Positions 1-64,000 of a stretch of DNA of 64,000 nt are shown piece after piece. The DNA comes from Pseudomonadota bacterium (GTDB lineage: Bacteria; Pseudomonadota; Alphaproteobacteria; Dongiales; Dongiaceae). The DNA lies in assembly GCA_021792365.1 (NCBI GenBank), contig JAJYUT010000001.1:186001-250000 (forward strand), given 5' to 3'. The translations under genes were made by a program, and so were the position numbers. The notes under the pieces were generated by a model that made no database searches, was not told the DNA's origin, and saw only the letters and a program-made list of their open reading frames with translations. Each line of letters starts with the position of its first letter. The stretch's first letter is position 1.

Positions 1-1012
1 TCAGGTCCGGGCTGCTCACCACCAGGTCCTGGATGCCGAGATCGAAATTGAAGCTGCCTTTCTCCTGGTTGATTCCGTCCATCAGCGCGGCCATGGTCAG
101 GCCGCCCAGCGAGAAAGGCTCCGCGCCGCTCTCGCTGTATTTCAGGCCCTTGAACGCGACCTTGAAATCGCCGCCCTTGACCGAGGCGGCCATGGTGGCG
201 ATCGCGTCGGTCAGCGATTTCTGCTCCTCCGCGCTGAGGGAGGCGGGCTGGCCGGATGCGCCCTGCTCCGACAGGGCGGCCTGCTTCATGGCCAGCTCCT
301 GGTACTTCATCATCGCGGCTTGGTACTCCGCGATCTTCATCGAATCATACTTGCCGTCGACCTGGGTCTCGGCGACCGAGAAGATGCCGCCGCCGGTGTC
401 CTTGGCGGTCAGCCCCGACAGCACCAGGCTGCCGACGGAATCGGCGACGCCCCCGCCCTTGTCGGTCAGGCCGCCGGTGAATTTCGCGTTGGCGAGGCGG
501 ACGTCGCCGCCCTTGTCGTCGGTCGCCGCGATGTCGGCGAACTCGCCCGCCAGCTCTTGAAACGACGCGAGCTCCTTCGAATAGAGTCCGCTGAAGGATT
601 TCGTGGTGATGGAGAGCCCGCCGCGATCCTTGCCGTCGAGGCCCTTGAAGGCCATCGCCTGCGGGATGGTGAGCCCGGAGACCTCGTAGAACTTCTCGTC
701 CTTCGGCTTCGCCAGGTAGCTGATCGTGCCGACATCGAGATAGCCGTCCGGCCCCGGCTGGAACTTCACGCCCTCGATCGCGACCAGGTAGGCGCCGTCA
801 TCCTGCGGCGAGACGGAGACCGCGCCGTGGCTCAGCACCTTCTGTGCCGAGGAGCCTTCCAGCTTCTTCAGCTCGGCCTCGACGCTGCTCTTGAGCTCGG
901 CGGCGGTCTGCTCCCGGTCCGGCCCCTTCTCGCACGCCGTCAACGCCAGCAATCCGGCCAAGCCGATCGCCAGGAATCCGCGGCCCGCCCTGGCCGGTCT
1001 ATCGCTCGTCAT
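1..1012 (-). CDS. Putative lipoprotein of unknown function, 3' end outside the window
   Basis: The frame is open from an ATG at 1012 to the left edge, so only the first 337 or so residues are visible and the C-terminus is missing. The N-terminus has a charged start (MTSDRPARAGRG), a hydrophobic stretch and the lipobox LTAC near residue 27, followed by EKGPDRE. This is a typical lipoprotein signal, so the protein is probably anchored in a membrane facing the periplasm. The rest is rich in Gly, Ser and Asp with several GG-type turns and no motif I recognise. The upstream region carries a 14-bp tandem repeat. Function unknown; it could be a beta-rich structural or binding lipoprotein. Confidence 0.75.
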   Translation of the reverse strand, partial: MTSDRPARAGRGFLAIGLAGLLALTACEKGPDREQTAAELKSSVEAELKKLEGSSAQKVLSHGAVSVSPQDDGAYLVAIEGVKFQPGPDGYLDVGTISYLAKPKDEKFYEVSGLTIPQAMAFKGLDGKDRGGLSITTKSFSGLYSKELASFQELAGEFADIAATDDKGGDVRLANAKFTGGLTDKGGGVADSVGSLVLSGLTAKDTGGGIFSVAETQVDGKYDSMKIAEYQAAMMKYQELAMKQAALSEQGASGQPASLSAEEQKSLTDAIATMAASVKGGDFKVAFKGLKYSESGAEPFSLGGLTMAALMDGINQEKGSFNFDLGIQDLVVSSPDL

Positions 1013-1132
1013 GTCGCAGTTCTTTCTCAATGATTGGAAACGGCGCGCCCCTACCCGCGGTGGAACCATATCCACCGCAACCTGAATTGTCAGTTAAAGT
1101 TGTCGGGAGTGTGATAGGCCGCACGGCGGCAG

Positions 1133-1230
1133 GGATCGGATCCCGGAGATCAGATGCCGGAGATCAGATGCCAGAGATCAGATGCCGGAGATCAGATGCC
1201 AGAGATCAGATGCCAGAGATCAGATGCCGG
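1133..1230. repeat. 14-bp tandem repeat, six clean units plus one degenerate
   Basis: Six consecutive copies of agatcagatgccRg fill 1147-1230, differing only in whether position 13 is g or a. A seventh copy with three mismatches lies at 1133-1146. The array sits between the sdhB stop and the start of the lipoprotein gene, in the latter's upstream region. A 14-bp unit breaks reading frame, so it is unlikely to be coding. No spacers, so it is not CRISPR. Confidence 0.9.
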
Positions 1231-1262
1231 AGGAGTCCATCGTCATTCGGATCTCCACTCCG

Positions 1263-2039
1263 TCACCTGCGCTCGACCATCAGCTTCTTGATCTCGCCGA
1301 TCGCCTTGGCCGGGTTCAGGCCCTTGGGGCAGGTCTTGGTGCAGTTCATGATGGTGTGGCACCGATAGAGCCGGAACGGATCTTCCAGGTTGTCGAGCCG
1401 GTCGCCGGTCGCCTCGTCGCGCGAATCCGCGATCCAGCGATAGGCCTGCAGCAGGACGGCTGGGCCAAGATAGCGGTCGCCGTTCCACCAGTAGCTCGGG
1501 CAGGAGGTGGAGCAGCAGAAGCAGAGGATGCATTCCCACAGACCATCCAGCTTCGCCCGCTCCTCCGGCGATTGCGGGCGCTCGCGCGCCGGCGCGGCGG
1601 TGTCCGATTTCAGCCAAGGCTCGATCAGCGCATATTGCGCCCAGATCTGCGTCAGGTCCGGCACCAGGTCCTTCACCACCGCCATATGCGGCAGCGGGTA
1701 GATCTTCACGACGCCCTTCACATCCGCGATGTATTTGGTGCAGGCGAGATCGTTGGTGCCGTCGATGTTCATGGCGCAGGAGCCGCAGACCCCCTCGCGG
1801 CACGAGCGGCGAAAGGTCAGGGTCGAATCGACCTCGTTCTTGATCTTGATGAGGGCGTCCAGGACCATCGGGCCACAGGCGTCGAGGTCAACCTCGTAGC
1901 TGTCGATCCGCGGGTTGCCGCCGACATCCGGATCCCAGCGATAGATCTTGAAGGTGCGGGTGCGCTTGGCGCCGGCGGGCGCGGGGAACTTTTTCCCCTC
2001 CACCGGGCGATCCTTCGCGGCGAGCATCAGTTCTGCCAT
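1263..2039 (-). CDS. sdhB: Succinate dehydrogenase iron-sulfur subunit
   Basis: 258 residues, the usual length for SdhB. It passes electrons from the flavoprotein to ubiquinone through three Fe-S centres on the cytoplasmic face of the inner membrane. The N-terminal ferredoxin-like domain shows the [2Fe-2S] cysteines C80, C85, C88 and C100 in [10 protein letters not shown]...LAC. The C-terminal domain shows the [4Fe-4S] motif [12 protein letters not shown] near 170-181 and the [3Fe-4S] region [15 protein letters not shown]. It is the last gene of sdhCDAB, 24 bp after sdhA, and the ATG at 2039 gives a normal N-terminus. Confidence 0.97.
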
Positions 2040-2063
2040 GCCAACCTCAATACACCCGCGCCA

Positions 2064-3890
2064 TCAGTAAACTCGTGCCTTGGGCGGGAAGCTTTGGACG
2101 TCGTTGCTGAGCGGCTGCAGGTGGACGGGGCGGTAGTCGATCCTCACCTTCCCGTCCTCGCCGGCCCAGGCGATGGTGTGCTTCATCCAGTTGGTGTCGT
2201 CGCGCTGGGGGAAGTCCTCGCGCGCATGGGCGCCGCGGCTTTCCTCGCGGTTGCGCGCGGATTCGATCGACACCACGGCCTGGTAGAGGAGATTGTCGAG
2301 CTCCAGCGTCTCGACCAGGTCGCTGTTCCAGATCATCGAGCGGTCCTCGACCTTCACCCGGTCGCGCTGGGCCCAGATGGCGCGCATGTGATCGCAGCCT
2401 TCCTGCAGGACCTCGCCGGTGCGGAAGACGGCGCAGTTGGACTGCATCACCTTCTGCATCTCCAGCCGCAAGGCGGCGGTCGGGACGTCGCCCTTGGCGT
2501 GGCGCGCCTTGTCGAGGCGGCTGATCGCCAGCTCGCCCGCATCCTTGGGCATGGGCCGCGGCGCCTCGCCGGGGGTCACGATCTCCGCGCAGCGCAGGGC
2601 GGCGGCGCGGCCGAACACCACCAGGTCGAGCAGCGAGTTGGAGCCGAGGCGGTTGGCGCCGTGGACCGAGACGCAGGCCGCCTCGCCGATCGCCATCAGG
2701 CCGTGCGCCACTGAATCCGGATTGCCGTTCTTCAGGGTCACGACCTCGGCGCGGTAATTGGTCGGGACGCCGCCCATGTTGTAGTGGCAGGTCGGCAGGA
2801 CCGGGATCGGCTCGCGCGTCACATCGACGCCGGCGAAGATGCGCGCGGTCTCCGCGATGCCGGGCAGGCGCTCGTGGATCACCTTCGGGTCCAGGTGCTC
2901 AATATGAAGGTGGATGTGGTCCTTGTTGGGGCCGACCCCGCGCCTCTCGCGGATCTCGATGGTCATGGAGCGGCTGACCACGTCGCGCGAGGCGAGGTCC
3001 TTTGCCGAAGGGGCGTAGCGCTCCATGAAGCGCTCGCCGGCGCTGTTGGTGAGGTACCCGCCCTCGCCGCGCACGCCCTCGGTGATCAGGCAGCCGGCGC
3101 CATAGATGCCGGTCGGATGGAACTGGATGAACTCCATGTCCTGCAGCGGCAGGCCGGCGCGCAGCACCATGGCGTTGCCGTCGCCGGTGCAGGTGTGGGC
3201 GGAGGTGCAGGAGAAATACACCCGGCCGTAGCCGCCGGTCGCAAGCACCACCATCTTGGCATTGAAGCGGTGGATGGTGCCGTCATCAAGGTTCCAGGCG
3301 ACCACGCCGACGCAATTCCCCTCATCGTCCATGATGAGGTCGAGCGCGAAATACTCGACGAAGAACTGCGCCTGGTGCTTCAGCGCCTGCTGATACAGCG
3401 TGTGCAGGATGGCATGGCCGGTACGGTCGGCGGCGGCGCAGGTGCGCTGGGCGATGCCCTTGCCGAAATGGGTGGTCATGCCGCCGAACGGGCGCTGGTA
3501 GATCTTGCCCTCATCCGTGCGGCTGAAGGGCACGCCGTAATGCTCCAGCTCGATGATCGCCGGCACCGCCTCGCGCACCATGTATTCGATCGCGTCCTGG
3601 TCGCCGAGCCAGTCGGAGCCCTTGACGGTGTCGTACATGTGCCAGCGCCAATCGTCCTCGCCCATGTTGGCGAGCGAGGCGGAGATGCCGCCCTGGGCCG
3701 CCACAGTATGGGAGCGGGTCGGATAGACCTTTGAGATGCAGGCGGTCTTCAGTCCCTTCTCCGCCATGCCGAACGTGGCGCGCAGGCCCGCCCCGCCGGC
3801 GCCCACCACCACCACGTCGTAGGTATGGTCCGTGAAGGGATAGGCCGTGCCGTTGATGTGCGGTGCGCCGAGAGCGCTGTCCTCGGACAT
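2064..3890 (-). CDS. sdhA: Succinate dehydrogenase flavoprotein subunit
   Basis: 608 residues, full length. It oxidises succinate to fumarate in the TCA cycle. The Rossmann motif [14 protein letters not shown] lies near residues 26-39. His61 in [11 protein letters not shown] is the expected site of covalent FAD attachment. The [13 protein letters not shown] segment near the capping domain and the C-terminal RPVHLQPL region are typical of the family. It is cotranscribed with sdhCD upstream and sdhB downstream. Nothing unusual is visible. Confidence 0.98.
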
Positions 3891-3914
3891 GGTGCCCGTA
3901 TTCTCCTTCAGTCT

Positions 3915-4313
3915 TTAGCCGCCGTAGATCGTGATCAGCAGCATCGCGATGATGCCCGCGGCGGCCAGCCCGAACCCGGCGAACTGGATCAACAGCAGCA
4001 GGACGAGCTTCGTCGCATGGGAATGGATGTAATCCTCAATCACCACCTGCAGGCCCAGCACGGCATGATAGATGAGCGCGATCAGGAACAGGCTCATCAG
4101 TCCCAGCGTGAGCGGCGAGCCCAGCCATTGGATCGCGGTGGCGCGGTCGACATCGATCACGAACACGATGCCGGCGACGAACCAGAGCGACAGCGGGACG
4201 AGCGCGATGGCGGTGATGCGCTGCATCCACCAATGCTGCACGCCCTCCTTTGCGGAACCGAGGCCGCGGACGCGGCCGAGTTCGCTGCGGAGGCTGCGCC
4301 TGGCGTTCGCCAT
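3915..4313 (-). CDS. sdhD: Succinate dehydrogenase membrane anchor subunit
   Basis: 132 residues with three predicted membrane helices (about 31-50, 67-90 and 103-130), the usual shape of SdhD. It helps bind haem b and ubiquinone and anchors SdhAB. The start ATG overlaps the sdhC stop (TGATG), which implies translational coupling and decides the start over longer readings of the same frame. The helix-1 region HWWMQRITAIALVPLSLWF matches alphaproteobacterial SdhD, and H84 in YHAVLGLQVVIEDY is the likely haem-region histidine. Confidence 0.93.
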   Translation of the reverse strand: MANARRSLRSELGRVRGLGSAKEGVQHWWMQRITAIALVPLSLWFVAGIVFVIDVDRATAIQWLGSPLTLGLMSLFLIALIYHAVLGLQVVIEDYIHSHATKLVLLLLIQFAGFGLAAAGIIAMLLITIYGG

Positions 4314-4708
4314 CAGACGTTCCCCCGCGCCCAGTAGCCAAGCACCCAGGCGAGGATCGTGAGAACGACGGTGCCGATCAGGACGGTCCAGCCGGTGCGA
4401 TAGACCGCGGGCAGCTCGTATCCCCAGCCCGCATCCCAGGCAAGATGCCGGATGCCGTTGAGCAGGTGATAGAAGAACGCCCCGGTCCACAGGAACAGGA
4501 AGATGCGCCCGACGATGGAGCCCGCCAGGGCCTGCGCCTGGTTGAAGGCGTCCGGGCCGCTCGCCGCCGCGATCAGCCAGTAGACCAGCGGCAGGATGCC
4601 CACGGATAGGAAGCCGCCGGTGATGCGGTGCAGGATCGACGTGACCGAGGTGAGCTGCGGCCGGTAGATCTCCAGATGCGGCGAAACCGGTCGCGGATGC
4701 GAAGCCAT
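4313..4708 (-). CDS. sdhC: Succinate dehydrogenase cytochrome b556 subunit
   Basis: 131 residues with three membrane helices. It carries the SdhC signature RPVSPHLEIYRPQLTS followed by SILHRITGG near the start of helix 1, and HLLNGIRHLAWD with the probable haem-ligand histidine in helix 2. It is the first gene of sdhCDAB, overlapping sdhD by one base. A promoter-like sequence lies about 95 bp upstream, and the mesaconyl-CoA hydratase gene lies further upstream on the same strand. Confidence 0.95.
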   Translation of the reverse strand: MASHPRPVSPHLEIYRPQLTSVTSILHRITGGFLSVGILPLVYWLIAAASGPDAFNQAQALAGSIVGRIFLFLWTGAFFYHLLNGIRHLAWDAGWGYELPAVYRTGWTVLIGTVVLTILAWVLGYWARGNV

Positions 4709-4801
4709 GATTGTTGCCCTGTCGGTCTTGCTTGTCGCCAGGTCCCAGAACCGGGGCCGCTGGCCGTGCGCAGGCCGCCAGACCCCACAAACGATGCCGC
4801 C

Positions 4802-4830
4802 TGATTAGCGTTTTTGCAGTGCAGCGTCAA
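4802..4830 (-). promoter_or_regulatory. Possible sdh operon promoter
   Basis: On the minus strand TTGACG (plus 4825-4830) is followed after 17 bp by TAATCA (plus 4802-4807). The -35 box matches the sigma-70 consensus at five of six bases; the -10 box is weak. It lies in the gap between the hydratase gene and sdhC. Readthrough from the hydratase gene is an alternative. Confidence 0.35.
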
Positions 4831-4860
4831 ATGCAGCGGCGTGATCCCTGACCCCCGACT

Positions 4861-5922
4861 TTAGGGGGTCCCGCGCGGCAGGAGGATTGTGTAGTCGAGG
4901 TCCAGGACGACCTCCGCCGGGTATTTGCCGGCCGCATCCGGCCCGGGGAAGTCGGCGCAGAGGCGATCCTTGGTGGCAATGGTCCGCAGGCGCAGGGCGC
5001 CGAGATCGCTCCGGCCGGGCAGCGCGATCGTCTCCAGCACCTCGCTCCAGGCATAGACCGTGTCGCCGGCGAAGCAGGGATTGGCGTGGCGCCCGCCATT
5101 GATCGCGAGCACGCGGAAGGCGTTGGCGAGGCCGTTGAAGCTGAGCGCGCGGGCGAGGCTGATGATGTGCCCGCCATAGATCAGGCGCCGGCCGAACCGC
5201 CCCTTGGATTCGGCGTGCTGGTTGAAATGCACCTTGGCATTGTTCTGGTAGAGGCGCGTCGCGGTCATGTGGTCGCTCTCTTCCAGCGTCATGCCGTCCA
5301 CATGGTCGATGCGCTCGCCCTTGCGATAATCCTCCCAGCCGTGCGGAGAGCCGGCGAGGGCACGATCATAGTTCTGCATCCGCAAGTCCGCGGGAAGGTG
5401 GAAATCCGCGGGCGCAACCACGCCGGCGAGGTCCGGCACATGCGGATCCGGCGCCGGCTTCGCGCGGTCGCGCTTGCGCACCATCACCCAGCGCACGTAG
5501 TCGAGCACGACTTCGTCGCGCTGGTTGCGGCCGACGGAGCGCACATAGACGATGCCGGTCTCGCCGCTGGAATTCTCCTTGAGGCCGATGACGATGGAGC
5601 GCGCGGTGAGCGTGTCGCCGACATGGACCGGCGCGCCGAACCTGCATTGCGCGTAGCCGAGATTGGCGACTGCGTTCAGCGAGATGTCCGCGACCGTGCG
5701 CCCGAACACGATGTGGAAGACCAGGATGTCGTCGATCGGCGCCGTGCCATAGCCGATCGCCTGCGCGAAGGTGTCGGACGAATTGAGCGCGAAGCGCGAC
5801 CCGGTGAGGCCGATATGGAGCGCCACATCCCCGGCCGTGACGGTGCGCGGGACGGCATGGACGATCTCCCGCCCTAGCCGGAAGTCCTCGAAGAAGTTGC
5901 CCGGATTGGTCTTGATGGCCAT
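4861..5922 (-). CDS. mch: Mesaconyl-CoA (2-methylfumaryl-CoA) hydratase, double hot-dog MaoC family
   Basis: 353 residues. The enzyme interconverts mesaconyl-CoA and beta-methylmalyl-CoA in the ethylmalonyl-CoA pathway of acetate assimilation. The N-terminus KTNPGNFFEDFRLG and blocks such as APIDDILVFHIVFG, DYVRWVMVRKRD, HVDGMTLEESDHM and RRLIYGGHIISLARALS match my memory of the Rhodobacter enzyme almost position for position. Two MaoC-like halves (about 10-160 and 190-345) give the expected length. It lies directly upstream of sdhCDAB, which fits a role in feeding C4 products into the TCA cycle; as I recall, the two loci are also close in Rhodobacter. A plain MaoC dehydratase of other specificity is the alternative. 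Confidence 0.85.
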   Translation of the reverse strand: MAIKTNPGNFFEDFRLGREIVHAVPRTVTAGDVALHIGLTGSRFALNSSDTFAQAIGYGTAPIDDILVFHIVFGRTVADISLNAVANLGYAQCRFGAPVHVGDTLTARSIVIGLKENSSGETGIVYVRSVGRNQRDEVVLDYVRWVMVRKRDRAKPAPDPHVPDLAGVVAPADFHLPADLRMQNYDRALAGSPHGWEDYRKGERIDHVDGMTLEESDHMTATRLYQNNAKVHFNQHAESKGRFGRRLIYGGHIISLARALSFNGLANAFRVLAINGGRHANPCFAGDTVYAWSEVLETIALPGRSDLGALRLRTIATKDRLCADFPGPDAAGKYPAEVVLDLDYTILLPRGTP

Positions 5923-6122
5923 GTCGCGCGCCTGTTTCCGACAGCGATCTACCGCGCTGCAACATAAAGGCGGGGGTGACGGGGTGCAAAGCCCCTTCTG
6001 CTTGCTTGTTTCCTAGGACACCGATCCATCAAATGCTAACGAAGATTAATGCCCCGTTAGGAGTTTAGGAATAATCACGGGCCGGGGGGAGGACGGCGGC
6101 GCACCGGATCGGGGGAGCTTCC

Positions 6123-6647
6123 ATGACGTCCCAATACAAGACTGTACTGGATGCCGGGAACGCGAGCATCCCGCTGGGCCCGCTGGTGGTCGTGTTGGCC
6201 ATACCGGTGCTCCTGCTCGCGTTCGCCCATGTGGCCAGGGCGCGGGCATGGCGCTCATCCAAAGGCAAGCTGCAGGGCGCCCTCTGGCTGCTCTATCTCT
6301 CCTATGCCCCGATGGTACTCTATCAATACTGGACCTTGTGGCACGGCCGCGCCGAGGCCCGCGCGGCGACGCGCATGTCGATCGAGGCCGGCCCGCTCGA
6401 CACGGCGGCGACCGACCGGGAGCCGGAGGGGCTGTTCCTGGAGACCAAGCAGCGCTTCGCGGTGAACGGCGTCGATTTCGAGTACCGCCATGTCAGCCTG
6501 CGTTATCTGGACTTCCTGCTGCCGCAGGCGGATCTCGTCACGCTGCCGCTGGCGGAGGATGCGCAGGTGCGCGTCACCTATCGCGATGACGGTACCGACA
6601 AGCAGCTCCTGCGCTTCGAGGTCGCGCCCAAGGCGGGCACGCGATAG
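6123..6647 (+). CDS. Membrane-anchored protein of unknown function, tandem paralogue 1
   Basis: 174 residues. Two hydrophobic segments lie near 17-35 and 52-70, followed by the block YQYWTLWHGRAEARAAT and a beta-rich C-terminal domain (about 100-170) with EGLFLETKQRFAVNGVDFEY and VRVTY...LLRFEV. The next gene is a clear paralogue with the same layout. The C-terminal pattern (xRFxVxGxxFxY ... VRxTY ... LxxFEI) recalls a small beta domain common in proteobacterial proteins of unknown role, but I cannot name a family. Topology suggests a domain exposed after the second helix. Start taken at ATG 6123, after a G-rich sequence (gggggagcttcc). Confidence 0.7.
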   Translation: MTSQYKTVLDAGNASIPLGPLVVVLAIPVLLLAFAHVARARAWRSSKGKLQGALWLLYLSYAPMVLYQYWTLWHGRAEARAATRMSIEAGPLDTAATDREPEGLFLETKQRFAVNGVDFEYRHVSLRYLDFLLPQADLVTLPLAEDAQVRVTYRDDGTDKQLLRFEVAPKAGTR

Positions 6648-6705
6648 CAGTTCGAGAGCAACCACGGATCCGGAGCGAGGGCCACGCGTCGGACGGGAGC
6701 AGGGG

Positions 6706-7221
6706 ATGGGTTCCGATTATGCAACGGTGCTGGACGCGGGGGCGGCGACCCTCCCGATTCTCCTGCTGGTCCTCGTCCTGCTGGTCCCGGCCATCCTGAT
6801 CGCGGTCTTCTTCCTGGCCAAGGCGCGTGGCCTCCATCCATCGATAGCAGTCACGGTTATCGTGTCGGCGCTCTGCGTCACCTGGATGGGGCTGGTGGTG
6901 ATCCAGTACTGGACCTTATGGGACGCGCGGCAGGCGGCGCGCGCCGCAACCAACGTCTCGGTCGAGATGGGAAAGCTCAAGTTGCGAGCGTCCCGCCAGG
7001 AACCGAACGGGATATTTCTCGACACCCGTCAGCGTTTCGCGGTCGCCGGCATCGAGTTCGAATACCACCACCGCGCGCTGCGCTTCCTGCCCTTCCTGGT
7101 GCCGCAGACGGAGTTGGTGGTGCTGCCGTTGTTCCAGGGCGCCCCGCTGCGCATCACCTATGGAAATGAAGGCGTGCAGCGGAGGCTTCTCAAGTTCGAG
7201 ATCGCGAAAAAAGCTCGCTGA
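6706..7221 (+). CDS. Membrane-anchored protein of unknown function, tandem paralogue 2
   Basis: 171 residues, starting at ATG 6706 after gggagcagggg. It shares with its neighbour the opening xYxTVLDAG, two hydrophobic segments, the block IQYWTLWDARQAARAAT, then EPNGIFLDTRQRFAVAGIEF and a final LLKFEIAKKA. The similarity covers the whole length, so this is a recent or maintained gene duplication. The pair is 58 bp apart and probably cotranscribed. The most conserved stretch, just after the second helix, is a candidate functional site or interface. Function unknown. Confidence 0.72.
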   Translation: MGSDYATVLDAGAATLPILLLVLVLLVPAILIAVFFLAKARGLHPSIAVTVIVSALCVTWMGLVVIQYWTLWDARQAARAATNVSVEMGKLKLRASRQEPNGIFLDTRQRFAVAGIEFEYHHRALRFLPFLVPQTELVVLPLFQGAPLRITYGNEGVQRRLLKFEIAKKAR

Positions 7222-7344
7222 TGGAGCGCGACTGGCCCGTTCCGGCCGCGGGCTCCCTGCCGTAGAGCGAAGCCGCCCCAGTCAGTCTCTGTCCCGTCCA
7301 TGAGAGCCTTCCGACGCCGATGGCGCTTGGGCTATATTTTTGTC

Positions 7345-7371
7345 TTGACTTAATTAAGCAGAAACTACAAT
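7345..7371 (+). promoter_or_regulatory. Possible promoter of the arsR operon (leaderless transcript?)
   Basis: TTGACT (7345-7350) and TACAAT (7366-7371) are separated by 15 bp, with the AT-rich palindrome ttaattaa between them as a possible operator. The -10 box ends only 8 bp before the ATG at 7380, which would put the transcription start at or next to the start codon. No Shine-Dalgarno sequence is present. Confidence 0.45.
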
Positions 7372-7379
7372 ATTGACTC

Positions 7380-7739
7380 ATGCATTCCCTGATCGCCTTG
7401 GCCGACCCGAACCGCCGCCGCATCGTGGAGATGCTGGCGGGGCGGGAACTGGCGGCGGGTGAGATCGGCGCCGCCTTCGAGATCAGCGCGCCGGCGGTGT
7501 CGCAGCATTTGAAAGTGCTGAAGGAAGCGAGCATCGTTCGGGTGAGGGTCGACGGACAGCGCCGGATTTATGCGCTCGACCCCGCCGGCTTCGCCGAGCT
7601 CGAGCAGTGGCTCTCCAGCGTCCGCCGTTTCTGGATTCCGAAGCTGGACGAGCTGGAGCGCCAGATGCAGCGCCACAAGGCCGAGGAAGCCAGGAAGTCC
7701 AGCTCCAAGCCGCGCAAGCCCAAAGGGAGGAAGCCATGA
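7380..7739 (+). CDS. ArsR-family winged-helix transcriptional regulator
   Basis: 119 residues. The N-terminus HSLIALADPNRRRIVEMLAG and the recognition region EISAPAVSQHLKVLKEA mark an ArsR/SmtB winged helix (about 1-85). No metal-binding cysteine pair is visible, so this is the non-metal subgroup commonly encoded with SRPBCC proteins. The C-terminus is basic (KPRKPKGRKP). Its stop overlaps the start of the next gene (ATGA). The start codon fits family N-termini although there is no ribosome binding site. It probably represses its own operon. Confidence 0.9.
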   Translation: MHSLIALADPNRRRIVEMLAGRELAAGEIGAAFEISAPAVSQHLKVLKEASIVRVRVDGQRRIYALDPAGFAELEQWLSSVRRFWIPKLDELERQMQRHKAEEARKSSSKPRKPKGRKP

Positions 7740-8278
7740 GCCGCGATGGAACACTCCTTGATTTGCACACTGTCGAATTCAAACGCCTGCTTCCGGGCCC
7801 GATCGAGCTGGCGTGGGAGTATTTGACCAAACCGGAACTGCTGAAGACGTGGTTCGCCGACGTCACGCTGGAGCCCCGCGCCGGCGGTGCCGTGGACGTG
7901 CGCTTCAGTGAGGAGACCTGTGGCGGTCATACGGGTGGTGTCCATGGGACCATCCGTGAGTTTCGGCCGCCCCACATCATCGTCTTCTCATGGATCCAGC
8001 GGCATCCGCAGCCCGACGGCTCGATGAAGGACAGCGATGAAGGTGAGGTGCGCTTCGAACTTTCAGAGAAGGGCGACAAGGTTCTGCTGACGCTGCTTCA
8101 TTCGGGCCTTCCGACCCCAGAGCTGACCAGTCATTGCGCCGGCTGGCACGGCTATCTCGACAATCTCGAATCGCGGATCTCCGGCGGTGACGCCATCGAT
8201 TTCATGGCCTCCTTCAATCGCCGCCATCCGCATTATCAGGAGCGGCTGGTTGCTCTCCAGCGCTCCGGCACCGCGTGA
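7736..8278 (+). CDS. SRPBCC (AHSA1-like) domain protein, copy 1
   Basis: 180 residues with one START/Bet v1-like fold. Family signatures are ELAWEYLTKPELLKTWF near 23-39, GGAVDVRF, and the late SEKGDKVLLTLLHSGL plus AGWHGYLDNLE. Such proteins bind small hydrophobic ligands or act as Aha1-like co-chaperones; the ligand is unknown here. The start overlaps the arsR stop, showing translational coupling. A second copy, about two thirds identical by eye, lies two genes downstream, with the DUF899 gene between them. Confidence 0.88.
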   Translation: MSRDGTLLDLHTVEFKRLLPGPIELAWEYLTKPELLKTWFADVTLEPRAGGAVDVRFSEETCGGHTGGVHGTIREFRPPHIIVFSWIQRHPQPDGSMKDSDEGEVRFELSEKGDKVLLTLLHSGLPTPELTSHCAGWHGYLDNLESRISGGDAIDFMASFNRRHPHYQERLVALQRSGTA

Positions 8279-8295
8279 CACAAAGGAGAAGAGCG

Positions 8296-9087
8296 ATGGC
8301 GACACACATGACCGGGACACGAGACGAATGGCTCGCAGCACGGCTCGAGCTGCTCCAGGCAGAGAAGGAGTTCACGCGGCGAAGCGACGAGCTGGCGCGC
8401 CGGCGGCAGGAGCTGCCATGGGTGCGGGTCGACAAAGGCTACCGGTTCGAAACCGACGAAGGAAACGCCTCGCTGCCGGACCTGTTCAGAGGGCGCTCGC
8501 AGCTCCTCGTCTACCATTTCATGTTCGGGCCTGAATACAAGTCAGGGTGTCCGTCCTGCTCGGCCATCGCGGACGGCTTCAACGGAATTGCGACCCACCT
8601 CGCCAACCATGACGTGATGCTCTGGACGGTATCGCGGGCGCCACTCGCGAAGCTGCAAGCCTACAAGCGGCGTCTGGGCTGGACCTTCCCGTGGGCCTCG
8701 TCGTTCGCGAGCGACTTCAACGCCGATTTCAATGTCTGGTTCAGCGAGCAGCAGCAGCGCGAGAGCGGCATCGAATACAATTATCAGCGCGAGCCGGCGC
8801 TGACGAAGAGCGGCAACGACCGGCCCGCGATCTCCTCGCGGGAGACACCCGATGGGGCGGCCCAGGGCGCGGCCATGACCGGTACCGACGTGGCCACCTA
8901 CGCGCGGGAGCGGCCGGGTTTGAGCGCCTTCGTGCTGGAGGACGACGTGATCTATCACACCTACTCGACCTACTCCCGCGGGCTGGATGGTCTCTGGAAC
9001 GCGTACCAGTGGCTCGACCGCGCGCCCAAGGGGCGCAATGAGCCCGGCTATTGGTGGCGTCGCCACGACGAGTACGACGAGCACTGA
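8296..9087 (+). CDS. DUF899 thioredoxin-like family protein
   Basis: 263 residues. FMFGPEYKSGCPSCSAIADGF (about 75-95) and the sequence around DVMLWTVSRAPLAKLQAYK are typical of DUF899, a thioredoxin-fold family; the CPSC motif is a plausible redox site. The C-terminal part has HTYSTYSRGLDGLWNAYQWLD and GYWWRRHDEY, also family features. The ATG at 8296 follows aaaggagaagagcg, a strong ribosome binding site, which rules out an upstream GTG. It lies inside the arsR operon, flanked by two SRPBCC genes. Substrate unknown. Confidence 0.88.
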   Translation: MATHMTGTRDEWLAARLELLQAEKEFTRRSDELARRRQELPWVRVDKGYRFETDEGNASLPDLFRGRSQLLVYHFMFGPEYKSGCPSCSAIADGFNGIATHLANHDVMLWTVSRAPLAKLQAYKRRLGWTFPWASSFASDFNADFNVWFSEQQQRESGIEYNYQREPALTKSGNDRPAISSRETPDGAAQGAAMTGTDVATYARERPGLSAFVLEDDVIYHTYSTYSRGLDGLWNAYQWLDRAPKGRNEPGYWWRRHDEYDEH

Positions 9088-9123
9088 GCGATTCCGCGGA
9101 TACCGTATGGAAGGAAGAACACC

Positions 9124-9657
9124 ATGGATGGATCGATTCTCGATTTGCACACCGTCGAGTTCAAGCGCCTGATCCCAGGCCCGATCGAGCTGGCCTGGGA
9201 GTACCTGACCAAGACAGAGCTGATAAAGACTTGGTTCGCCGATGTCACGATCGAGCCGCGCGTGGGGGGCGCGGTCACGATCCGCTTCAGCGACGATGAG
9301 TCCCGCAACACCACCGGCGTCCGCGGCACCGTCCGCGAGTTCCGCGAGCCGCATGTCGTCGCGTTCACATGGTTCCAGCAGCGCCTGCAGCCGGACGGCT
9401 CCCGCAAGGGTGTCGATGAAGGGTCGGTGCGGTTCGAGCTGTCGGAACGGGGCGACAAGGTGCTGCTGACTCTGCTCCACACCGGCCTTCCGATCCATGA
9501 GCTGGCCGATCACAGCGCCGGTTGGCACTCCTTCCTCGACAACCTCGATTCGCTCATGTCCGGCCGGGGCAAGATCGATTTCATGGCGGTCTTCAACGAC
9601 CGGCGTCCGCGCTATGCGGAGCGCATCGCGGCCCTGCAGCAATCGGGAGCCGCGTGA
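9124..9657 (+). CDS. SRPBCC (AHSA1-like) domain protein, copy 2
   Basis: 177 residues, paralogous to the product of 7736-8278 along the whole length. LDLHTVEFKRLIPGPIEL and TELIKTWFADVTIEPR differ from copy 1 at only a few positions, while the region around residues 57-66 (DDESRNTT) has diverged and is a candidate ligand-specificity segment. A ribosome binding site (ggaagaacacc) precedes the ATG. The stop overlaps the next start (TGATG). Confidence 0.88.
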   Translation: MDGSILDLHTVEFKRLIPGPIELAWEYLTKTELIKTWFADVTIEPRVGGAVTIRFSDDESRNTTGVRGTVREFREPHVVAFTWFQQRLQPDGSRKGVDEGSVRFELSERGDKVLLTLLHTGLPIHELADHSAGWHSFLDNLDSLMSGRGKIDFMAVFNDRRPRYAERIAALQQSGAA

Positions 9658-10016
9658 TGGGCGACGTCCGTTATCGCGGCGGCAACAACGTCGCCATGAA
9701 GCTGCCGCCGCATCATTTCGACGGCGCGGTGAAGTTCTACCGCGACACGCTCGGACTCAAGGTCGAGGATCACGGCGAATCCAAGCTGGTGGAGTTCGGG
9801 CCGATCCGGCTGTGGCTGGACCCGTGCCCGCAATTCTCCCAGACCGAGCTGTGGCTGGAGGTGGTCGCGAGCGATAGCGACGCCGCCGCGACTCATCTGG
9901 GCGACCAAGAGGTCGTGCGCTGCGACCCGATCGAAAAGCTGCCGGAGGGGTTCCGCGGCTTCTGGATTGCCAGCCCGGCGAACATCGTGCACATCGTCTC
10001 GGAAAGCGGCATCTAG
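9657..10016 (+). CDS. VOC (glyoxalase/bleomycin-resistance-like) family protein
   Basis: 119 residues, a single VOC module pair. Visible features are FDGAVKFYRDTLGLKVED, SKLVEFGPIRLWLD, and the C-terminal FWIASPANIVHIVS. The metal-site positions are not clearly all present (His near the start and a late acidic residue are uncertain), so enzymatic activity cannot be assumed. Translationally coupled to the preceding SRPBCC gene, it is the last member of the arsR operon; a 125-bp gap follows before pdxY. Confidence 0.8.
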   Translation: MGDVRYRGGNNVAMKLPPHHFDGAVKFYRDTLGLKVEDHGESKLVEFGPIRLWLDPCPQFSQTELWLEVVASDSDAAATHLGDQEVVRCDPIEKLPEGFRGFWIASPANIVHIVSESGI

Positions 10017-10141
10017 CCAGCGCCAACAATGTCTGGCGACAAGATCGGCCCCAAACAGGGGCCGATTTCGCTTGCAAGCCGGGCTGCGATCAGGAGGATA
10101 CCGGGCGTCCTGCCATCCATAGCCCCGCGTCCGCCCGGTTC

Positions 10142-10954
10142 ATGAACATCCTCTCCATCCAGTCCCAAGTCGTCTACGGCCATGTCGGCAATTCCGCCGC
10201 GGCTTTCGTCTTGCAGCGCCAGGGCCACGCGGTGTGGCAGGTGCCGACGGTGCTGTTCTCCAACCACCTCGGCAAGCCGACCTTCCGCGGCCGCGCTGTC
10301 CCGGCGGAGCAGGCGCGCGACCTGATCGAGGGGCTGAAGGAACTGGGCTATCTCGACCACGTCGATATGCTGCTGACGGGCTATCTTGGGACGCCGGACA
10401 CCGCCCTTCTGGCGGCAGAACTGGCCGGCATCATCCGCGCCGAGAAGCCGCACGCCATCTTCGCCTGCGATCCGGTGATGGGCGACGACGACGCGCTCTA
10501 TGTGAAGCCCGACCTGGCCGACGCGATCACCAACGACCTCGTGCCGATCGCCGATGTGCTGCTGCCCAACATCTTCGAGCTGGCGCGCCTCACCGGCCGC
10601 ACGGTCAAGGACGGCAAGACGGCGCTCGAGGCTGCACAGGCCTTGCAGCAGAAATCCGGCGTGAAGGTGCTGGTGGCGACCGGTATCCCCGCCGACCGGC
10701 CAGACCGCATCGCGGCCCTGGCGCTGGACGGCGGCGCGATGCATCGCGCCGAGGCCCCGCGGCGCAACCTGCGCGTCTCAGGGACCGGCGACACCTTCAC
10801 CGCCCTGTTCACCGGCCAATACATGCGCGATCGGGACGCGGAAGGCGCGCTGCATTTCGCGATGCGCGCGATGGACGTGATCTGCGCCGCCACCGAAGCT
10901 GCCGATGCCGACGAGCTGCTGATTGTGCAGACGCAGGACGACTGGGCGAAGTAG
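10142..10954 (+). CDS. pdxY: Pyridoxal kinase PdxY
   Basis: 270 residues, ribokinase superfamily. It phosphorylates pyridoxal to pyridoxal 5'-phosphate in vitamin B6 salvage. Key features are the N-terminal ILSIQSQVVYGHVGNSAA, FACDPVMGDDD, LLPNIFELARLTG and the anion-hole/catalytic motif GTGDTFTALFTGQ near 221-233, with the Asp acting as base. Length and order match PdxY rather than PdxK or ThiD. It appears to be a single-gene unit. Confidence 0.93.
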   Translation: MNILSIQSQVVYGHVGNSAAAFVLQRQGHAVWQVPTVLFSNHLGKPTFRGRAVPAEQARDLIEGLKELGYLDHVDMLLTGYLGTPDTALLAAELAGIIRAEKPHAIFACDPVMGDDDALYVKPDLADAITNDLVPIADVLLPNIFELARLTGRTVKDGKTALEAAQALQQKSGVKVLVATGIPADRPDRIAALALDGGAMHRAEAPRRNLRVSGTGDTFTALFTGQYMRDRDAEGALHFAMRAMDVICAATEAADADELLIVQTQDDWAK

Positions 10955-10986
10955 GAATCGGCAGCCGGATCTTCGATCGCGCGGCT

Positions 10987-11859
10987 CTATGCGGCGCTGC
11001 CGACCAGAGCAGGAGAAGGATGTTCGCGAAAGGCCGTCGCCAGCATCCTCAGGGCGCCGCGGGACCTTGCATCCGAGAGCCTCGACAGCAGCACGATTTC
11101 CGATGAGGGAAGCGGCGGAAGCCCGAAACGCTGGCTGATCTCGACCGTGCCGGGCGGCGCAAGCCGATGAGAGAAGATTGCTGCGGCGAGCCCGGCCGAG
11201 ACGGCGTCAGAAACGCCGAAGGTGCCACACCCCAGGAACACCTCGGTCCACGCGATCCCCGCCGCGTCGAGCGCACGGGCCGCGACATCCCGGATGCCGC
11301 AGGCTGGAGACGATGACGCCAATCGCAGCGGTTCACCGGACCGGTGGACAAATCCCGGCGCTGCGAACCAGCCGAAACGTTCCAGCGCAAGCACTTCACC
11401 ATCGCGGCGGTCGTCCTCGCGACGGATGATGGCCGCATCGATTACCCCGCGGTCGAGCGCATCCAGCAGCGCGATCGAATTGTCGAGCCGCACCTCGAGG
11501 AGCAATGCGGGGTCATGCGCGTTCAGCCGGGCGAGTATGGTCGGAACCTCTACCCCTCCGACGTGGGTCGCGATGCCGAGCGCGAAGTGGCGGCGTCCCG
11601 GTTGCAGGCTTGCGACCGCGCGCTCGTGGGCAGCCAGAAAGTCGCGCGCGAATTCGATGAACACCGCGCCCTGGGCCGAAAGACGCACCAGCCGTGGCGT
11701 CCGTTCGATCAGCCGGTCGCCGATCCGCTCTTCCAGCCGTTTCAGCTTGACGCTGATCGCGCCTTGCGTGGTGCCGAGCGCCCTAGCCGCGCGCGTGAAG
11801 CTCCGATGATCGGCAATCGCCACGAAGGCCTGGACGGCCTCGACATCCAACATGGTCAT
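10987..11859 (-). CDS. LysR-family transcriptional regulator
   Basis: 290 residues. The N-terminal winged helix-turn-helix (about 5-65) is clear: VQAFVAIADHRSFTRAARAL, then GAISVKLKRLEERIGDRLIER. The remainder is the periplasmic-binding-like effector domain. It is divergently transcribed from the MFS transporter gene at 12029, with 169 bp between, the usual arrangement for a LysR regulator and its target. An export substrate may therefore act as inducer. Effector unknown. Confidence 0.92.
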   Translation of the reverse strand: MTMLDVEAVQAFVAIADHRSFTRAARALGTTQGAISVKLKRLEERIGDRLIERTPRLVRLSAQGAVFIEFARDFLAAHERAVASLQPGRRHFALGIATHVGGVEVPTILARLNAHDPALLLEVRLDNSIALLDALDRGVIDAAIIRREDDRRDGEVLALERFGWFAAPGFVHRSGEPLRLASSSPACGIRDVAARALDAAGIAWTEVFLGCGTFGVSDAVSAGLAAAIFSHRLAPPGTVEISQRFGLPPLPSSEIVLLSRLSDARSRGALRMLATAFREHPSPALVGSAA

Positions 11860-12028
11860 GCCAGCTATCCGATTTCGTTGTCTCTGAAATAGTCAATCAC
11901 CTGGTTCCAAGATCATCAAGCCACCCCCACCTCCACTCCGCAAAGCAATTCTCGGAGGGCGAGCGGCGGGCCCGCTCGCCATCTTCGGATTGCTGGCTTG
12001 CCGTTCCAAAAGCTCGAAAGGCTGAACC

Positions 12029-13537
12029 ATGCCGCCTGCCTTGACGCGCCAAAGTGCGATCGCCCTCTCCGCTGTGTGCCTATCCTGTCTGATGTTCGGA
12101 CTGGAGATTTCCAGTATCCCGGCAATCCTTCCGACGCTGGAGCGGGAACTCCACGCCGACTTCAAGCAGCTCCAGTGGATCATGAATGCCTATACCATCG
12201 CCGTAACGACAGTGCTGATGGCAACCGGAACGCTGGCCGACCGCTACGGGCGCAAACGCATCTTCATGATCTCCGTCCTTGCATTCGGCCTGACATCACT
12301 GATCTGCGGCGTGACGGAGAATGTCCTTACGCTCATTGTGGCCCGGTTTCTTCAGGGCCTGAGCGGCGGAGCAATGCTGATCTGTCAGGTTGCCGTGCTG
12401 TCGCACCAATTCCAGGGCGGGCGGGAACGCGCGCTCGCCTTTGCCTGGTGGGGCGTCATCTTCGGAATCGGCCTTGGCTTCGGCCCGATCATCGGCGGCG
12501 CGATTGTCGCGGTACTGGATTGGACGTGGGTGTTCCTCGTCCACGTGGCGTTCGCGGTCCTGGCATTCGTCCTCGCGCTGGGCGGCATCCAGGAATCGAG
12601 GGACCCGATGGCGGGCAGTCTCGACGTTGCCGGCATCCTGACGTTGTCGCTGTCGGTCTTCTGCCTGGCACTCTACATCACGCAGGGACCCGATCTTGGC
12701 TTCACCAGCACGACCGGGCTTGCGATCCTTGGTGTCTCGGTCGCGAGCCTGATTGCCTTTCTCGTCGCGGAGAAACTCAATCCGCGGCCGATGTTTGACT
12801 TCTCGGTCTTTCGTATCCCCGCGTTCTCGGGCGCCCTCATCGGATCGGCCGCCATGAACATCAGCTTCTGGCCCTTCATGATCTACCTGCCCATCTGGTT
12901 CCAAGCCGGGCTGGGTTATGACAGCGTGTCCGCCGGGCTCGCCTTGCTTGCCTATACCCTGCCGCCCCTGGTGATGCCGCCGATCGGCGAGCGGCTTTCG
13001 CTGCGTTACCGGCCTGGTCTCGTCATACCAGCCGGACTCTTCACGATCGGCCTAGGCTTCATGCTGATGAAGGCCGGCAGCGCCGTTGCGCAGCCGGACT
13101 GGTTGACGATGCTGCCCGGCTGCCTGATCGCCGGCCTCGGCCTCGGCCTGACCAACACGCCCGTCACAAACACGACCACGGGCTCGGTCTCGAGCGACCG
13201 CGCCGGGATGGCTTCGGGGATCGACATCAGCGCACGCATGATATCGCTCGCGGTCAATATAGCGGTGATGGGCTTTATCCTGGCGAGCGGCGCGGCGACT
13301 TATCTTGAAGGTGTCCTACTGGAGCAGGTGGACGCTTCCGAACTGTGGCTGCTCGCTGAGCGGATCGCTTCCGGCAATGCCGCGTCGGCACCTGGTTTGT
13401 CAGCGACCGCGATTCACGGAGCGCTGACGCAAGGTTTCGGCTGGGTGATGCTCTATGGCGGGGTCGGCGTTTGGGCGCTGGCCCGGCTCAGCTTCCTGCT
13501 CTTCAACGCGCGCGGGCTTCGACCGGCATTGGACTGA
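12029..13537 (+). CDS. MFS transporter, DHA2 (EmrB/QacA-like) drug exporter family
   Basis: 502 residues with about 14 hydrophobic helices, matching the 14-helix DHA2 class of proton-driven exporters. Motif A appears as GTLADRYGRKRIFM near 71-84. LERELHADFKQLQWIMNAYTIA is typical of the first helices, and the motif C region GLGFGPIIGGAIV is present. It is probably controlled by the divergent LysR gene. Substrate cannot be deduced; it may be a drug or a metabolite. The ATG at 12029 follows gaaaggctgaacc. Confidence 0.9.
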   Translation: MPPALTRQSAIALSAVCLSCLMFGLEISSIPAILPTLERELHADFKQLQWIMNAYTIAVTTVLMATGTLADRYGRKRIFMISVLAFGLTSLICGVTENVLTLIVARFLQGLSGGAMLICQVAVLSHQFQGGRERALAFAWWGVIFGIGLGFGPIIGGAIVAVLDWTWVFLVHVAFAVLAFVLALGGIQESRDPMAGSLDVAGILTLSLSVFCLALYITQGPDLGFTSTTGLAILGVSVASLIAFLVAEKLNPRPMFDFSVFRIPAFSGALIGSAAMNISFWPFMIYLPIWFQAGLGYDSVSAGLALLAYTLPPLVMPPIGERLSLRYRPGLVIPAGLFTIGLGFMLMKAGSAVAQPDWLTMLPGCLIAGLGLGLTNTPVTNTTTGSVSSDRAGMASGIDISARMISLAVNIAVMGFILASGAATYLEGVLLEQVDASELWLLAERIASGNAASAPGLSATAIHGALTQGFGWVMLYGGVGVWALARLSFLLFNARGLRPALD

Positions 13538-13553
13538 CGTTCCGCACGATCTT

Positions 13554-13589
13554 GGCCCACCTTCCAGTTACAAAGGGCGAAGGTGGGCC
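13554..13589. terminator. Hairpin between convergent MFS and asd genes
   Basis: A perfect 11-bp inverted repeat (ggcccaccttc / gaaggtgggcc) with a 14-nt loop lies between two convergent genes. It can fold on either transcript. No T-tract follows on either side, so it may slow polymerase, protect 3' ends or only be a weak terminator. Confidence 0.5.
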
Positions 13590-13606
13590 TATGAGCGCTC
13601 GAGATG

Positions 13607-14638
<1,032 letters not shown>

Positions 14639-14661
14639 GACTCGCTCCTTCGCCTAAAAGC

Positions 14662-14687
14662 AAAAGGGCCGCATCTTGCTGCGGCCC
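14662..14687 (-). terminator. Intrinsic terminator in the asd leader
   Basis: On the minus strand GGGCCGCA (14687-14680) pairs perfectly with TGCGGCCC (14673-14666) around a 6-nt loop and is followed by TTTTGCTTTT. It lies 24 bp before the asd start codon and after the leader peptide stop, exactly where an attenuator terminator would be placed. Confidence 0.82.
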
Positions 14688-14717
14688 CCTGGTTTCCTTC
14701 GATCCGTCGAGATCCCG

Positions 14718-14789
14718 TCAGGCCGCGCTCCACCACCCGGTCTTGGTGCCGGTGGTCTTGGTCTTGAGGGTGATCACGGCCTGGATCAC
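14718..14789 (-). CDS. Thr/Lys-rich leader peptide of asd (23 residues)
   Basis: A short frame starts at GTG 14789 and stops at TGA 14718-14720. It is preceded by AGGGA eight bases upstream, a fair ribosome binding site. The peptide reads MIQAVITLKTKTTGTKTGWW then SAA. Codons 7-17 include six Thr (all ACC) and three Lys (all AAG), the end-products of the pathway that asd feeds. It ends 79 bp before asd, ahead of the terminator. The two Trp codons form part of a pairing segment, so they may be there for RNA structure. The same frame stays open upstream, but the position, ribosome binding site and codon content favour the short peptide. Confidence 0.65.
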   Translation of the reverse strand: MIQAVITLKTKTTGTKTGWWSAA

Positions 14790-15019
14790 GTTGCAAATCC
14801 CTAAATGGAGCCTCCGGCTCCCGTCGGCGGCTCTTTTACAGGGGTTTGCCAATCCTGTCGACAGAAAACTGACGGGAAAGCCGGCGAAACGCCGGTCCTG
14901 CTGTTCTTTCATATTCTGGAATAGTTTCTCCATTTCATGCCTACTTCCGCCCGGCCATGAAATGATCATCTTAGCGGGTGAAGCGGGCGCAGCGCGCGCT
15001 GATGCACAGGGAGACATTC

Positions 15020-15631
15020 ATGAAGCTCTACTATCACCCGCTCTCCGGCCATGCCCACCGCGTCCATCTGTTCCTGTCGCTGGTCGGCGTCCCACATGAA
15101 CTGGTCACGCTCGATCTCATGGCCGGGGCGCACAAGACGCCGGAATTTCTGAAGCTGAACCGCTTCGGACAAGTGCCGGTGCTCGACGATGGCGGCACCA
15201 TCATCAGCGATTCAAACGCTATCCTGGTCTATCTCGCCAAAAAGCATGGCCGCGCCGATTGGCTGCCGGAAGATCCGGAGGCGGCCGCAGCCGTGCAGCG
15301 CTGGCTGTCGGTCGCGGCGGGGCAGATCGCTTTCGGCCCGGCCGCGGCGCGCCTCGTCACCTTGTTCGGGGCGAAATTCGATGCGGAGGAAGTCATCCGC
15401 CGCGCCCACGCCGTGCTGACGGTGATCGACGCGGAACTGGCGGAGCGCGACTGGATCGCCACCCAGCGCCCGACCATCGCCGATGTCGCGCTCTACAGCT
15501 ACATCGCCCGTGCGCCGGAGGGGAATGTCGATCTTTCCGCCTATGGCAATGTCCGCAATTGGCTTGCGCGGGTCGAGGCCCTGCCGGGATTCGTCCCGTT
15601 CCAGAAGACGCCCATCGGGCGCGCGGCCTGA
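15020..15631 (+). CDS. Glutathione S-transferase family protein
   Basis: 203 residues with an N-terminal thioredoxin-like domain (about 1-80) and a helical C-terminal domain. [18 protein letters not shown] carries the N-terminal catalytic region with Ser/His at the position used by bacterial GSTs, FGQVPVLDD holds the cis-proline, and [17 protein letters not shown] the glutathione-binding Ser. The start at ATG 15020 follows cagggagacattc; an upstream start at 14978 would add an unlikely N-terminal extension. Divergent from asd. Substrate unknown. Confidence 0.92.
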
Positions 15632-15640
15632 GTCCGGATC

Positions 15641-16606
15641 ATGGCAAGCGCACTGGACACTCTGCCCGCTTCGCCCTGGCACGATGGCGAGGTCGCGATG
15701 CAGCGCACAACGGGCGCCGCCGACAAGCTGGCGGCGCGCGGAAACCTGCTGCGCGATCACATGAGCGACCAGCATCGCCAGTTCTATGCGCAACTGCCTT
15801 TCCTTATCGCCGGTGCGGTGGACAGCGCGGGCGATCCCTGGGCCACCATCCTCTCCGGCGAACCGGGTTTCCTTCATGCGCCCGACCCGCACCGCCTGAG
15901 CATCGCCACGTCGCGCGATCCCGGCGATCCTGCTGATGAAGGCATGGAGGACGGCGACGCGATCGGCCTGCTCGGGATCGAGTTGCACACCCGGCGCCGC
16001 AATCGCTTGAACGGGCTGGTGGAGCGCCACGGCGCCGATTCGTTCCATGTCACCGTGCAGCAGAGCTTCGGCAATTGCCCGCAATACATCCAGGCGCGGG
16101 ATTTCCGCTTCGTGCGCGATCCCGCCCTGCGCGCAGGCCGGTTGCCGCACGCGCTGGAGCGATCGGACGCGCGCGTCCGCGCCATGATCGCCGCAGCCGA
16201 TACCTTCTTCGTCGCCTCCTACATCGACCGCCGGGATGGCACGCGCGAGGTTGACGTGTCGCATCGCGGCGGCAGGCCGGGCTTCGTGCGCGTGGGTGAT
16301 GATGGCGCGCTGACCATCCCGGATTTCTCCGGCAACCGCTTCTTCAATACGCTCGGCAACATCCTCACCAACCCGAAAGCGGGGCTGCTGTTCGTGGATT
16401 TCGAGACCGGCGACCTGCTGCAGCTTTCCGGCAGTGCGGACGTGATCCTCGATTCGCCCGAGATCGCCCGTTTTCAGGGCGCCGAGCGGCTGTGGCGTGT
16501 CACGCCGCGCCGCATCCACCTTCGGCCCGACGCGCTGCCGCTGCGCTGGACCTTCCGGCAGGACGGCTGGTCGCCGCAGGCGCTGAAGACCGGCGCCTGG
16601 ACATAG
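15641..16606 (+). CDS. PNPOx-like flavin-binding family protein
   Basis: 321 residues. The split beta-barrel fold of the pyridoxamine 5'-phosphate oxidase superfamily is suggested by QLPFLIAGAVDSAGDPWATILSG-like segments near 48-70 and by the second half DTFFVASYIDRR...VDVSHRGGRPGFV...LTIPDFSGNRFFNTLGNI (about 190-245), which resembles the flavin and phosphate-binding part of general-stress PNPOx proteins. FVDFETGDLLQLSGSA follows. It starts 9 bp after the GST gene and is likely in the same operon. No ferredoxin domain is seen. Exact reaction unknown. Confidence 0.8.
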   Translation: MASALDTLPASPWHDGEVAMQRTTGAADKLAARGNLLRDHMSDQHRQFYAQLPFLIAGAVDSAGDPWATILSGEPGFLHAPDPHRLSIATSRDPGDPADEGMEDGDAIGLLGIELHTRRRNRLNGLVERHGADSFHVTVQQSFGNCPQYIQARDFRFVRDPALRAGRLPHALERSDARVRAMIAAADTFFVASYIDRRDGTREVDVSHRGGRPGFVRVGDDGALTIPDFSGNRFFNTLGNILTNPKAGLLFVDFETGDLLQLSGSADVILDSPEIARFQGAERLWRVTPRRIHLRPDALPLRWTFRQDGWSPQALKTGAWT

Positions 16607-16608
16607 CG

Positions 16609-16956
16609 CTACATCGCGCGGCCGTCGAAATCGATCACCGGCAACGCAGCGAGGTCAACGCCCTCCAGGCAGCGGACGTTGACGTAGGCGCTGCGCTCCT
16701 CCTTGGACTCTGCCTCTTCCGCGAACGGATGCATGCCGCAGGCCTGGCAGAAGAGATGCGCGATGGTGTGCGTGTTGAACGTGTAGCTGCCGATGCCCTG
16801 CCCCGAGCCCCGCAGGCGCAGATTGCCACGGGGCACGGCCCACAGCAGCGCGCCCTTGCGCGCGCAGATCGAGCAATTGCAGGACACGACCTCTCTCAGC
16901 TCGCCCTCGACCTCGAACGCGATGTTGCCGCAATGGCAGCTGCCTTTGTAGAGCAT
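16609..16956 (-). CDS. GFA/CENP-V domain protein (glutathione-dependent formaldehyde-activating enzyme-like)
   Basis: 115 residues, one GFA domain. The zinc ligands are visible as GSCHCGNIAFEVEGE near the N-terminus, SCNCSICARKGALLW near 29-43, and HLFCQACGMHPF near 65-80. The family includes Gfa-like proteins and many of unknown activity, so a formaldehyde role is only a family label here. Convergent with the PNPOx-like gene, whose stop lies 2 bp away. Confidence 0.88.
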   Translation of the reverse strand: MLYKGSCHCGNIAFEVEGELREVVSCNCSICARKGALLWAVPRGNLRLRGSGQGIGSYTFNTHTIAHLFCQACGMHPFAEEAESKEERSAYVNVRCLEGVDLAALPVIDFDGRAM

Positions 16957-17034
16957 GTCCTCTCCCTATGACTTGGCCATATCGACGCCGGCTCTCAAAA
17001 GAGCCAATCGCCGCGTTGACGATGCCCGCCGCGA

Positions 17035-17913
17035 TCAATGCGTCATGAAGACCGGGATGGTGGCGGCGTCGATCATGTGGCTGGTAACGCCGCCGAGCAC
17101 CAGATGCTTCAGGCGGCTGTGGGTGTAGGCGCCCATCACCAGCAGGCCGGCCTCGGTCTCGCGCGCTGACACCAGCAGCTTCTCCGCGATGCTGCCGCCG
17201 CCTTCGGCGGTTTCGCCGACCGAGGCGGCGATGCCGTGCCATGCAAGGTAGTGCACAAGGTCGGCCGCCGATTGCACGCCGGCATGAGAATCCTGCACAT
17301 TGATCACGCGCACGCGCGGCCGCTTCTGGAGCAGCGGCAAGGCCGCGCTGATGGAGCGGATCGCCTCGATGCTGCCGTTCCAGGAGATGATGGCCGGGCC
17401 GGTCAGCATCGCATCCAGCCGCGCCTCGGTGCAGTCCGCAGGAATGAGCAGGACGGGCCGGCCGGCGGAGAACAAGGCATCCTCCACCGCGACCGCCACC
17501 AGGTCCAGCGCCTGCTCCGATTTCGGGCGCGCCATGATGATGAGGTCCGTCAGCCGGCCGAAGCGCGCAAGCAGCTCGGATTCCTGGCCCTTCTCCGCGC
17601 GGAACTCGGCCGTCGCGGCCGGGTGCGGCTCCGGCCGATCGCCGAGCGCGACCTTGCTCGCGTGGACCCAGGTGTCGAACGCGACCTTCGCCTGGGAGGA
17701 GCGCGCCTCGGCATGGCGCTCCGCCGCCGCCACCACCTCCGCGATGGCGACGCCGACATCGACCATCAGGGGGGTGGTCTTGAGCGGATCGGCGACGGCA
17801 TGCAGCGCCTGGATATGAGCCTGATGGGCGCGCGCCACGGCCAGGGCGGCGTCGAGCGCCGCGCGATCCGAATCCAGCCCGAACAGCGGAACCAGTATGT
17901 GCTTGAATGACAT
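17035..17913 (-). CDS. Universal stress protein with two UspA domains
   Basis: 292 residues, two UspA-like halves. The first begins SFKHILVPLFGLDSDRAALDAAL; the second runs from about 150 and ends with LVMGAYTHSRLKHLVLGGVTSHMI, a good match to the ATP-binding GxxGS-type loop region (here GAYTHSR...GGVTS). The ATG at 17913 follows GGAAGGGGGTCGGAC. A tandem Usp is common in alphaproteobacteria and is usually induced by stress. It stands alone between the GFA gene and leuB. Confidence 0.9.
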   Translation of the reverse strand: MSFKHILVPLFGLDSDRAALDAALAVARAHQAHIQALHAVADPLKTTPLMVDVGVAIAEVVAAAERHAEARSSQAKVAFDTWVHASKVALGDRPEPHPAATAEFRAEKGQESELLARFGRLTDLIIMARPKSEQALDLVAVAVEDALFSAGRPVLLIPADCTEARLDAMLTGPAIISWNGSIEAIRSISAALPLLQKRPRVRVINVQDSHAGVQSAADLVHYLAWHGIAASVGETAEGGGSIAEKLLVSARETEAGLLVMGAYTHSRLKHLVLGGVTSHMIDAATIPVFMTH

Positions 17914-18203
17914 GTCCGACCCCCTTCCTCGCTTTTGCTTATTGAAAGCGAGCATAGCGCAAATTCGTTCCCGGCGCTTGGGCCGGGTCGTAGGCGCATA
18001 GAGGTTAAAGGCCAGAGCCTCTTGGGCCGATCCACCGGAAGGTCCCGGATCGGCATCACCTTGAATCGGCGACGAGAATTGGCGTCTCGCAGAGAAGCAG
18101 CAGAGGCCCGACGTGACGGTGCGCTCATGCACACACGCACGCGCCGGCGCCTAACACCTGCCTGCGGGAGAACCGGCATGGCGATCCCGCGATCGGTACG
18201 CGA

Positions 18204-19316
18204 CTATTTCGCCAGCTTCTCGAGTTCCTTCAGGATCTCGTCGCCCATGCGGGTGGTCGAGACCTTGGTGCAGCCGGAGGCCATGATGTCGCCGGTGCGG
18301 AACCCGGCGGAGACCACGTTCTTGGCGGCCTGCTCGACCAGGTTGGCGGCATCCGCCAGGTCGAAGGAATAGCGGAACATCATCGCGAGGCTGAGCAGGC
18401 AGGCCAGCGGGTTGGCAAGGTCCCTGCCGGCGATGTCCGGCGCGGTGCCGTGGACCGGCTCGTACAGCGCCTTGCGCCGGCCGTTCTTGTCGGGCGCGCC
18501 GAGCGAGGCCGAGGGCAGCATGCCGAGGGAACCGGTCAGCATCGCGGCGCAATCGCTCAGCAGATCGCCGAACAAATTGTCGGTGACGATCACGTCGAAC
18601 TGCTTGGGCTGGCGCACGAGCTGCATGGCGCAGTTGTCCGCATACATGTGAGAGAGCTCGACGTCGGAATATTCCGCCTTGTGCAGCTTGGTCACTTCCT
18701 CGCGCCAGAGCACGCCGCTTTCCATGACGTTGGCCTTCTCCACCGAGCAGACCTTGCGATTGCGCTTGCGCGCCAGCTCGAAGGCGACGCGCGCCACGCG
18801 CACGATCTCGCTGGTGGTGTAGACCTGGGTGTTGATGCCGCGCCGCTCGCCATTCGGCAGGGTCTCGATGCCGCGCGGAGAGCCGAAATAGACGCCGCCG
18901 GTCAGCTCGCGCAAAATCATGATGTCGAGTCCGGCGACCAGCTCGGTCTTGAGGCTCGATGCTTCGGCCAGCGCGTCGAACACGATCGCCGGGCGCAGAT
19001 TGGCGAACAGCTCCATGTCCTTGCGCAGGCGCAGGAGGCCACGCTCCGGCTTGATCTCGAACGGCAGGTTGTCCCATTTCGGCCCACCCACCGCGCCCAA
19101 GAGCACCGCGTCGGCCTGCATCGCCTTCGCCATCGTCGCATCGGTCAGGGGCACGCCATGCGTGTCGATGGCGCAGCCGCCGACCAGGTCCTCGTCGACG
19201 TCGAAGGAGAGCGCCTGGTTCTTCGCGAACCAGTCGATGACGCGCTTCACCTGCGTCATGACTTCGGGACCGATGCCGTCGCCGGCGAGGATCAGCAGTT
19301 TCTTGTTGGTGGGCAT
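18204..19316 (-). CDS. leuB: 3-isopropylmalate dehydrogenase
   Basis: 370 residues. It oxidises 3-isopropylmalate to the 2-oxo acid in leucine synthesis. Family features: [14 protein letters not shown] at the start, the substrate Arg-rich stretch [15 protein letters not shown], the catalytic Tyr in [10 protein letters not shown], the Lys in [11 protein letters not shown] and the metal-binding Asp cluster [12 protein letters not shown], then [17 protein letters not shown] for NAD. The start MPTNKK at 19316 removes a 15-residue upstream extension that has no ribosome binding site. leuD lies upstream across a palindromic repeat. Confidence 0.97.
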
Positions 19317-19368
19317 TTCCGAGACTCCAGACTTCACGACCAGGCTGCGCCGCAGCCACAAACGATTT

Positions 19369-19471
19369 CGTCATGCCAGGGCTTGGCCCTGGCATCCACG
19401 AGCTTCAATGGGACGGATCGGATGAGCGGCCGTCAGGTTCGCGGCCGGCAAGGCCAAGCCTTGCCATGACG
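19369..19471. repeat. Palindromic repeat element (REP/MITE-like), copy 1
   Basis: The ends cgtcatgccagggcttggcc (19369-19388) and ggccaagccttgccatgacg (19452-19471) are inverted copies with two mismatches. The left end also holds an internal palindrome, atgccaggg/ccctggcat. It lies between leuD and leuB. A related element is at 22207. Such elements are scattered in many alphaproteobacterial genomes. Confidence 0.75.
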
Positions 19472-19505
19472 AACACGCGTGCGTGCCGATCGAGGCCGTT
19501 CATCA

Positions 19506-20114
19506 TCACCACAGCCAGGGCTGGCCGACGCGGGCCTTTGCTTCGTAGCTGTCGATGTTGGCGGCCTTCTGCATGGTGAGGCCGATGTCGTCGAGGCCGT
19601 TCAGCAGGCAGTGCTTGCGGAAGGCGTCGATCTCGAAGGTGATGCAGCCGCCGTCGGGGCCGCGAATCTCTTGGCTTTCCAGGTCGATGGAGACGACGGC
19701 GTTGGCGCCGCGGTTGGCGTCGTCCATCAGCTTGTCGACCTCCGCCTGCGGCAGGACGATCGGCAGGATGCCGTTCTTGAAGCAGTTGTTGTAGAAAATG
19801 TCCGCGAAGCTCGGCGCGATCACGCAGCGTATGCCGAAGTCGAGCAGCGCCCAGGGTGCATGCTCGCGGCTTGAGCCGCAGCCGAAATTAGGGCCCGCGA
19901 CCAGGATCTTGGCCTGGCGGTATTGCGGCTTGTTGAGGACGAAGTCCGGGATTTCCTTGCCGTCCGGCGTGTAGCGCATCTCGTCGAACAGGTTCTTGCC
20001 GAGCCCGGTGCGCTTGATCGTCTTCAGGAATTGCTTGGGGATGATCATGTCGGTGTCGACATTCATCATCGGCAGGGGCGCCGCGACGCCGGTGAGCTGA
20101 TCGAATTTCTGCAT
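19506..20114 (-). CDS. leuD: 3-isopropylmalate dehydratase small subunit
   Basis: 202 residues, aconitase swivel domain. With LeuC it isomerises 2- to 3-isopropylmalate. [16 protein letters not shown] and [20 protein letters not shown] are the family signatures. The start MQKFDQL at 20114 fits family members; a start five residues upstream is possible. In this genome leuC lies 2.2 kb further along with other genes between, so the two subunits are not adjacent. Confidence 0.96.
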
Positions 20115-20258
20115 CGAACCTATCCGCAAAGAGCGGCCGCGCTTCGGCCAAGGTTCCTGGGAACCCGGTTTCCGGCCGCCGACGGGCGGTTATGTCACGG
20201 CGCGGCGCCCCCTCACAAGCCCCGGAACCCCTGGCCGGGTTCCTTGCGGCGACATGGC

Positions 20259-20459
20259 CTATCGGCGCCAATCGCGCGGGTCGGTCGGCCCCTCGGCCCG
20301 GGGCGGCAGGCCGACATCCCGGCGCAGGTGGTCCGGCAGGCGCTCGACCGAGGGGCGCCGGGTCAGCCCGGTGCGCAGGAAGGCCCAGCCCAGCAGGGCC
20401 TCGCCCAGCCAATCCATGGCGAAGGCGGCACGGGACGAGGAATGCGAAGTCGTTAACAT
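20259..20459 (-). CDS. DUF1127-like small protein
   Basis: 66 residues. The C-terminal part, VERLPDHLRRDVGLPP, is the DUF1127 (YjiS-like) signature in which a conserved L-x-D-H-x-L-x-D-[IV]-G-L segment ends the protein. A strong ribosome binding site (AAGGAGACTAAA before the ATG, coding strand) supports it. It follows another such gene on the same strand, and a LysR gene is divergent from the pair. In Agrobacterium and Rhodobacter, DUF1127 proteins have been linked to small-RNA, phosphate or stress control, but nothing here tells its role. Confidence 0.72.
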   Translation of the reverse strand: MLTTSHSSSRAAFAMDWLGEALLGWAFLRTGLTRRPSVERLPDHLRRDVGLPPRAEGPTDPRDWRR

Positions 20460-20524
20460 TTTAGTCTCCTTGCTTTGTCGGAAGGAGACTTAGGGAATAC
20501 CCGGCGGCCACGAAGTGAAGCAGT

Positions 20525-20695
20525 TCACTCCCCGCGGTTTCGCAGCGGCTGCCGGAAGCCGAGCGCCCGCCAATGATAGTCCGGCAGTCGCTGGACCTCG
20601 ATGGTCAGGGGCGGCAGTGCGGTGTTTGGCGGGCACGGCACAGGCCGCGCGGGAAGCAGCAGCCGACCAAGCCAGGGCGGAAAAGCAAGAGTCAT
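20525..20695 (-). CDS. Short DUF1127-like protein
   Basis: 56 residues, ATG at 20695 with GGAGGATCGCC just upstream (coding strand), TGA at 20525-20527. It begins MTLAFPPWLGRLLLPARP, a hydrophobic then basic N-terminus, and ends with VQRLPDYHWRALGFRQPL, a divergent form of the DUF1127 tail. It lies 65 bp before the second DUF1127-like gene and 80 bp from the divergent LysR start. The strong ribosome binding site argues for a real gene despite its size. Confidence 0.6.
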   Translation of the reverse strand: MTLAFPPWLGRLLLPARPVPCPPNTALPPLTIEVQRLPDYHWRALGFRQPLRNRGE

Positions 20696-20775
20696 GGCGA
20701 TCCTCCATGGCTCGGATGTTATTCCGCACGTGATCGGATCGACACTCGGCGCAAATCCATATATTTAATTCATTT

Positions 20776-21699
20776 GTGAATGGATTGGCTCCCGATTGGG
20801 ATGATCTGCGCCTGTTCGCGGTAATTGCGGCCGAGGGCTCCCTCAGCGCGGCCGCGCGGCGCCTCAAGCTGAGCCAGCCGACCATGGGGCGGCGGCTTCA
20901 GGCCCTGGAAAAGCAGATGGGCGCCAAGCTGCTGGAGCGAGTGGGCGGCGGGCCGGCCGGCAGCTACGTCCTGACGCCCAAGGGGGCCGAGCTGCTGCCG
21001 CTGGTCGAGCGCATGGTGGAGGCGGGCGAGGCGATCGAGCGGGCGCGGCCCGATTTTGCGGAAGGTGCGACCGGAACCGTGCGTATCGCCTCCGGCCACC
21101 TGACCATCCGCTTCATCGCGCGGCGCCTGCCGGAGCTGTTGGATACGATGCCCGGCCTCGAGATCGAGCTTTACAGCTCCTACTCGGTCGCCAATTTGTC
21201 GCGGCGCGAGGCGGACATCGCGATCCGCAACCGGCGGCCGGAGGAAGGACGGCTGGTGATGCGCTCCCTGCCGCAATACTCCTATGCGGTGTTCGGAGCG
21301 CGCGAGTACGTCGCGCGCCATCCGGAAGCGGCGAGCGAGGCGCGCTACGAGCATTGCCGCTGGATCGGCTTCGACGACACGCGCGGACGCAGCGACAGCT
21401 TCGAATGGCTGTGCGCCAAGATCGGCCGTGTGCCGGAGATCCGCTGCAGCAATGCCGGCACCATCCTCAACGCGCTGCTGGCGGGGACGGGCCTGGCCGT
21501 GCTGCCCTGCTTCATCGGGGCGGAGGAGCCCAGCCTACTGCAGCTCACCGCGCCGATCGACGACCTGGACCGCGAGACGATGTGGCTGGTGCTGCATGAG
21601 GACATGCGCAACCGCCCGCGCGTCCGCCTGGTGGCGGACCGGATCGCGGCCCTGTTCCACCGCCATCGTCACCTGTTGCAGCCGGAAGGGGCGGGCTGA
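20776..21699 (+). CDS. LysR-family transcriptional regulator
   Basis: 307 residues, starting at GTG 20776. The helix-turn-helix reads DDLRLFAVIAAEGSLSAAA and LKLSQPTMGRRLQALEKQMG (about 8-50). The effector domain follows; TLWLVLHEDMRN-like text near the end (here MWLVLHEDMRNRPRVR) is typical of the LysR subgroup. Its divergent neighbours are the two DUF1127-like genes, a common pairing that suggests it controls them. Confidence 0.9.
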   Translation: MNGLAPDWDDLRLFAVIAAEGSLSAAARRLKLSQPTMGRRLQALEKQMGAKLLERVGGGPAGSYVLTPKGAELLPLVERMVEAGEAIERARPDFAEGATGTVRIASGHLTIRFIARRLPELLDTMPGLEIELYSSYSVANLSRREADIAIRNRRPEEGRLVMRSLPQYSYAVFGAREYVARHPEAASEARYEHCRWIGFDDTRGRSDSFEWLCAKIGRVPEIRCSNAGTILNALLAGTGLAVLPCFIGAEEPSLLQLTAPIDDLDRETMWLVLHEDMRNRPRVRLVADRIAALFHRHRHLLQPEGAG

Positions 21700-21717
21700 T
21701 CAGATGACGCCGCGCAG

Positions 21718-22188
21718 ATGAGCGGGCCCCTCCGCATCCGTCGCCTGTCGGCTGGCGAGCCCGCCTTCGACATCGTCGCGCGCTGGCGCTACGACGCGTT
21801 CTTCGCGCAGGATGGGATCGCATTCGACGAGTCCAGGAACGCGCTGCGCGATTGGATGGCGAGACTGGACGGCTATGAAATCGCCCTGCTCGCGGAGATG
21901 AACGGGCAGCCGGCGGGAAGCTGCCTGTTCGTGCGCGAGGAGATCGACGCCAAGCACCAGCTCACGCCGTGGCTTGCCGCGCTCTACGTGGCGCCGGAAT
22001 ATCGCAAGCAGGGAATCGGCGGTGCTCTCGTGCGCGCCATCGAGCAGCACGCGCGCGAGGTGGGGTGCGCGGAACTGTATCTCTATACCGTCACCGCGGA
22101 GCCGTTCTACGCCAAGCTCGGCTGGACAACGCGCGAGCGCTTCGGCTGGCACGGGGAGAGCTTCGTGCTGATGGCGCGGAGGCTCTGA
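21718..22188 (+). CDS. GNAT-family N-acetyltransferase
   Basis: 156 residues, one GNAT domain. The acetyl-CoA binding motif appears as ALYVAPEYRKQGIGGALVRAI (about 84-104), followed by LYLYTVTAEPFYAKLGWTT, the usual motif B. Start ATG 21718, 18 bp after the LysR stop, so it is probably in the same transcript. Substrate unknown. Confidence 0.88.
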   Translation: MSGPLRIRRLSAGEPAFDIVARWRYDAFFAQDGIAFDESRNALRDWMARLDGYEIALLAEMNGQPAGSCLFVREEIDAKHQLTPWLAALYVAPEYRKQGIGGALVRAIEQHAREVGCAELYLYTVTAEPFYAKLGWTTRERFGWHGESFVLMARRL

Positions 22189-22206
22189 GGGACACGCCCC
22201 TTCTTC

Positions 22207-22307
22207 CGTCATGCCAAGGCCTGGCCTTGGCATCCACGAGTTCCGTTGATCGAGATCGAATGCGCGGCAGCAAACGCGTGGATGCCCATGCCAGGCACGG
22301 GCAGACG
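22207..22307. repeat. Palindromic repeat element, copy 2 (degenerate)
   Basis: The left end cgtcatgccaaggcctggcc (22207-22226) continues ttggcatccacgag, matching copy 1. The right part has cgtggatgcccatgccag and ends gcagacg, an inverted, diverged copy. It sits just downstream of the GNAT gene and of leuC, between their convergent 3' ends. Confidence 0.6.
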
Positions 22308-22326
22308 AATTGGAGTGTCCCAGCCG

Positions 22327-23733
22327 CTAGCTGAGCTTCCGCACGTCCGTGAGGTGCCCGGTCACCGCCGCCGCCGCCGCCATGGCGGGGCTGACGAGGT
22401 GCGTGCGGCCGCCGCGGCCCTGGCGGCCCTCGAAGTTGCGGTTGGAGGTCGAGGCGCAGCGTTCGCCGGGCGCGAGCTTGTCGGGGTTCATCGCCAGGCA
22501 CATGGAGCAGCCTGGCTCGCGCCATTCGAAGCCGGCTTCGATGAAAATCTTGTCGAGACCCTCTTCCTCCGCCTGGTGCTTCACCAGACCGGAGCCGGGA
22601 ACGACCATCGCATTGACGTGCGACGCGACCTTGCGGCCCTGGGCGATCTTCGCCACCTCGCGCAGATCCTCGATGCGGCCGTTGGTGCAGGAGCCGATGA
22701 AAACGCGGTCGACCTTCACCTCGTCCAGCCTGGTGCCGGGCGTGAGGCCCATGTATTCCAGCGACCGCTCGACCGCGCGGCGCTTGTTCTCGTCGGCGAC
22801 CTCGGCCGGATCGGGCACGCGGCCGGTGATCGGCAGCACGTCCTCGGGGCTGGTGCCCCAGGTGACCTGAGGGACGATCTCGGCGGCCTTGATCACGATC
22901 TCGGTGTCGTATTTCGCTCCGGGATCGCTGGGCAGCGTTCTCCAGAAAGCGACCGCCTGCTCCCACGCGCCCCCCTTGGGCGCCATCGGCCGGCCCTTCA
23001 GGTAGGCGAAGGTCGTCTCGTCGGGCGCGATCAGGCCGGCGCGCGCGCCCGCCTCGATCGACATGTTGCAGATCGTCATGCGCCCTTCCATCGAGAGGGC
23101 GCGGACCGCCTCGCCGGTGTATTCGATGACATGGCCGGTGCCGCCGGCCGTGCCGAGGCGACCGATGATGGCGAGCACGATGTCCTTCGCCGTCACGCCG
23201 GGACCGACTTTGCCCTCGACCGTGATGCGCATGTTCTTCGCCGGCTTCTGGATCAGCGTCTGGGTGGCCAGCACGTGCTCCACCTCCGAGGTGCCGATGC
23301 CGAAGGCCAGCGCGCCGAACGCGCCGTGGGTCGAGGTGTGGGAATCGCCGCACACGACGGTCATGCCGGGCTGGGTGAAGCCCTGCTCCGGCCCGATGAT
23401 GTGCACGATGCCCTGCCGGATGTCGTTCATCGAGAAATACTCGACGCCGAACTCGCGGCAGTTCTGCTCCAGCGTCTCGACCTGGATGCGGCTCTCTTCC
23501 TCGGCGATGCCCTTGGAGCGATCTGTGGTGGGGACGTTGTGGTCCGCCACCGCCAGGGTCGCCTTGGGCTGGCGCAGCTTGCGGCCCGCGGTACGCAGGC
23601 CCTCGAACGCCTGCGGCGAGGTCACCTCATGAACGAGGTGCCGGTCGATATAGATCAGGCAGGTGCCGTCGTCCTGCTGATGGACCAGATGATTGTCCCA
23701 GATCTTGTCGAACAGGGTCCGAGGTTTTGCCAT
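22327..23733 (-). CDS. leuC: 3-isopropylmalate dehydratase large subunit
   Basis: 468 residues, full length. It carries the aconitase-type [4Fe-4S] cluster: cysteines in [14 protein letters not shown] and in GCSMCLAMN. Active-site blocks [19 protein letters not shown] and [15 protein letters not shown] are present. It is transcribed 33 bp downstream of rplS, so it may be cotranscribed with the rpsP-rplS group; this links leucine synthesis to ribosome gene expression, an order common in alphaproteobacteria. Confidence 0.97.
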
Positions 23734-23766
23734 GACCGATGCCGTTCCAGCCGCGTTGCCTGATGC

Positions 23767-24147
23767 CTATTCTTCCGCGCCGGCGGCAATCGGGCCAGCC
23801 TTTTCGGCGATGCGCGCCGCCTTGCCGCGGCGACCGCGCAGGTAATAGAGCTTCGCCCGGCGGACATCGCCGCGGCGCACCAGCTCGATCGAGACCAGGC
23901 GCGGCGAGTGCAGCGGGAACACGCGCTCCACGCCCTCGCCGTACGAGATCTTGCGCACGGTGAAGGAGGAGTTGATGCCCGCGTTCTTGCGCGCGATGCA
24001 GACGCCTTCGAAGGCCTGCACGCGCTCGCGGTCGCCTTCGACCACCTTCACGTTGACCTTCACGGTGTCGCCCGGCGCGAAGTCATAGGTCTTGCCGGTG
24101 GCATGCTTGTCGACCTGGCTCTTCTCGAATTTCTGAAGAGTGTTCAT
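23767..24147 (-). CDS. rplS: Large subunit ribosomal protein bL19
   Basis: 126 residues. [22 protein letters not shown] and the [11 protein letters not shown] tail are diagnostic of L19, which lies at the 30S-50S interface. The start overlaps the trmD stop by an ATGA, so it is translationally coupled. Mild extension [12 protein letters not shown] at the C-terminus. Confidence 0.97.
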
Positions 24148-24908
24148 GATGCACGTCCTTTCTTCTGATTCTGTCCGGCGCCGTCCTGCGCCAGCCGTTT
24201 CTGATAGGCAGCCCACAAATCCGGCCGCCGCGATTGCGTGGTCCGTTCAGCCTGCAGCTTGCGCCAGGCCTTGATCTTTTCGTGGTGCCCGCTCATCAGC
24301 ACGTCGGGCACCTGCCGGCCGCACCATTCGGCCGGCCGCGTATACTGGGGATATTCGAGGAGGCCGGATTCGAAGCTCTCCTCCTCCAGGGTCTCTTCCG
24401 CGCCCATCACGCCGGGCAGCAGGCGGACGGCGGCATCGATGAGGGCGATGGCCGCGGGCTCGCCGCCCGACAGCACGAAATCGCCGAGGCTCACCTCCAT
24501 CAGGCCGCGCGCCTCGATCACGCGCTCGTCCAGGCCTTCATAGCGGCCGCACAGCAGCACCACGCCGCGCCCGGCGGAAAGCTCCTTCACCAACGCCTGG
24601 TCCAGGACCCGGCCGCGCGGCGTGAGATAGATCGCCGGCGCCAAGCCATCGCGCGTTGCATCATCGAGCGCCGCGTCCACCACGTCGGGCCGCATCACCA
24701 TGCCGGGACCGCCGCCGAACGGCGTGTCGTCGACGGTGCGGTGCCGGTCGGTGGCGAAGCCGCGGATGTCGATGGTCTCGATCGCCCAGTCGCCGCGCTC
24801 CAGCGCCTTGCCGGCGAGGCTGTGGCCGAGCGGTCCGGGGAACATCTCGGGGAAAAGCGTGAGGATGCGGGCCGTCCACGGGCTCTGCGATTGGGGAGCC
24901 TTGCTCAT
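24144..24908 (-). CDS. trmD: tRNA (guanine-N1-)-methyltransferase
   Basis: 254 residues. It methylates G37 of tRNAs next to the anticodon. The trefoil-knot SAM site shows as [13 protein letters not shown], with [12 protein letters not shown] earlier and [12 protein letters not shown] later, as in all TrmD proteins. Coupled to rimM (ATGA) upstream and rplS (ATGA) downstream. Confidence 0.97.
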
Positions 24909-25489
24909 GGCGCGGCCTCCTGCAACTCGGCCGCCTCGGCCTCGTCCTGCTCCGGCACATCGAAGAAGTCCGCCGGCAGGTCCAGCACGACGCGGCCGGC
25001 TTTCACATCCACCACCGGCACGAAGGCCTTGGTGAAGGGCACGACGAAGCCTTCGCCGGACTCCGGCACCACCAGCAGCAGGTCGCCCGCGCCGTAGTTG
25101 TCGACGGAGACGATCTCGCCCAGCCTGTCGCCCTTGCCGTGGAACGCGCCGAGCCCGATCAGGTCCGCGAGGTAGTATTCCTCCGGATCGTCAGGCGCCG
25201 GCAAGCGCTCGCGCTCGACGAACAGCTCCACGCCTTTCAGGGCCTCGGCCGCGTTGCGGTCCGCGAGGCCGGCGATGCGCGCGATCAGGATGGCCTTGGC
25301 GGCATCCACCGTGCCGATGATCGAGAGGTCGAAGCGCCGCTTGCCCTTGGGGTCGACCAGCGGTCCGTATTCGGCAATGGCCGCCGGCTGAGCGGTGAAG
25401 GACTTCACCTTCACCTCGCCCTTGACGCCGTGCGCGCCGATGATGGCGCCCATCAGCACAAGCCGCTGCGATGTTGCCGAAGCTGGCAT
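24905..25489 (-). CDS. rimM: 16S rRNA processing protein RimM
   Basis: 194 residues. The N-terminal barrel begins [20 protein letters not shown] and the PRC-type C-terminal barrel includes [21 protein letters not shown]. It assists maturation of the 30S head, together with S19. The C-terminus is acidic ([12 protein letters not shown]). It follows rpsP by 26 bp and overlaps trmD. Confidence 0.95.
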
Positions 25490-25515
25490 GACCTGGTCCG
25501 ATCCCCGTCGCGCGC

Positions 25516-25881
25516 TTACTGAGCCGGGGCTTCAGCCGCCTTGGCGGCCGCTTCGGCCTGGGCCTTCGCGCGCTCCTGCGCCTTGGCCTTCGGCAGATGC
25601 TGCTTGGACTGCTCGTGGCGCTTCGGCGCCTCGCATAGGCCTGCCCGGGAGAAGAAGAACTGAACGCGCTCGCTCGGCGTCGCGCCCATCTTCAGCCAAT
25701 GCTTGGCGCGCTCGACGTCGAAGGTGACGCGGTTCGGGTCGTCCTTCTTCAGCATCGGATTGTAGGCGCCGATATGCTCGACAAAGCGGCCGTCGCGCGC
25801 GAAGCGCGATTCGGCGACGACGATGCGATAATACGGGCGCTTCTTGGCGCCGCCGCGGGTCAGTCGGATCTTCAAGGACAC
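25516..25881 (-). CDS. rpsP: Small subunit ribosomal protein bS16
   Basis: 121 residues, longer than the approximately 80-residue core because of a Lys/Ala/Glu-rich C-terminal tail (KAKAQERAKAQAEAAAK). The core is typical: LKIRLTRGGAKKRPYYRIVV. The start is a GTG at 25881, supported by AAAGGAG upstream. Such tails are common in alphaproteobacterial S16. Confidence 0.96.
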   Translation of the reverse strand: MSLKIRLTRGGAKKRPYYRIVVAESRFARDGRFVEHIGAYNPMLKKDDPNRVTFDVERAKHWLKMGATPSERVQFFFSRAGLCEAPKRHEQSKQHLPKAKAQERAKAQAEAAAKAAEAPAQ

Positions 25882-25921
25882 TTGTTTCTCCTTTGGACGT
25901 TCGATTGGTCTGTTGAGCTCT

Positions 25922-26323
25922 CTATTCCGGATGATGGCAGCAAGCTTCGATCTTGTTGCCGTCCGGGTCATACGCAAACGCACCGTAGTAGTCCGGGTGA
26001 TAGTGCGGCCGAAGGCCCGGCGCCCCGTTGTCGGTGGCACCGGCCTTGAGCGCGGCCGCGTGGAATTCGTCGATCGATTTCCGGCTTTTGGCCTGGAAGG
26101 CGACGTGCGTTCCGCCTTTGGCGTTCGCGTCGCTGTCGAGCCTCTCCGGCTTGCCGATCCAGAAGCTCGGCTTGTCCGCTTCGCCGTAGCCGTGGGCAAT
26201 GACGCCCTCACCCGGAACGTCGACCGTGTAGACACAGCCATAGCCGAGCGGCTTCAGCACCGTGTCATAGAAGCTCTTGGCCTTGCCGAGATCGGATACG
26301 CCGATCGAGATGTGATCGATCAT
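25922..26323 (-). CDS. VOC (glyoxalase-like) family protein inserted in the ffh-rpsP operon
   Basis: 133 residues. MIDHISIGVSDLGKAKSFYD at the start and HPDYYGAFAYDPDGNKIEAC at the end are typical VOC features, with His4 and the late Glu in IEAC as likely metal ligands. Its start overlaps the ffh stop (ATGA), so it is translationally tied to ffh, and rpsP follows 40 bp later. A metabolic enzyme here is unusual; it may act on glutathione or glyoxal adducts, but nothing specifies the substrate. Confidence 0.88.
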   Translation of the reverse strand: MIDHISIGVSDLGKAKSFYDTVLKPLGYGCVYTVDVPGEGVIAHGYGEADKPSFWIGKPERLDSDANAKGGTHVAFQAKSRKSIDEFHAAALKAGATDNGAPGLRPHYHPDYYGAFAYDPDGNKIEACCHHPE

Positions 26324-27732
26324 CGCCGCCCTCCGAATGGCGGAAAGCCGCCGCCCGCACCACCCGGGCCACCGGCGCCGCCCTTCATCAGCCCCGCCAT
26401 GCCGGAGCGCATCAGGCCCTTTTGGCCCAGCTTGCTCACCTGCTTCATCATGCGGGCCATTTCCATGTGCTGCTTCAGCAGCTTGTTCACGTCCTGCACC
26501 TGCATGCCGCAGCCCTTGGCGATGCGGTTCTTGCGCGAGGCCTTGATGAGGTCGGGATTGCGCCGTTCCTTGGGCGTCATCGACGAGATGATGGCGAGGG
26601 AGCGGCGGATGACCTTGTCGTCGACCCGGCCCTCGAGCTGCTTCTGCATCTTGCCGATGCCGGGCAGCATGCCCGCGATCGAGGCGAGGCCGCCCATCTT
26701 CTGAAGCTGGCGCAATTGGCTGGCGAGATCGTTGAGATCGAACTCGCCCTTTTGCATCTTCTTTGCGAGGCGCTCGGCTTCCTCGGCCTCGGTCGTCTCC
26801 ATGGCCTTCTCGACCAGGCTGACGATGTCGCCCATGCCGAGGATGCGGCCGGCGATGCGGTCGGCGTGGAAGTCCTCCAGCGCCTCCATCTTTTCGCCGA
26901 CGCCGATCAGCTTGATCGGGCAGCCGGTGATCGCGCGCATGGACAACGCCGCGCCGCCACGCGCGTCACCGTCGACGCGGGTCAGCGCGATGCCGGTGAC
27001 GTTGACGCGCTCCTTGAAGGCTTTCGCGACGGTGACCGCGTCCTGGCCGGTCATCGCATCGGCGACCAGCAGCGTCTCGTGCGGCTTGGCGGCGGCGTGC
27101 ACCTGCGCCACCTCGCTCATCAGCTCCTCGTCGATCGCGAGGCGGCCGGCGGTGTCGAGCATCACGACATCGAAGCCTTCGAGCCGGCCCATCTGGATCG
27201 CGCGCTTGGCGATCGCCACCGGAGTCTCGCCCAGCACGATCGGCAGGGTCCGCACGCCGACCTGCTCGCCCAGGATCGCGAGCTGTTGCTGCGCGGCGGG
27301 GCGGCGCACGTCGAGCGATGCCATCAGCACGCGCTTGCCGCGCTGCTCGAACAGGCGCTTGGCGATCTTGGCCGTGGTCGTGGTCTTGCCCGAGCCTTGC
27401 AGGCCGACCATCAGGATCGGCACCGGCGCCGGTGCGTTCAAATCGAGGCCCGGCTCGACGCCTTCGCCGGCGGAGAGGGTCTTCACCAGCTCGTCATGGA
27501 CGAGCTTCACCACCATCTGGCCGGGCGTCACCGACTTGACGACGCGCTCGCCGACCGCGCCTTCGCGCACCTTGGCGACGAAGTCCTTGACCACCGGCAG
27601 CGCGACATCGGCCTCGAGCAAGGCGATACGCACTTCGCGCATCGCCTCGTCGACGTCGGCCTCCGTCAGCGCGCCGCGCCGGGTCAGCTTGTCGAAGACG
27701 CCGCTCAGCCGTTCCTGCAGCTTCTCGAACAT
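26320..27732 (-). CDS. ffh: Signal recognition particle protein Ffh
   Basis: 470 residues in N-G-M order. The G domain has GLQGSGKTTTTAKIAKRL (about 107-124), DTAGRLAIDEELM and TRVDGDARGGAALS. The M domain is Met-rich with GMQVQDVNKLLKQHMEM and a Gly-rich tail (GGAGGPGGAGGGFPPFGG). It targets nascent inner membrane proteins with 4.5S RNA and FtsY. First gene of the leftward run ffh-VOC-rpsP-rimM-trmD-rplS-leuC. Confidence 0.98.
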   Translation of the reverse strand: MFEKLQERLSGVFDKLTRRGALTEADVDEAMREVRIALLEADVALPVVKDFVAKVREGAVGERVVKSVTPGQMVVKLVHDELVKTLSAGEGVEPGLDLNAPAPVPILMVGLQGSGKTTTTAKIAKRLFEQRGKRVLMASLDVRRPAAQQQLAILGEQVGVRTLPIVLGETPVAIAKRAIQMGRLEGFDVVMLDTAGRLAIDEELMSEVAQVHAAAKPHETLLVADAMTGQDAVTVAKAFKERVNVTGIALTRVDGDARGGAALSMRAITGCPIKLIGVGEKMEALEDFHADRIAGRILGMGDIVSLVEKAMETTEAEEAERLAKKMQKGEFDLNDLASQLRQLQKMGGLASIAGMLPGIGKMQKQLEGRVDDKVIRRSLAIISSMTPKERRNPDLIKASRKNRIAKGCGMQVQDVNKLLKQHMEMARMMKQVSKLGQKGLMRSGMAGLMKGGAGGPGGAGGGFPPFGGRR

Positions 27733-27923
27733 GTCGCTCGGTGTTCCTCGAACTCTCTTCGTCTTCGCCGGTAACTTGGGTTACAAGGCCGGGCAAAACA
27801 GTTTAACGCCCGTGCGCGAAACTCGCGGACGGACGGGGCCCCTCGGGACCGGGTCGCAACAATGCCGTAAGGCGGGCGGAACCTAGGCCTGGGCGCTACC
27901 TAAGTCAAGCGAGCGAGCCCCGC

Positions 27924-28277
27924 TCAGGCCGCATGCGTGATGGCAGGTGGGCGGGGCTGTGCGCCGGCCTGCTTCTGGGCCTCGACCTGCTGGCGCAACT
28001 GGCTGATTTGCTGGGCTTTTTCGGCGTTCTGGCGGGCGAGTTCACGGGCCCGCCGGCGGACCCCGCCGCCGGACAGCCAAGCGCTGAGGGCCCCCAGCAG
28101 GAAACCCAGCAGCACGCAGGCGATGATGATGGAGAACAAGGGCGCGGGCTTCACGAATGGCAGGGGCCAGAGGCTCACGTCCACCACCTGCCGGTTCTGC
28201 ACCACGAAGATGACGACGATGAACGCCACCACCAGGAACACGAACCACTGCAGGAACCGAAGAATGGCGCGCATCAT
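27924..28277 (-). CDS. LapA (DUF1049) family membrane protein
   Basis: 117 residues. Two hydrophobic helices lie near 8-27 and 45-68, with the LapA-type motif FVVQNRQVVDVSLWPLPF between them, then a basic stretch and a Gln-rich coiled coil (LARQNAEKAQQISQLRQQVE). Family members sit next to ihfB/rpsA in many proteobacteria, including E. coli (lapAB after pgpB region), and there assist LPS regulation. This one lacks a following lapB in the window. Start ATG 28277 or 28274. Confidence 0.88.
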   Translation of the reverse strand: MMRAILRFLQWFVFLVVAFIVVIFVVQNRQVVDVSLWPLPFVKPAPLFSIIIACVLLGFLLGALSAWLSGGGVRRRARELARQNAEKAQQISQLRQQVEAQKQAGAQPRPPAITHAA

Positions 28278-28376
28278 CGTTGCTCCGCGAACGAATCTGA
28301 GAAGGCCAGTCTATTGCGGCCGGAAGGGCAACGCAAAAGGCGGCCCGACTTTGTCCCGCCGTCGCGTGCGAGCGGC

Positions 28377-28712
28377 TTAGGGTTCCTTGCTGGCGTTGCT
28401 CGGCGCCGGAGTCTTGGCGGGCTCGGTCTCGACGCGGCCGTTGAGGCGGTCGCGCAACTCCTTGCCGGTCTTGAAGAACGGCACGACTTTCTGTTCCACC
28501 GCAACGGTTTCGCCGGTGCGCGGGTTGCGCCCGCGCCGCGCCTCCCGGAACTTCACGGAAAAGGCGCCGAAGCCGCGCAGCTCCACGCGTTCCCGCTTGG
28601 CAAGCGCGTCGGTGATCTCTTCGAAAATCGTGGTGACGATCCGCTCGACGTCGCGGTGATACAGATGGGGGTTAAGTTCCCCGATGCGCAGTATCAACTC
28701 CGATTTTGTCAT
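28377..28712 (-). CDS. ihfB: Integration host factor subunit beta
   Basis: 111 residues, HU/IHF family. [24 protein letters not shown] at the start and the DNA-binding arm [12 protein letters not shown] at about 60-71, with R-rich flanks, are diagnostic. The tail [20 protein letters not shown] is longer than in E. coli. It bends DNA and forms a heterodimer with IhfA. It lies 290 bp after rpsA, the usual position, and the large gap holds a terminator. Confidence 0.95.
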
Positions 28713-28938
28713 CTGTTTTCATCCCCCCACCCCGACGCAATCATCCCGGCGCCTGGGAGACCCCTGGTCAGAACGGCGCCCATCCCGCGCCTCGCCCCCA
28801 AGCCTGCCAAGCATCCGTCCGGGCGTCAAGGATAAGTCGCTCATTTATATGAGCTTTTTGGAGGGAAGTTCAGGTTGGCGCGGGCGGCTGCGCCGGCAGG
28901 CACCGGGCCGGCACCCGCCGGAAAGGCCGAAAAGCAAA

Positions 28939-28968
28939 GGGCCGGCGGGTTTTTCGGCCCGCCGGCCC
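28939..28968 (-). terminator. Intrinsic terminator after rpsA
   Basis: A perfect 11-bp stem, gggccggcggg with cccgccggccc, and an 8-nt loop lie 36 bp beyond the rpsA stop. On the minus strand it is followed by CTTTGCTTTT, a weak T-tract. It separates rpsA from ihfB. Confidence 0.7.
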
Positions 28969-29003
28969 CATTTCAGCGACAAGAGATGAGACTGATCGGT
29001 CTC

Positions 29004-30728
29004 TTAAGCTTCCTCGTCCTCTCTCTTGCCCTTCTTGGCCTTGTTGAGGGCAGCGCCGAGGATATCGCCCAGGCTGGCGCCCGAGTCGGACGAGCCGTAT
29101 TCGGCCATCGCCTGCTTGTCCTCCTCGACCTCGCGGGCCTTGATCGACAGGCTCAGCTTCCGGGTCTTGGAATCGACCTGCATGATCTTGGCGTCGACCT
29201 TCTCGCCCACGGCGAAGCGGTCAGGCCGCTGCTCGGAACGCTCGCGCGACAGGTCGGCCTTCTTGATGAAGCCGGAAAGGCCATCGCCCACCGAGACCTC
29301 TAGACCACCATCGACCACCGCGGCGACCGTGCAGGTTACGACCGAGCCCTTCTTCAGGCTGGTGGCGGCCTCGGTGAAGGTGTCCTTCTGCATCTGCTTG
29401 ATGCCGAGGGAGATACGCTCCTTCTCCACGTCGACGTCGAGCACCTTCACCTTCACGCTGTCGCCCTTCTTGAAAGCTTGGACGGCTTCCTCGCCCGGCT
29501 TGTCCCAGGAGAGGTCGGAAAGATGCACCATGCCGTCGATTTCGCCCGGCAGGCCGACGAACAGGCCGAACTCGGTGATGTTCTTCACATCGCCCTGCAG
29601 CTCGGTGCCGACCGGATACTTCTCGACGAAGCTCTGCCACGGATTGTCGAGGCACTGCTTCAAGCCGAGCGAGATGCGACGCTTCACCGGATCGACATCC
29701 AGCACCATCACCTCGACCTCCTGGGAGGTCGAGACGATCTTGCCCGGATGCACGTTCTTCTTGGTCCAGCTCATCTCGGAGACATGGACCAGGCCTTCGA
29801 TGCCCGGCTCCAACTCCACGAATGCGCCGTAATCGGTGATGTTGGTGACACGGCCGGTGAACCTGGTGCCGACCGGATACTTCTGGGCGACGCCGTCCCA
29901 CGGATCGGCCTCAAGCTGCTTCATGCCGAGGCTGATGCGCTGGGTCTCCGGATTGAAGCGGATGACCTGCACCTTCACGGTCTGGCCGATCGACAGGGCC
30001 TCGCTCGGGTGATTGATGCGGCGCCACGCGATGTCGGTGACATGCAACAGACCATCGACGCCGCCGAGATCGACGAACGCGCCGTAATCAGTGATGTTCT
30101 TCACCACGCCCTGCAGCACCTGGCCTTCCTTCAGGTTGGCGACCAGCTCGTTGCGGGCCTCGGCGCGGCTCTCCTCGAGCACGGCGCGGCGCGAGACGAC
30201 GATGTTGCCGCGCGCGCGGTCCATCTTGAGGATCTGGAACGGCTGCGGCGTGCCCATCAGCGGGCCGACATCGCGCACCGGGCGGATGTCCACCTGGCTG
30301 CCGGGCAGGAACGCGACGGCGCCGTTGAGGTCGACCGTGAAGCCGCCCTTCACGCGGCCGAAGATCACGCCGGTGACGCGCTGGTTGTCCTTGAACTGAC
30401 GCTCGAGCTGGGTCCAGGATTCCTCGCGGCGGGCCTTTTCGCGCGAGAGAACGGCTTCGCCGTTCTTGTCTTCCATGCGCTCGAGATAGACTTCGACGAT
30501 GTCGCCGGCCTTGATCTCAGGCCTCTGTCCCGGAGTGGCGAATTCCTTGAGCGCGACGCGCCCTTCCGACTTCAAGCCGACATCGACCAGGACGAATTCA
30601 TTTTCGATTCCGACAACGGTGCCCTTGAGCACGCTGCCTTCGAGGCCCTGGCTGGCGCCGAGGGTTTCCTCGAGCAGCGCAGCGAACGATTCAGATTGCG
30701 GTTTTTCCTTCAAGGCTGACTTAGCCAT
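29004..30728 (-). CDS. rpsA: Small subunit ribosomal protein bS1
   Basis: 574 residues, the normal size, made of six S1 RNA-binding repeats. Repeats show the VKNITDYGAFVDLGGVDGLLH and VTNITDYGAFVELEPGIEGLVH-type cores at about 190-280, 280-365 and on. The N-terminal two domains bind the ribosome and the later ones mRNA. The C-terminus is acidic and short (KKGKREDEEA). It is followed by its own terminator; cmk lies 93 bp upstream. Confidence 0.98.
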   Translation of the reverse strand: MAKSALKEKPQSESFAALLEETLGASQGLEGSVLKGTVVGIENEFVLVDVGLKSEGRVALKEFATPGQRPEIKAGDIVEVYLERMEDKNGEAVLSREKARREESWTQLERQFKDNQRVTGVIFGRVKGGFTVDLNGAVAFLPGSQVDIRPVRDVGPLMGTPQPFQILKMDRARGNIVVSRRAVLEESRAEARNELVANLKEGQVLQGVVKNITDYGAFVDLGGVDGLLHVTDIAWRRINHPSEALSIGQTVKVQVIRFNPETQRISLGMKQLEADPWDGVAQKYPVGTRFTGRVTNITDYGAFVELEPGIEGLVHVSEMSWTKKNVHPGKIVSTSQEVEVMVLDVDPVKRRISLGLKQCLDNPWQSFVEKYPVGTELQGDVKNITEFGLFVGLPGEIDGMVHLSDLSWDKPGEEAVQAFKKGDSVKVKVLDVDVEKERISLGIKQMQKDTFTEAATSLKKGSVVTCTVAAVVDGGLEVSVGDGLSGFIKKADLSRERSEQRPDRFAVGEKVDAKIMQVDSKTRKLSLSIKAREVEEDKQAMAEYGSSDSGASLGDILGAALNKAKKGKREDEEA

Positions 30729-30821
30729 ACAACGTTGGTCCTTTCATCGCTATTCCGGCCAACCGGTTGTATCCGGTGGTCTTCAGAGCTGGTTGCACAA
30801 ACGGATTCGCAGAGGCGTGCG

Positions 30822-31478
30822 TTACGCCTTCATCTTGGTCGCGATGAAAGCCAGTGCGCGTTCGAACACCTGGTCGGCCGTCAGGTCGGAGGTGTCGATG
30901 ATCAACGCGTCTGTCGCCGGCTTGGTCGGCGAAATGGAGCGACCCTGATCGCGGGCATCCCGCTCCTGCATGTCCTGCAAAACCCGCGCGTATATAGCCG
31001 TCTCGCCGCGCGCTTGCAACTCTTTGACCCGGCGACCGGCCCGCGCCTCCGCGCTGGCGGTAATGAACAATTTGGCATCCGCATCGGGGCACACCACGGT
31101 GCCGATATCGCGGCCGTCGAGGACCGCCCCACCGCTACTCCTAGCGGCATCACGGGCGAAATCACGCTGCCAGTTGAGGATAGCGGCCCGGACCGCCGGA
31201 ATGGCCGCCACCTTGGAGGCGGCGGCGCTGGTTTCTTCCGTCCGAAGGGCCGGGTCCGACAGGATCTCCGGCTGCAGTGCCCTGGCAGCCGCTGCTGCCG
31301 CAGTTTCGTCCGCCGGATCAAGGCCTTGGCGCAGGACAGAGAGCCCGACCCCGCGATAAAGCGCGCCGGTGTCCAGGAACCGGAAGCCGAAATGCGTCGC
31401 CAGGCGGCGAGCCAAGGTGCCCTTCCCGGCCGCCGAAGGACCGTCCACCGTGACTACGTAGCCACGCTTTCCCGTCAT
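30822..31478 (-). CDS. cmk: Cytidylate kinase
   Basis: 218 residues. The P-loop GPSAAGKGT lies near 13-21 and [11 protein letters not shown] follows. The central [22 protein letters not shown] block is a Cmk signature. It phosphorylates CMP and dCMP. Its ATG overlaps the aroA stop (ATGA). The order aroA-cmk-rpsA is conserved. Confidence 0.97.
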
Positions 31479-32827
31479 GCGCCGCCCTTGGCGATCGCCG
31501 CGCCGAGGCCATTCATCAGATCGACGAAGCCGGGGAACGAGGTGCCGATCGCCTCGGCATCGTCGATCTCCACCGGCTTCTCCGCGGCCATGCCCAGCAC
31601 GAGGAACGACATGCCGATGCGGTGGTCGAGCTTCACCGGTATGCGCACGCCACCTTCCGGCGCCCTGCCGCCGGTGACGGTGAGGCTGTCCTTGCCTTCG
31701 CTGACCGTCACGCCGCAGGCGGCGAGACCCTGAGCCATCGCGGACAAGCGATCGCTTTCCTTTACGCGCAATTCGGCAAGGCCTTCCATCCTCGTCTCGC
31801 CATCGGCGAAGGCGGCGACCACCGACAGGATCGGATATTCGTCGATCATCGAGGGCGCGCGCTCCGCCGGCACGATGACGCCCTTCAGCGCGGAGTGGCG
31901 CACGCGCAGATCGCCGACCGGCTCGCCCGCTTCCTCGCGCCGATTCTCGATCGCGATGTCAGCGCCCATTTCCAGCAAGGTCTTGATGAGACCGATGCGA
32001 TGCGGGTTGAGTCCGACATTCGGCAGGCGGATATCCGAGCCCGGCACGATCAAGGCGGCCGCCATCGGAAACGCGGCAGAGGATGGATCGCCCGGCACGA
32101 CGATTCTACGCCCAAGGATCTCCGGCTGCCCGGTCAGCGAAACGGCGCGGCCTTCCGGCATCTGCTCGATCGTCAGCGTCGCGCCGAAACCCTTCAGCAT
32201 CAACTCGGTGTGGTCGCGCGTGGGCTCCGGCTCGATCACCGTGGTAATGCCCGGCGTGTTCAGCCCGGCGAGCAGGATCGCGGATTTCACCTGCGCCGAT
32301 GCGACCGGCAATGTGTAGGCGATGGGCATGGGCTGCGCCGTGCCGATGACGGCAAGCGGCGGGCGGCCCCCGGCGCGGGCGACGATGCGCGCGCCCATGC
32401 GCGAGAGCGGCTCCGACACGCGGCCCATCGGGCGGGAGCGCAGCGACGCATCCCCGGTGAAGAAGGTGACGAAATCATAGGATGCGACCAGTCCCATCAG
32501 CAGGCGCGTGCCGGTGCCGGCGTTGCCGAGGTCCAGCACCTCCGGAGCCTCGCGCAGGCCGCCGATGCCGCGGCCCCGCGCGCGCCACACGCCATCCTTG
32601 CCGCGCTCGGCCTCGCCGCCCAGGAGGCGCATGGCCGCGGCGGTGCGCAGCACGTCCTCCCCTTCCAGCAGGCCGTGGATCTCGGTTTCGCCCACCGCCA
32701 GCGCGCCGAGCATCAGCGCGCGGTGCGAGATGGACTTGTCGCCGGGGACGCGCGCAGCCCCGCCCAGGGCGGTGGCCTTGCGCGAGCGGAGGGGCTGCGG
32801 TGTCGAGGCGGAGCTTGAGGCGGTCAC
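31475..32827 (-). CDS. aroA: 3-phosphoshikimate 1-carboxyvinyltransferase (EPSP synthase)
   Basis: About 450 residues from GTG 32827; TTG 32890 would add 21 residues. It transfers enolpyruvate to shikimate 3-phosphate. [20 protein letters not shown] is the substrate-binding lead, followed by [13 protein letters not shown] and, in the C-terminal half, [10 protein letters not shown]. The sequence resembles class II enzymes of alphaproteobacteria (for example the Agrobacterium type), which are often glyphosate tolerant; the deciding residues in the PEP loop are for others to test. The start is uncertain. Confidence 0.95.
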
Positions 32828-33037
32828 GTCAGGTGCACTTTCGAACGGGATCGCGGCTGGCTTTAGCACAGGCGCAGCGGGCAGCGCCAACCCTCAGAAA
32901 GATCATCGTGGGGCCGCCGCCAGGGGCGGCGCCGAGTCCGGTTGACAGTGCGGGCCGCGCGTGGCAATGGGGCCACGAATTCATGAACAACAGGCCGGCG
33001 GTCCGCGACCCGGGACCCCGCCCAAGGAGCGAGCGAC

Positions 33038-33370
33038 GTGAGCAAACCGGAATGGGGCACCAAGCGCACCTGCCAGAGCTGCGGTGCGCACTTCTACGAT
33101 CTGCGCAAGGACACCATCACCTGCCCGAAATGCGGCACGACCTATGATCCCGAGGCGGTGCTGAAGTCCCGCCGGGGCCGGGTGGTCGAGAAGTTGACCC
33201 CCGTCAAGCCGGTCGAGCCGGACGTGCCCGATGTCGAGGCAGAGCCGGAGGCCGAGGATATCGGCGCGGCGGAGGAGGAGGAAGTCATCGAGGACACCTC
33301 CGAACTGGGCGAGGACGACGAGGACGTCTCGGAAGTCATCGAAGGCGTGGAAGACGAAAAGGACCGTTAA
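33038..33370 (+). CDS. FYDLN-acid (TIGR02300) family zinc ribbon protein
   Basis: 110 residues. The N-terminus holds KRTCQSCGAHFYDLRKDTITC and PKCGTTYDPE, i.e. two CxxC pairs of a zinc ribbon (C12-C15 and C28-C31 roughly) with the family's FYDL. The rest is strongly acidic (EAEDIGAAEEEEVIEDTSE, then GEDDEDVSE). This is a small protein found almost only in alphaproteobacteria; its function is unknown. It ends 140 bp before tRNA-Ala and is read in the same direction. Confidence 0.9.
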   Translation: MSKPEWGTKRTCQSCGAHFYDLRKDTITCPKCGTTYDPEAVLKSRRGRVVEKLTPVKPVEPDVPDVEAEPEAEDIGAAEEEEVIEDTSELGEDDEDVSEVIEGVEDEKDR

Positions 33371-33431
33371 AGCCTTCGCCGCGGCTGGACGGTGTTGCCC
33401 TGTTTGGACGATCCACCGGGCAATTATTCGC

Positions 33432-33460
33432 TTGAATTAAGGGGGGCCGCTGCTTAGCTT
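33432..33460 (+). promoter_or_regulatory. Possible tRNA-Ala promoter
   Basis: TTGAAT (33432-33437) and TAGCTT (33455-33460) with a 17-bp spacer, about 50 bp before the tRNA. Both boxes are only moderate matches to sigma-70 consensus. A G-rich spacer (gggggg) is present. Confidence 0.35.
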
Positions 33461-33510
33461 CTGCCCCGGTTTTGGACCGCCCGCCCAGAGGGCGATCCAC
33501 ACAGAGCTTC

Positions 33511-33586
33511 GGGCCCATAGCTCAGCTGGGAGAGCGCCACAATGGCATTGTGGAGGTCAGCGGTTCGATCCCGCTTGGGTCCACCA
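33511..33586 (+). tRNA. tRNA-Ala (anticodon GGC)
   Basis: 76 nt including the encoded CCA. The acceptor stem GGGCCCA / TGGGTCC contains the G3-U70 wobble pair that alanyl-tRNA synthetase needs. The anticodon loop is ATGGCAT, giving GGC, between CCACA and TGTGG. The T-loop reads TTCGATC. An intrinsic terminator follows directly. It lies between the FYDLN gene and the NadR-like gene. Confidence 0.97.
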
Positions 33587-33593
33587 GATGAAG

Positions 33594-33625
33594 CCCCCGC
33601 CGCAGAGATGCGCGGGGGTTTTTAT
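33594..33625 (+). terminator. Intrinsic terminator after tRNA-Ala
   Basis: A 7-bp stem, cccccgc with gcggggg, an 11-nt loop and a run of five T residues (ttttt, then attt) start 7 bp past the tRNA 3' end. Confidence 0.9.
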
Positions 33626-33680
33626 TTCGCCTTAACGGCACGGTCGTATGATCCCCAGGCGGATGACAGTCGGGGGGATC

Positions 33681-34688
33681 ATGCCGAAAGGGTTCCTCAT
33701 CGGTGGGTTTCGATTGCCCACACGAGGCCATCAACACCTGATCGACTTCGCCAGCGCCTTCTGCGCCGGCAACCTCGACGTCATGCTCTGTACGCGGCCT
33801 GACGATGCCATTCCTGGCGAGTTGCGCCTCCGCTGGCTGACGGAACACTTTGACAGCCGCGCCCGGATCCACCGCTTCCACAACTCGTTGCAGGAAGATC
33901 CCGCCGCTGCGCCTGATTTCTGGGCCATCTGGAACAAGGCAATCCTGGCGGTGCTCAGCGGCAAGGCGCCGGACGTCCTGTTTGCATCTGAACCCTACGG
34001 GAAGCGCCTCGCCCAGGACCTTGGCGCCGCCTTCATTCCGGTCGATCCGGCACGCGAGTCCGTACCCATTTCGGCAAGCCGCCTCAATGCCGGGATTGCG
34101 GAGCACTGGAATATGCTTCTGCCGGCAGCGCGGCCTCACTTCCTGAAGCGCATCGCGATTATCGGCCCCGAAAGCTGCGGCAAGACGACCCTCGCCAGGA
34201 AGCTGGCCGCCGTCTACCGCACAGTCTACGTGCAAGAGTGGGCGCGCGCGTTCCTCGAGACTGTCCAGCCGCTGAAGTATCCGGATATGGCCGATATCGA
34301 GCTGATCGCAGCCGGCCATGCGGCCGCGGAAGATGCACTCGCGCGCCAAGCCAACCGGGTGCTGTTCCTGGATACGGACCACATTTGCACGGCCGTCTGG
34401 TCACGAGTTGCGCTCGGTGCGGTTCCGGAATCAGTGGAGGCGCAGATTGGCAGACGGCCGTACGATTTGCGTTTGCTCCTCAGCGATGACGTACCCTTGG
34501 TTCCGGACATCCTGCGATACGGCGGCACCGTGCGGCAACTTCGCATGGAGCATTTCGTCGATGACCTGCAAGCGAGGGGCCTGCCTTATGTGGTGATCGA
34601 AGGCGGTTGGCCCGAGCGCCATGCACGTGCAGTGGCGGCGGTGGAGGAGGCGCTGGCAATACCGCATCAGTTTCGACACCTTGCCTAG
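33681..34688 (+). CDS. NadR-type bifunctional NMN adenylyltransferase / nicotinamide riboside kinase
   Basis: About 335 residues. The N-terminal nucleotidyl transferase part has FLIGGFRLPTRGHQHLI, a T-x-G-H form of the usual H-x-G-H, and a later ISASRLN in place of the ISxTxxR motif. The C-terminal kinase part starts with the P-loop GPESCGKTTLARKLA (about 159-173) and has DTDHICTAVW, as in NadR ribosylnicotinamide kinases. The enzyme would make NAD from NMN or NR. No N-terminal DNA-binding domain is present, so it is not the regulator type. Start ATG 33681 follows a G-run; starts at 33648 or 33663 are possible. Confidence 0.82.
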   Translation: MPKGFLIGGFRLPTRGHQHLIDFASAFCAGNLDVMLCTRPDDAIPGELRLRWLTEHFDSRARIHRFHNSLQEDPAAAPDFWAIWNKAILAVLSGKAPDVLFASEPYGKRLAQDLGAAFIPVDPARESVPISASRLNAGIAEHWNMLLPAARPHFLKRIAIIGPESCGKTTLARKLAAVYRTVYVQEWARAFLETVQPLKYPDMADIELIAAGHAAAEDALARQANRVLFLDTDHICTAVWSRVALGAVPESVEAQIGRRPYDLRLLLSDDVPLVPDILRYGGTVRQLRMEHFVDDLQARGLPYVVIEGGWPERHARAVAAVEEALAIPHQFRHLA

Positions 34689-34741
34689 ATTGGCATCAGA
34701 CGCCGCCGCAGGAGCGCGGGGTTCTTGCTTGAGAGCGATCG

Positions 34742-35503
34742 CTACCCGTCTAGCCTGAAGATCGAGTGCGCGCGCTGAAGGTCGAGCAGGATCGTGCTGA
34801 CGGTGCTGTGGTGGGTCCAGCCGGATTCGCTGATCTGGACGATGGCGCCGCGGAAATCGGGGCCAAGCAGGCGTGCCAGCGCGTACAGCCGGGTATTCGT
34901 GAGCGAGAACAACTCGGCACCGGTCGGGTTGAACGCGGTCCGCAGCCGTCGCGCGAGCCGCGCCTGCTGCGCATCGGGCAGGACATCGTCCACATAGAGC
35001 AGCGTGTTGACGGTCAGATCCGCGACCTCGATTCCCCTCGCCTCCATCTCGGCATGCGAGAACGCGACGGTCGGCGGGCCGAAGGCCTCCATGACGGCGC
35101 CGCGCACGCTTTCCAGTTCGTACTCGTGATACGTCCGCGTCGCGATCATGAAGCTTTGCCCGCCCTGCTCGCGCGGCGCGTACCAGATCCGGACGTCGCG
35201 ATCGCGACCGGCGGGATCGGGAGCCAGCGTCAGCCTGACATGGGGTGCGGGGGTCGTCTGCACGTCGATGGCCGTGATCGGGGGCAGCGCCTGCCGGCTC
35301 GCCGCGCAGTCGCGGCGTACCGGCGCGCGCTCCTCCCGGCGTTCGCAGAACCCGTTGCCGAGGCGGGTCTCATCCAGCACCAGGCCGTAGATCTGGAGCG
35401 GCGTTTCATCCGCGGCGCCGGCAAGGGCCGTCGAAAGCAGGCATCCGGCCTGCGCCATGATGCCGAGCCCCAGGATGGCGCCGAGGCGGTGCATTCCACG
35501 CAT
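34742..35503 (-). CDS. Secreted protein of unknown function
   Basis: About 253 residues with a signal peptide, GAILGLGIMAQAGCLLSTALA, then ALAGA|ADET as the likely cleavage site. The mature part has a Cys pair in LGNGFCERREER...RRDCAASRQ, then a region of short beta-like segments and a C-terminus ending SESGWTHHSTVSTILLDLQRA. I do not recognise a family. GAGGATGACAGCG precedes the ATG at 35503 on the coding strand; ATG 35512 is an alternative. Longer readings upstream lack coding character. Confidence 0.6.
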   Translation of the reverse strand: MRGMHRLGAILGLGIMAQAGCLLSTALAGAADETPLQIYGLVLDETRLGNGFCERREERAPVRRDCAASRQALPPITAIDVQTTPAPHVRLTLAPDPAGRDRDVRIWYAPREQGGQSFMIATRTYHEYELESVRGAVMEAFGPPTVAFSHAEMEARGIEVADLTVNTLLYVDDVLPDAQQARLARRLRTAFNPTGAELFSLTNTRLYALARLLGPDFRGAIVQISESGWTHHSTVSTILLDLQRAHSIFRLDG

Positions 35504-36010
35504 CGCTGTCATCCTCAGTATCGAACGCCGAGGCTGAACGCCAAGGGCGCCCCCAATCGTGAAGCGAGAACTGAATATCCGTAACAGAATAGAGCGCTTG
35601 CCGGCGGCAGGCAACGCGCCGCCACCGCGGGACCGCGGGCCCGTGATCGCGCGCGCCGCCTCGCCGATGGCGGTCTGCATGCCGGCGGCGATCTGGGCGA
35701 CGATTTCACGCGCTGGTCGCGTGCGCGATCCGACCACGTACAGGTCTTGAGCTTGCGCGCCTTGAGCGGCACGCCGCGCGTGCGCCAGGCGTTTGCAGCG
35801 CCGATCAGCAGTGTCCAAGCCCACGCGACGCTCGATCTTCAGATTTCCGAAACGCATGATCCTTCCGAAACGCGCGGGGGGTGGAAGCCATGGCGAAGCG
35901 CCAGCAGCCACTCGGCTGGAAGCATGATCGCGGAGCGTGCCCCGGCACCGGCATGCGCGGCGAGACGAGAGATGGCGCTATCACTCCGGAGCGCCGGATG
36001 CTACGGACCG
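35504..36010. other. 507-bp intergenic region without a recognised gene
   Basis: It lies between the divergently transcribed secreted-protein gene and GNAT gene. Reading frames cross it on both strands but none has a ribosome binding site, domain or family-like sequence. Some GC-rich short palindromes (ccgcgggaccgcgg) are present. I see no tRNA or terminator. Confidence 0.55.
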
Positions 36011-36607
36011 ATGGTGACTTCAGGCCTGCCTGACATCGAAACACCACGCCTCATCCTGCGCAGCCTGCCGGCGGCCGCGCTCGCCGCGCTGGTTGCGGGC
36101 GACCGGGCGCTAGCCTCGCGCCAGGCGGGCTGCGACCTGAGCGATTTTCGGGACGATGCTCTGGCGATCGCCGCGTTGCGCCTGAATGATCTGACGGCGG
36201 ATCCCGATTACCTGCCCTGGTCGCTGCGCGCGATGCTGCTGAAGCCGGATCTCATGCTGGTCGGCCACTGCAATTTCCACAGCAAGCCGGGCGCAGCCTA
36301 TCTGGCCGAGGTGGCGCCAGACCTGGCGGAACTGAACGCGGTGGAACTCGGCTATTCGGTCTTGCCGGCGTTCCGGCGCCGCGGCTTCGCCGAGGAGGCC
36401 GCGTGGGGCCTGATGGACTGGGCCGGCCGGGAGCATGGCGTACGCCGCTTCGTCGTCTCGATCAGTCCCGAGAACGCCGCGTCTGTCGCCATGGCCCGGA
36501 AGCTGGGCTTCGCCAGGATCAGCGGCCATATCGACACGGAGGATGGCTATGAGGACATCCTCGTCAAGGACTGGAGACCTAGGGGTGAGGACCCCCGGCG
36601 GTCTTGA
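36011..36607 (+). CDS. GNAT-family acetyltransferase (RimJ-like)
   Basis: 198 residues, ATG 36011. IETPRLILRSLP at the start is the typical RimJ/RimL-type opening, and ELGYSVLPAFRRRGFAEEAAW (about 116-136) holds the acetyl-CoA motif A. The C-terminal ENAASVAMARKLGFARISGH is the family motif B. Probably modifies a small molecule or protein N-terminus; the target is not known. It is read alone. Confidence 0.87.
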   Translation: MVTSGLPDIETPRLILRSLPAAALAALVAGDRALASRQAGCDLSDFRDDALAIAALRLNDLTADPDYLPWSLRAMLLKPDLMLVGHCNFHSKPGAAYLAEVAPDLAELNAVELGYSVLPAFRRRGFAEEAAWGLMDWAGREHGVRRFVVSISPENAASVAMARKLGFARISGHIDTEDGYEDILVKDWRPRGEDPRRS

Positions 36608-36737
36608 AATCGTTAACTTCCCGACTAGATACTTGAGGTGGCCGCAAGGGTGGGTGTTCCGCCGGGCCATCCGGTGCCGCGCCGCAGGCGGGCGGCTCCG
36701 GGTTCAGCAGCTCGCTCATGCTGGAGGAGCTTCGAAG

Positions 36738-37199
36738 ATGACGCGCTTGTCCTTGTTCAACAGCCCGCTCCTGCTGGGCTTCGACCATTTCGAGCGAACC
36801 CTCGACCGCATCGCCAAGAGCGGCGCGGAAGGTTATCCGCCCTACAATATCGAGCAGATCGGCGAGGACCGGCTGCGCATCACGCTGGCGGTCGCCGGGT
36901 TCGGGCTGGATGATCTGGAGATCCAGATCGAGAGCAACCAGCTCACCATCAGGGGCCGGCAGACGGACGAACCGGAGCGTGTCTATCTCTATCGCGGGAT
37001 CGCGGCCCGGCAATTCCAGCGCAGCTTCGTGCTCGCGGAAGGGATCGAGGTCACGACCGCGACCCTCGACAACGGCCTGCTGTCGGTGGATCTGCAGCGG
37101 CCCAAGGCGGTGAGCCAGGTGCGCACGGTGCCGATCAGCCGAGCCCGGGGCGACCGCAGCGTCAGCAAGCGCGTGACGGTGGATGCCGAGAGCAAGTGA
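36738..37199 (+). CDS. Hsp20-family small heat-shock protein
   Basis: 153 residues, ATG 36738 after ctggaggagcttcgaag. The alpha-crystallin domain covers about 35-130: YPPYNIEQIGEDRLRITLAV, LEIQIESNQLTIRGRQTDE, then AARQFQRSFVLAEGIEV and LDNGLLSVDLQRP. It acts as an ATP-independent holdase. The DUF1150 gene directly downstream is its usual alphaproteobacterial partner. Confidence 0.95.
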   Translation: MTRLSLFNSPLLLGFDHFERTLDRIAKSGAEGYPPYNIEQIGEDRLRITLAVAGFGLDDLEIQIESNQLTIRGRQTDEPERVYLYRGIAARQFQRSFVLAEGIEVTTATLDNGLLSVDLQRPKAVSQVRTVPISRARGDRSVSKRVTVDAESK

Positions 37200-37284
37200 C
37201 GCGCAGCGCATGACGCCGGCGCGAGGAACGGGAAGACGAGGCGCCGCTGAGCGGGCTTCGAACCCGGAAGTGAAGGAGAAGACC

Positions 37285-37500
37285 ATGACCGAAGCGGAAC
37301 GCATTCGCGCCTTGACGCCCCAGGACCTGCTGATGCTGGGGATCAAGAACATCGCCTACATGAAGGATGTCGAGGTCGACGGCGAAACCGCGGTGGCCCT
37401 GTTCGCCGCCAACGGCCAGCAGATCGCCGTAATGGAAGACCGCGCGACCGCGACCGCGGCCGCCTGGCAGAACGGCCTTGCCCCCATGACGGTGCACTGA
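37285..37500 (+). CDS. DUF1150 family protein
   Basis: 71 residues, ATG 37285 with gaaggagaagacc upstream. LTPQDLLMLGIKNIAYMK and ALFAANGQQIAVMEDR are the family's conserved blocks. DUF1150 genes lie next to hsp20 genes throughout alphaproteobacteria, suggesting a role with the small heat-shock protein; no mechanism is known to me. Spacing to hsp20 is 85 bp. Confidence 0.92.
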   Translation: MTEAERIRALTPQDLLMLGIKNIAYMKDVEVDGETAVALFAANGQQIAVMEDRATATAAAWQNGLAPMTVH

Positions 37501-37541
37501 CCGGAACGTCCCTCCAGCGGAAGACCCTGCGGTGGAAGGCC

Positions 37542-37569
37542 CGGCCGTCCGCCGGCCGCTCCCTTTCTT
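37542..37569 (+). terminator. Possible terminator after DUF1150
   Basis: A 6-bp stem cggccg / cggccg with a 5-nt loop, followed by ctccctttctt, lies about 40 bp beyond the stop. The stem is short and the T-tract broken, so this is a weak candidate. Confidence 0.35.
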
Positions 37570-37645
37570 AATGGTTTCCTAACCGTAACAGCCGCAGCCT
37601 AGAGGCAAGCGGCGGGATGCCCTGCCGCCGATCAGGGGATTCCGG

Positions 37646-38878
37646 GTGGACCTGCAGGCGCTGAAGGACATCGTGACGGCGCACCGCGCCTGGCTGCGCA
37701 ACGAGCGTGGCGGACGGCGTGCCGACCTCTCCCTCAAGGTGATACGCGATCTCAACCTGCGCGGTCTCTGCCTGCCCAAGGCCAAGCTCACCGGAATCCA
37801 GCTCATCAACTGCGATCTCAGCGGCGCGGATCTGCACGAATGCGATCTGTTCGCCGCCAATCTGGCCGGCAGCCGTTTCGTCGGCGCGGATTGCCGGGAT
37901 TGCGATTTCCGCGGCGCGCATCTGCAAGGCGCCGACTTCTCCGAGGCCAAGCTGAGCGGCACGGATTTCCGCGCGGGCTCGCTGCTGGTCAGCAGCGGCG
38001 GCAGCGTCGAGCCGCCGAAGCGCGAGGAGTGGCAACCCACCAAAGCCGACACCGCCCTGAACCGCGCCGACCTGACCGGCGCGAAGCTGCGCAATTCCAT
38101 CATCCGCAAGGCCGATTTCTCCGGTGCCGTCCTGCGCAATGCCGATCTCAGCGGGGCCAATCTCGACGGCTCCTCGCTGAAGGACGCCGACTTGCGCGGC
38201 GCCAATCTCGCCAATTGCGACCTGACCGGCACGCAGCTCAATCGCGCGGTGCTCAGCGGCGCGTTCCTCGATGGCGCGGTGCTGACAGACGCGAACGTGC
38301 ATGGCGCCGACCTCAAGGGGGCGATCTTCAACAACCTCGACACCTCGGTGACGATCTCGGTCGATGATTCGGCGGAGACCCAGGCGCTGATCAAGGAGAT
38401 GATCGTCGCGCATGAAAGCTGGGTGACGTCGTGCGGCGCGGAAGGCCAGCGCGCCGATTTCTCCAATGCCGACCTGTCAGGCCTCGATTTCTCGGGCCGC
38501 AACCTGCGCGGCGCGCTGTTCTCGGATTCGCGCTTGCGCTCCGCCAGGTTCCGGCGCGCCATCGTCGACCTTGCCGATTTCTCGCGATCCGATCTGACGG
38601 GTGCGATCTTCGAGCAGGCGTCTCTGCGCGGCACGAACTTCACTGGCGCCAACCTGCGGCGCGCCGATTTCCGCAAGTCCGACCTGGAGGTCGAACTCGC
38701 CGTGCTGTCCGACGGCAAGGCGCGGGAATGGCCGCCGCGATTCAACGGCTGCAAGCTGGAAGAGGCCAATTTCAAGGACGTGAAGGCCAGCCGCGTTCTG
38801 GCCAGCAACGCCGTCACCAACAAGGTGATTGCCGACGAGGCTTTCCTGAAGCTGCTGGCCGCGGGGGCGACCGCCTAG
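37646..38878 (+). CDS. Pentapeptide-repeat protein with two repeated headed domains
   Basis: 410 residues, GTG start at 37646. Two pentapeptide-repeat blocks (about 45-230 and 270-350) are rich in A[DN]LXX and [DN]FSG steps, as in LSGADLHECDLFAANLAG, which fold into right-handed beta helices. Each block is headed by the same kind of short segment: DIVTAHRAWLRNERGGRRADL near 5-25 and MIVAHESWVTSCGAEGQRADF near 252-272. The shared H-x-x-W and G-x-R-A-D suggest a duplicated structural unit. The product may be a scaffold or nucleic-acid mimic, but that is a guess from fold alone. Confidence 0.9.
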   Translation: MDLQALKDIVTAHRAWLRNERGGRRADLSLKVIRDLNLRGLCLPKAKLTGIQLINCDLSGADLHECDLFAANLAGSRFVGADCRDCDFRGAHLQGADFSEAKLSGTDFRAGSLLVSSGGSVEPPKREEWQPTKADTALNRADLTGAKLRNSIIRKADFSGAVLRNADLSGANLDGSSLKDADLRGANLANCDLTGTQLNRAVLSGAFLDGAVLTDANVHGADLKGAIFNNLDTSVTISVDDSAETQALIKEMIVAHESWVTSCGAEGQRADFSNADLSGLDFSGRNLRGALFSDSRLRSARFRRAIVDLADFSRSDLTGAIFEQASLRGTNFTGANLRRADFRKSDLEVELAVLSDGKAREWPPRFNGCKLEEANFKDVKASRVLASNAVTNKVIADEAFLKLLAAGATA

Positions 38879-38887
38879 GGAACGCCC

Positions 38888-39352
38888 TTACGCCGCGTGG
38901 CTTTTCGCGGTGTCGGTCAAGAGCGCGTAGATCGCGTCCGTCTGGTCGGCGCCGCGCAGCTTCTCGCACACGGACTTGTCGCGCAGCAGGCGACTGACGC
39001 GTGCCAGCGCCTTCAGATGGTCCGCGCCGGCGCCTTCGGGCGCGAGCAGCAGGAACACCAGGTCCACCGGCTGCTCGTCGATCGCGTCGAAATCCACCGG
39101 CTCGTCCAGGCGCGCGAACAAGCCGAACAGCTCCTTTATCTCCGCCAGCTTGCCGTGGGGAATCGCGATGCCGTTGCCGACGCCGGTGGTCCCCAGGCGC
39201 TCACGCTCCAGCAGCACGTCGAAGACGGCGCGCTCATGCAGTCCGGTGAGCTCGGCCGCGCGCTTCGCCAGTTCCTGCAAGACGTGCTTCTTGCTGGTCG
39301 CCTTGAGGCGCGGCATGACCCGCGCCGGCGTGATGAGATCTTCAATTTCCAT
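38888..39352 (-). CDS. ptsN: PTS IIA-like nitrogen-regulatory protein
   Basis: 154 residues. His66 in GVGNGIAIPHGKLAE is the phosphorylation site of EIIA-Ntr. The protein acts in the nitrogen PTS, regulating potassium, carbon-nitrogen balance and envelope stress in other bacteria. It is at the end of lptA-lptB-rpoN-hpf-ptsN, the usual position. Confidence 0.96.
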   Translation of the reverse strand: MEIEDLITPARVMPRLKATSKKHVLQELAKRAAELTGLHERAVFDVLLERERLGTTGVGNGIAIPHGKLAEIKELFGLFARLDEPVDFDAIDEQPVDLVFLLLAPEGAGADHLKALARVSRLLRDKSVCEKLRGADQTDAIYALLTDTAKSHAA

Positions 39353-39391
39353 TGAATCTGTCCTTGGGTCCCGATTCAGCCTAGAGCCCGC

Positions 39392-39997
39392 TTACTGCCG
39401 GGCTTGGCCAGCCGCGCCACCCTGCGCCTGTCCCAGGCGCGGATCGACCCAGCCGATATTGCCGTCGTTGCGGCGATAAACCATGTTCAATCCGCCATGC
39501 GCCCGATTGGTGAACATCATGGCCTTCAAATCCGACAGATCGAGCCGCATCACCGCCTCGCCGACCGTCAGGGTCGGGATCTCGGTCTGCATCTCCGCGA
39601 TCACCGCGGGCGCCTCGCTGCCATTGGCAACGGCGGCTTCGGCCTCTTCCGATTCCGGCGCCAGGATGTATTGCGAGGCCCGGAAGCTTTGCGTCTCCGT
39701 GCGATGATGGTCGCGCAGCCGCCGCTTGTAGCGGCGCATGCGCTTGGCCAGGTGGTCCATCGCCAGGTCAAAGGCAGCATAGGCCTGGTCGGCGGAAGCC
39801 TCCGCCTGCACCAGGATGCCACGTCCGACATGGACCGAGAGATCGGTACTGAACAGATGCGACTGCTTGGAGAAGGTCACCGTCGCCTCGATCGGGTTAC
39901 CGAAGTATTTCGCGATGCCATGATCAAGCGCCTGCGCGACATGAGTCCGTAGCGCCTCACCGACGTCGATGTTCTTGCCTTTGACTGTCAGATTCAT
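39392..39997 (-). CDS. hpf: Ribosome hibernation promoting factor, long form
   Basis: 201 residues, so long HPF with an N-terminal ribosome-binding domain (NLTVKGKNIDVGEALR to about residue 100) and a C-terminal dimerisation domain (LTVGEAVMRLDLSDLKAMMFTN near 143-164). It dimerises 70S ribosomes into 100S particles in stationary phase. The start ATG 39997 fits the family; frames extending further upstream lack support. Confidence 0.95.
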   Translation of the reverse strand: MNLTVKGKNIDVGEALRTHVAQALDHGIAKYFGNPIEATVTFSKQSHLFSTDLSVHVGRGILVQAEASADQAYAAFDLAMDHLAKRMRRYKRRLRDHHRTETQSFRASQYILAPESEEAEAAVANGSEAPAVIAEMQTEIPTLTVGEAVMRLDLSDLKAMMFTNRAHGGLNMVYRRNDGNIGWVDPRLGQAQGGAAGQARQ

Positions 39998-40159
39998 GAT
40001 CGTTGTCCAACAGACGGGTGGTGCCGCACAGCTGTCAAGGCGGCCATTCGGCCACTTACCTTCGTGCCCGTCCGACGGCGGGCCGGGACCATATGTACCG
40101 CCCCCTCCCAAGTCAAGGGCGGTCTCCCCATCGATCCTGGGGGCATGATGTAGCGCGCC

Positions 40160-41665
40160 TCAGGCCGAACGCAAGGACTTCTCACGCCGGCGCTGGACCG
40201 ACGATGGAATTCTCAACGATTCCCTGTATTTAGCGACGGTCCGCCGGGCGATATCCACGCCCTCGCTCTTGAGCATGGCGACCAACTGGTCATCGGACAG
40301 AACTGTCTCCGGCGGCTCCCTGTCGATCAGTTCCCTGATGCGGGAGCGCACGGCCTCGGCGGAGTGGCTGTCGGCGCCATCCGCGGCCTGAATCGCTGCC
40401 GAAAAGAAGTAGCGCAGCTCGAACAGGCCGCGCGGCGTCGCCATGAACTTGTTGGCGGCGACGCGGCTCACCGTGCTCTCGTGCATGCCGATCTCGTCCG
40501 CGATGTTGCGGCGGATCAGCGGCTTCAGATGCTTGACGCCGTGCAGAAAGAACATTTCCTGCTGGCGCACGATCTCGCTCGCCACCTTGAGGATGGTGGT
40601 GGCGCGCTGGTGCAGCGTCTTCACCAGCCAGTTGGCCGCGGAGAGCCGGTCTGCGAGGTAGTCCCTTTCCGCCTTGCTCGGCGCCTTGCCGGTGACGCGC
40701 GTGTGGTACTGCTGATTGATGAGCAGCCGCGGCAGCGTGTCGCTGTTCAGCTCCACCGACCAGGAGCCGTCCGACAGGCGGTGCACCATGATGTCGGGCT
40801 GGATGGCCTGCACCTCGGTGCGGTCGAAGGCATAGCCCGGTCGCGGATTGAGAGAGCGGATCTCCGCCGCCATGTCGGCGAGGTCCTCCGCATCGACACC
40901 GCACACCTTCATGAGCTGCGCGCGATCGTGCCGCGCCAGGAGATCGAGATTGTCGAGCAGCGCCTGCATCGCGGGGTCGAGCCGGTCGCGCTCCTTCAAT
41001 TGCAGCGCCAGGCATTCCGCGAGATTGCGCGCGGCGACCCCGACTGGATCGAATTGCTGGATCCTTTTCAGAACGGATTCGACCAGTTCGAACGAGCAGC
41101 CGAGCCGCTCCGCCAACGCCGGCAGATCGCCCTGGACGTAGCCGGCATCGTCGATGAGGTCGATGATCTGCAATCCGATCAGCCGCTCGGTCGGGTCGGC
41201 GATCTCGATGCCGAGCTGCTGCTCCAAATGCTCGCGCAGGGTCAGATCGCGCGTCAGCGTCTCCTGGAAATCGCCATCCTCGTCCGGAAAATCGCCGCGG
41301 CCGCTGCCGACGCGCCAGTTGGCCTGGCCGGATGGCTCGCCGAAGTCGGCGCTGTTGCCGGTATAGACGTTGTCGTAATCGGCATCGATCGGGGAGTCCT
41401 TGGCGTCCGGCAGGTGCTCACGGTCGCCGAACTCCTTGGTGTCCAGCATGCCGTCCGCATGGCCGTCCTCGGCCGCGGACTCGGCCGGTCCCTCGCGCTC
41501 GGACTCGTCCGCCCGCTCGAGCAGCGGGTTGCTTTCCAGCTCTTCCTCGACATAGGCGGTGAGGTCCTGATTCGACAGCTCCAGCAGCTTGATCGCCTGC
41601 TGGAGCTGCGGCGTCATGACGAGGGACTGCGCCTGGCGCAGATCTAAGCGTTGTGATACGGCCAT
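40160..41665 (-). CDS. rpoN: RNA polymerase sigma-54 factor
   Basis: 501 residues in the order AID, core-binding, DNA-binding. LDLRQAQSLVMTPQLQQAIKLLELSN begins the activator-interacting region, and the C-terminal RpoN box reads DIARRTVAKYRESL. Acidic residues lie between about 50 and 110, as usual. It needs AAA+ activators such as NtrC and acts at -24/-12 promoters. Cotranscribed after lptB by 12 bp. Confidence 0.97.
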   Translation of the reverse strand: MAVSQRLDLRQAQSLVMTPQLQQAIKLLELSNQDLTAYVEEELESNPLLERADESEREGPAESAAEDGHADGMLDTKEFGDREHLPDAKDSPIDADYDNVYTGNSADFGEPSGQANWRVGSGRGDFPDEDGDFQETLTRDLTLREHLEQQLGIEIADPTERLIGLQIIDLIDDAGYVQGDLPALAERLGCSFELVESVLKRIQQFDPVGVAARNLAECLALQLKERDRLDPAMQALLDNLDLLARHDRAQLMKVCGVDAEDLADMAAEIRSLNPRPGYAFDRTEVQAIQPDIMVHRLSDGSWSVELNSDTLPRLLINQQYHTRVTGKAPSKAERDYLADRLSAANWLVKTLHQRATTILKVASEIVRQQEMFFLHGVKHLKPLIRRNIADEIGMHESTVSRVAANKFMATPRGLFELRYFFSAAIQAADGADSHSAEAVRSRIRELIDREPPETVLSDDQLVAMLKSEGVDIARRTVAKYRESLRIPSSVQRRREKSLRSA

Positions 41666-41677
41666 TTGGGCCCGAAA

Positions 41678-42502
41678 CTAGAGCGAGAACCTTTCGCCAA
41701 GGTAAACGCGTCGGACCGCCGGGTCATTTACAATCTGCGCCGGCGTGCCTTCCGCCAGCACGCCGCCTTCATTGAGCACGTACGCCCGATCGACGATGTC
41801 CAGCGTGTCGCGCACGTTGTGATCCGTGATCAGCACGCCGATGCCGCGATCCTTGAGATGGGACACGAGGTCGCGGATGTCGGCGACTGCGATCGGATCG
41901 ATTCCGGCCAGCGGCTCGTCGAGCAATACATAATTCGGCTTGGCCGCCAGGCAGCGCGCAATCTCCACGCGCCGCCGCTCACCGCCCGACAGGGCGGTCG
42001 CCGGCACCTTGCGCAAGTGGCCGACCGCGAAGTCCGCCAGCAGGCGATTCAGGCGATCGTCGCGCGCGCGCTTGTCCGGCTCCGTCACCTCGAGCACCGC
42101 CATGATGTTGTCCGCGACGCTCATGCCGCGGAAGATCGAGCTCTCCTGCGGCAGATAGGCGATGCCGCCGCGGGCGCGCAGATACATCGGGAGATCGGTG
42201 ATCTCCTCGCCGTCGAGATAGATCGCGCCGGCATCTGACTTGGTGAGGCCGGTCATGATGTAGAAGCAGGTCGTCTTGCCGGCGCCGTTGGGCCCGAGCA
42301 GGCCGACAGCCTCGCCGCGCTGCACGCCGATCGTCACGTCGCGCAGGACCGGGCGGCGGCGGTATTGCTTGCCGATGTGATAGGCAACCAGGCCTTCGAT
42401 GCCGGTGGGGTCGACCTCCGCGCCGTTCACGACGAAGGTGGGGCCGACCGGATGGGCCGTGCCGTTCACCTGTTCCTCGCGCTGGTCGCCGGATTCCATC
42501 AT
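41678..42502 (-). CDS. lptB: LPS export ABC transporter ATP-binding protein
   Basis: 274 residues. Walker A GPNGAGKTTCFYIM (about 74-87), signature LSGGERRRVEIARCLA, and Walker B NYVLLDEPLAGIDP are clear. It powers extraction of LPS from the inner membrane with LptFG and passes it to LptC. The N-terminus is about 30 residues longer than the E. coli form (MESGDQREEQVNGTAH...), so the start may lie downstream. Overlaps lptA (ATGA). Confidence 0.95.
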   Translation of the reverse strand: MMESGDQREEQVNGTAHPVGPTFVVNGAEVDPTGIEGLVAYHIGKQYRRRPVLRDVTIGVQRGEAVGLLGPNGAGKTTCFYIMTGLTKSDAGAIYLDGEEITDLPMYLRARGGIAYLPQESSIFRGMSVADNIMAVLEVTEPDKRARDDRLNRLLADFAVGHLRKVPATALSGGERRRVEIARCLAAKPNYVLLDEPLAGIDPIAVADIRDLVSHLKDRGIGVLITDHNVRDTLDIVDRAYVLNEGGVLAEGTPAQIVNDPAVRRVYLGERFSL

Positions 42503-43488
42503 TGCGTCACTGGCGCCGGCGCGGCGCCGGTACTTGGCTCGTTGCCCGATTTGTTCTCCTTCGGCTTGATCACCGTGAAGACACGCTGGCCCTGCGCCGG
42601 CAGCAGACGGTTGACGTCGTTCTGCAGGTCCAGCTCCGCGCGGCCGCCGCGATAGGTGTTGTCCTTGCTCTTGATCACCACGTTGCCGGTCAGGATCGCG
42701 ATCTCCGTGTTCGGATCGTAGTCGAGGCGCTCTGAGAAGGCGGTCTGCTCCTTCCGGTCGACGCGCACATGGCCCCGCGCCTCCACCTGGTAGACTTCGG
42801 AGCCGTCGCCCGATTCGTCCGCGGGCGTCGCCGGGTCGTCCATGGCGTCGCGGAAATAGGCGGTCGCCTCGTCGGAATGGATGACGGTGTCCTTCTCGGG
42901 CCGGACGATGACGACGTTCCCCTTCGCCACCACCACATCCTTGTCGCGCCAGTATTCGATCTGGTCGCGCGCGGTCACGGTCTGCTGCTCGGTGACGATC
43001 TTCAACTTCTTGCCGGTGAGCACCAGCAGGCGCTCGGCCTCCTTGTATTCGGCATAGTCGCCGTAGGAGGTGGACTCGCCGGTGACGATCTTGACGTTGC
43101 CGAACGCCTCCCAGCGCGTGAGCTCATCCTGCGCGTCGAGATAGGCGACCAGCGTATCGGCGGCGATCGACGTGTCGCCCTGATTGGCGACGGCATTGCC
43201 GCGCGCCGTGTAGGTGCGCGTATCGCGCCGCCACTCGATCCCATTGTCCGCGGAGATCTCGATCGGCTCGTCCTCGCTCTCGTCCAGGCCGAACCCGCCG
43301 CCACCGCCGGTGGCCGCACCGCCATCCTGCGCTCCGGTTCCCTGCGCGCCCGTTTCCTGCGCCCCAGTCTCTTGTGCGGGCGCAGGCGCGGCGAGCAGCA
43401 GGATCAAGGCGGACGCGAACACGCCGATCGCCGCGATGCAGCGGCGCGACGGCTTCGCGGATTCGGTGACAGCGCCGATCGGGCTCAT
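42499..43488 (-). CDS. lptA: LPS transport periplasmic protein LptA (OstA-like)
   Basis: 329 residues, longer than E. coli LptA. A signal peptide (ASALILLLAAPAPAQ) precedes a Gln/Gly/Ala-rich linker, then the OstA beta-jellyroll repeats: PIEISADNGIEWRRDTRTY, LVAYLDAQDELTRWEAFG, and others. LptA bridges LptC and LptD across the periplasm. Coupled to lptC (ATGA) and lptB. Confidence 0.9.
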   Translation of the reverse strand: MSPIGAVTESAKPSRRCIAAIGVFASALILLLAAPAPAQETGAQETGAQGTGAQDGGAATGGGGGFGLDESEDEPIEISADNGIEWRRDTRTYTARGNAVANQGDTSIAADTLVAYLDAQDELTRWEAFGNVKIVTGESTSYGDYAEYKEAERLLVLTGKKLKIVTEQQTVTARDQIEYWRDKDVVVAKGNVVIVRPEKDTVIHSDEATAYFRDAMDDPATPADESGDGSEVYQVEARGHVRVDRKEQTAFSERLDYDPNTEIAILTGNVVIKSKDNTYRGGRAELDLQNDVNRLLPAQGQRVFTVIKPKENKSGNEPSTGAAPAPVTQ

Positions 43489-44207
43489 CCGCCCCGCTCC
43501 TTCTGCTTGGGATAGATCTTCAAATAGGCCTTGCCGGTGAATATTACCGTATCGCCGTCATCGCGCACGCGGAATCCCTCCGAGACCAGCTCGCCGTCGC
43601 CGTTCTGGCCCAGCACGGTCTCGTCGCCCTCGGCGGTCTTCTCCTTCAAGTCGACGGTGGCGCTGTTGGTCTGGAATGACAGGCCATTGTCGTGGAACAG
43701 CGTCACATCGCCGGTCAAGGTGATGATGTCGGCGTCGCGGTCGAGCAGGCCGCTATTCGCCTTCAAGGCGACATACGCGCCGCTGGCGAGGACGATGTCG
43801 GCCAGCGGCCTCTTCAAGGAAATGTGCCGGTCGTTGCCGTCGATGTGCGACGCGGAATCGGCGGTGATGCTGAACGGCCGCCCCCTGGCATCCCGGCCGT
43901 CATACTGAACGTCGTTGACCGTCACCTCCGCCTTCTCGGTGGCCGGGCGGACGGGAGAGATGACGTCCGGCGGGACCACCGAGTCGCGCGCCTGCCACCA
44001 CCAGTAGCCGAGATAGCCCAGCGTGACGGCCATGATGGTCGGCAGGGCGACCTTGAGCACCTGCACGGAGATGCCGCGCCGCCGCTTGGGGCGCGCGGAG
44101 GGGTCGCGGCGCGGCGCGATCTTGCGCAACCCGCCGAGCACCATGTCGGGCGCGGGATCCGGTTTCGAAACCGGCTGAAGGGTGAGATCGTCGTTCTGGT
44201 TCGCCAT
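43485..44207 (-). CDS. lptC: LPS export system protein LptC
   Basis: 240 residues. A transmembrane anchor (VALPTIMAVTLGYLGYWWW, about 50-68) precedes the periplasmic jellyroll domain, with VNDVQYDGRDARGRPFSITA and later FQTNSATVDLKEKTAEG. It receives LPS from LptBFG and passes it to LptA. Starts at ATG 44207, 17 bp after kdsD. Confidence 0.93.
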   Translation of the reverse strand: MANQNDDLTLQPVSKPDPAPDMVLGGLRKIAPRRDPSARPKRRRGISVQVLKVALPTIMAVTLGYLGYWWWQARDSVVPPDVISPVRPATEKAEVTVNDVQYDGRDARGRPFSITADSASHIDGNDRHISLKRPLADIVLASGAYVALKANSGLLDRDADIITLTGDVTLFHDNGLSFQTNSATVDLKEKTAEGDETVLGQNGDGELVSEGFRVRDDGDTVIFTGKAYLKIYPKQKERGG

Positions 44208-44224
44208 GACCGGTCAGTCCTTCG

Positions 44225-45265
44225 TCACGCAACCCCGGCCTTCAGGCAGTCATGCAGCCGCACGATGCCGACCGGCTTGCGGTCTTCCAGGACGAACAGC
44301 GAGGTGATCGCTTTCTCGTTCATCGCATGCAAGGCTTCCGCCGCCAGCGCGCCGCGACGGATGGTGCGCGGATGCTCGGTCATCACCTCGCGGACGGTGC
44401 GGTGCATCAGGTCGGCATTCATATGCCGCCGCAGATCGCCGTCGGTAACGATGCCGGCGAGATTGCCGCCCGCATCCACCGCGCCGACGCAGCCGAAGGT
44501 CTTGGCCGTCATTTCCAGGATGGCCTCCTGCATGCCGGCCTCAACGCTGATCAGCGGCAATTCCTTGCCCACATGCATGAGGTCGGCAACCCGAAGCAGC
44601 CTCTGCCCGAGCTTGCCGCCGGGATGGAGCGCCCGGAAATCATCCGTCGAGAAGCCCTTGCGCTCCAGCAGAGCGACCGCGAGCGCATCGCCGAGAGCGA
44701 TCATCATGGTCGTCGAGGTGGTCGGCGCGATCGCCATGGTGCCGGCCTCGCCCACCTTGGGCAGCGTCAGGGTGACGTCAGCCGCCGCGCCCAAAGTGGA
44801 ATTCGCGTTCCCGGTGATCGCGATCAGGGGGATCGACCAGCGGCGGGTATGGCTGACGATGTCCGCCAACTCGAACGTCTCGCCGGAATTGGACAACGCC
44901 ACAACCGCATCCGCGGCGGTGACCATGCCGAGATCGCCGTGGCTGGCCTCGGCGGGATGGACGAATTGCGCGGGCGTCCCGGTCGAGGCGAAGGTCGCCG
45001 CGATCTTGCGGGCGATATGACCGCTCTTGCCCATGCCGGTCACGATCACGCGCCCGGTCACGCCGGCCAGAATGTCGAGGGCGCGCGAGATGCGCTCGTC
45101 CAGCCCGCGCGCCAGCAGCATCAGGGCGTCGGCCTCCTGGGTCAGGACGCGTTGCGCCGCCGTCAGCGAATCGGCTGTCGTCGTATCCGTGGCGGATGGC
45201 GTGTGTGCGGAGCCTTCGGGCGCCAACAGCGCCTCGCTCGCCTCGCCTCTTGCCCGTGCCGTCAA
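44225..45265 (-). CDS. kdsD: D-arabinose 5-phosphate isomerase
   Basis: 346 residues: SIS domain (about 55-200, with GMGKSGHIARKIAATFASTG) and two C-terminal CBS domains (about 225-335, with GVVDA and GDLRRHM-type motifs, here TDGDLRRHM). It makes arabinose 5-phosphate for Kdo, part of LPS inner core. The placement just upstream of lptC fits. The N-terminus may be about 20 residues too long. Confidence 0.94.
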   Translation of the reverse strand: MTARARGEASEALLAPEGSAHTPSATDTTTADSLTAAQRVLTQEADALMLLARGLDERISRALDILAGVTGRVIVTGMGKSGHIARKIAATFASTGTPAQFVHPAEASHGDLGMVTAADAVVALSNSGETFELADIVSHTRRWSIPLIAITGNANSTLGAAADVTLTLPKVGEAGTMAIAPTTSTTMMIALGDALAVALLERKGFSTDDFRALHPGGKLGQRLLRVADLMHVGKELPLISVEAGMQEAILEMTAKTFGCVGAVDAGGNLAGIVTDGDLRRHMNADLMHRTVREVMTEHPRTIRRGALAAEALHAMNEKAITSLFVLEDRKPVGIVRLHDCLKAGVA

Positions 45266-45430
45266 TGCCCTCTCCTCAATCTACGGCGGCAGTCCATCGA
45301 GACTGGCCGGGACCATAACGCCACACCGGCGGCAAATCCAGCCAAGTCCCACCCTGGGACAGCCCTCGGGCCCTTCCGATCCCCGCTCAAATCTGAAGAA
45401 GATCATGGCGCGACCCGCGGCCGCGCCCGA

Positions 45431-46054
45431 TCAATGCTCGAAGATATCCGGCTGGTCCCAGCCCAGCCGATCCAGGGCGGCCCGCGTCGGCAGAAAACGG
45501 AAGCAGCCCTCCGCCAGGGCGCGGCGCCCCTCCCGCTCCAGGATCGGGTCCAGCTTGTCCTTTAACTGATGCAGATAGAGGACATCCGCCGCGGCATATT
45601 TCAGCTGGTCGGGGGTCAAGGACTCGGCGCCCCAATCCGAGCTTTGCTGCTGCTTGGAAAGGTCGATGCCGAGCAGTTCCCGGCACAGATCCTTGAGACC
45701 GTGCCGATCGGTGAAGGTGCGCACCAGCTTGGCCGCTATCTTGGTGCAATAGACCGGCGCGCAATCGATATCGAGATTGACCTTGAGCGCGCTCAGATCG
45801 AAGCGGGCGAAATGAAACAGCTTCAAGACCTTCGGATCCTCGAGCAGGGCCTTGAGACGAGGGGCATTGGCGCGCTGCCCCGGCGCCGGTTTCGGGATCT
45901 GCACCAGATGGCAGATGCCGTCGCCCTGGCTCAGCTGCACCAGGCACAGACGGTCGCGCGCGGGATTGAGCCCCATGGTCTCGGTATCGACCGCCACCAC
46001 CGGGCCGAGCGTCAGGCCCGCCGGCAGGTCGCCACGGTACAACTCGATGGTCAT
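45431..46054 (-). CDS. Ribonuclease D-like 3'-5' exonuclease, no HRDC domain
   Basis: 207 residues, only the DEDDy exonuclease domain; the C-terminal HRDC domains of E. coli RNase D are absent. The active-site motifs are visible: VDTETMGLNP with the first Asp and Glu, FHFARFDL with the second Asp, and YAAADVLYL with the Tyr and last Asp. Such short enzymes are common in alphaproteobacteria and mature tRNA 3' ends. It leads the leftward run into kdsD, with 165 bp between. Confidence 0.93.
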   Translation of the reverse strand: MTIELYRGDLPAGLTLGPVVAVDTETMGLNPARDRLCLVQLSQGDGICHLVQIPKPAPGQRANAPRLKALLEDPKVLKLFHFARFDLSALKVNLDIDCAPVYCTKIAAKLVRTFTDRHGLKDLCRELLGIDLSKQQQSSDWGAESLTPDQLKYAAADVLYLHQLKDKLDPILEREGRRALAEGCFRFLPTRAALDRLGWDQPDIFEH

Positions 46055-46173
46055 TCAGCGTCCCTTGCCGGTCGAGTCGGTCATCGGCGCCATCCTGCCG
46101 CCATTCGCGCCGTTTGGCAAAGCGCAGCCGCCGGCGGAAAGCCGCCGATCGCGTGAACCTAGCTCTGATGAGA

Positions 46174-46258
46174 TGGTGCCCAGGAGAAGACTCGAACTTC
46201 CACGGGTTGCCCCACAGGTACCTGAAACCTGCGCGTCTACCAATTCCGCCACCTGGGC
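46174..46258 (-). tRNA. tRNA-Leu (anticodon CAG)
   Basis: 85 nt including CCA, a type II tRNA with a variable arm (TGGGGCAACCC). The acceptor stem begins GCCCAGG. The anticodon loop TTCAGGT, between CAGGT and ACCTG, gives CAG. The encoded CCA is at plus 46174-46176. It lies upstream of the RNase D gene on the same strand, 119 bp away. Confidence 0.95.
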
Positions 46259-46414
46259 CAAGCGGTCCCGCCCGGAGGCGGGTCGCGCGGCGCGGCGCAT
46301 TCTGTCCAGAACCGGCCCAAAGTCAACCAACATTTGGGACGCCAGAGCGGCGTTTACAAAGCCCGTTGGTTGCCACATACCTAGCGAAAATCAATGGTCT
46401 CGGGATGGGGACGC

Positions 46415-47368
46415 ATGCGCCGCTTGGCGACGGTATTCGGCGGGTCGGGCTTCATCGGCCGCTATGTGGTGCGGAATCTCGCCCGCGACGGCTGGCTGGT
46501 GCGCGTCGCCGTGCGCCGGCCGGACGAAGCGCTGTTCCTGAAGACCTCCGGTGCGGTCGGGCAGATCACTCCCATCGCGGCCAATATCCGCGACCGCGCC
46601 TCGGTCGCGCGGGCGGTGGCCGGCGCGGAGGTCGTCGTCAACCTGGTGGCCATCCTCTTTGAAAGCGGCCCGCAGCGCTTCAAGGCGGTGCATGCCGAAG
46701 GCGCGCGACTCATGGCGGAAGAAGCGGCGAAGACGGGGGCGCGGCACCTGGTCCATGTCTCCGCCATCGGCGCCGACCCGAACGCCACGTCCGCCTATGC
46801 CCGCACCAAGGCCGAAGGCGAAGCGGCCGTGCGGCAGGCCTTCCCCAATGCCGTCATCCTGCGCCCCTCGATCGTGTTCGGGCCGGAGGACGGCTTCTTC
46901 AATCGCTTTGCGCGGATGGCGCTGATGTCGCCGGCGCTACCGCTGATCGGCGGCGGGCGGACACGGTTCCAGCCGGTCTATGTCGGCGACGTGGCGGAGG
47001 CCGTGATCAAGGCGATCGAGACTCCCGAGGCCGCGGGCAAGACCTATGAGCTGGCGGGGCCGAAGATCTACAGCTTCGCCGAACTGATGCGCCTGATGCT
47101 GCGCGAGATCGGCCGGAACCGTGCGCTGGTGCCGTTGCCGTTCCCGGTCGCAAGCGCGATGGGCTGCATCGCGCAAGGCGTGACCACGCTGGTTCCCATC
47201 CTGCCGGGCCCGGCCATCACCGTGGACCAGGTACGCCTGCTCAAGCGCGACAATGTGCCAAGTGCCGGTTCGGCGGGGCTGACCGATCTCGGCATCGCGC
47301 CGACGGCGGTCGAGGTCATCATCCCTACCTATCTCGCCCGCTATCGCGCACGCGGCACCTACCGCTAG
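46415..47368 (+). CDS. Complex I NDUFA9-like NAD(P)-binding epimerase family protein
   Basis: 317 residues, ATG 46415 after ggatggggacgc. The Rossmann motif TVFGGSGFIGRYVVRNLA (about 6-23) and the later RPSIVFGPEDGFFNRFARMAL are the features of the NDUFA9 subunit of mitochondrial complex I and its alphaproteobacterial relatives. AYARTKAEGEAAV holds a Tyr-x-x-x-Lys pair. It may bind NADPH and support complex I, but no nuo genes are nearby. Tail-to-tail with uppP. Confidence 0.88.
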   Translation: MRRLATVFGGSGFIGRYVVRNLARDGWLVRVAVRRPDEALFLKTSGAVGQITPIAANIRDRASVARAVAGAEVVVNLVAILFESGPQRFKAVHAEGARLMAEEAAKTGARHLVHVSAIGADPNATSAYARTKAEGEAAVRQAFPNAVILRPSIVFGPEDGFFNRFARMALMSPALPLIGGGRTRFQPVYVGDVAEAVIKAIETPEAAGKTYELAGPKIYSFAELMRLMLREIGRNRALVPLPFPVASAMGCIAQGVTTLVPILPGPAITVDQVRLLKRDNVPSAGSAGLTDLGIAPTAVEVIIPTYLARYRARGTYR

Positions 47369-47375
47369 ATGTGAG

Positions 47376-48191
47376 CTAGCAACTGGGCCCGCCGGCGATG
47401 GCGAAGAAATAAAGAAGATAGGCGCCGAGCGCGACGCGATAGACCACGAAGGGCAAGAAGCCCGAGCGACGCACCCAATATCGCATGAAGGCGATGGCAA
47501 GCAGCGCGGCCACCGCCGACAACCCGAATGCCAGTCCGGCTTGCGCCCAATCGACCGGGCCGCCGGTCTGGAACAGCAGCCATCCCTTGTAGCCGGCGAG
47601 CGCGATCAAAATCGGGATCGACAGCAGGAAGGCGAAGCGCACCGTTTCCGGACGCTCATACCCAAGGATGCGGCCGATGGTCATTGTAACGCCGGTGCCA
47701 CCGGCGCCCGGAACGACGGCGGAGCATTGCAGCACGCCGATGGCCAGAGCCTGACCGAAGGTCATGTGCTCGATGCGCCGGACGGTCAGGCCGAGCTTGT
47801 CCGCCCCATAGAGCAGAAGGCCGAAAACGACCAGGGCGCCGCCGATCACCATCGGACTGCGCAGGGCGTCGCCGGCATATAGCTCCACCAGGAAGGCGGC
47901 GACCAGATAGGGGATCGCCGCCACCAGCAGCAAGCCGATAAGGCGCACCCGACCGTCGCGCTTGCCCCGCACGACCCTGAGGAAGCCCTGAAGCATGCCG
48001 GCCAAATCGGGCGCGAACCAGATCATCACTGCCATCAGGGCCCCGAGCAGGGCAGCGAGCGCGGTGCCCGGCGCCTGTGGCCCCCAGCAATAAAGTTGCG
48101 GCACGAGAGCGAGATGCCCGCTGGGCCCGACTGGCAGAAACTCTGTGGCGCCCTGGAGAATAGCCAGGATCAGGATGTCGATATTGGGCAC
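47376..48191 (-). CDS. UppP/BacA-like undecaprenyl-diphosphatase homologue with altered active site
   Basis: 271 residues with about eight hydrophobic helices, as in BacA/UppP, which recycle the undecaprenyl carrier for peptidoglycan. The first active-site motif reads LQGATEFLPVGPSGHLAL, where the family has SSxGH or SSTGH; the middle Ser is replaced by Pro. The second motif, normally GTSRSG, reads GAGGTG, with the Arg and both Ser missing. Fold and length are intact, so it is no simple pseudogene; it may have lost activity or act on something else. No second uppP is in the window. Confidence 0.85.
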   Translation of the reverse strand: MPNIDILILAILQGATEFLPVGPSGHLALVPQLYCWGPQAPGTALAALLGALMAVMIWFAPDLAGMLQGFLRVVRGKRDGRVRLIGLLLVAAIPYLVAAFLVELYAGDALRSPMVIGGALVVFGLLLYGADKLGLTVRRIEHMTFGQALAIGVLQCSAVVPGAGGTGVTMTIGRILGYERPETVRFAFLLSIPILIALAGYKGWLLFQTGGPVDWAQAGLAFGLSAVAALLAIAFMRYWVRRSGFLPFVVYRVALGAYLLYFFAIAGGPSC

Positions 48192-48451
48192 GCGGATGAT
48201 CCCCCAACTGCCCGCCGCTTATAGCATGTTGGATTCACTCGAAAAACGCATCAAGTAGTCTCAAATCGGTACTAATCCTCATGTGTTTGACCACGGCCGC
48301 TTGCTCCTGACATTCCATTCCGACCAAACATGCAATAAAACGTCAATTATAATGTCCTATTTGGTAGAATACGCTGGATTGGTCGTGGGATTTGACCTAA
48401 CCTGACGCGGGTTTGCGGGACCCTTTACCAAGGGATCGGGACGAGCGCTGG
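48192..48451 (+). promoter_or_regulatory. AT-rich upstream region of gltD
   Basis: The 260 bp between the divergent uppP and gltD include a long stretch (48231-48390) much richer in A and T than the rest of the window. A perfect TATAAT lies at 48348-48353, about 100 bp from the gltD start, but its -35 side (caaaca with a 17-bp spacer) is poor. A sigma-54 box is not evident. This is probably the glt promoter; activators are unknown. Confidence 0.4.
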
Positions 48452-49894
48452 ATGGCTGAGCATCTGCTGAAATTCGTCAATGTTGCCAAGGCCATGCCGG
48501 ATAAGCGCGAGGCCGGGCTGCGCCGCGCCGACTTCCAGGAGATCTACGAGCGGTTCCGCACGCCGGAGGCCAAGGCCCAGGCCAGCCGGTGCTCGCAATG
48601 CGGCGTGCCCTTCTGCCAAGTTCATTGCCCGCTCAACAACAACATCCCCGACTGGCTGAAGCTGACCGCCGAAGGGCGGTTGGAGGAAGCGTACGAGATC
48701 GCCTCCGCCACCAATACCTTCCCGGAGATCTGCGGCCGCATTTGTCCGCAGGACCGGCTGTGCGAAGGCAATTGCGTGATCGAGCAGTCCGGGCACGGGA
48801 CGGTTACCATCGGCTCGATCGAGCGCTACATCACCGACACGGCTTTCGAGATGGGCTGGGTCAAGCCGGTCAAGCCGGCGCGCGAGCGCAGCGAATCCAT
48901 CGGCATCGTCGGTGCCGGACCGGCGGGCCTGGCCGCCGCCGAGTTCCTGCGGCGCAAGGGATACCAAGTGACGGTCTACGACCGCTATGACCGGGTCGGC
49001 GGGCTGATGATCTACGGCATTCCCGGCTTCAAGCTCGAGAAGCCGATTGTCCTGCGCCGGGCCGAGCAGCTTGCCGAGGGCGGCATCGCGTTCAAGCTGA
49101 ATTGCGAGCTGGGCCGCGACGTCACGGTCGCGGAGCTGCGGGACAAGCATGACGCGGTGCTGCTGGCGATCGGCGTCTACAAGGCGCGCGAGATGGCGGG
49201 GCCGGGCAGCGGCCTGAAGGACATCGTGCCGGCTCTTTCCTATTTGACCGCGAGCAATCGCACGGGCCTGGGCGACACCGTGCCCGACTTCGAATCCGGC
49301 GCGCTCGACGCCAAGGGCAAGCGCGTGGTGGTGATCGGCGGCGGCGACACGGCGATGGATTGCGTGCGCACCGCCGTGCGCCAGGGCGCGATCTCCGTCC
49401 ACTGCGTCTATCGGCGCGACCGCGCGAACATGCCCGGCTCGCAGCGCGAAGTGGCGCATGCGGAGGAGGAAGGCGTGCAGTTCGTCTGGCAGGCCCAGCC
49501 GGAGGCCTTCCTTGGCAATGCCGACAATCGCGTGACCGGCGTGCGTTGCCAGCGCATCCATCTCGGCCTGCCCGACGCCACCGGCCGGCAGACCCCGCGT
49601 GTGATCGAGGGATCGAGCTTCACCATCGAGGCCGACCTCGCCATCAAGGCACTGGGCTTCGACCCGGAGGACGTGGCGGCGATGACCGGCAGCCGCGATC
49701 TCAGCCTCACCGGCTGGGGGACGCTCAAGGTGGACTGGCGAACGCTGATGACCAACCAGCCGGGCGTATTCGCCGCCGGCGACATCGTGCGCGGTGCCTC
49801 GCTGGTCGTCTGGGCGATCCGTGACGGCCGCGACGCGGCAGCGGCGATCGACAGCTACGTCACCCAATCCCGCGCCAAGCTCGCGGCGGAGTAG
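48452..49894 (+). CDS. gltD: Glutamate synthase small subunit
   Basis: 480 residues. It carries electrons from NADPH to the large subunit. Fe-S cysteines are in RCSQCGVPFCQVHCPLNNNIP (about 47-67) and CGRICPQDRLCEGNC. The FAD motif GAGPAGLAAAEFLRR and the NADPH motif IGGGDTAMDC are present. It precedes DUF5076 and gltB on the same strand, reversing the more frequent gltB-gltD order. Confidence 0.97.
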   Translation: MAEHLLKFVNVAKAMPDKREAGLRRADFQEIYERFRTPEAKAQASRCSQCGVPFCQVHCPLNNNIPDWLKLTAEGRLEEAYEIASATNTFPEICGRICPQDRLCEGNCVIEQSGHGTVTIGSIERYITDTAFEMGWVKPVKPARERSESIGIVGAGPAGLAAAEFLRRKGYQVTVYDRYDRVGGLMIYGIPGFKLEKPIVLRRAEQLAEGGIAFKLNCELGRDVTVAELRDKHDAVLLAIGVYKAREMAGPGSGLKDIVPALSYLTASNRTGLGDTVPDFESGALDAKGKRVVVIGGGDTAMDCVRTAVRQGAISVHCVYRRDRANMPGSQREVAHAEEEGVQFVWQAQPEAFLGNADNRVTGVRCQRIHLGLPDATGRQTPRVIEGSSFTIEADLAIKALGFDPEDVAAMTGSRDLSLTGWGTLKVDWRTLMTNQPGVFAAGDIVRGASLVVWAIRDGRDAAAAIDSYVTQSRAKLAAE

Positions 49895-49903
49895 GAGTTG
49901 TCC

Positions 49904-50203
49904 ATGGCAGCTCATCCGAACGAGATGCTGATTCCCGCAGCGGCGGTCTCCAACCAAGAGGCTTTCGAGATTCTGCGCGTGTGGATCAGTGAAGGCCGAC
50001 AGCATGTCTCGCTGAGCCCCGGTGTCTGGGACGATCCTGCCGCCTGGGGATTGATGCTGGTCGACTTGGCGCGGCATGTCGCAAACGCGTATCAGCAGAG
50101 CAATCGCATGAAAAGCGCTGCGGCGCTCGAGCGCATCAAGCTCGGCTTCGAAGCGGAGTGGAACTCTCCCACCGACAGCCCCAGTGGCTCGCTGCTGACA
50201 TGA
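49904..50203 (+). CDS. DUF5076 family protein between gltD and gltB
   Basis: 99 residues. The conserved core is RVWISEGRQHVSLSPGVWDDP, then AAWGLMLVDLARHVANAY. This fits DUF5076, a small alphaproteobacterial family of unknown function. The ATG at 49904 follows taggagttgtcc. The stop overlaps an ATG at 50200 in the gltB frame (ATGA). Its place inside the glt operon suggests a role with glutamate synthase, untested. Confidence 0.85.
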   Translation: MAAHPNEMLIPAAAVSNQEAFEILRVWISEGRQHVSLSPGVWDDPAAWGLMLVDLARHVANAYQQSNRMKSAAALERIKLGFEAEWNSPTDSPSGSLLT

Positions 50204-50241
50204 CCGAAATGACCGCGCAATTCCCATCGGGGAGCTCAGCC

Positions 50242-54765
<4,524 letters not shown>

Positions 54766-54769
54766 CCGA

Positions 54770-55327
54770 GTGGCGGCGCCCATCCTGATCGTCCCCGGAC
54801 TGGGCGGATCCGGACCCGATCATTGGCAGAGCCTGTGGCAGGCACGCCTCCCCGATGCACGGCGCGTGGAGCAGGCGGATTGGCACAAGCCCGCGCGCGC
54901 CGGTTGGATCGCGCGGCTCGACGCCGCTGTCGCAACGGCCAGGCAGCCGCCGATCCTGGTCGCGCACAGCCTGTCCTGCGCCTTGGTCGCGTGCTGGAGC
55001 TGGGTGCATGCGCGGCCGGTGCAATGCGCGCTGCTGGTCGCACCGGCCGATGTGGATTCGGACGCGCACACGCCGCCGGAAGCACACGTCTTCCGCCCCA
55101 TGCCCATGAAACGGCTGCCCTTTCCCACCATTGTTGTGGTCAGTCGCAACGATCCTTACGTCGCCGTCGACCGCGCGGCCGCGATGGCCGAGGCGTGGGG
55201 CGCCGAGTTGGTCGATATCGGCGACGCCGGCCACATCAACACCAGCGCCGGCTATGGCGAATGGCCGGAGGGCGAACGCCTCTTGCAGCGCCTTCAGGCC
55301 GGGAATCCGGCGTACCAATCCGCGTGA
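54770..55327 (+). CDS. RBBP9/YdeN-type serine hydrolase
   Basis: 185 residues, GTG start at 54770, 4 bp after gltB. Small alpha/beta hydrolase: PILIVPGLGGSGPDHWQSLW opens it, the nucleophile elbow reads AHSLSCAL near 64-71, the Asp lies in SRNDPYVAV, and the His in GDAGHINTSAGYG. The family includes E. coli YdeN and human RBBP9. Substrate unknown. The 3' end overlaps the next gene on the opposite strand by 34 bp. Confidence 0.9.
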   Translation: MAAPILIVPGLGGSGPDHWQSLWQARLPDARRVEQADWHKPARAGWIARLDAAVATARQPPILVAHSLSCALVACWSWVHARPVQCALLVAPADVDSDAHTPPEAHVFRPMPMKRLPFPTIVVVSRNDPYVAVDRAAAMAEAWGAELVDIGDAGHINTSAGYGEWPEGERLLQRLQAGNPAYQSA

Positions 55328-55899
55328 CTGCCCGCGTGGTTCGCCATGCCCGGCCTGGTGAGGCAACCGCGCGGCTTGATGAAGGAATCGATGCGTCGCG
55401 CCGGGCGCTCGTGCCACTGGATGTTGAAGGCGGCGAGCTTTGGGAAGAACTGCAGGTGCGCGTAGGGCAGATGGTCGTGGATCCACCAGGCCAGCGCCCG
55501 CCAATCCGCGCCGGCGGCGTGGCGGTCGGCAAACCACGGCACTACCACGGTCGCGCCCCCGCCCATGCAGCCATCCGCGTCGCGCAAATCCCAGACGTGA
55601 TAGGCGGCATTCACCCGCACGCTCCCGCATTCGCGCCGGCGGTGGCCGAATTCCGTGACGAGACGGGACCGGAAGCCGGAGCGGATCGCCAGGCGGCCGA
55701 ACGCCGCTTGCAGCGGTTCCAGCAAGGTCTCGCAGAGCTGCCCCCCGGCCGCGATGGCAAGGCCGGGATCATCAGGCAGGTTGGGAACGCCGTGGAAGCC
55801 GGCAATCTCCGAATAGAGGAAATCGCGCATGAAGAAGCTCGGTGACAGGCGCACGCGGCCGAAATCTTCGAGCGCTGCCATGGAGCGAGGCTTGCGCAT
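55294..55899 (-). CDS. Hypothetical protein, possibly of peptidase M15-like fold
   Basis: 201 residues. SPSFFMRDFLYSEIAGFHGVP followed by LLEPLQAAFGRLAIRSGFRS resembles the opening of M15A peptidases and phage-type carboxypeptidases. The later AAYHVWDLRDADGCMGGGATVV could hold the His/Asp zinc site, and WWIHDHLPYAHLQFFPK follows. The motif match is partial. ATG 55899 has a modest ribosome binding site. The convergent overlap with the hydrolase gene is real in length but short. Confidence 0.6.
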   Translation of the reverse strand: MRKPRSMAALEDFGRVRLSPSFFMRDFLYSEIAGFHGVPNLPDDPGLAIAAGGQLCETLLEPLQAAFGRLAIRSGFRSRLVTEFGHRRRECGSVRVNAAYHVWDLRDADGCMGGGATVVVPWFADRHAAGADWRALAWWIHDHLPYAHLQFFPKLAAFNIQWHERPARRIDSFIKPRGCLTRPGMANHAGSHADWYAGFPA

Positions 55900-56031
55900 A
55901 GTCCTGCCTCACTTGCCGTTCAGGCCCACATTGTAGCGGCCGCGCGAAAGCGCCGTAACTGACGCGCGCTGGCGCGGAGGCGGCGCAGGATGGTAGGAAA
56001 CCTCCATCTATTTCCGCGATCTCGGGGGACA

Positions 56032-56604
56032 ATGACGATGCTGATCCGGCAGCCTTTCTGGTTCCTGCGCCATGGCCAGACGGACTGGAATCGCGCCGGG
56101 AGGTGCCAGGGCCGGTGCGACGTCCCGCTCAGCCCCGCGGGCGAGGCCGAGGCGCTGGCCGCCGTGCCGCCGCTGAGGCATCTCGGCATAAACGCCATCT
56201 GCTCCAGCCCATTGAAGCGGGCGCGCCGAACGGCCGACATCATCGGCGACGCGTTGGGCCTGCCGGTGACGGACGTGCCCGGCCTCGAGGAATTCGATGT
56301 CGGGCCCTATGAAGGCGTCGCGGATTATTCCTGGCTGCCGGCGTGGCGCGAGGACCAAGCGGTGCCGGGCGTCGAGCCCTTCGCCGCCCTACGCGAGCGC
56401 GTGGCAGAAGCGGCAAACCGTGCCCTCGGCGGCGCCAGCCACGTGCTGATCGTCGCCCATGGCGGCGTGTTCTGGGCCTTGCAGCATCTGTGCGGATCGC
56501 CCTTTGTCCCGCTCGTTCATTGCCAGCCCGCCTACCTGTCGCCGATCGGAGAGAGCGCATGGTGCATCGAGATGCTGAACGCCACCGCGGTCGCCGAGGC
56601 GTGA
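56032..56604 (+). CDS. Histidine phosphatase family protein
   Basis: 190 residues, ATG 56032 after ctcgggggaca. The catalytic LRHGQTDWNRAGR (about 12-24) carries the R-H-G; the second His is in IVAHGGVFWAL near 140. ICSSPLKRARRTADII is typical. Such phosphatases act on sugar phosphates or metabolites. The stop overlaps the next gene's GTG. Confidence 0.92.
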   Translation: MTMLIRQPFWFLRHGQTDWNRAGRCQGRCDVPLSPAGEAEALAAVPPLRHLGINAICSSPLKRARRTADIIGDALGLPVTDVPGLEEFDVGPYEGVADYSWLPAWREDQAVPGVEPFAALRERVAEAANRALGGASHVLIVAHGGVFWALQHLCGSPFVPLVHCQPAYLSPIGESAWCIEMLNATAVAEA

Positions 56605-57083
56605 ACGCCATCCGCATCCGCCGCGCGACCGCCGAGGATCGCGACTTCATGTTCGCCCAGGCGGCGCGCCTTGCAGCGGTCGCGAACCTGTCGTGGCATG
56701 CCGATAGCGATGTTCTCCGCTTCCAGCATCGGTTCATCGCCACGACGTTGGCGCGTCCCGAAGCCGAATGCAGCACGTTCATCGCCGAAGGCGAATCCGC
56801 CCAGCTTCTCGGCTTCGTACATATCGAATCATCCACCGATTCCGTCACGCTCGAACCCTGCGCCTATGTGGCGCTCCTCGCCGTGATCGAAGCGGCGCAA
56901 GGCCAGGGTGTAGCGGCCCGGTTGATGGAAGCCGCCGAGGATTGGGCGCGCCGGCAGGGCTTCCGCCTGATCGCACTCGACGTGTTCGCCAATAATCAGC
57001 GGGCGCGCGCTTTCTATGCACGGCACGGCTATCTGGAGGATTCGCTCCGCCTCACCAAGCCTCTCGCCGAGAAAGAGCGCTAA
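56601..57083 (+). CDS. GNAT-family N-acetyltransferase
   Basis: 160 residues, GTG 56601 overlapping the phosphatase stop. AYVALLAVIEAAQGQGVAARLM (about 92-113) is motif A, and IALDVFANNQRARAFYARHGY motif B. This closely follows the RimI-like layout. It forms a two-gene operon with the phosphatase; the pairing may reflect a shared metabolite. Confidence 0.9.
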   Translation: MNAIRIRRATAEDRDFMFAQAARLAAVANLSWHADSDVLRFQHRFIATTLARPEAECSTFIAEGESAQLLGFVHIESSTDSVTLEPCAYVALLAVIEAAQGQGVAARLMEAAEDWARRQGFRLIALDVFANNQRARAFYARHGYLEDSLRLTKPLAEKER

Positions 57084-57889
57084 TCCGCCGCTATGTTCGG
57101 CAGCTTGTCGGGGCTGGCCTCGACCTCCGCAACGGCCTTGCGCCAGGCGACGACACGCTCGGCACCGGCGGGATGCGTGTCGTTCCAGCTCGACGTCGCC
57201 ACGCCATTCAGCTTTGCCAAGACTTCGAATGTGCGCCCGGCACGCTCCAGGTCGAAATCCGCGCGCGCCAGAACATAGGCGGCAAGCAGGTCCGCTTCGC
57301 GCTCCTGCTCCTTTGAGAAAGCGAGTTGGCCGGCCCTCGCCCCATGCTGCATGCCCATGGTCGTCCAATCCTCGGTGGCCTCCGGCGGTGCGCCGCCGAC
57401 AGCCGCGATCCCGCCCATCAGCAATCCGCCGAGCACCGCGCCCAGCAGGACGCTGCTGCGCGTCTCGTATACATGGTCCGCGATCTGGTGGCTCATTTCG
57501 TGCGCCATGACGGCCGCGATCTCTTCGTCCGTCTCCAGATACTCCAGCATTCCGCGATGCAGATATATGTCGCCGCCCTCGTCGGCGAAGGCGTTGACCT
57601 CGTCATCGTCAACATAGTGGAACATGAAGCGGCATTCCTCCGTATCGGCCCGCGCGCAGACGGCCGCGACACCGGCCGTCAGCTGGACACCAAGGCGGCG
57701 GATCGCCTCGCGATAATAGGCATCGCTGCGCGAGAACTTTGGAAGGGTAGGATCTGCGGCCTCGATTTCCTTTGCGGCCACCAACGCTTCGTGGTCGGTG
57801 ACCGGCGGCAACATGAATGCCGTGCCGCCACAGCCCGGCAACGCCAAGCACGAAACCACGGCCAGGCATGCGATGTGCGATCCTCTCAT
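57080..57889 (-). CDS. M48-family metalloprotease, lipoprotein
   Basis: 269 residues. The lipobox LPGC (near residue 20) follows a short hydrophobic segment, so it is probably a periplasm-facing lipoprotein. The zinc site reads VMAHEMSHQIADH (HEMSH, about 122-134), and the third ligand is in QEREADLLAAYVLARA. NAFADEGGDIYLHRGML precedes it, as usual. AAGGAGGATTGGGG upstream of ATG 57889 on the coding strand is a good ribosome binding site. Quality-control role likely. Confidence 0.92.
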   Translation of the reverse strand: MRGSHIACLAVVSCLALPGCGGTAFMLPPVTDHEALVAAKEIEAADPTLPKFSRSDAYYREAIRRLGVQLTAGVAAVCARADTEECRFMFHYVDDDEVNAFADEGGDIYLHRGMLEYLETDEEIAAVMAHEMSHQIADHVYETRSSVLLGAVLGGLLMGGIAAVGGAPPEATEDWTTMGMQHGARAGQLAFSKEQEREADLLAAYVLARADFDLERAGRTFEVLAKLNGVATSSWNDTHPAGAERVVAWRKAVAEVEASPDKLPNIAAD

Positions 57890-58091
57890 CCCCAATCCTC
57901 CTTGTCCCCCCACTGGTTGATCCGGTGGTTCCCCGTTGGCTGCGCGTGAGCGCAACCTGGGATTGCTGCTATTTTGAATTATATACTAACGGTAGTGCGG
58001 CGATATTGGCAAGCGGGAAACGGAGGCGCGGCTTGCCTGATACGGCGCGGCGGGTCATAACGCGGCCCTCAGTTGGAGTCAGGATTCGCCG

Positions 58092-58568
58092 GTGAAATCC
58101 AGTCCAGGGCAGATTCCGATCCGCAGCCGCGGGGTCGCGGCCGTCATCCTGGCGGGCCGGGGCGAGGGCGCGCGCGTGCTCGTGCTCCAGCGCAACAAGA
58201 ACACCTCGCGCGGCCTCTGGAGCCTGGTCATGGGACGGCTCGAGAAAGGCGAGAGCGCAGCCGAGGCGGTCCGGCGCGAGATCGTGGAGGAGACCGGGAT
58301 CCAGGTCGAGGCGCTCTACACCACCGGCTGCGTCGATGCCTTCTTCAACGCCGGCGCCAATTCCATCGAGATGATGCCGATCTTCGCCGCGCCCTTCGCC
58401 AGGGAGCCGGAGGTGACGCTGGACCACGAGCATCTGGCCTATCGCTGGCTGAGCTTCGCCGATGCCATCGATCTGCTCGCCTATCCGGGGCAGCGCCAGG
58501 CCCTGCCCGACATCAAGCGCGATTTCGCTGATCGCGATCCGCCGGCGTTCCGCCTGATCCGGGAGTAG
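58092..58568 (+). CDS. NUDIX hydrolase
   Basis: 158 residues, GTG start at 58092. The Nudix box GRLEKGESAAEAVRREIVEE then TGI is complete at 48-70 (G-x5-E-x7-R-E-U-x-E-E-x-G-U). The sequence GVAAVILAGRGEGARVLVLQR is the first strand of the fold. It hydrolyses a nucleoside diphosphate linked to another moiety; the substrate cannot be read here. No binding motif for a special substrate is visible. Confidence 0.93.
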   Translation: MKSSPGQIPIRSRGVAAVILAGRGEGARVLVLQRNKNTSRGLWSLVMGRLEKGESAAEAVRREIVEETGIQVEALYTTGCVDAFFNAGANSIEMMPIFAAPFAREPEVTLDHEHLAYRWLSFADAIDLLAYPGQRQALPDIKRDFADRDPPAFRLIRE

Positions 58569-58652
58569 CGGCGCGCCCGCATGTAAATTGCGCCATCTGG
58601 ATTGCGGGGGCGCGGGCTGTTAGATTCCGCCGGAGACCGATCCCAACGGGCC

Positions 58653-59321
58653 ATGCGCACCCTTTATCACTTCCCGCTGCAACCCCAGTCCCGCAAGCTG
58701 CGCCTGCTGCTCAAGGAAAAGCACCTGGACTGCGACCTGGTCATGGAGCGTCCCTGGGAGCGGCGCGAGGCCTTCCTGCGCCTCAATCCCGCCTGCGAGA
58801 TTCCAGTGCTGACGGAGGATAGCGGCCTCACCTTGAGCGGCGATTACGCCATCACCGAATACCTGGAGGAGGCGTATGAGGAGCCGGCGATGCTCGGCCG
58901 GGCCAAGGTCGAGCGGGCGGAGGTGCGGCGCCTCATCGCCTGGTTCGACGGCAAGTTCCAGCGCGAAGTGACCCAGCACCTGCTTGAGGAGAAGGTCATC
59001 AAGCGGCTCTACGGCCGCGGCGGCCCCGATTCATCCGCCTTGCGCGCGGGCAAGGCCAATATTCACGTCCACCTGCACTACATCAGCTGGCTGATCGACC
59101 GGCGCAACTGGCTGGCCGGCGAGGAGATCTCCGCCGCCGACCTCGCGGCGGCCGCACATCTCTCCTGCCTCGATTACCTGGGCGACGTGCCGTGGGAGGA
59201 GCATCCCGTGGCGAAGGAATGGTACGCGCGGCTGAAATCCCGGCCCAGCTTCCGCCCGCTGCTCGCCGACCATTGGCCCGGGACAACGCCGCCCGCGCAT
59301 TACGCGAATCTGGATTTCTGA
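58653..59321 (+). CDS. fzlA: FtsZ-binding GST-like protein FzlA
   Basis: 222 residues, ATG 58653. A GST fold: MRTLYHFPLQPQSRKLRLLL, then MERPWERREAFLRLNPACEI, and the late NWLAGEEISAADLAAAAHL, CLDYLGDVPW and ARLKSRPSFRPLLA. The C-terminal HYANLDF closely resembles the conserved FzlA tail that binds FtsZ. In Caulobacter FzlA curves FtsZ filaments and is essential for division. It follows the nudix gene on the same strand. A plain GST is the alternative. Confidence 0.88.
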   Translation: MRTLYHFPLQPQSRKLRLLLKEKHLDCDLVMERPWERREAFLRLNPACEIPVLTEDSGLTLSGDYAITEYLEEAYEEPAMLGRAKVERAEVRRLIAWFDGKFQREVTQHLLEEKVIKRLYGRGGPDSSALRAGKANIHVHLHYISWLIDRRNWLAGEEISAADLAAAAHLSCLDYLGDVPWEEHPVAKEWYARLKSRPSFRPLLADHWPGTTPPAHYANLDF

Positions 59322-59374
59322 AGTCGCAAGTCGAAGTCAGAAGAACGAGCGAACCGTCTCGACCTGACGTCTGA

Positions 59375-60133
59375 CTACTTGATATCCAGCTTCTGAATAT
59401 TCTTCTGCGCTTCCTCGGCGGCAGCGGTGCCGGGCACCACCTGGATCACGGTGAGCCAATCGGTGCGGGCGCCGGCGACATCGCCCTTGGCGCGGCGCAG
59501 ATAGCCGCGCTCCAGCAGGGCACTGGGGTGGCTGGGGGAGAGTTTCAGGGCGTGCTCGATATTGTCCTCCGCCAGGTCGGGCTTCTCGAGCTGCCGATAG
59601 GCGGCGGCGCGCATGGCATAGATGTCGGGATTATCCGGCGCCAGGTCGACCGCCGCGTTGAGGTCGTCCAGCGCCTCGAGATACATGCCGGTGGTGCCAT
59701 AGGTCAGCGCCCGGTCGATCAGCAACTCGACGTTCTTCGGATTGAGCTTCAGGCCCTCGTCCTGCGCATACAAGGCGCGCTGCTGATGGCCGGCTTTGGT
59801 CCAGGCTTGGCCGGCCTGGGCAAACAGTTCCGCGGCCAGCGGCGCCTGCGCTTGCGGCATGGTCTGGGCCACGCGCTCCAGCTCCAGCGCGCCATCCTCC
59901 ACCGCGCCGGTGCGGATCAGCGCCAGCGCCTTGCAATGACGCGCCGCATCGCCGCCGCCTTGCCTCTCCCACTCCACTGCGCTGTCCAGCGCGCCGCCGG
60001 GATCGCGCTGCAGCAGGGACATGCAGGCCTCGTATTGCGCCTGGTTGTCGAGCGCTCCGGCAGGCGCAACGAGGCCCAGCGCGGCCATTGTCGCCATACA
60101 TCCGAAAAACGCGCGTAGGCCGAAAGGAGACAT
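59375..60133 (-). CDS. TPR-repeat protein with signal peptide
   Basis: 252 residues. A signal peptide (FFGCMATMAALGLVAPAGA) precedes six or so degenerate TPR units, for example LDDLNAAVDLAPDNPDIYAM and LAEDNIEHALKLSPSHPSALLERGY. Such proteins act as scaffolds, probably in the periplasm. It is read convergent with fzlA; its start is close to the divergent epimerase gene. Confidence 0.88.
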   Translation of the reverse strand: MSPFGLRAFFGCMATMAALGLVAPAGALDNQAQYEACMSLLQRDPGGALDSAVEWERQGGGDAARHCKALALIRTGAVEDGALELERVAQTMPQAQAPLAAELFAQAGQAWTKAGHQQRALYAQDEGLKLNPKNVELLIDRALTYGTTGMYLEALDDLNAAVDLAPDNPDIYAMRAAAYRQLEKPDLAEDNIEHALKLSPSHPSALLERGYLRRAKGDVAGARTDWLTVIQVVPGTAAAEEAQKNIQKLDIK

Positions 60134-60241
60134 CGCTTGCCGGGGGTTGACTATGCTTTAGTGCGAGGCGAACCATCTTTCGGGTGCCGACAAATTGCAA
60201 GTCCGCCAAAGCGCGCAGCGTGACAGCCAAGCCACCGGCTC

Positions 60242-61105
60242 ATGACCTCGCATCTGTTCTGCTTCGGGTTGGGCTACAGCGCGACCTTTCTGGCGCGGCA
60301 GCTCGTCGCAACGGGCTGGCGGGTCACCGGCACCTGCCGCAGCCGGGATCATCAGGTCGACCTGAGCCGCCTCGGCGTCGAAGCGCATCTGTTCGACCGC
60401 GACCGGCCGCTCGGCAACCTGCCGGAACTGCTTTCCGCGGCAACCCATCTGCTAAGCTCAGTGCCGCCGGATGAACATGGCGATCCCGTGCTGGGCGTCC
60501 ACCGGGCCCAGATCGACGCCGCCGCGCCGGGCCTCGCCTGGATCGGCTATCTCTCGACCACGGGAGTCTACGGCAATCGCGACGGCGGTTGGGTCGACGA
60601 GATGAGCGCGTTGCAGCCGACCGGCGAGCGCGGCCGCCGGCGCGTCGCCGCCGAGCAGGAATGGCTCGCGCTCCGCCAGCCCGCGCATCTGTTCCGGCTG
60701 GCCGGGATCTATGGGCCGGGCTCCTCGCCGCTCGACACCATGCGCGAGGGACGCGCCCAGCGCATCGTGAAGCCGGGCCAGATCTTCAGCCGCATCCACG
60801 TCGCCGACATCGCGCAGGTCCTGCAAGCCTCGATGGCGCGGCCGCATCCGGGCGCGGCCTACAACGTATGCGACGACGATCCCGCGCCGCCCTCCGACGT
60901 GATCGCCTTCGCCGCGGCCTTGCTCAACCGGCAGCCGCCGCCGGAAGTCCCGTTCGAAGAGGCCGCGCTCTCGCCGATGGCGCGCAGCTTCTACGCCGAC
61001 AACAAGCGCGTCAGCAACAGCCGCATCAAGCGCGAGCTGGGCGTGGCGCTGCACTACCCGAGCTATCGCGTCGGCCTGCCCGCGATCCTGGCGGCGGGTG
61101 GCTAG
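60242..61105 (+). CDS. NAD-dependent epimerase/dehydratase (YeeZ-like) family protein
   Basis: 287 residues, ATG 60242. FCFGLGYSATFLARQLVATGW is a GxGxxA-type Rossmann start, and GYLSTTGVYGNRDGGWVDE with IFSRIHVADIAQVL follows the YeeZ/atypical SDR pattern. The catalytic Tyr-Lys pair is not clear. Function unknown. The 3' end overlaps the next gene by 4 bp, head-to-head with its stop. Confidence 0.88.
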   Translation: MTSHLFCFGLGYSATFLARQLVATGWRVTGTCRSRDHQVDLSRLGVEAHLFDRDRPLGNLPELLSAATHLLSSVPPDEHGDPVLGVHRAQIDAAAPGLAWIGYLSTTGVYGNRDGGWVDEMSALQPTGERGRRRVAAEQEWLALRQPAHLFRLAGIYGPGSSPLDTMREGRAQRIVKPGQIFSRIHVADIAQVLQASMARPHPGAAYNVCDDDPAPPSDVIAFAAALLNRQPPPEVPFEEAALSPMARSFYADNKRVSNSRIKRELGVALHYPSYRVGLPAILAAGG

Positions 61106-61884
61106 ATCAACGCTTCGATGTTCGCGCCCACGAGCGCGAGATCCGCGTCGCGGGACAGGCGGTGATCGCCATCCTTGACCAGCGTCACCCGCACATCGCT
61201 GCCTGCGATCCGCTCCGCGAGGTCCAGCGACAGGCGATAAGGCACGTCGGGATCGGCCATGCCGTGCAGCAGCCGCACCGGGCTGCGAATATCGATGGTC
61301 GCGGCGAGCAACAAGTGCTGCCTGCCTTCTTCGATCAGCGCGCGCGTGATGATGGTCGGCTCCTCCGAATACGCCGAGGGCAGTTCCAGGCGGCCGGTGC
61401 GCACCAGCAATTCGCGCTGCTCCGCCGTCAGGTTTTTCCAGAGCAGCGCCTCGGTGAAGTCGGGCGCGGGCGCGAGGCCAACCAGCCCGGCGATTCGCTC
61501 CGGCCGCGCCAGGGCTGCGAGGAGCATGATCCAGCCGCCCATGCTGGAGCCAACCAGGACCAGCGGACCGTCTGCCGACTGATCGATGACGGCGATCGCG
61601 TCCGCGGCCCAGCGCCCGATCGTTCCGTCCTCGAACCGGCCGCTCGATTCGCCATGGCCGGAATAGTCGAACCGCACCAAGGAGAGACCGCGCGCGGCGC
61701 AGAATGCATCGAGGAAGCTCGCCTTCGTGCCCCGCATGTCGGACCGGAAGCCGGGCAGAAACAGGATTCCTGCGCAGTCCCGTGTGCGATCGGTTGCGAG
61801 CCGTTTGCGGTAGGCAAGCCGCCGGCCGGATATCTCGAGGAACTGTGGTGTTCCGGATCCGGCGCCGGCCGTATCGTGATTCAC
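61102..61884 (-). CDS. Alpha/beta hydrolase family protein
   Basis: About 260 residues from GTG 61884; a TTG at 61893 is possible. GILFLPGFRSDMRGTKASFL, the nucleophile elbow VGSSMGGWIMLLAA near 113-126, and the His in VKDGDHRLSRDADL near 244-257 fit the hydrolase family; the Asp is probably in HGMADPDVPY. Substrate unknown. It resembles esterase or carboxylesterase-like members of alphaproteobacteria. Divergent from the glycosyltransferase gene by 81 bp. Confidence 0.87.
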   Translation of the reverse strand: MNHDTAGAGSGTPQFLEISGRRLAYRKRLATDRTRDCAGILFLPGFRSDMRGTKASFLDAFCAARGLSLVRFDYSGHGESSGRFEDGTIGRWAADAIAVIDQSADGPLVLVGSSMGGWIMLLAALARPERIAGLVGLAPAPDFTEALLWKNLTAEQRELLVRTGRLELPSAYSEEPTIITRALIEEGRQHLLLAATIDIRSPVRLLHGMADPDVPYRLSLDLAERIAGSDVRVTLVKDGDHRLSRDADLALVGANIEALI

Positions 61885-61965
61885 CGTTGCCAATTCTGTT
61901 GCCGCCCTGTTCTCCGGCACGTATGGTGCCGCTTCACGAGCCGAAAGTGCCTTCCTGGTTGCTGA

Positions 61966-63165
61966 ATGTCGAGCGACACCTCCGTCCTGCAATCCCGCGG
62001 CCGAAGAAAGCCGAACCCCGACGCACCAACCGTATTGCATCTGGTCAGCCGGCTGGATGGCGGCGGCGGGGCGCGGCTGGCGATCGACCTTTCCAGCGGC
62101 GTGGTGGAATCCGGCGGGCGCGCGCTGATCGCCTATGATGGAGAGGCCTCGACCTACGAGTTGACGCGCCACCGGATCACGCCGATCGCGGAGGCGCTGA
62201 CCAGCCGCAATCCCATTTCCGGCTACACGCTCACGCGGCGCCTCGCGCAGGTGATCCGCGAGCAGAAGGTCGACTTGGTGCATGCGCAGAACGCGACGCT
62301 GGCGGCGGTCGGCGAGGCCGCAGCGCGCAAGGCCGGCGCGAAGATGATCACCACCTTCTGCGACGGTCCGGGCGAGATCGCCACGCTGTCGAAGAAGACG
62401 CGCACGGCGCTGATCAATTCCGACCACGTGCTGACGCTCTCCTACCTCACCGCCAACCAGCTTGCGGACGCGCTGCCGGAATTGCGAGAGCGGGTGACCG
62501 TGGTACCCTATGGCGTCGATCTCACGCGCTTCGATCCGCAGCGTGTCACGCCGCAGCGCGTGATCCAGATGGCGCAGGCCTGGCGCGTGCCCGACGACAA
62601 GCCGATCGTCATGCTGCCGGCGCGCTACGTGCCGCAGAAGGGTCATGCGCTGCTGCTGGAAGCGCTGGCCGAGGTCAAGGACATCAGCCTGCGCTGCCTC
62701 ATGGTCGGCCCTTCGGCGGATGGCGGTGCCTATCGCGACCAGCTCGAGAAGCTGGTCAATATGATGGGGCTGGACGATCGCGTGCTGCTGGCGGACGAGT
62801 GCCGCGACATGCCGGCGGCGCTTATGCTGGCGGATCTGGTGGTGGCGCCGGACCTGACGCCCTCGACCTACAACCGCGTGGTGATCGAGGCCCAGGCACT
62901 CGGCCGGCCGCTGGTGGTCAGCGATTTCCCCTGTGCGCGCGAACTGGTGGAAGGCAGCTCCATGGCCTGGCTGGTGCCGCCCAACGATGCGCAGTCACTG
63001 GCCTGGGCGATCCGCGATGCGCTCGCCTTGCCCTCGGAAGAGCGGCAGGCGCGCACGACACAGGTGATCGAGAACCTGCAGCGCCGGTCCGACCGCGACT
63101 GGATGCGCCAGCGCGTGCTCGGCATGTATTGGGACCTTTCCGGCAAGCCGGGCGCGCCGTTCTAG
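61966..63165 (+). CDS. Glycosyltransferase family 4 (GT-B) protein
   Basis: 399 residues. LVSRLDGGGGARLAIDLSSG opens the N-terminal Rossmann domain, and LPARYVPQKGHALLLEALAEV starts the nucleotide-sugar-binding domain. The GT4 E-x7-E region appears in the C-terminal block YNRVVIEAQALGRPLVVSD, with Glu near 304 and the second acid in ARELVEGSS. It likely adds a sugar to LPS or another cell-surface glycan. No neighbouring polysaccharide genes decide the pathway. Confidence 0.93.
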   Translation: MSSDTSVLQSRGRRKPNPDAPTVLHLVSRLDGGGGARLAIDLSSGVVESGGRALIAYDGEASTYELTRHRITPIAEALTSRNPISGYTLTRRLAQVIREQKVDLVHAQNATLAAVGEAAARKAGAKMITTFCDGPGEIATLSKKTRTALINSDHVLTLSYLTANQLADALPELRERVTVVPYGVDLTRFDPQRVTPQRVIQMAQAWRVPDDKPIVMLPARYVPQKGHALLLEALAEVKDISLRCLMVGPSADGGAYRDQLEKLVNMMGLDDRVLLADECRDMPAALMLADLVVAPDLTPSTYNRVVIEAQALGRPLVVSDFPCARELVEGSSMAWLVPPNDAQSLAWAIRDALALPSEERQARTTQVIENLQRRSDRDWMRQRVLGMYWDLSGKPGAPF

Positions 63166-63268
63166 CGGCGCGGCGCCGGGAACCGGGCGCCCTTGTTCCT
63201 GTTAGGGCTGGGACCGCGGTGCAGATCGCCCTGCGAGCCGCCGCTGACCCCTCAGGAAGGAGCCGACG

Positions 63269-63463
63269 ATGATCCGCAAGGTGAGCTTCAACGCCTATTG
63301 CCTCCACCCCGGGACGGTCGCCCGGAACTTCGGCGGCTGGGAGGCGGGCCCCTATCGCGAGCGCGCCGCCAACGCCGACCGCGCGAAGGCGATGCAGGTC
63401 TTCAAGCGCAAGCGGGCGCCCGTTCCGCTGAATCCCAAGCAACGGCGCGCCGACGCGTGGTAG
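63269..63463 (+). CDS. Small hypothetical protein
   Basis: 64 residues, ATG 63269 after aaggagccgacg, a good ribosome binding site. The sequence MIRKVSFNAYCLHPGTVARN starts it; it is rich in Arg, Lys and Ala and ends NPKQRRADAW. I do not recognise a family. The end overlaps the start of the frameshifted DUF3175 gene, so the two are probably cotranscribed. Confidence 0.6.
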   Translation: MIRKVSFNAYCLHPGTVARNFGGWEAGPYRERAANADRAKAMQVFKRKRAPVPLNPKQRRADAW

Positions 63464-63796
63464 CACGCCGGACAGCCGCCAGCCGGCGCGCCCCAGGCGG
63501 CCGCAGGGCGGGCGCCGGGAAAAGCCGCCCCTGGTCCGGCCAGGTCACGCGCCGGAGCAACGCCCTGGACCTCGAACCGGCGGTCTTCCGATCGGGCGAC
63601 CCGCACAAGATCGCCCTTTCCCTCAAACGCTCGGCCGAGCCCAGCAGGCGGCGCAAGAGCGCGCCCTACCGCTCCGCGGTGTCGATGCTGACCTTGTTAT
63701 ATCAACCGGGCTGGCCGGACCCTGCCCCGGCGGCAGGTCCGCGTCCTGGAACGAGCCAAGGGGGAGCTGCGCAAGGTGTTCGGCCGCCGCATGTGA
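63457..63796 (+). pseudogene. DUF3175 family gene with a +1 frameshift
   Basis: From GTG 63457 the frame reads a basic N-terminus then KSRPWSGQVTRRSNALDLEP, SGDPHKIALSLKRSAEPSRRR and SAPYRSAVSMLTL, the DUF3175 core. At about 63697 there is one extra T (accttgttatatc). Skipping one base gives a proper end, YINRAGRTLPRRQVRVLERA then KGELRKVFGRRM and a TGA at 63794-63796. Without the skip, the frame runs into an unrelated tail past 63855. It is a pseudogene, a programmed shift or a sequencing error; the sequence alone cannot decide. Confidence 0.75.
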
Positions 63797-63879
63797 TCGC
63801 GTCAGGCTCCAGGCGGTTTTTCCCGAATATTACGACCTGCTCACAACAGATATGACAGTTTTGCGATAACCTGCCGGGA

Positions 63880-64000
63880 TGAGCGGGTGGCTTTCCAAGT
63901 TCGCGGGGACACGGCCCGTGAAGCCGCCCGTTGAACTCCGCGAAAGGCCTGCGCGGCTTGTCCGCGAGGCGGTCGCCGGCCAGCGACAGCAGGCCCTTCC
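63880..64000 (+). CDS. Partial reading frame of unknown function, cut by the window end
   Basis: An ATG at 63880 opens about 40 codons to the edge, reading MSGWLSKFAGTRPVKPPVEL then RERPARLVREAVAGQ. No ribosome binding site is strong and no motif is recognised. It may be the N-terminus of a larger gene. Low confidence. Confidence 0.4.

Follow-up and report, generated by a model that had tools for sequence, protein, structure and literature searches.

The asd gene in the stretch of DNA analyzed here (the window, 64,000 nucleotides long) is preceded on the same strand by a short reading frame crowded with threonine and lysine codons, by an intrinsic terminator, and by an alternative pairing that takes up the 5' arm of that terminator. 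We consider it highly likely that these elements constitute a ribosome-mediated transcription attenuator for asd that senses charged tRNA-Thr and tRNA-Lys, and, judging from the sequence, a shortage of threonine or lysine very probably raises asd expression in this bacterium. The enzyme encoded by asd makes the branch-point intermediate for lysine, threonine, methionine, and isoleucine. The original prediction proposed attenuation from this one locus, and the recurrence of leader codons, terminator, and antiterminator before asd in relatives now supports it.

The asd leader region of the window

All coordinates are positions in the window in forward-strand numbering (Table 1). The leader had been placed between asd and a divergent GST gene, and this context holds: the asd assignment is based on NCBIfam PRK14874 (E 6.7e-156), with which Pfam agrees, the asd start codon is the ATG at 14638, and the divergent gene is GST-like. 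The gene beyond asd, at 12029-13537 on the plus strand, encodes a DHA2/EmrB-like MFS efflux transporter and converges on asd, so that asd appears to stand alone. Four other genes of the Thr/Lys pathways in the same genome, hom, lysC, dapA, and thrC, were compared by eye, and no Thr/Lys leader was seen in the ~220 nt upstream of each.

Table 1. Features of the asd leader region in the window
Feature	Position	Strand	Basis
asd, aspartate-semialdehyde dehydrogenase, 343 residues	13607..14638	(-)	ORF list and domain matches
asd ribosome-binding site AAGGAG	14645..14650	(-)	read from sequence
Intrinsic terminator, 11-bp stem 14690-14663 plus T-rich tail	14656..14690	(-)	sequence, terminator search, fold
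Segment 3, GGGCCGC; antiterminator 3' arm and terminator 5' arm	14681..14687	(-)	pairing, terminator search
Leader ORF, GTG start, 23 residues, MIQAVITLKTKTTGTKTGWWSAA	14718..14789	(-)	sequence; similar leader in L002, L003
Segment 2, GCGGCCT at leader stop codon; antiterminator 5' arm	14720..14726	(-)	pairing and position tests
Inner leader hairpin, ACCACCGG / CCGGGTGGT	14732..14756	(-)	fold; arms 14756-14749 and 14740-14732
Sensing codons 7-17, 6 Thr (ACC) and 3 Lys (AAG)	14739..14771	(-)	sequence; Thr/Lys enrichment in relatives
Segment 1, CAGGCC; protector helix with GGCCTG (14724-14719)	14778..14783	(-)	minimum-energy fold
Candidate sigma-70-like promoter, TCGACA-17 nt-TAAAAG	14833..14861	(-)	read from sequence

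The predicted GTG-started frame of 23 residues, in which nine of codons 7 to 17 specify Thr or Lys, was confirmed when the codons were read from 14789 to 14718 (GTG ATC CAG GCC GTG ATC ACC CTC AAG ACC AAG ACC ACC GGC ACC AAG ACC GGG TGG TGG AGC GCG GCC TGA). Its Shine-Dalgarno sequence, AGGG at -13 to -10 of the GTG, is a weak match. The start of the leader is uncertain, because the frame in the window is open for 99 codons and earlier start codons are present. The frame of the sister locus L002 closes 5 codons upstream of this GTG; that of the sister locus L003 stays open further, and no start was found ahead of this GTG within 300 nt of asd. Both sister leaders are like that of the window, with one extra in-frame Lys codon. 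The candidate promoter has identical spacing in L002 and L003, and we grade it as weak because it is absent from the output of a consensus promoter scan. An inverted repeat, ACAGG...CCTGT, spans this candidate promoter (14861-14833, minus strand), and its counterpart in L002 is ACAGAGG...CCTCTGT, so the repeat is kept despite changed letters. From its sequence the repeat may be an operator, in which case asd may also be under repressor control.

The terminator was found where it had been predicted, 24 nt upstream of the asd ATG, and its tail is TTTTGCTTTT. The minimum-energy fold of the leader RNA, which holds the protector helix, the inner hairpin, and the terminator, is stabler than the folds of shuffled sequences (z = -2.44; 4 of 200 shuffles were equally good). 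The original prediction also included two competing hairpins. Both of these pairings exist, but they are not mutually exclusive; it is instead the protector helix, CAGGCC:GGCCTG, that excludes the antiterminator, GCGGCCT:GGGCCGC, which shares letters both with that helix and with the terminator.

We modeled the effect of a translating ribosome approximately, on the assumption that its leading edge lies 12 nt beyond the first base of the A-site codon. With the A site at any of the Thr codons (6 of 6), the antiterminator formed by segments 2 and 3 is in the minimum-energy fold at a point when the terminator 3' arm has not yet been made, and the free RNA stretch has a modeled energy of -23.7 to -35.0 kcal/mol. 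With the A site at the stop codon, the antiterminator cannot form, and the modeled energy of the free stretch is -3.9 kcal/mol. A partition-function model gives a modest change for the antiterminator of the window, 0.40 for a ribosome at the stop codon versus 0.64 for a stalled one. In the same model, the antiterminator is higher at the stall than at the stop in 22 of 23 loci and equal in 1, and 20 of the 23 lie above the shuffle mean while 3 do not; only 8 of the 23 are clear-cut (stall >0.5 and stop <0.25). Compared with shuffles, the antiterminator duplex is weak on its own (P = 0.045 in the window; P ≤ 0.05 in 12 of 20 loci that have a terminator). Modeled energies alone do not prove an attenuation switch.

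Recurrence of leader, terminator, and antiterminator in Alphaproteobacteria

We compared 211 asd upstream regions (206 distinct), of which 30 are from a first sample, 80 are from named genomes, and 21 and 80 are from a class-wide sample, the last 80 stretches having been picked with the aim of one per genus. An asd match was obtained in 58 of 61 genomes of the first sample (G001 has a weak partial match only) and in 262 of 289 genomes of the class-wide sample at E 1e-50, and 80 asd loci were kept from the scan of named genomes. The regions lean towards asd genes resembling that of the window, and offsets are approximate in 7 of the 211 because the assumed asd start there is not a start codon. 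The thresholds used below (8 of 12, 7 of 12, 9-bp stems, and the range -10 to +4) were fixed after the first loci had been viewed; Thr/Lys frame counts were tabulated for all thresholds from 4 or 5 up.

Under a strict short-frame rule, 23 of the 206 regions have at least 8 Thr or Lys in 12 residues; none of the 206 reverse complements does so, and neither does any of 4,120 dinucleotide shuffles. A looser frame rule finds 25 regions at ≥8 and 30 at ≥7, with 0 and 1, respectively, among the reverse complements. These counts are not independent, since many of the sequences come from close relatives (11 of the 30 are from the family of the window, and L038 and L041 are near-identical). In an unbiased scan for all twenty amino acids, 29 regions reached 5 or more Thr in 12 residues versus 0.5 expected, and no other amino acid showed a comparable excess in the 206 regions; Lys alone reaches 5 in 12 in 0 regions, with 0.5 expected. 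However, when 27 regions were selected on Thr alone, Lys made up 59 of the 156 other residues (38%, with a background of 4.4%), which indicates that the Lys codons belong to the leader. Lys is the commonest non-Thr residue in these regions and is present in 25 of the 27. Given the relatives, a chance origin of the leader is very unlikely.

At the ≥7 rule, leaders are present in eight coded families (f1, f2, f43, f67, f98, f112, f137, and f142) and in records named Magnetospirillum (L053), Kiloniella (L047), Mesorhizobium (L072), Chelativorans (L094), and Chelatococcus (L076). A full asd match was obtained in 16 genomes of the family of the window; 11 of these carry the leader, and those at L013, L018, L021, L022, and L023 are without it. 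Another record, Rhodospirillaceae bacterium R-7 (L049), matches L015 of this family in both leader and terminator. The same rule finds no leader in 176 of the 206 regions. The Kiloniella-like leaders at L047 and L143 have a Thr-rich stretch that also contains Trp and Ile (TTTWTTITT) and lies well ahead of the stop. Their last residues form a Met/Lys stretch, MKVKM, and perhaps they sense methionine as well.

In 19 of the 30 leader-bearing regions, the stretch from the leader stop to asd contains a T-tailed stem of 9 bp or more, versus 0.59 expected from shuffles. Among leaderless regions, defined as having at most 4 Thr or Lys in 12 and searched over their last 110 nt, such terminators were found in 4 of 158; the 18 regions scoring 5 to 6 were placed in neither leader group. 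The position of segment 2 was tested in the 23 loci with a stem of at least 7 bp and a T-rich tail. A segment with at least 6 bp to the terminator 5' arm starts at -10 to +4 of the leader stop, a range chosen post hoc, in 18 of the 23 versus 2.63 expected (the most in 500 null sums was 8), and outside the family of the window in 8 of 12 versus 1.65 expected. The five loci that fail this position rule are L007, L047, L072, L143, and L147. As far as the sequences go, such a nearly constant location at the stop codon is what a switch read by a ribosome would require of segment 2.

The letters of the arms differ by lineage while both helices persist. The antiterminator arms are GCGGCC/GGCCGC in the family of the window, CGCGGGCC/GGCCCGCG in L038 and L041, GGAAGAACCTCG/TGGGGTTCTTCT in L120, and CGAACCTC/GGGGTTCG in L147, and in the latter two the pairing partly enters the terminator loop. 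In L014, the best antiterminator pairing is in the terminator loop, and a 7-bp pairing with the arm also exists. An alignment (A2) of 18 of the 30 leader-bearing loci was hand-picked and served for viewing only. The original prediction had named the lack of a leader or terminator in relatives as evidence against it. What we found is that leader codons, terminator, and antiterminator recur, with the same layout in different letters before asd, and that many relatives are without the element.

Loci L207 and L097, which are from other families, have leaders, and the terminator search found none between the leader stop and asd. In their folds, the segment right after the leader stop pairs with a purine-rich stretch upstream of the asd start. 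For the lineage of the window, occlusion of the asd ribosome-binding site was considered as the output and rejected (duplex versus shuffles, P = 0.14 in L001).

From the Rhizobiaceae, which we take to be the family of Mesorhizobium albiziae, 101 genomes were searched, 99 of which have asd at E 1e-100, and the 30 best-scoring loci were examined (L213 to L242; L213 and L072 come from one genome). Of these best 30 loci, 22 have a Thr/Lys leader, most often with KTV at its end, and a terminator of at least 9 bp is present in only 7 of these leader-bearing loci, the other 15 being without one. In most of the 22, the last 110 nt before asd instead allow a helix of CCCUCUCC with GGAGAGGG, which directly adjoins the asd ribosome-binding site on its upstream side. 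In an alignment of 21 of the 22 sequences (L233 was left out because of its differing spacing), 92.8% of the cells of this helix are paired versus at most 73.9% when it is slid. Double-sided changes occur in 3 of its 8 pairs (4 cells), and 3 pairs were reached in 4 of 500 shuffles; the covariation score is 0.127, and one slid version scores higher, at 0.146. RNAalifold, applied to this alignment, gives a consensus fold in which the ribosome-binding site is preferentially paired with other segments. When the Rhizobiaceae duplex with the ribosome-binding site was compared with shuffles, it was not significant (P ≤ 0.05 in 1 of 22), which we think is because the DNA is pyrimidine-rich upstream and purine-rich at the site. 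The helix beside the ribosome-binding site is a possible translational version of the attenuator. We suggest tentatively, and with slightly less than even confidence, that the Thr/Lys asd leader occurs widely in Alphaproteobacteria, where it may be old, and that its output has been rewired with its codons kept, acting through a terminator in Rhodospirillales-like lineages, including this genome, and through a helix at the ribosome-binding site in Rhizobiaceae. Such leaders would form a natural series in which the sensing codons stay and the RNA output may switch from transcription to translation.

Proposed mechanism and alternative explanations

From these elements we infer where transcription starts, that the leader is translated, that transcripts terminate in the cell, and that asd responds to threonine and lysine; these steps would fit together as follows. 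When both amino acids are plentiful, the leading ribosome would reach the leader stop and cover segment 2 (GCGGCCT), leaving segment 3 available to pair with segment 4 as the terminator, and transcription would end ahead of asd. Under threonine or lysine shortage, the ribosome would stall among codons 7 to 17 and leave segment 2 free to pair with segment 3, so that the terminator would be blocked and asd transcribed. If the leader is not translated, CAGGCC:GGCCTG would hold segment 2, and the terminator would form. With Thr and Lys codons in one leader, either shortage would open the gate, which would make the leader a compact OR-type sensor.

One alternative explanation is that the terminator and a low-complexity frame coincide by chance and that asd is expressed constantly by read-through. 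GC-rich DNA does readily give hairpins, and loose criteria assign a terminator to 7.3 of 30 shuffled regions compared with 20 of 30 observed. However, the enrichment over shuffles, reverse complements, and leaderless loci largely refutes this explanation, and we regard it as very improbable. The leader might also encode a small functional protein, with the terminator merely a fixed setter of the asd level; a small protein of Sinorhizobium, SEP5, is translated, and its tagged form is reported only in the soluble fraction (PMC10117765, in the passage cited). Against this, what relatives share is Thr/Lys richness near the stop; length and the N-terminal part vary, and of the 607 nonsynonymous differences counted pairwise over the last 8 codons of the 22 Rhizobiaceae leaders, 161 exchange Thr and Lys. 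That 18 of the 23 loci place segment 2 at the leader stop also speaks against this explanation, to which we give only a slim chance of being correct.

Control of asd by a metabolite-binding riboswitch, for example, one for lysine, instead of by a ribosome would suit a gene on the lysine pathway with a terminator in front of it. However, no Rfam family matches at its gathering score in 20 leader-bearing loci, and alignment A2 has conserved codons and short complementary arms but no conserved structured domain, so that a riboswitch of this kind is scarcely credible. The lysine riboswitch itself was rejected, as its Rfam model has no match in window positions 10000-20000 or in the 20 leader-bearing loci. 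The Rfam covariance model of the threonine operon leader, presumably the family Thr_leader, likewise has no match in this part of the window or in these 20 loci. The one Rfam match in positions 10000-20000 is a sub-threshold CPEB3 ribozyme match, which we take to be noise. Attenuation by a ribosome that reads the Thr and Lys codons is the reading that we retain.

Comparison with known systems

The source cited here as PMC10117765 is presumably Hadjeras et al. 2023. It describes the small ORF SEP5 of Sinorhizobium meliloti, located in the 5'-UTR of a gene called "aspartate dehydrogenase"; translation of SEP5 was shown by Ribo-seq and Western blotting, and a leader peptide was suggested as a possibility in 2023 (PMC10117765, passage cited). 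We think that this gene is asd. Like the leader of the window, SEP5 has six Thr and three Lys codons near its 3' end; the difference is that the cited passage gives no terminator or antiterminator for it and that its authors call it conserved only in Sinorhizobium (PMC10117765). The attenuator proposed here would offer an explanation for this orphan small ORF.

The original prediction held that such a leader on asd may be undescribed. This stands for the terminator switch, in that we found no description of such a switch before asd, or of its breadth, among the matches listed from the open-licence literature. It probably does not stand for the leader as such, since a Thr/Lys leader had already been suggested for SEP5 (PMC10117765, passage cited). 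Apart from SEP5, the matches listed from the open-licence literature contain no asd attenuator, and most subscription papers lie outside that search. The main text of PMC2965389 does not contain asd, threonine, or lysine, PMC12218461 has none of the terms sought, and "asd" in the passages of PMC4117421 and PMC8844928 means anti-Shine-Dalgarno. The type of switch is classic, and its place before asd is hardly described.

Threonine attenuators of gammaproteobacteria are reportedly treated by Vitreschak et al. 2004. Ribosome-mediated attenuation is also found in Alphaproteobacteria, at trpL/rnTrpL of Sinorhizobium (PMC10117765) and the ilv leader of Caulobacter (PMC4117421), where, according to the passages cited, the amino acids and operons are others. 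The thrL of Streptomyces lividans is likewise a proposed attenuator with a Thr-codon leader peptide, but as described in the cited passage it has two Thr codons, precedes the tRNA synthetase gene thrS, belongs to an actinomycete, and has no clear terminator (PMC8079986). With thrL of Escherichia coli and Vibrio natriegens, the leader of the window shares a leader peptide of cognate codons, an intrinsic terminator, and the sensing of two amino acids; thrL carries Thr and Ile codons before thrABC, whereas here Thr and Lys codons precede asd alone (PMC12925634, passage cited). The asd leader would carry threonine attenuation, which is known in the thr operons of gammaproteobacteria, over to another gene and another class.
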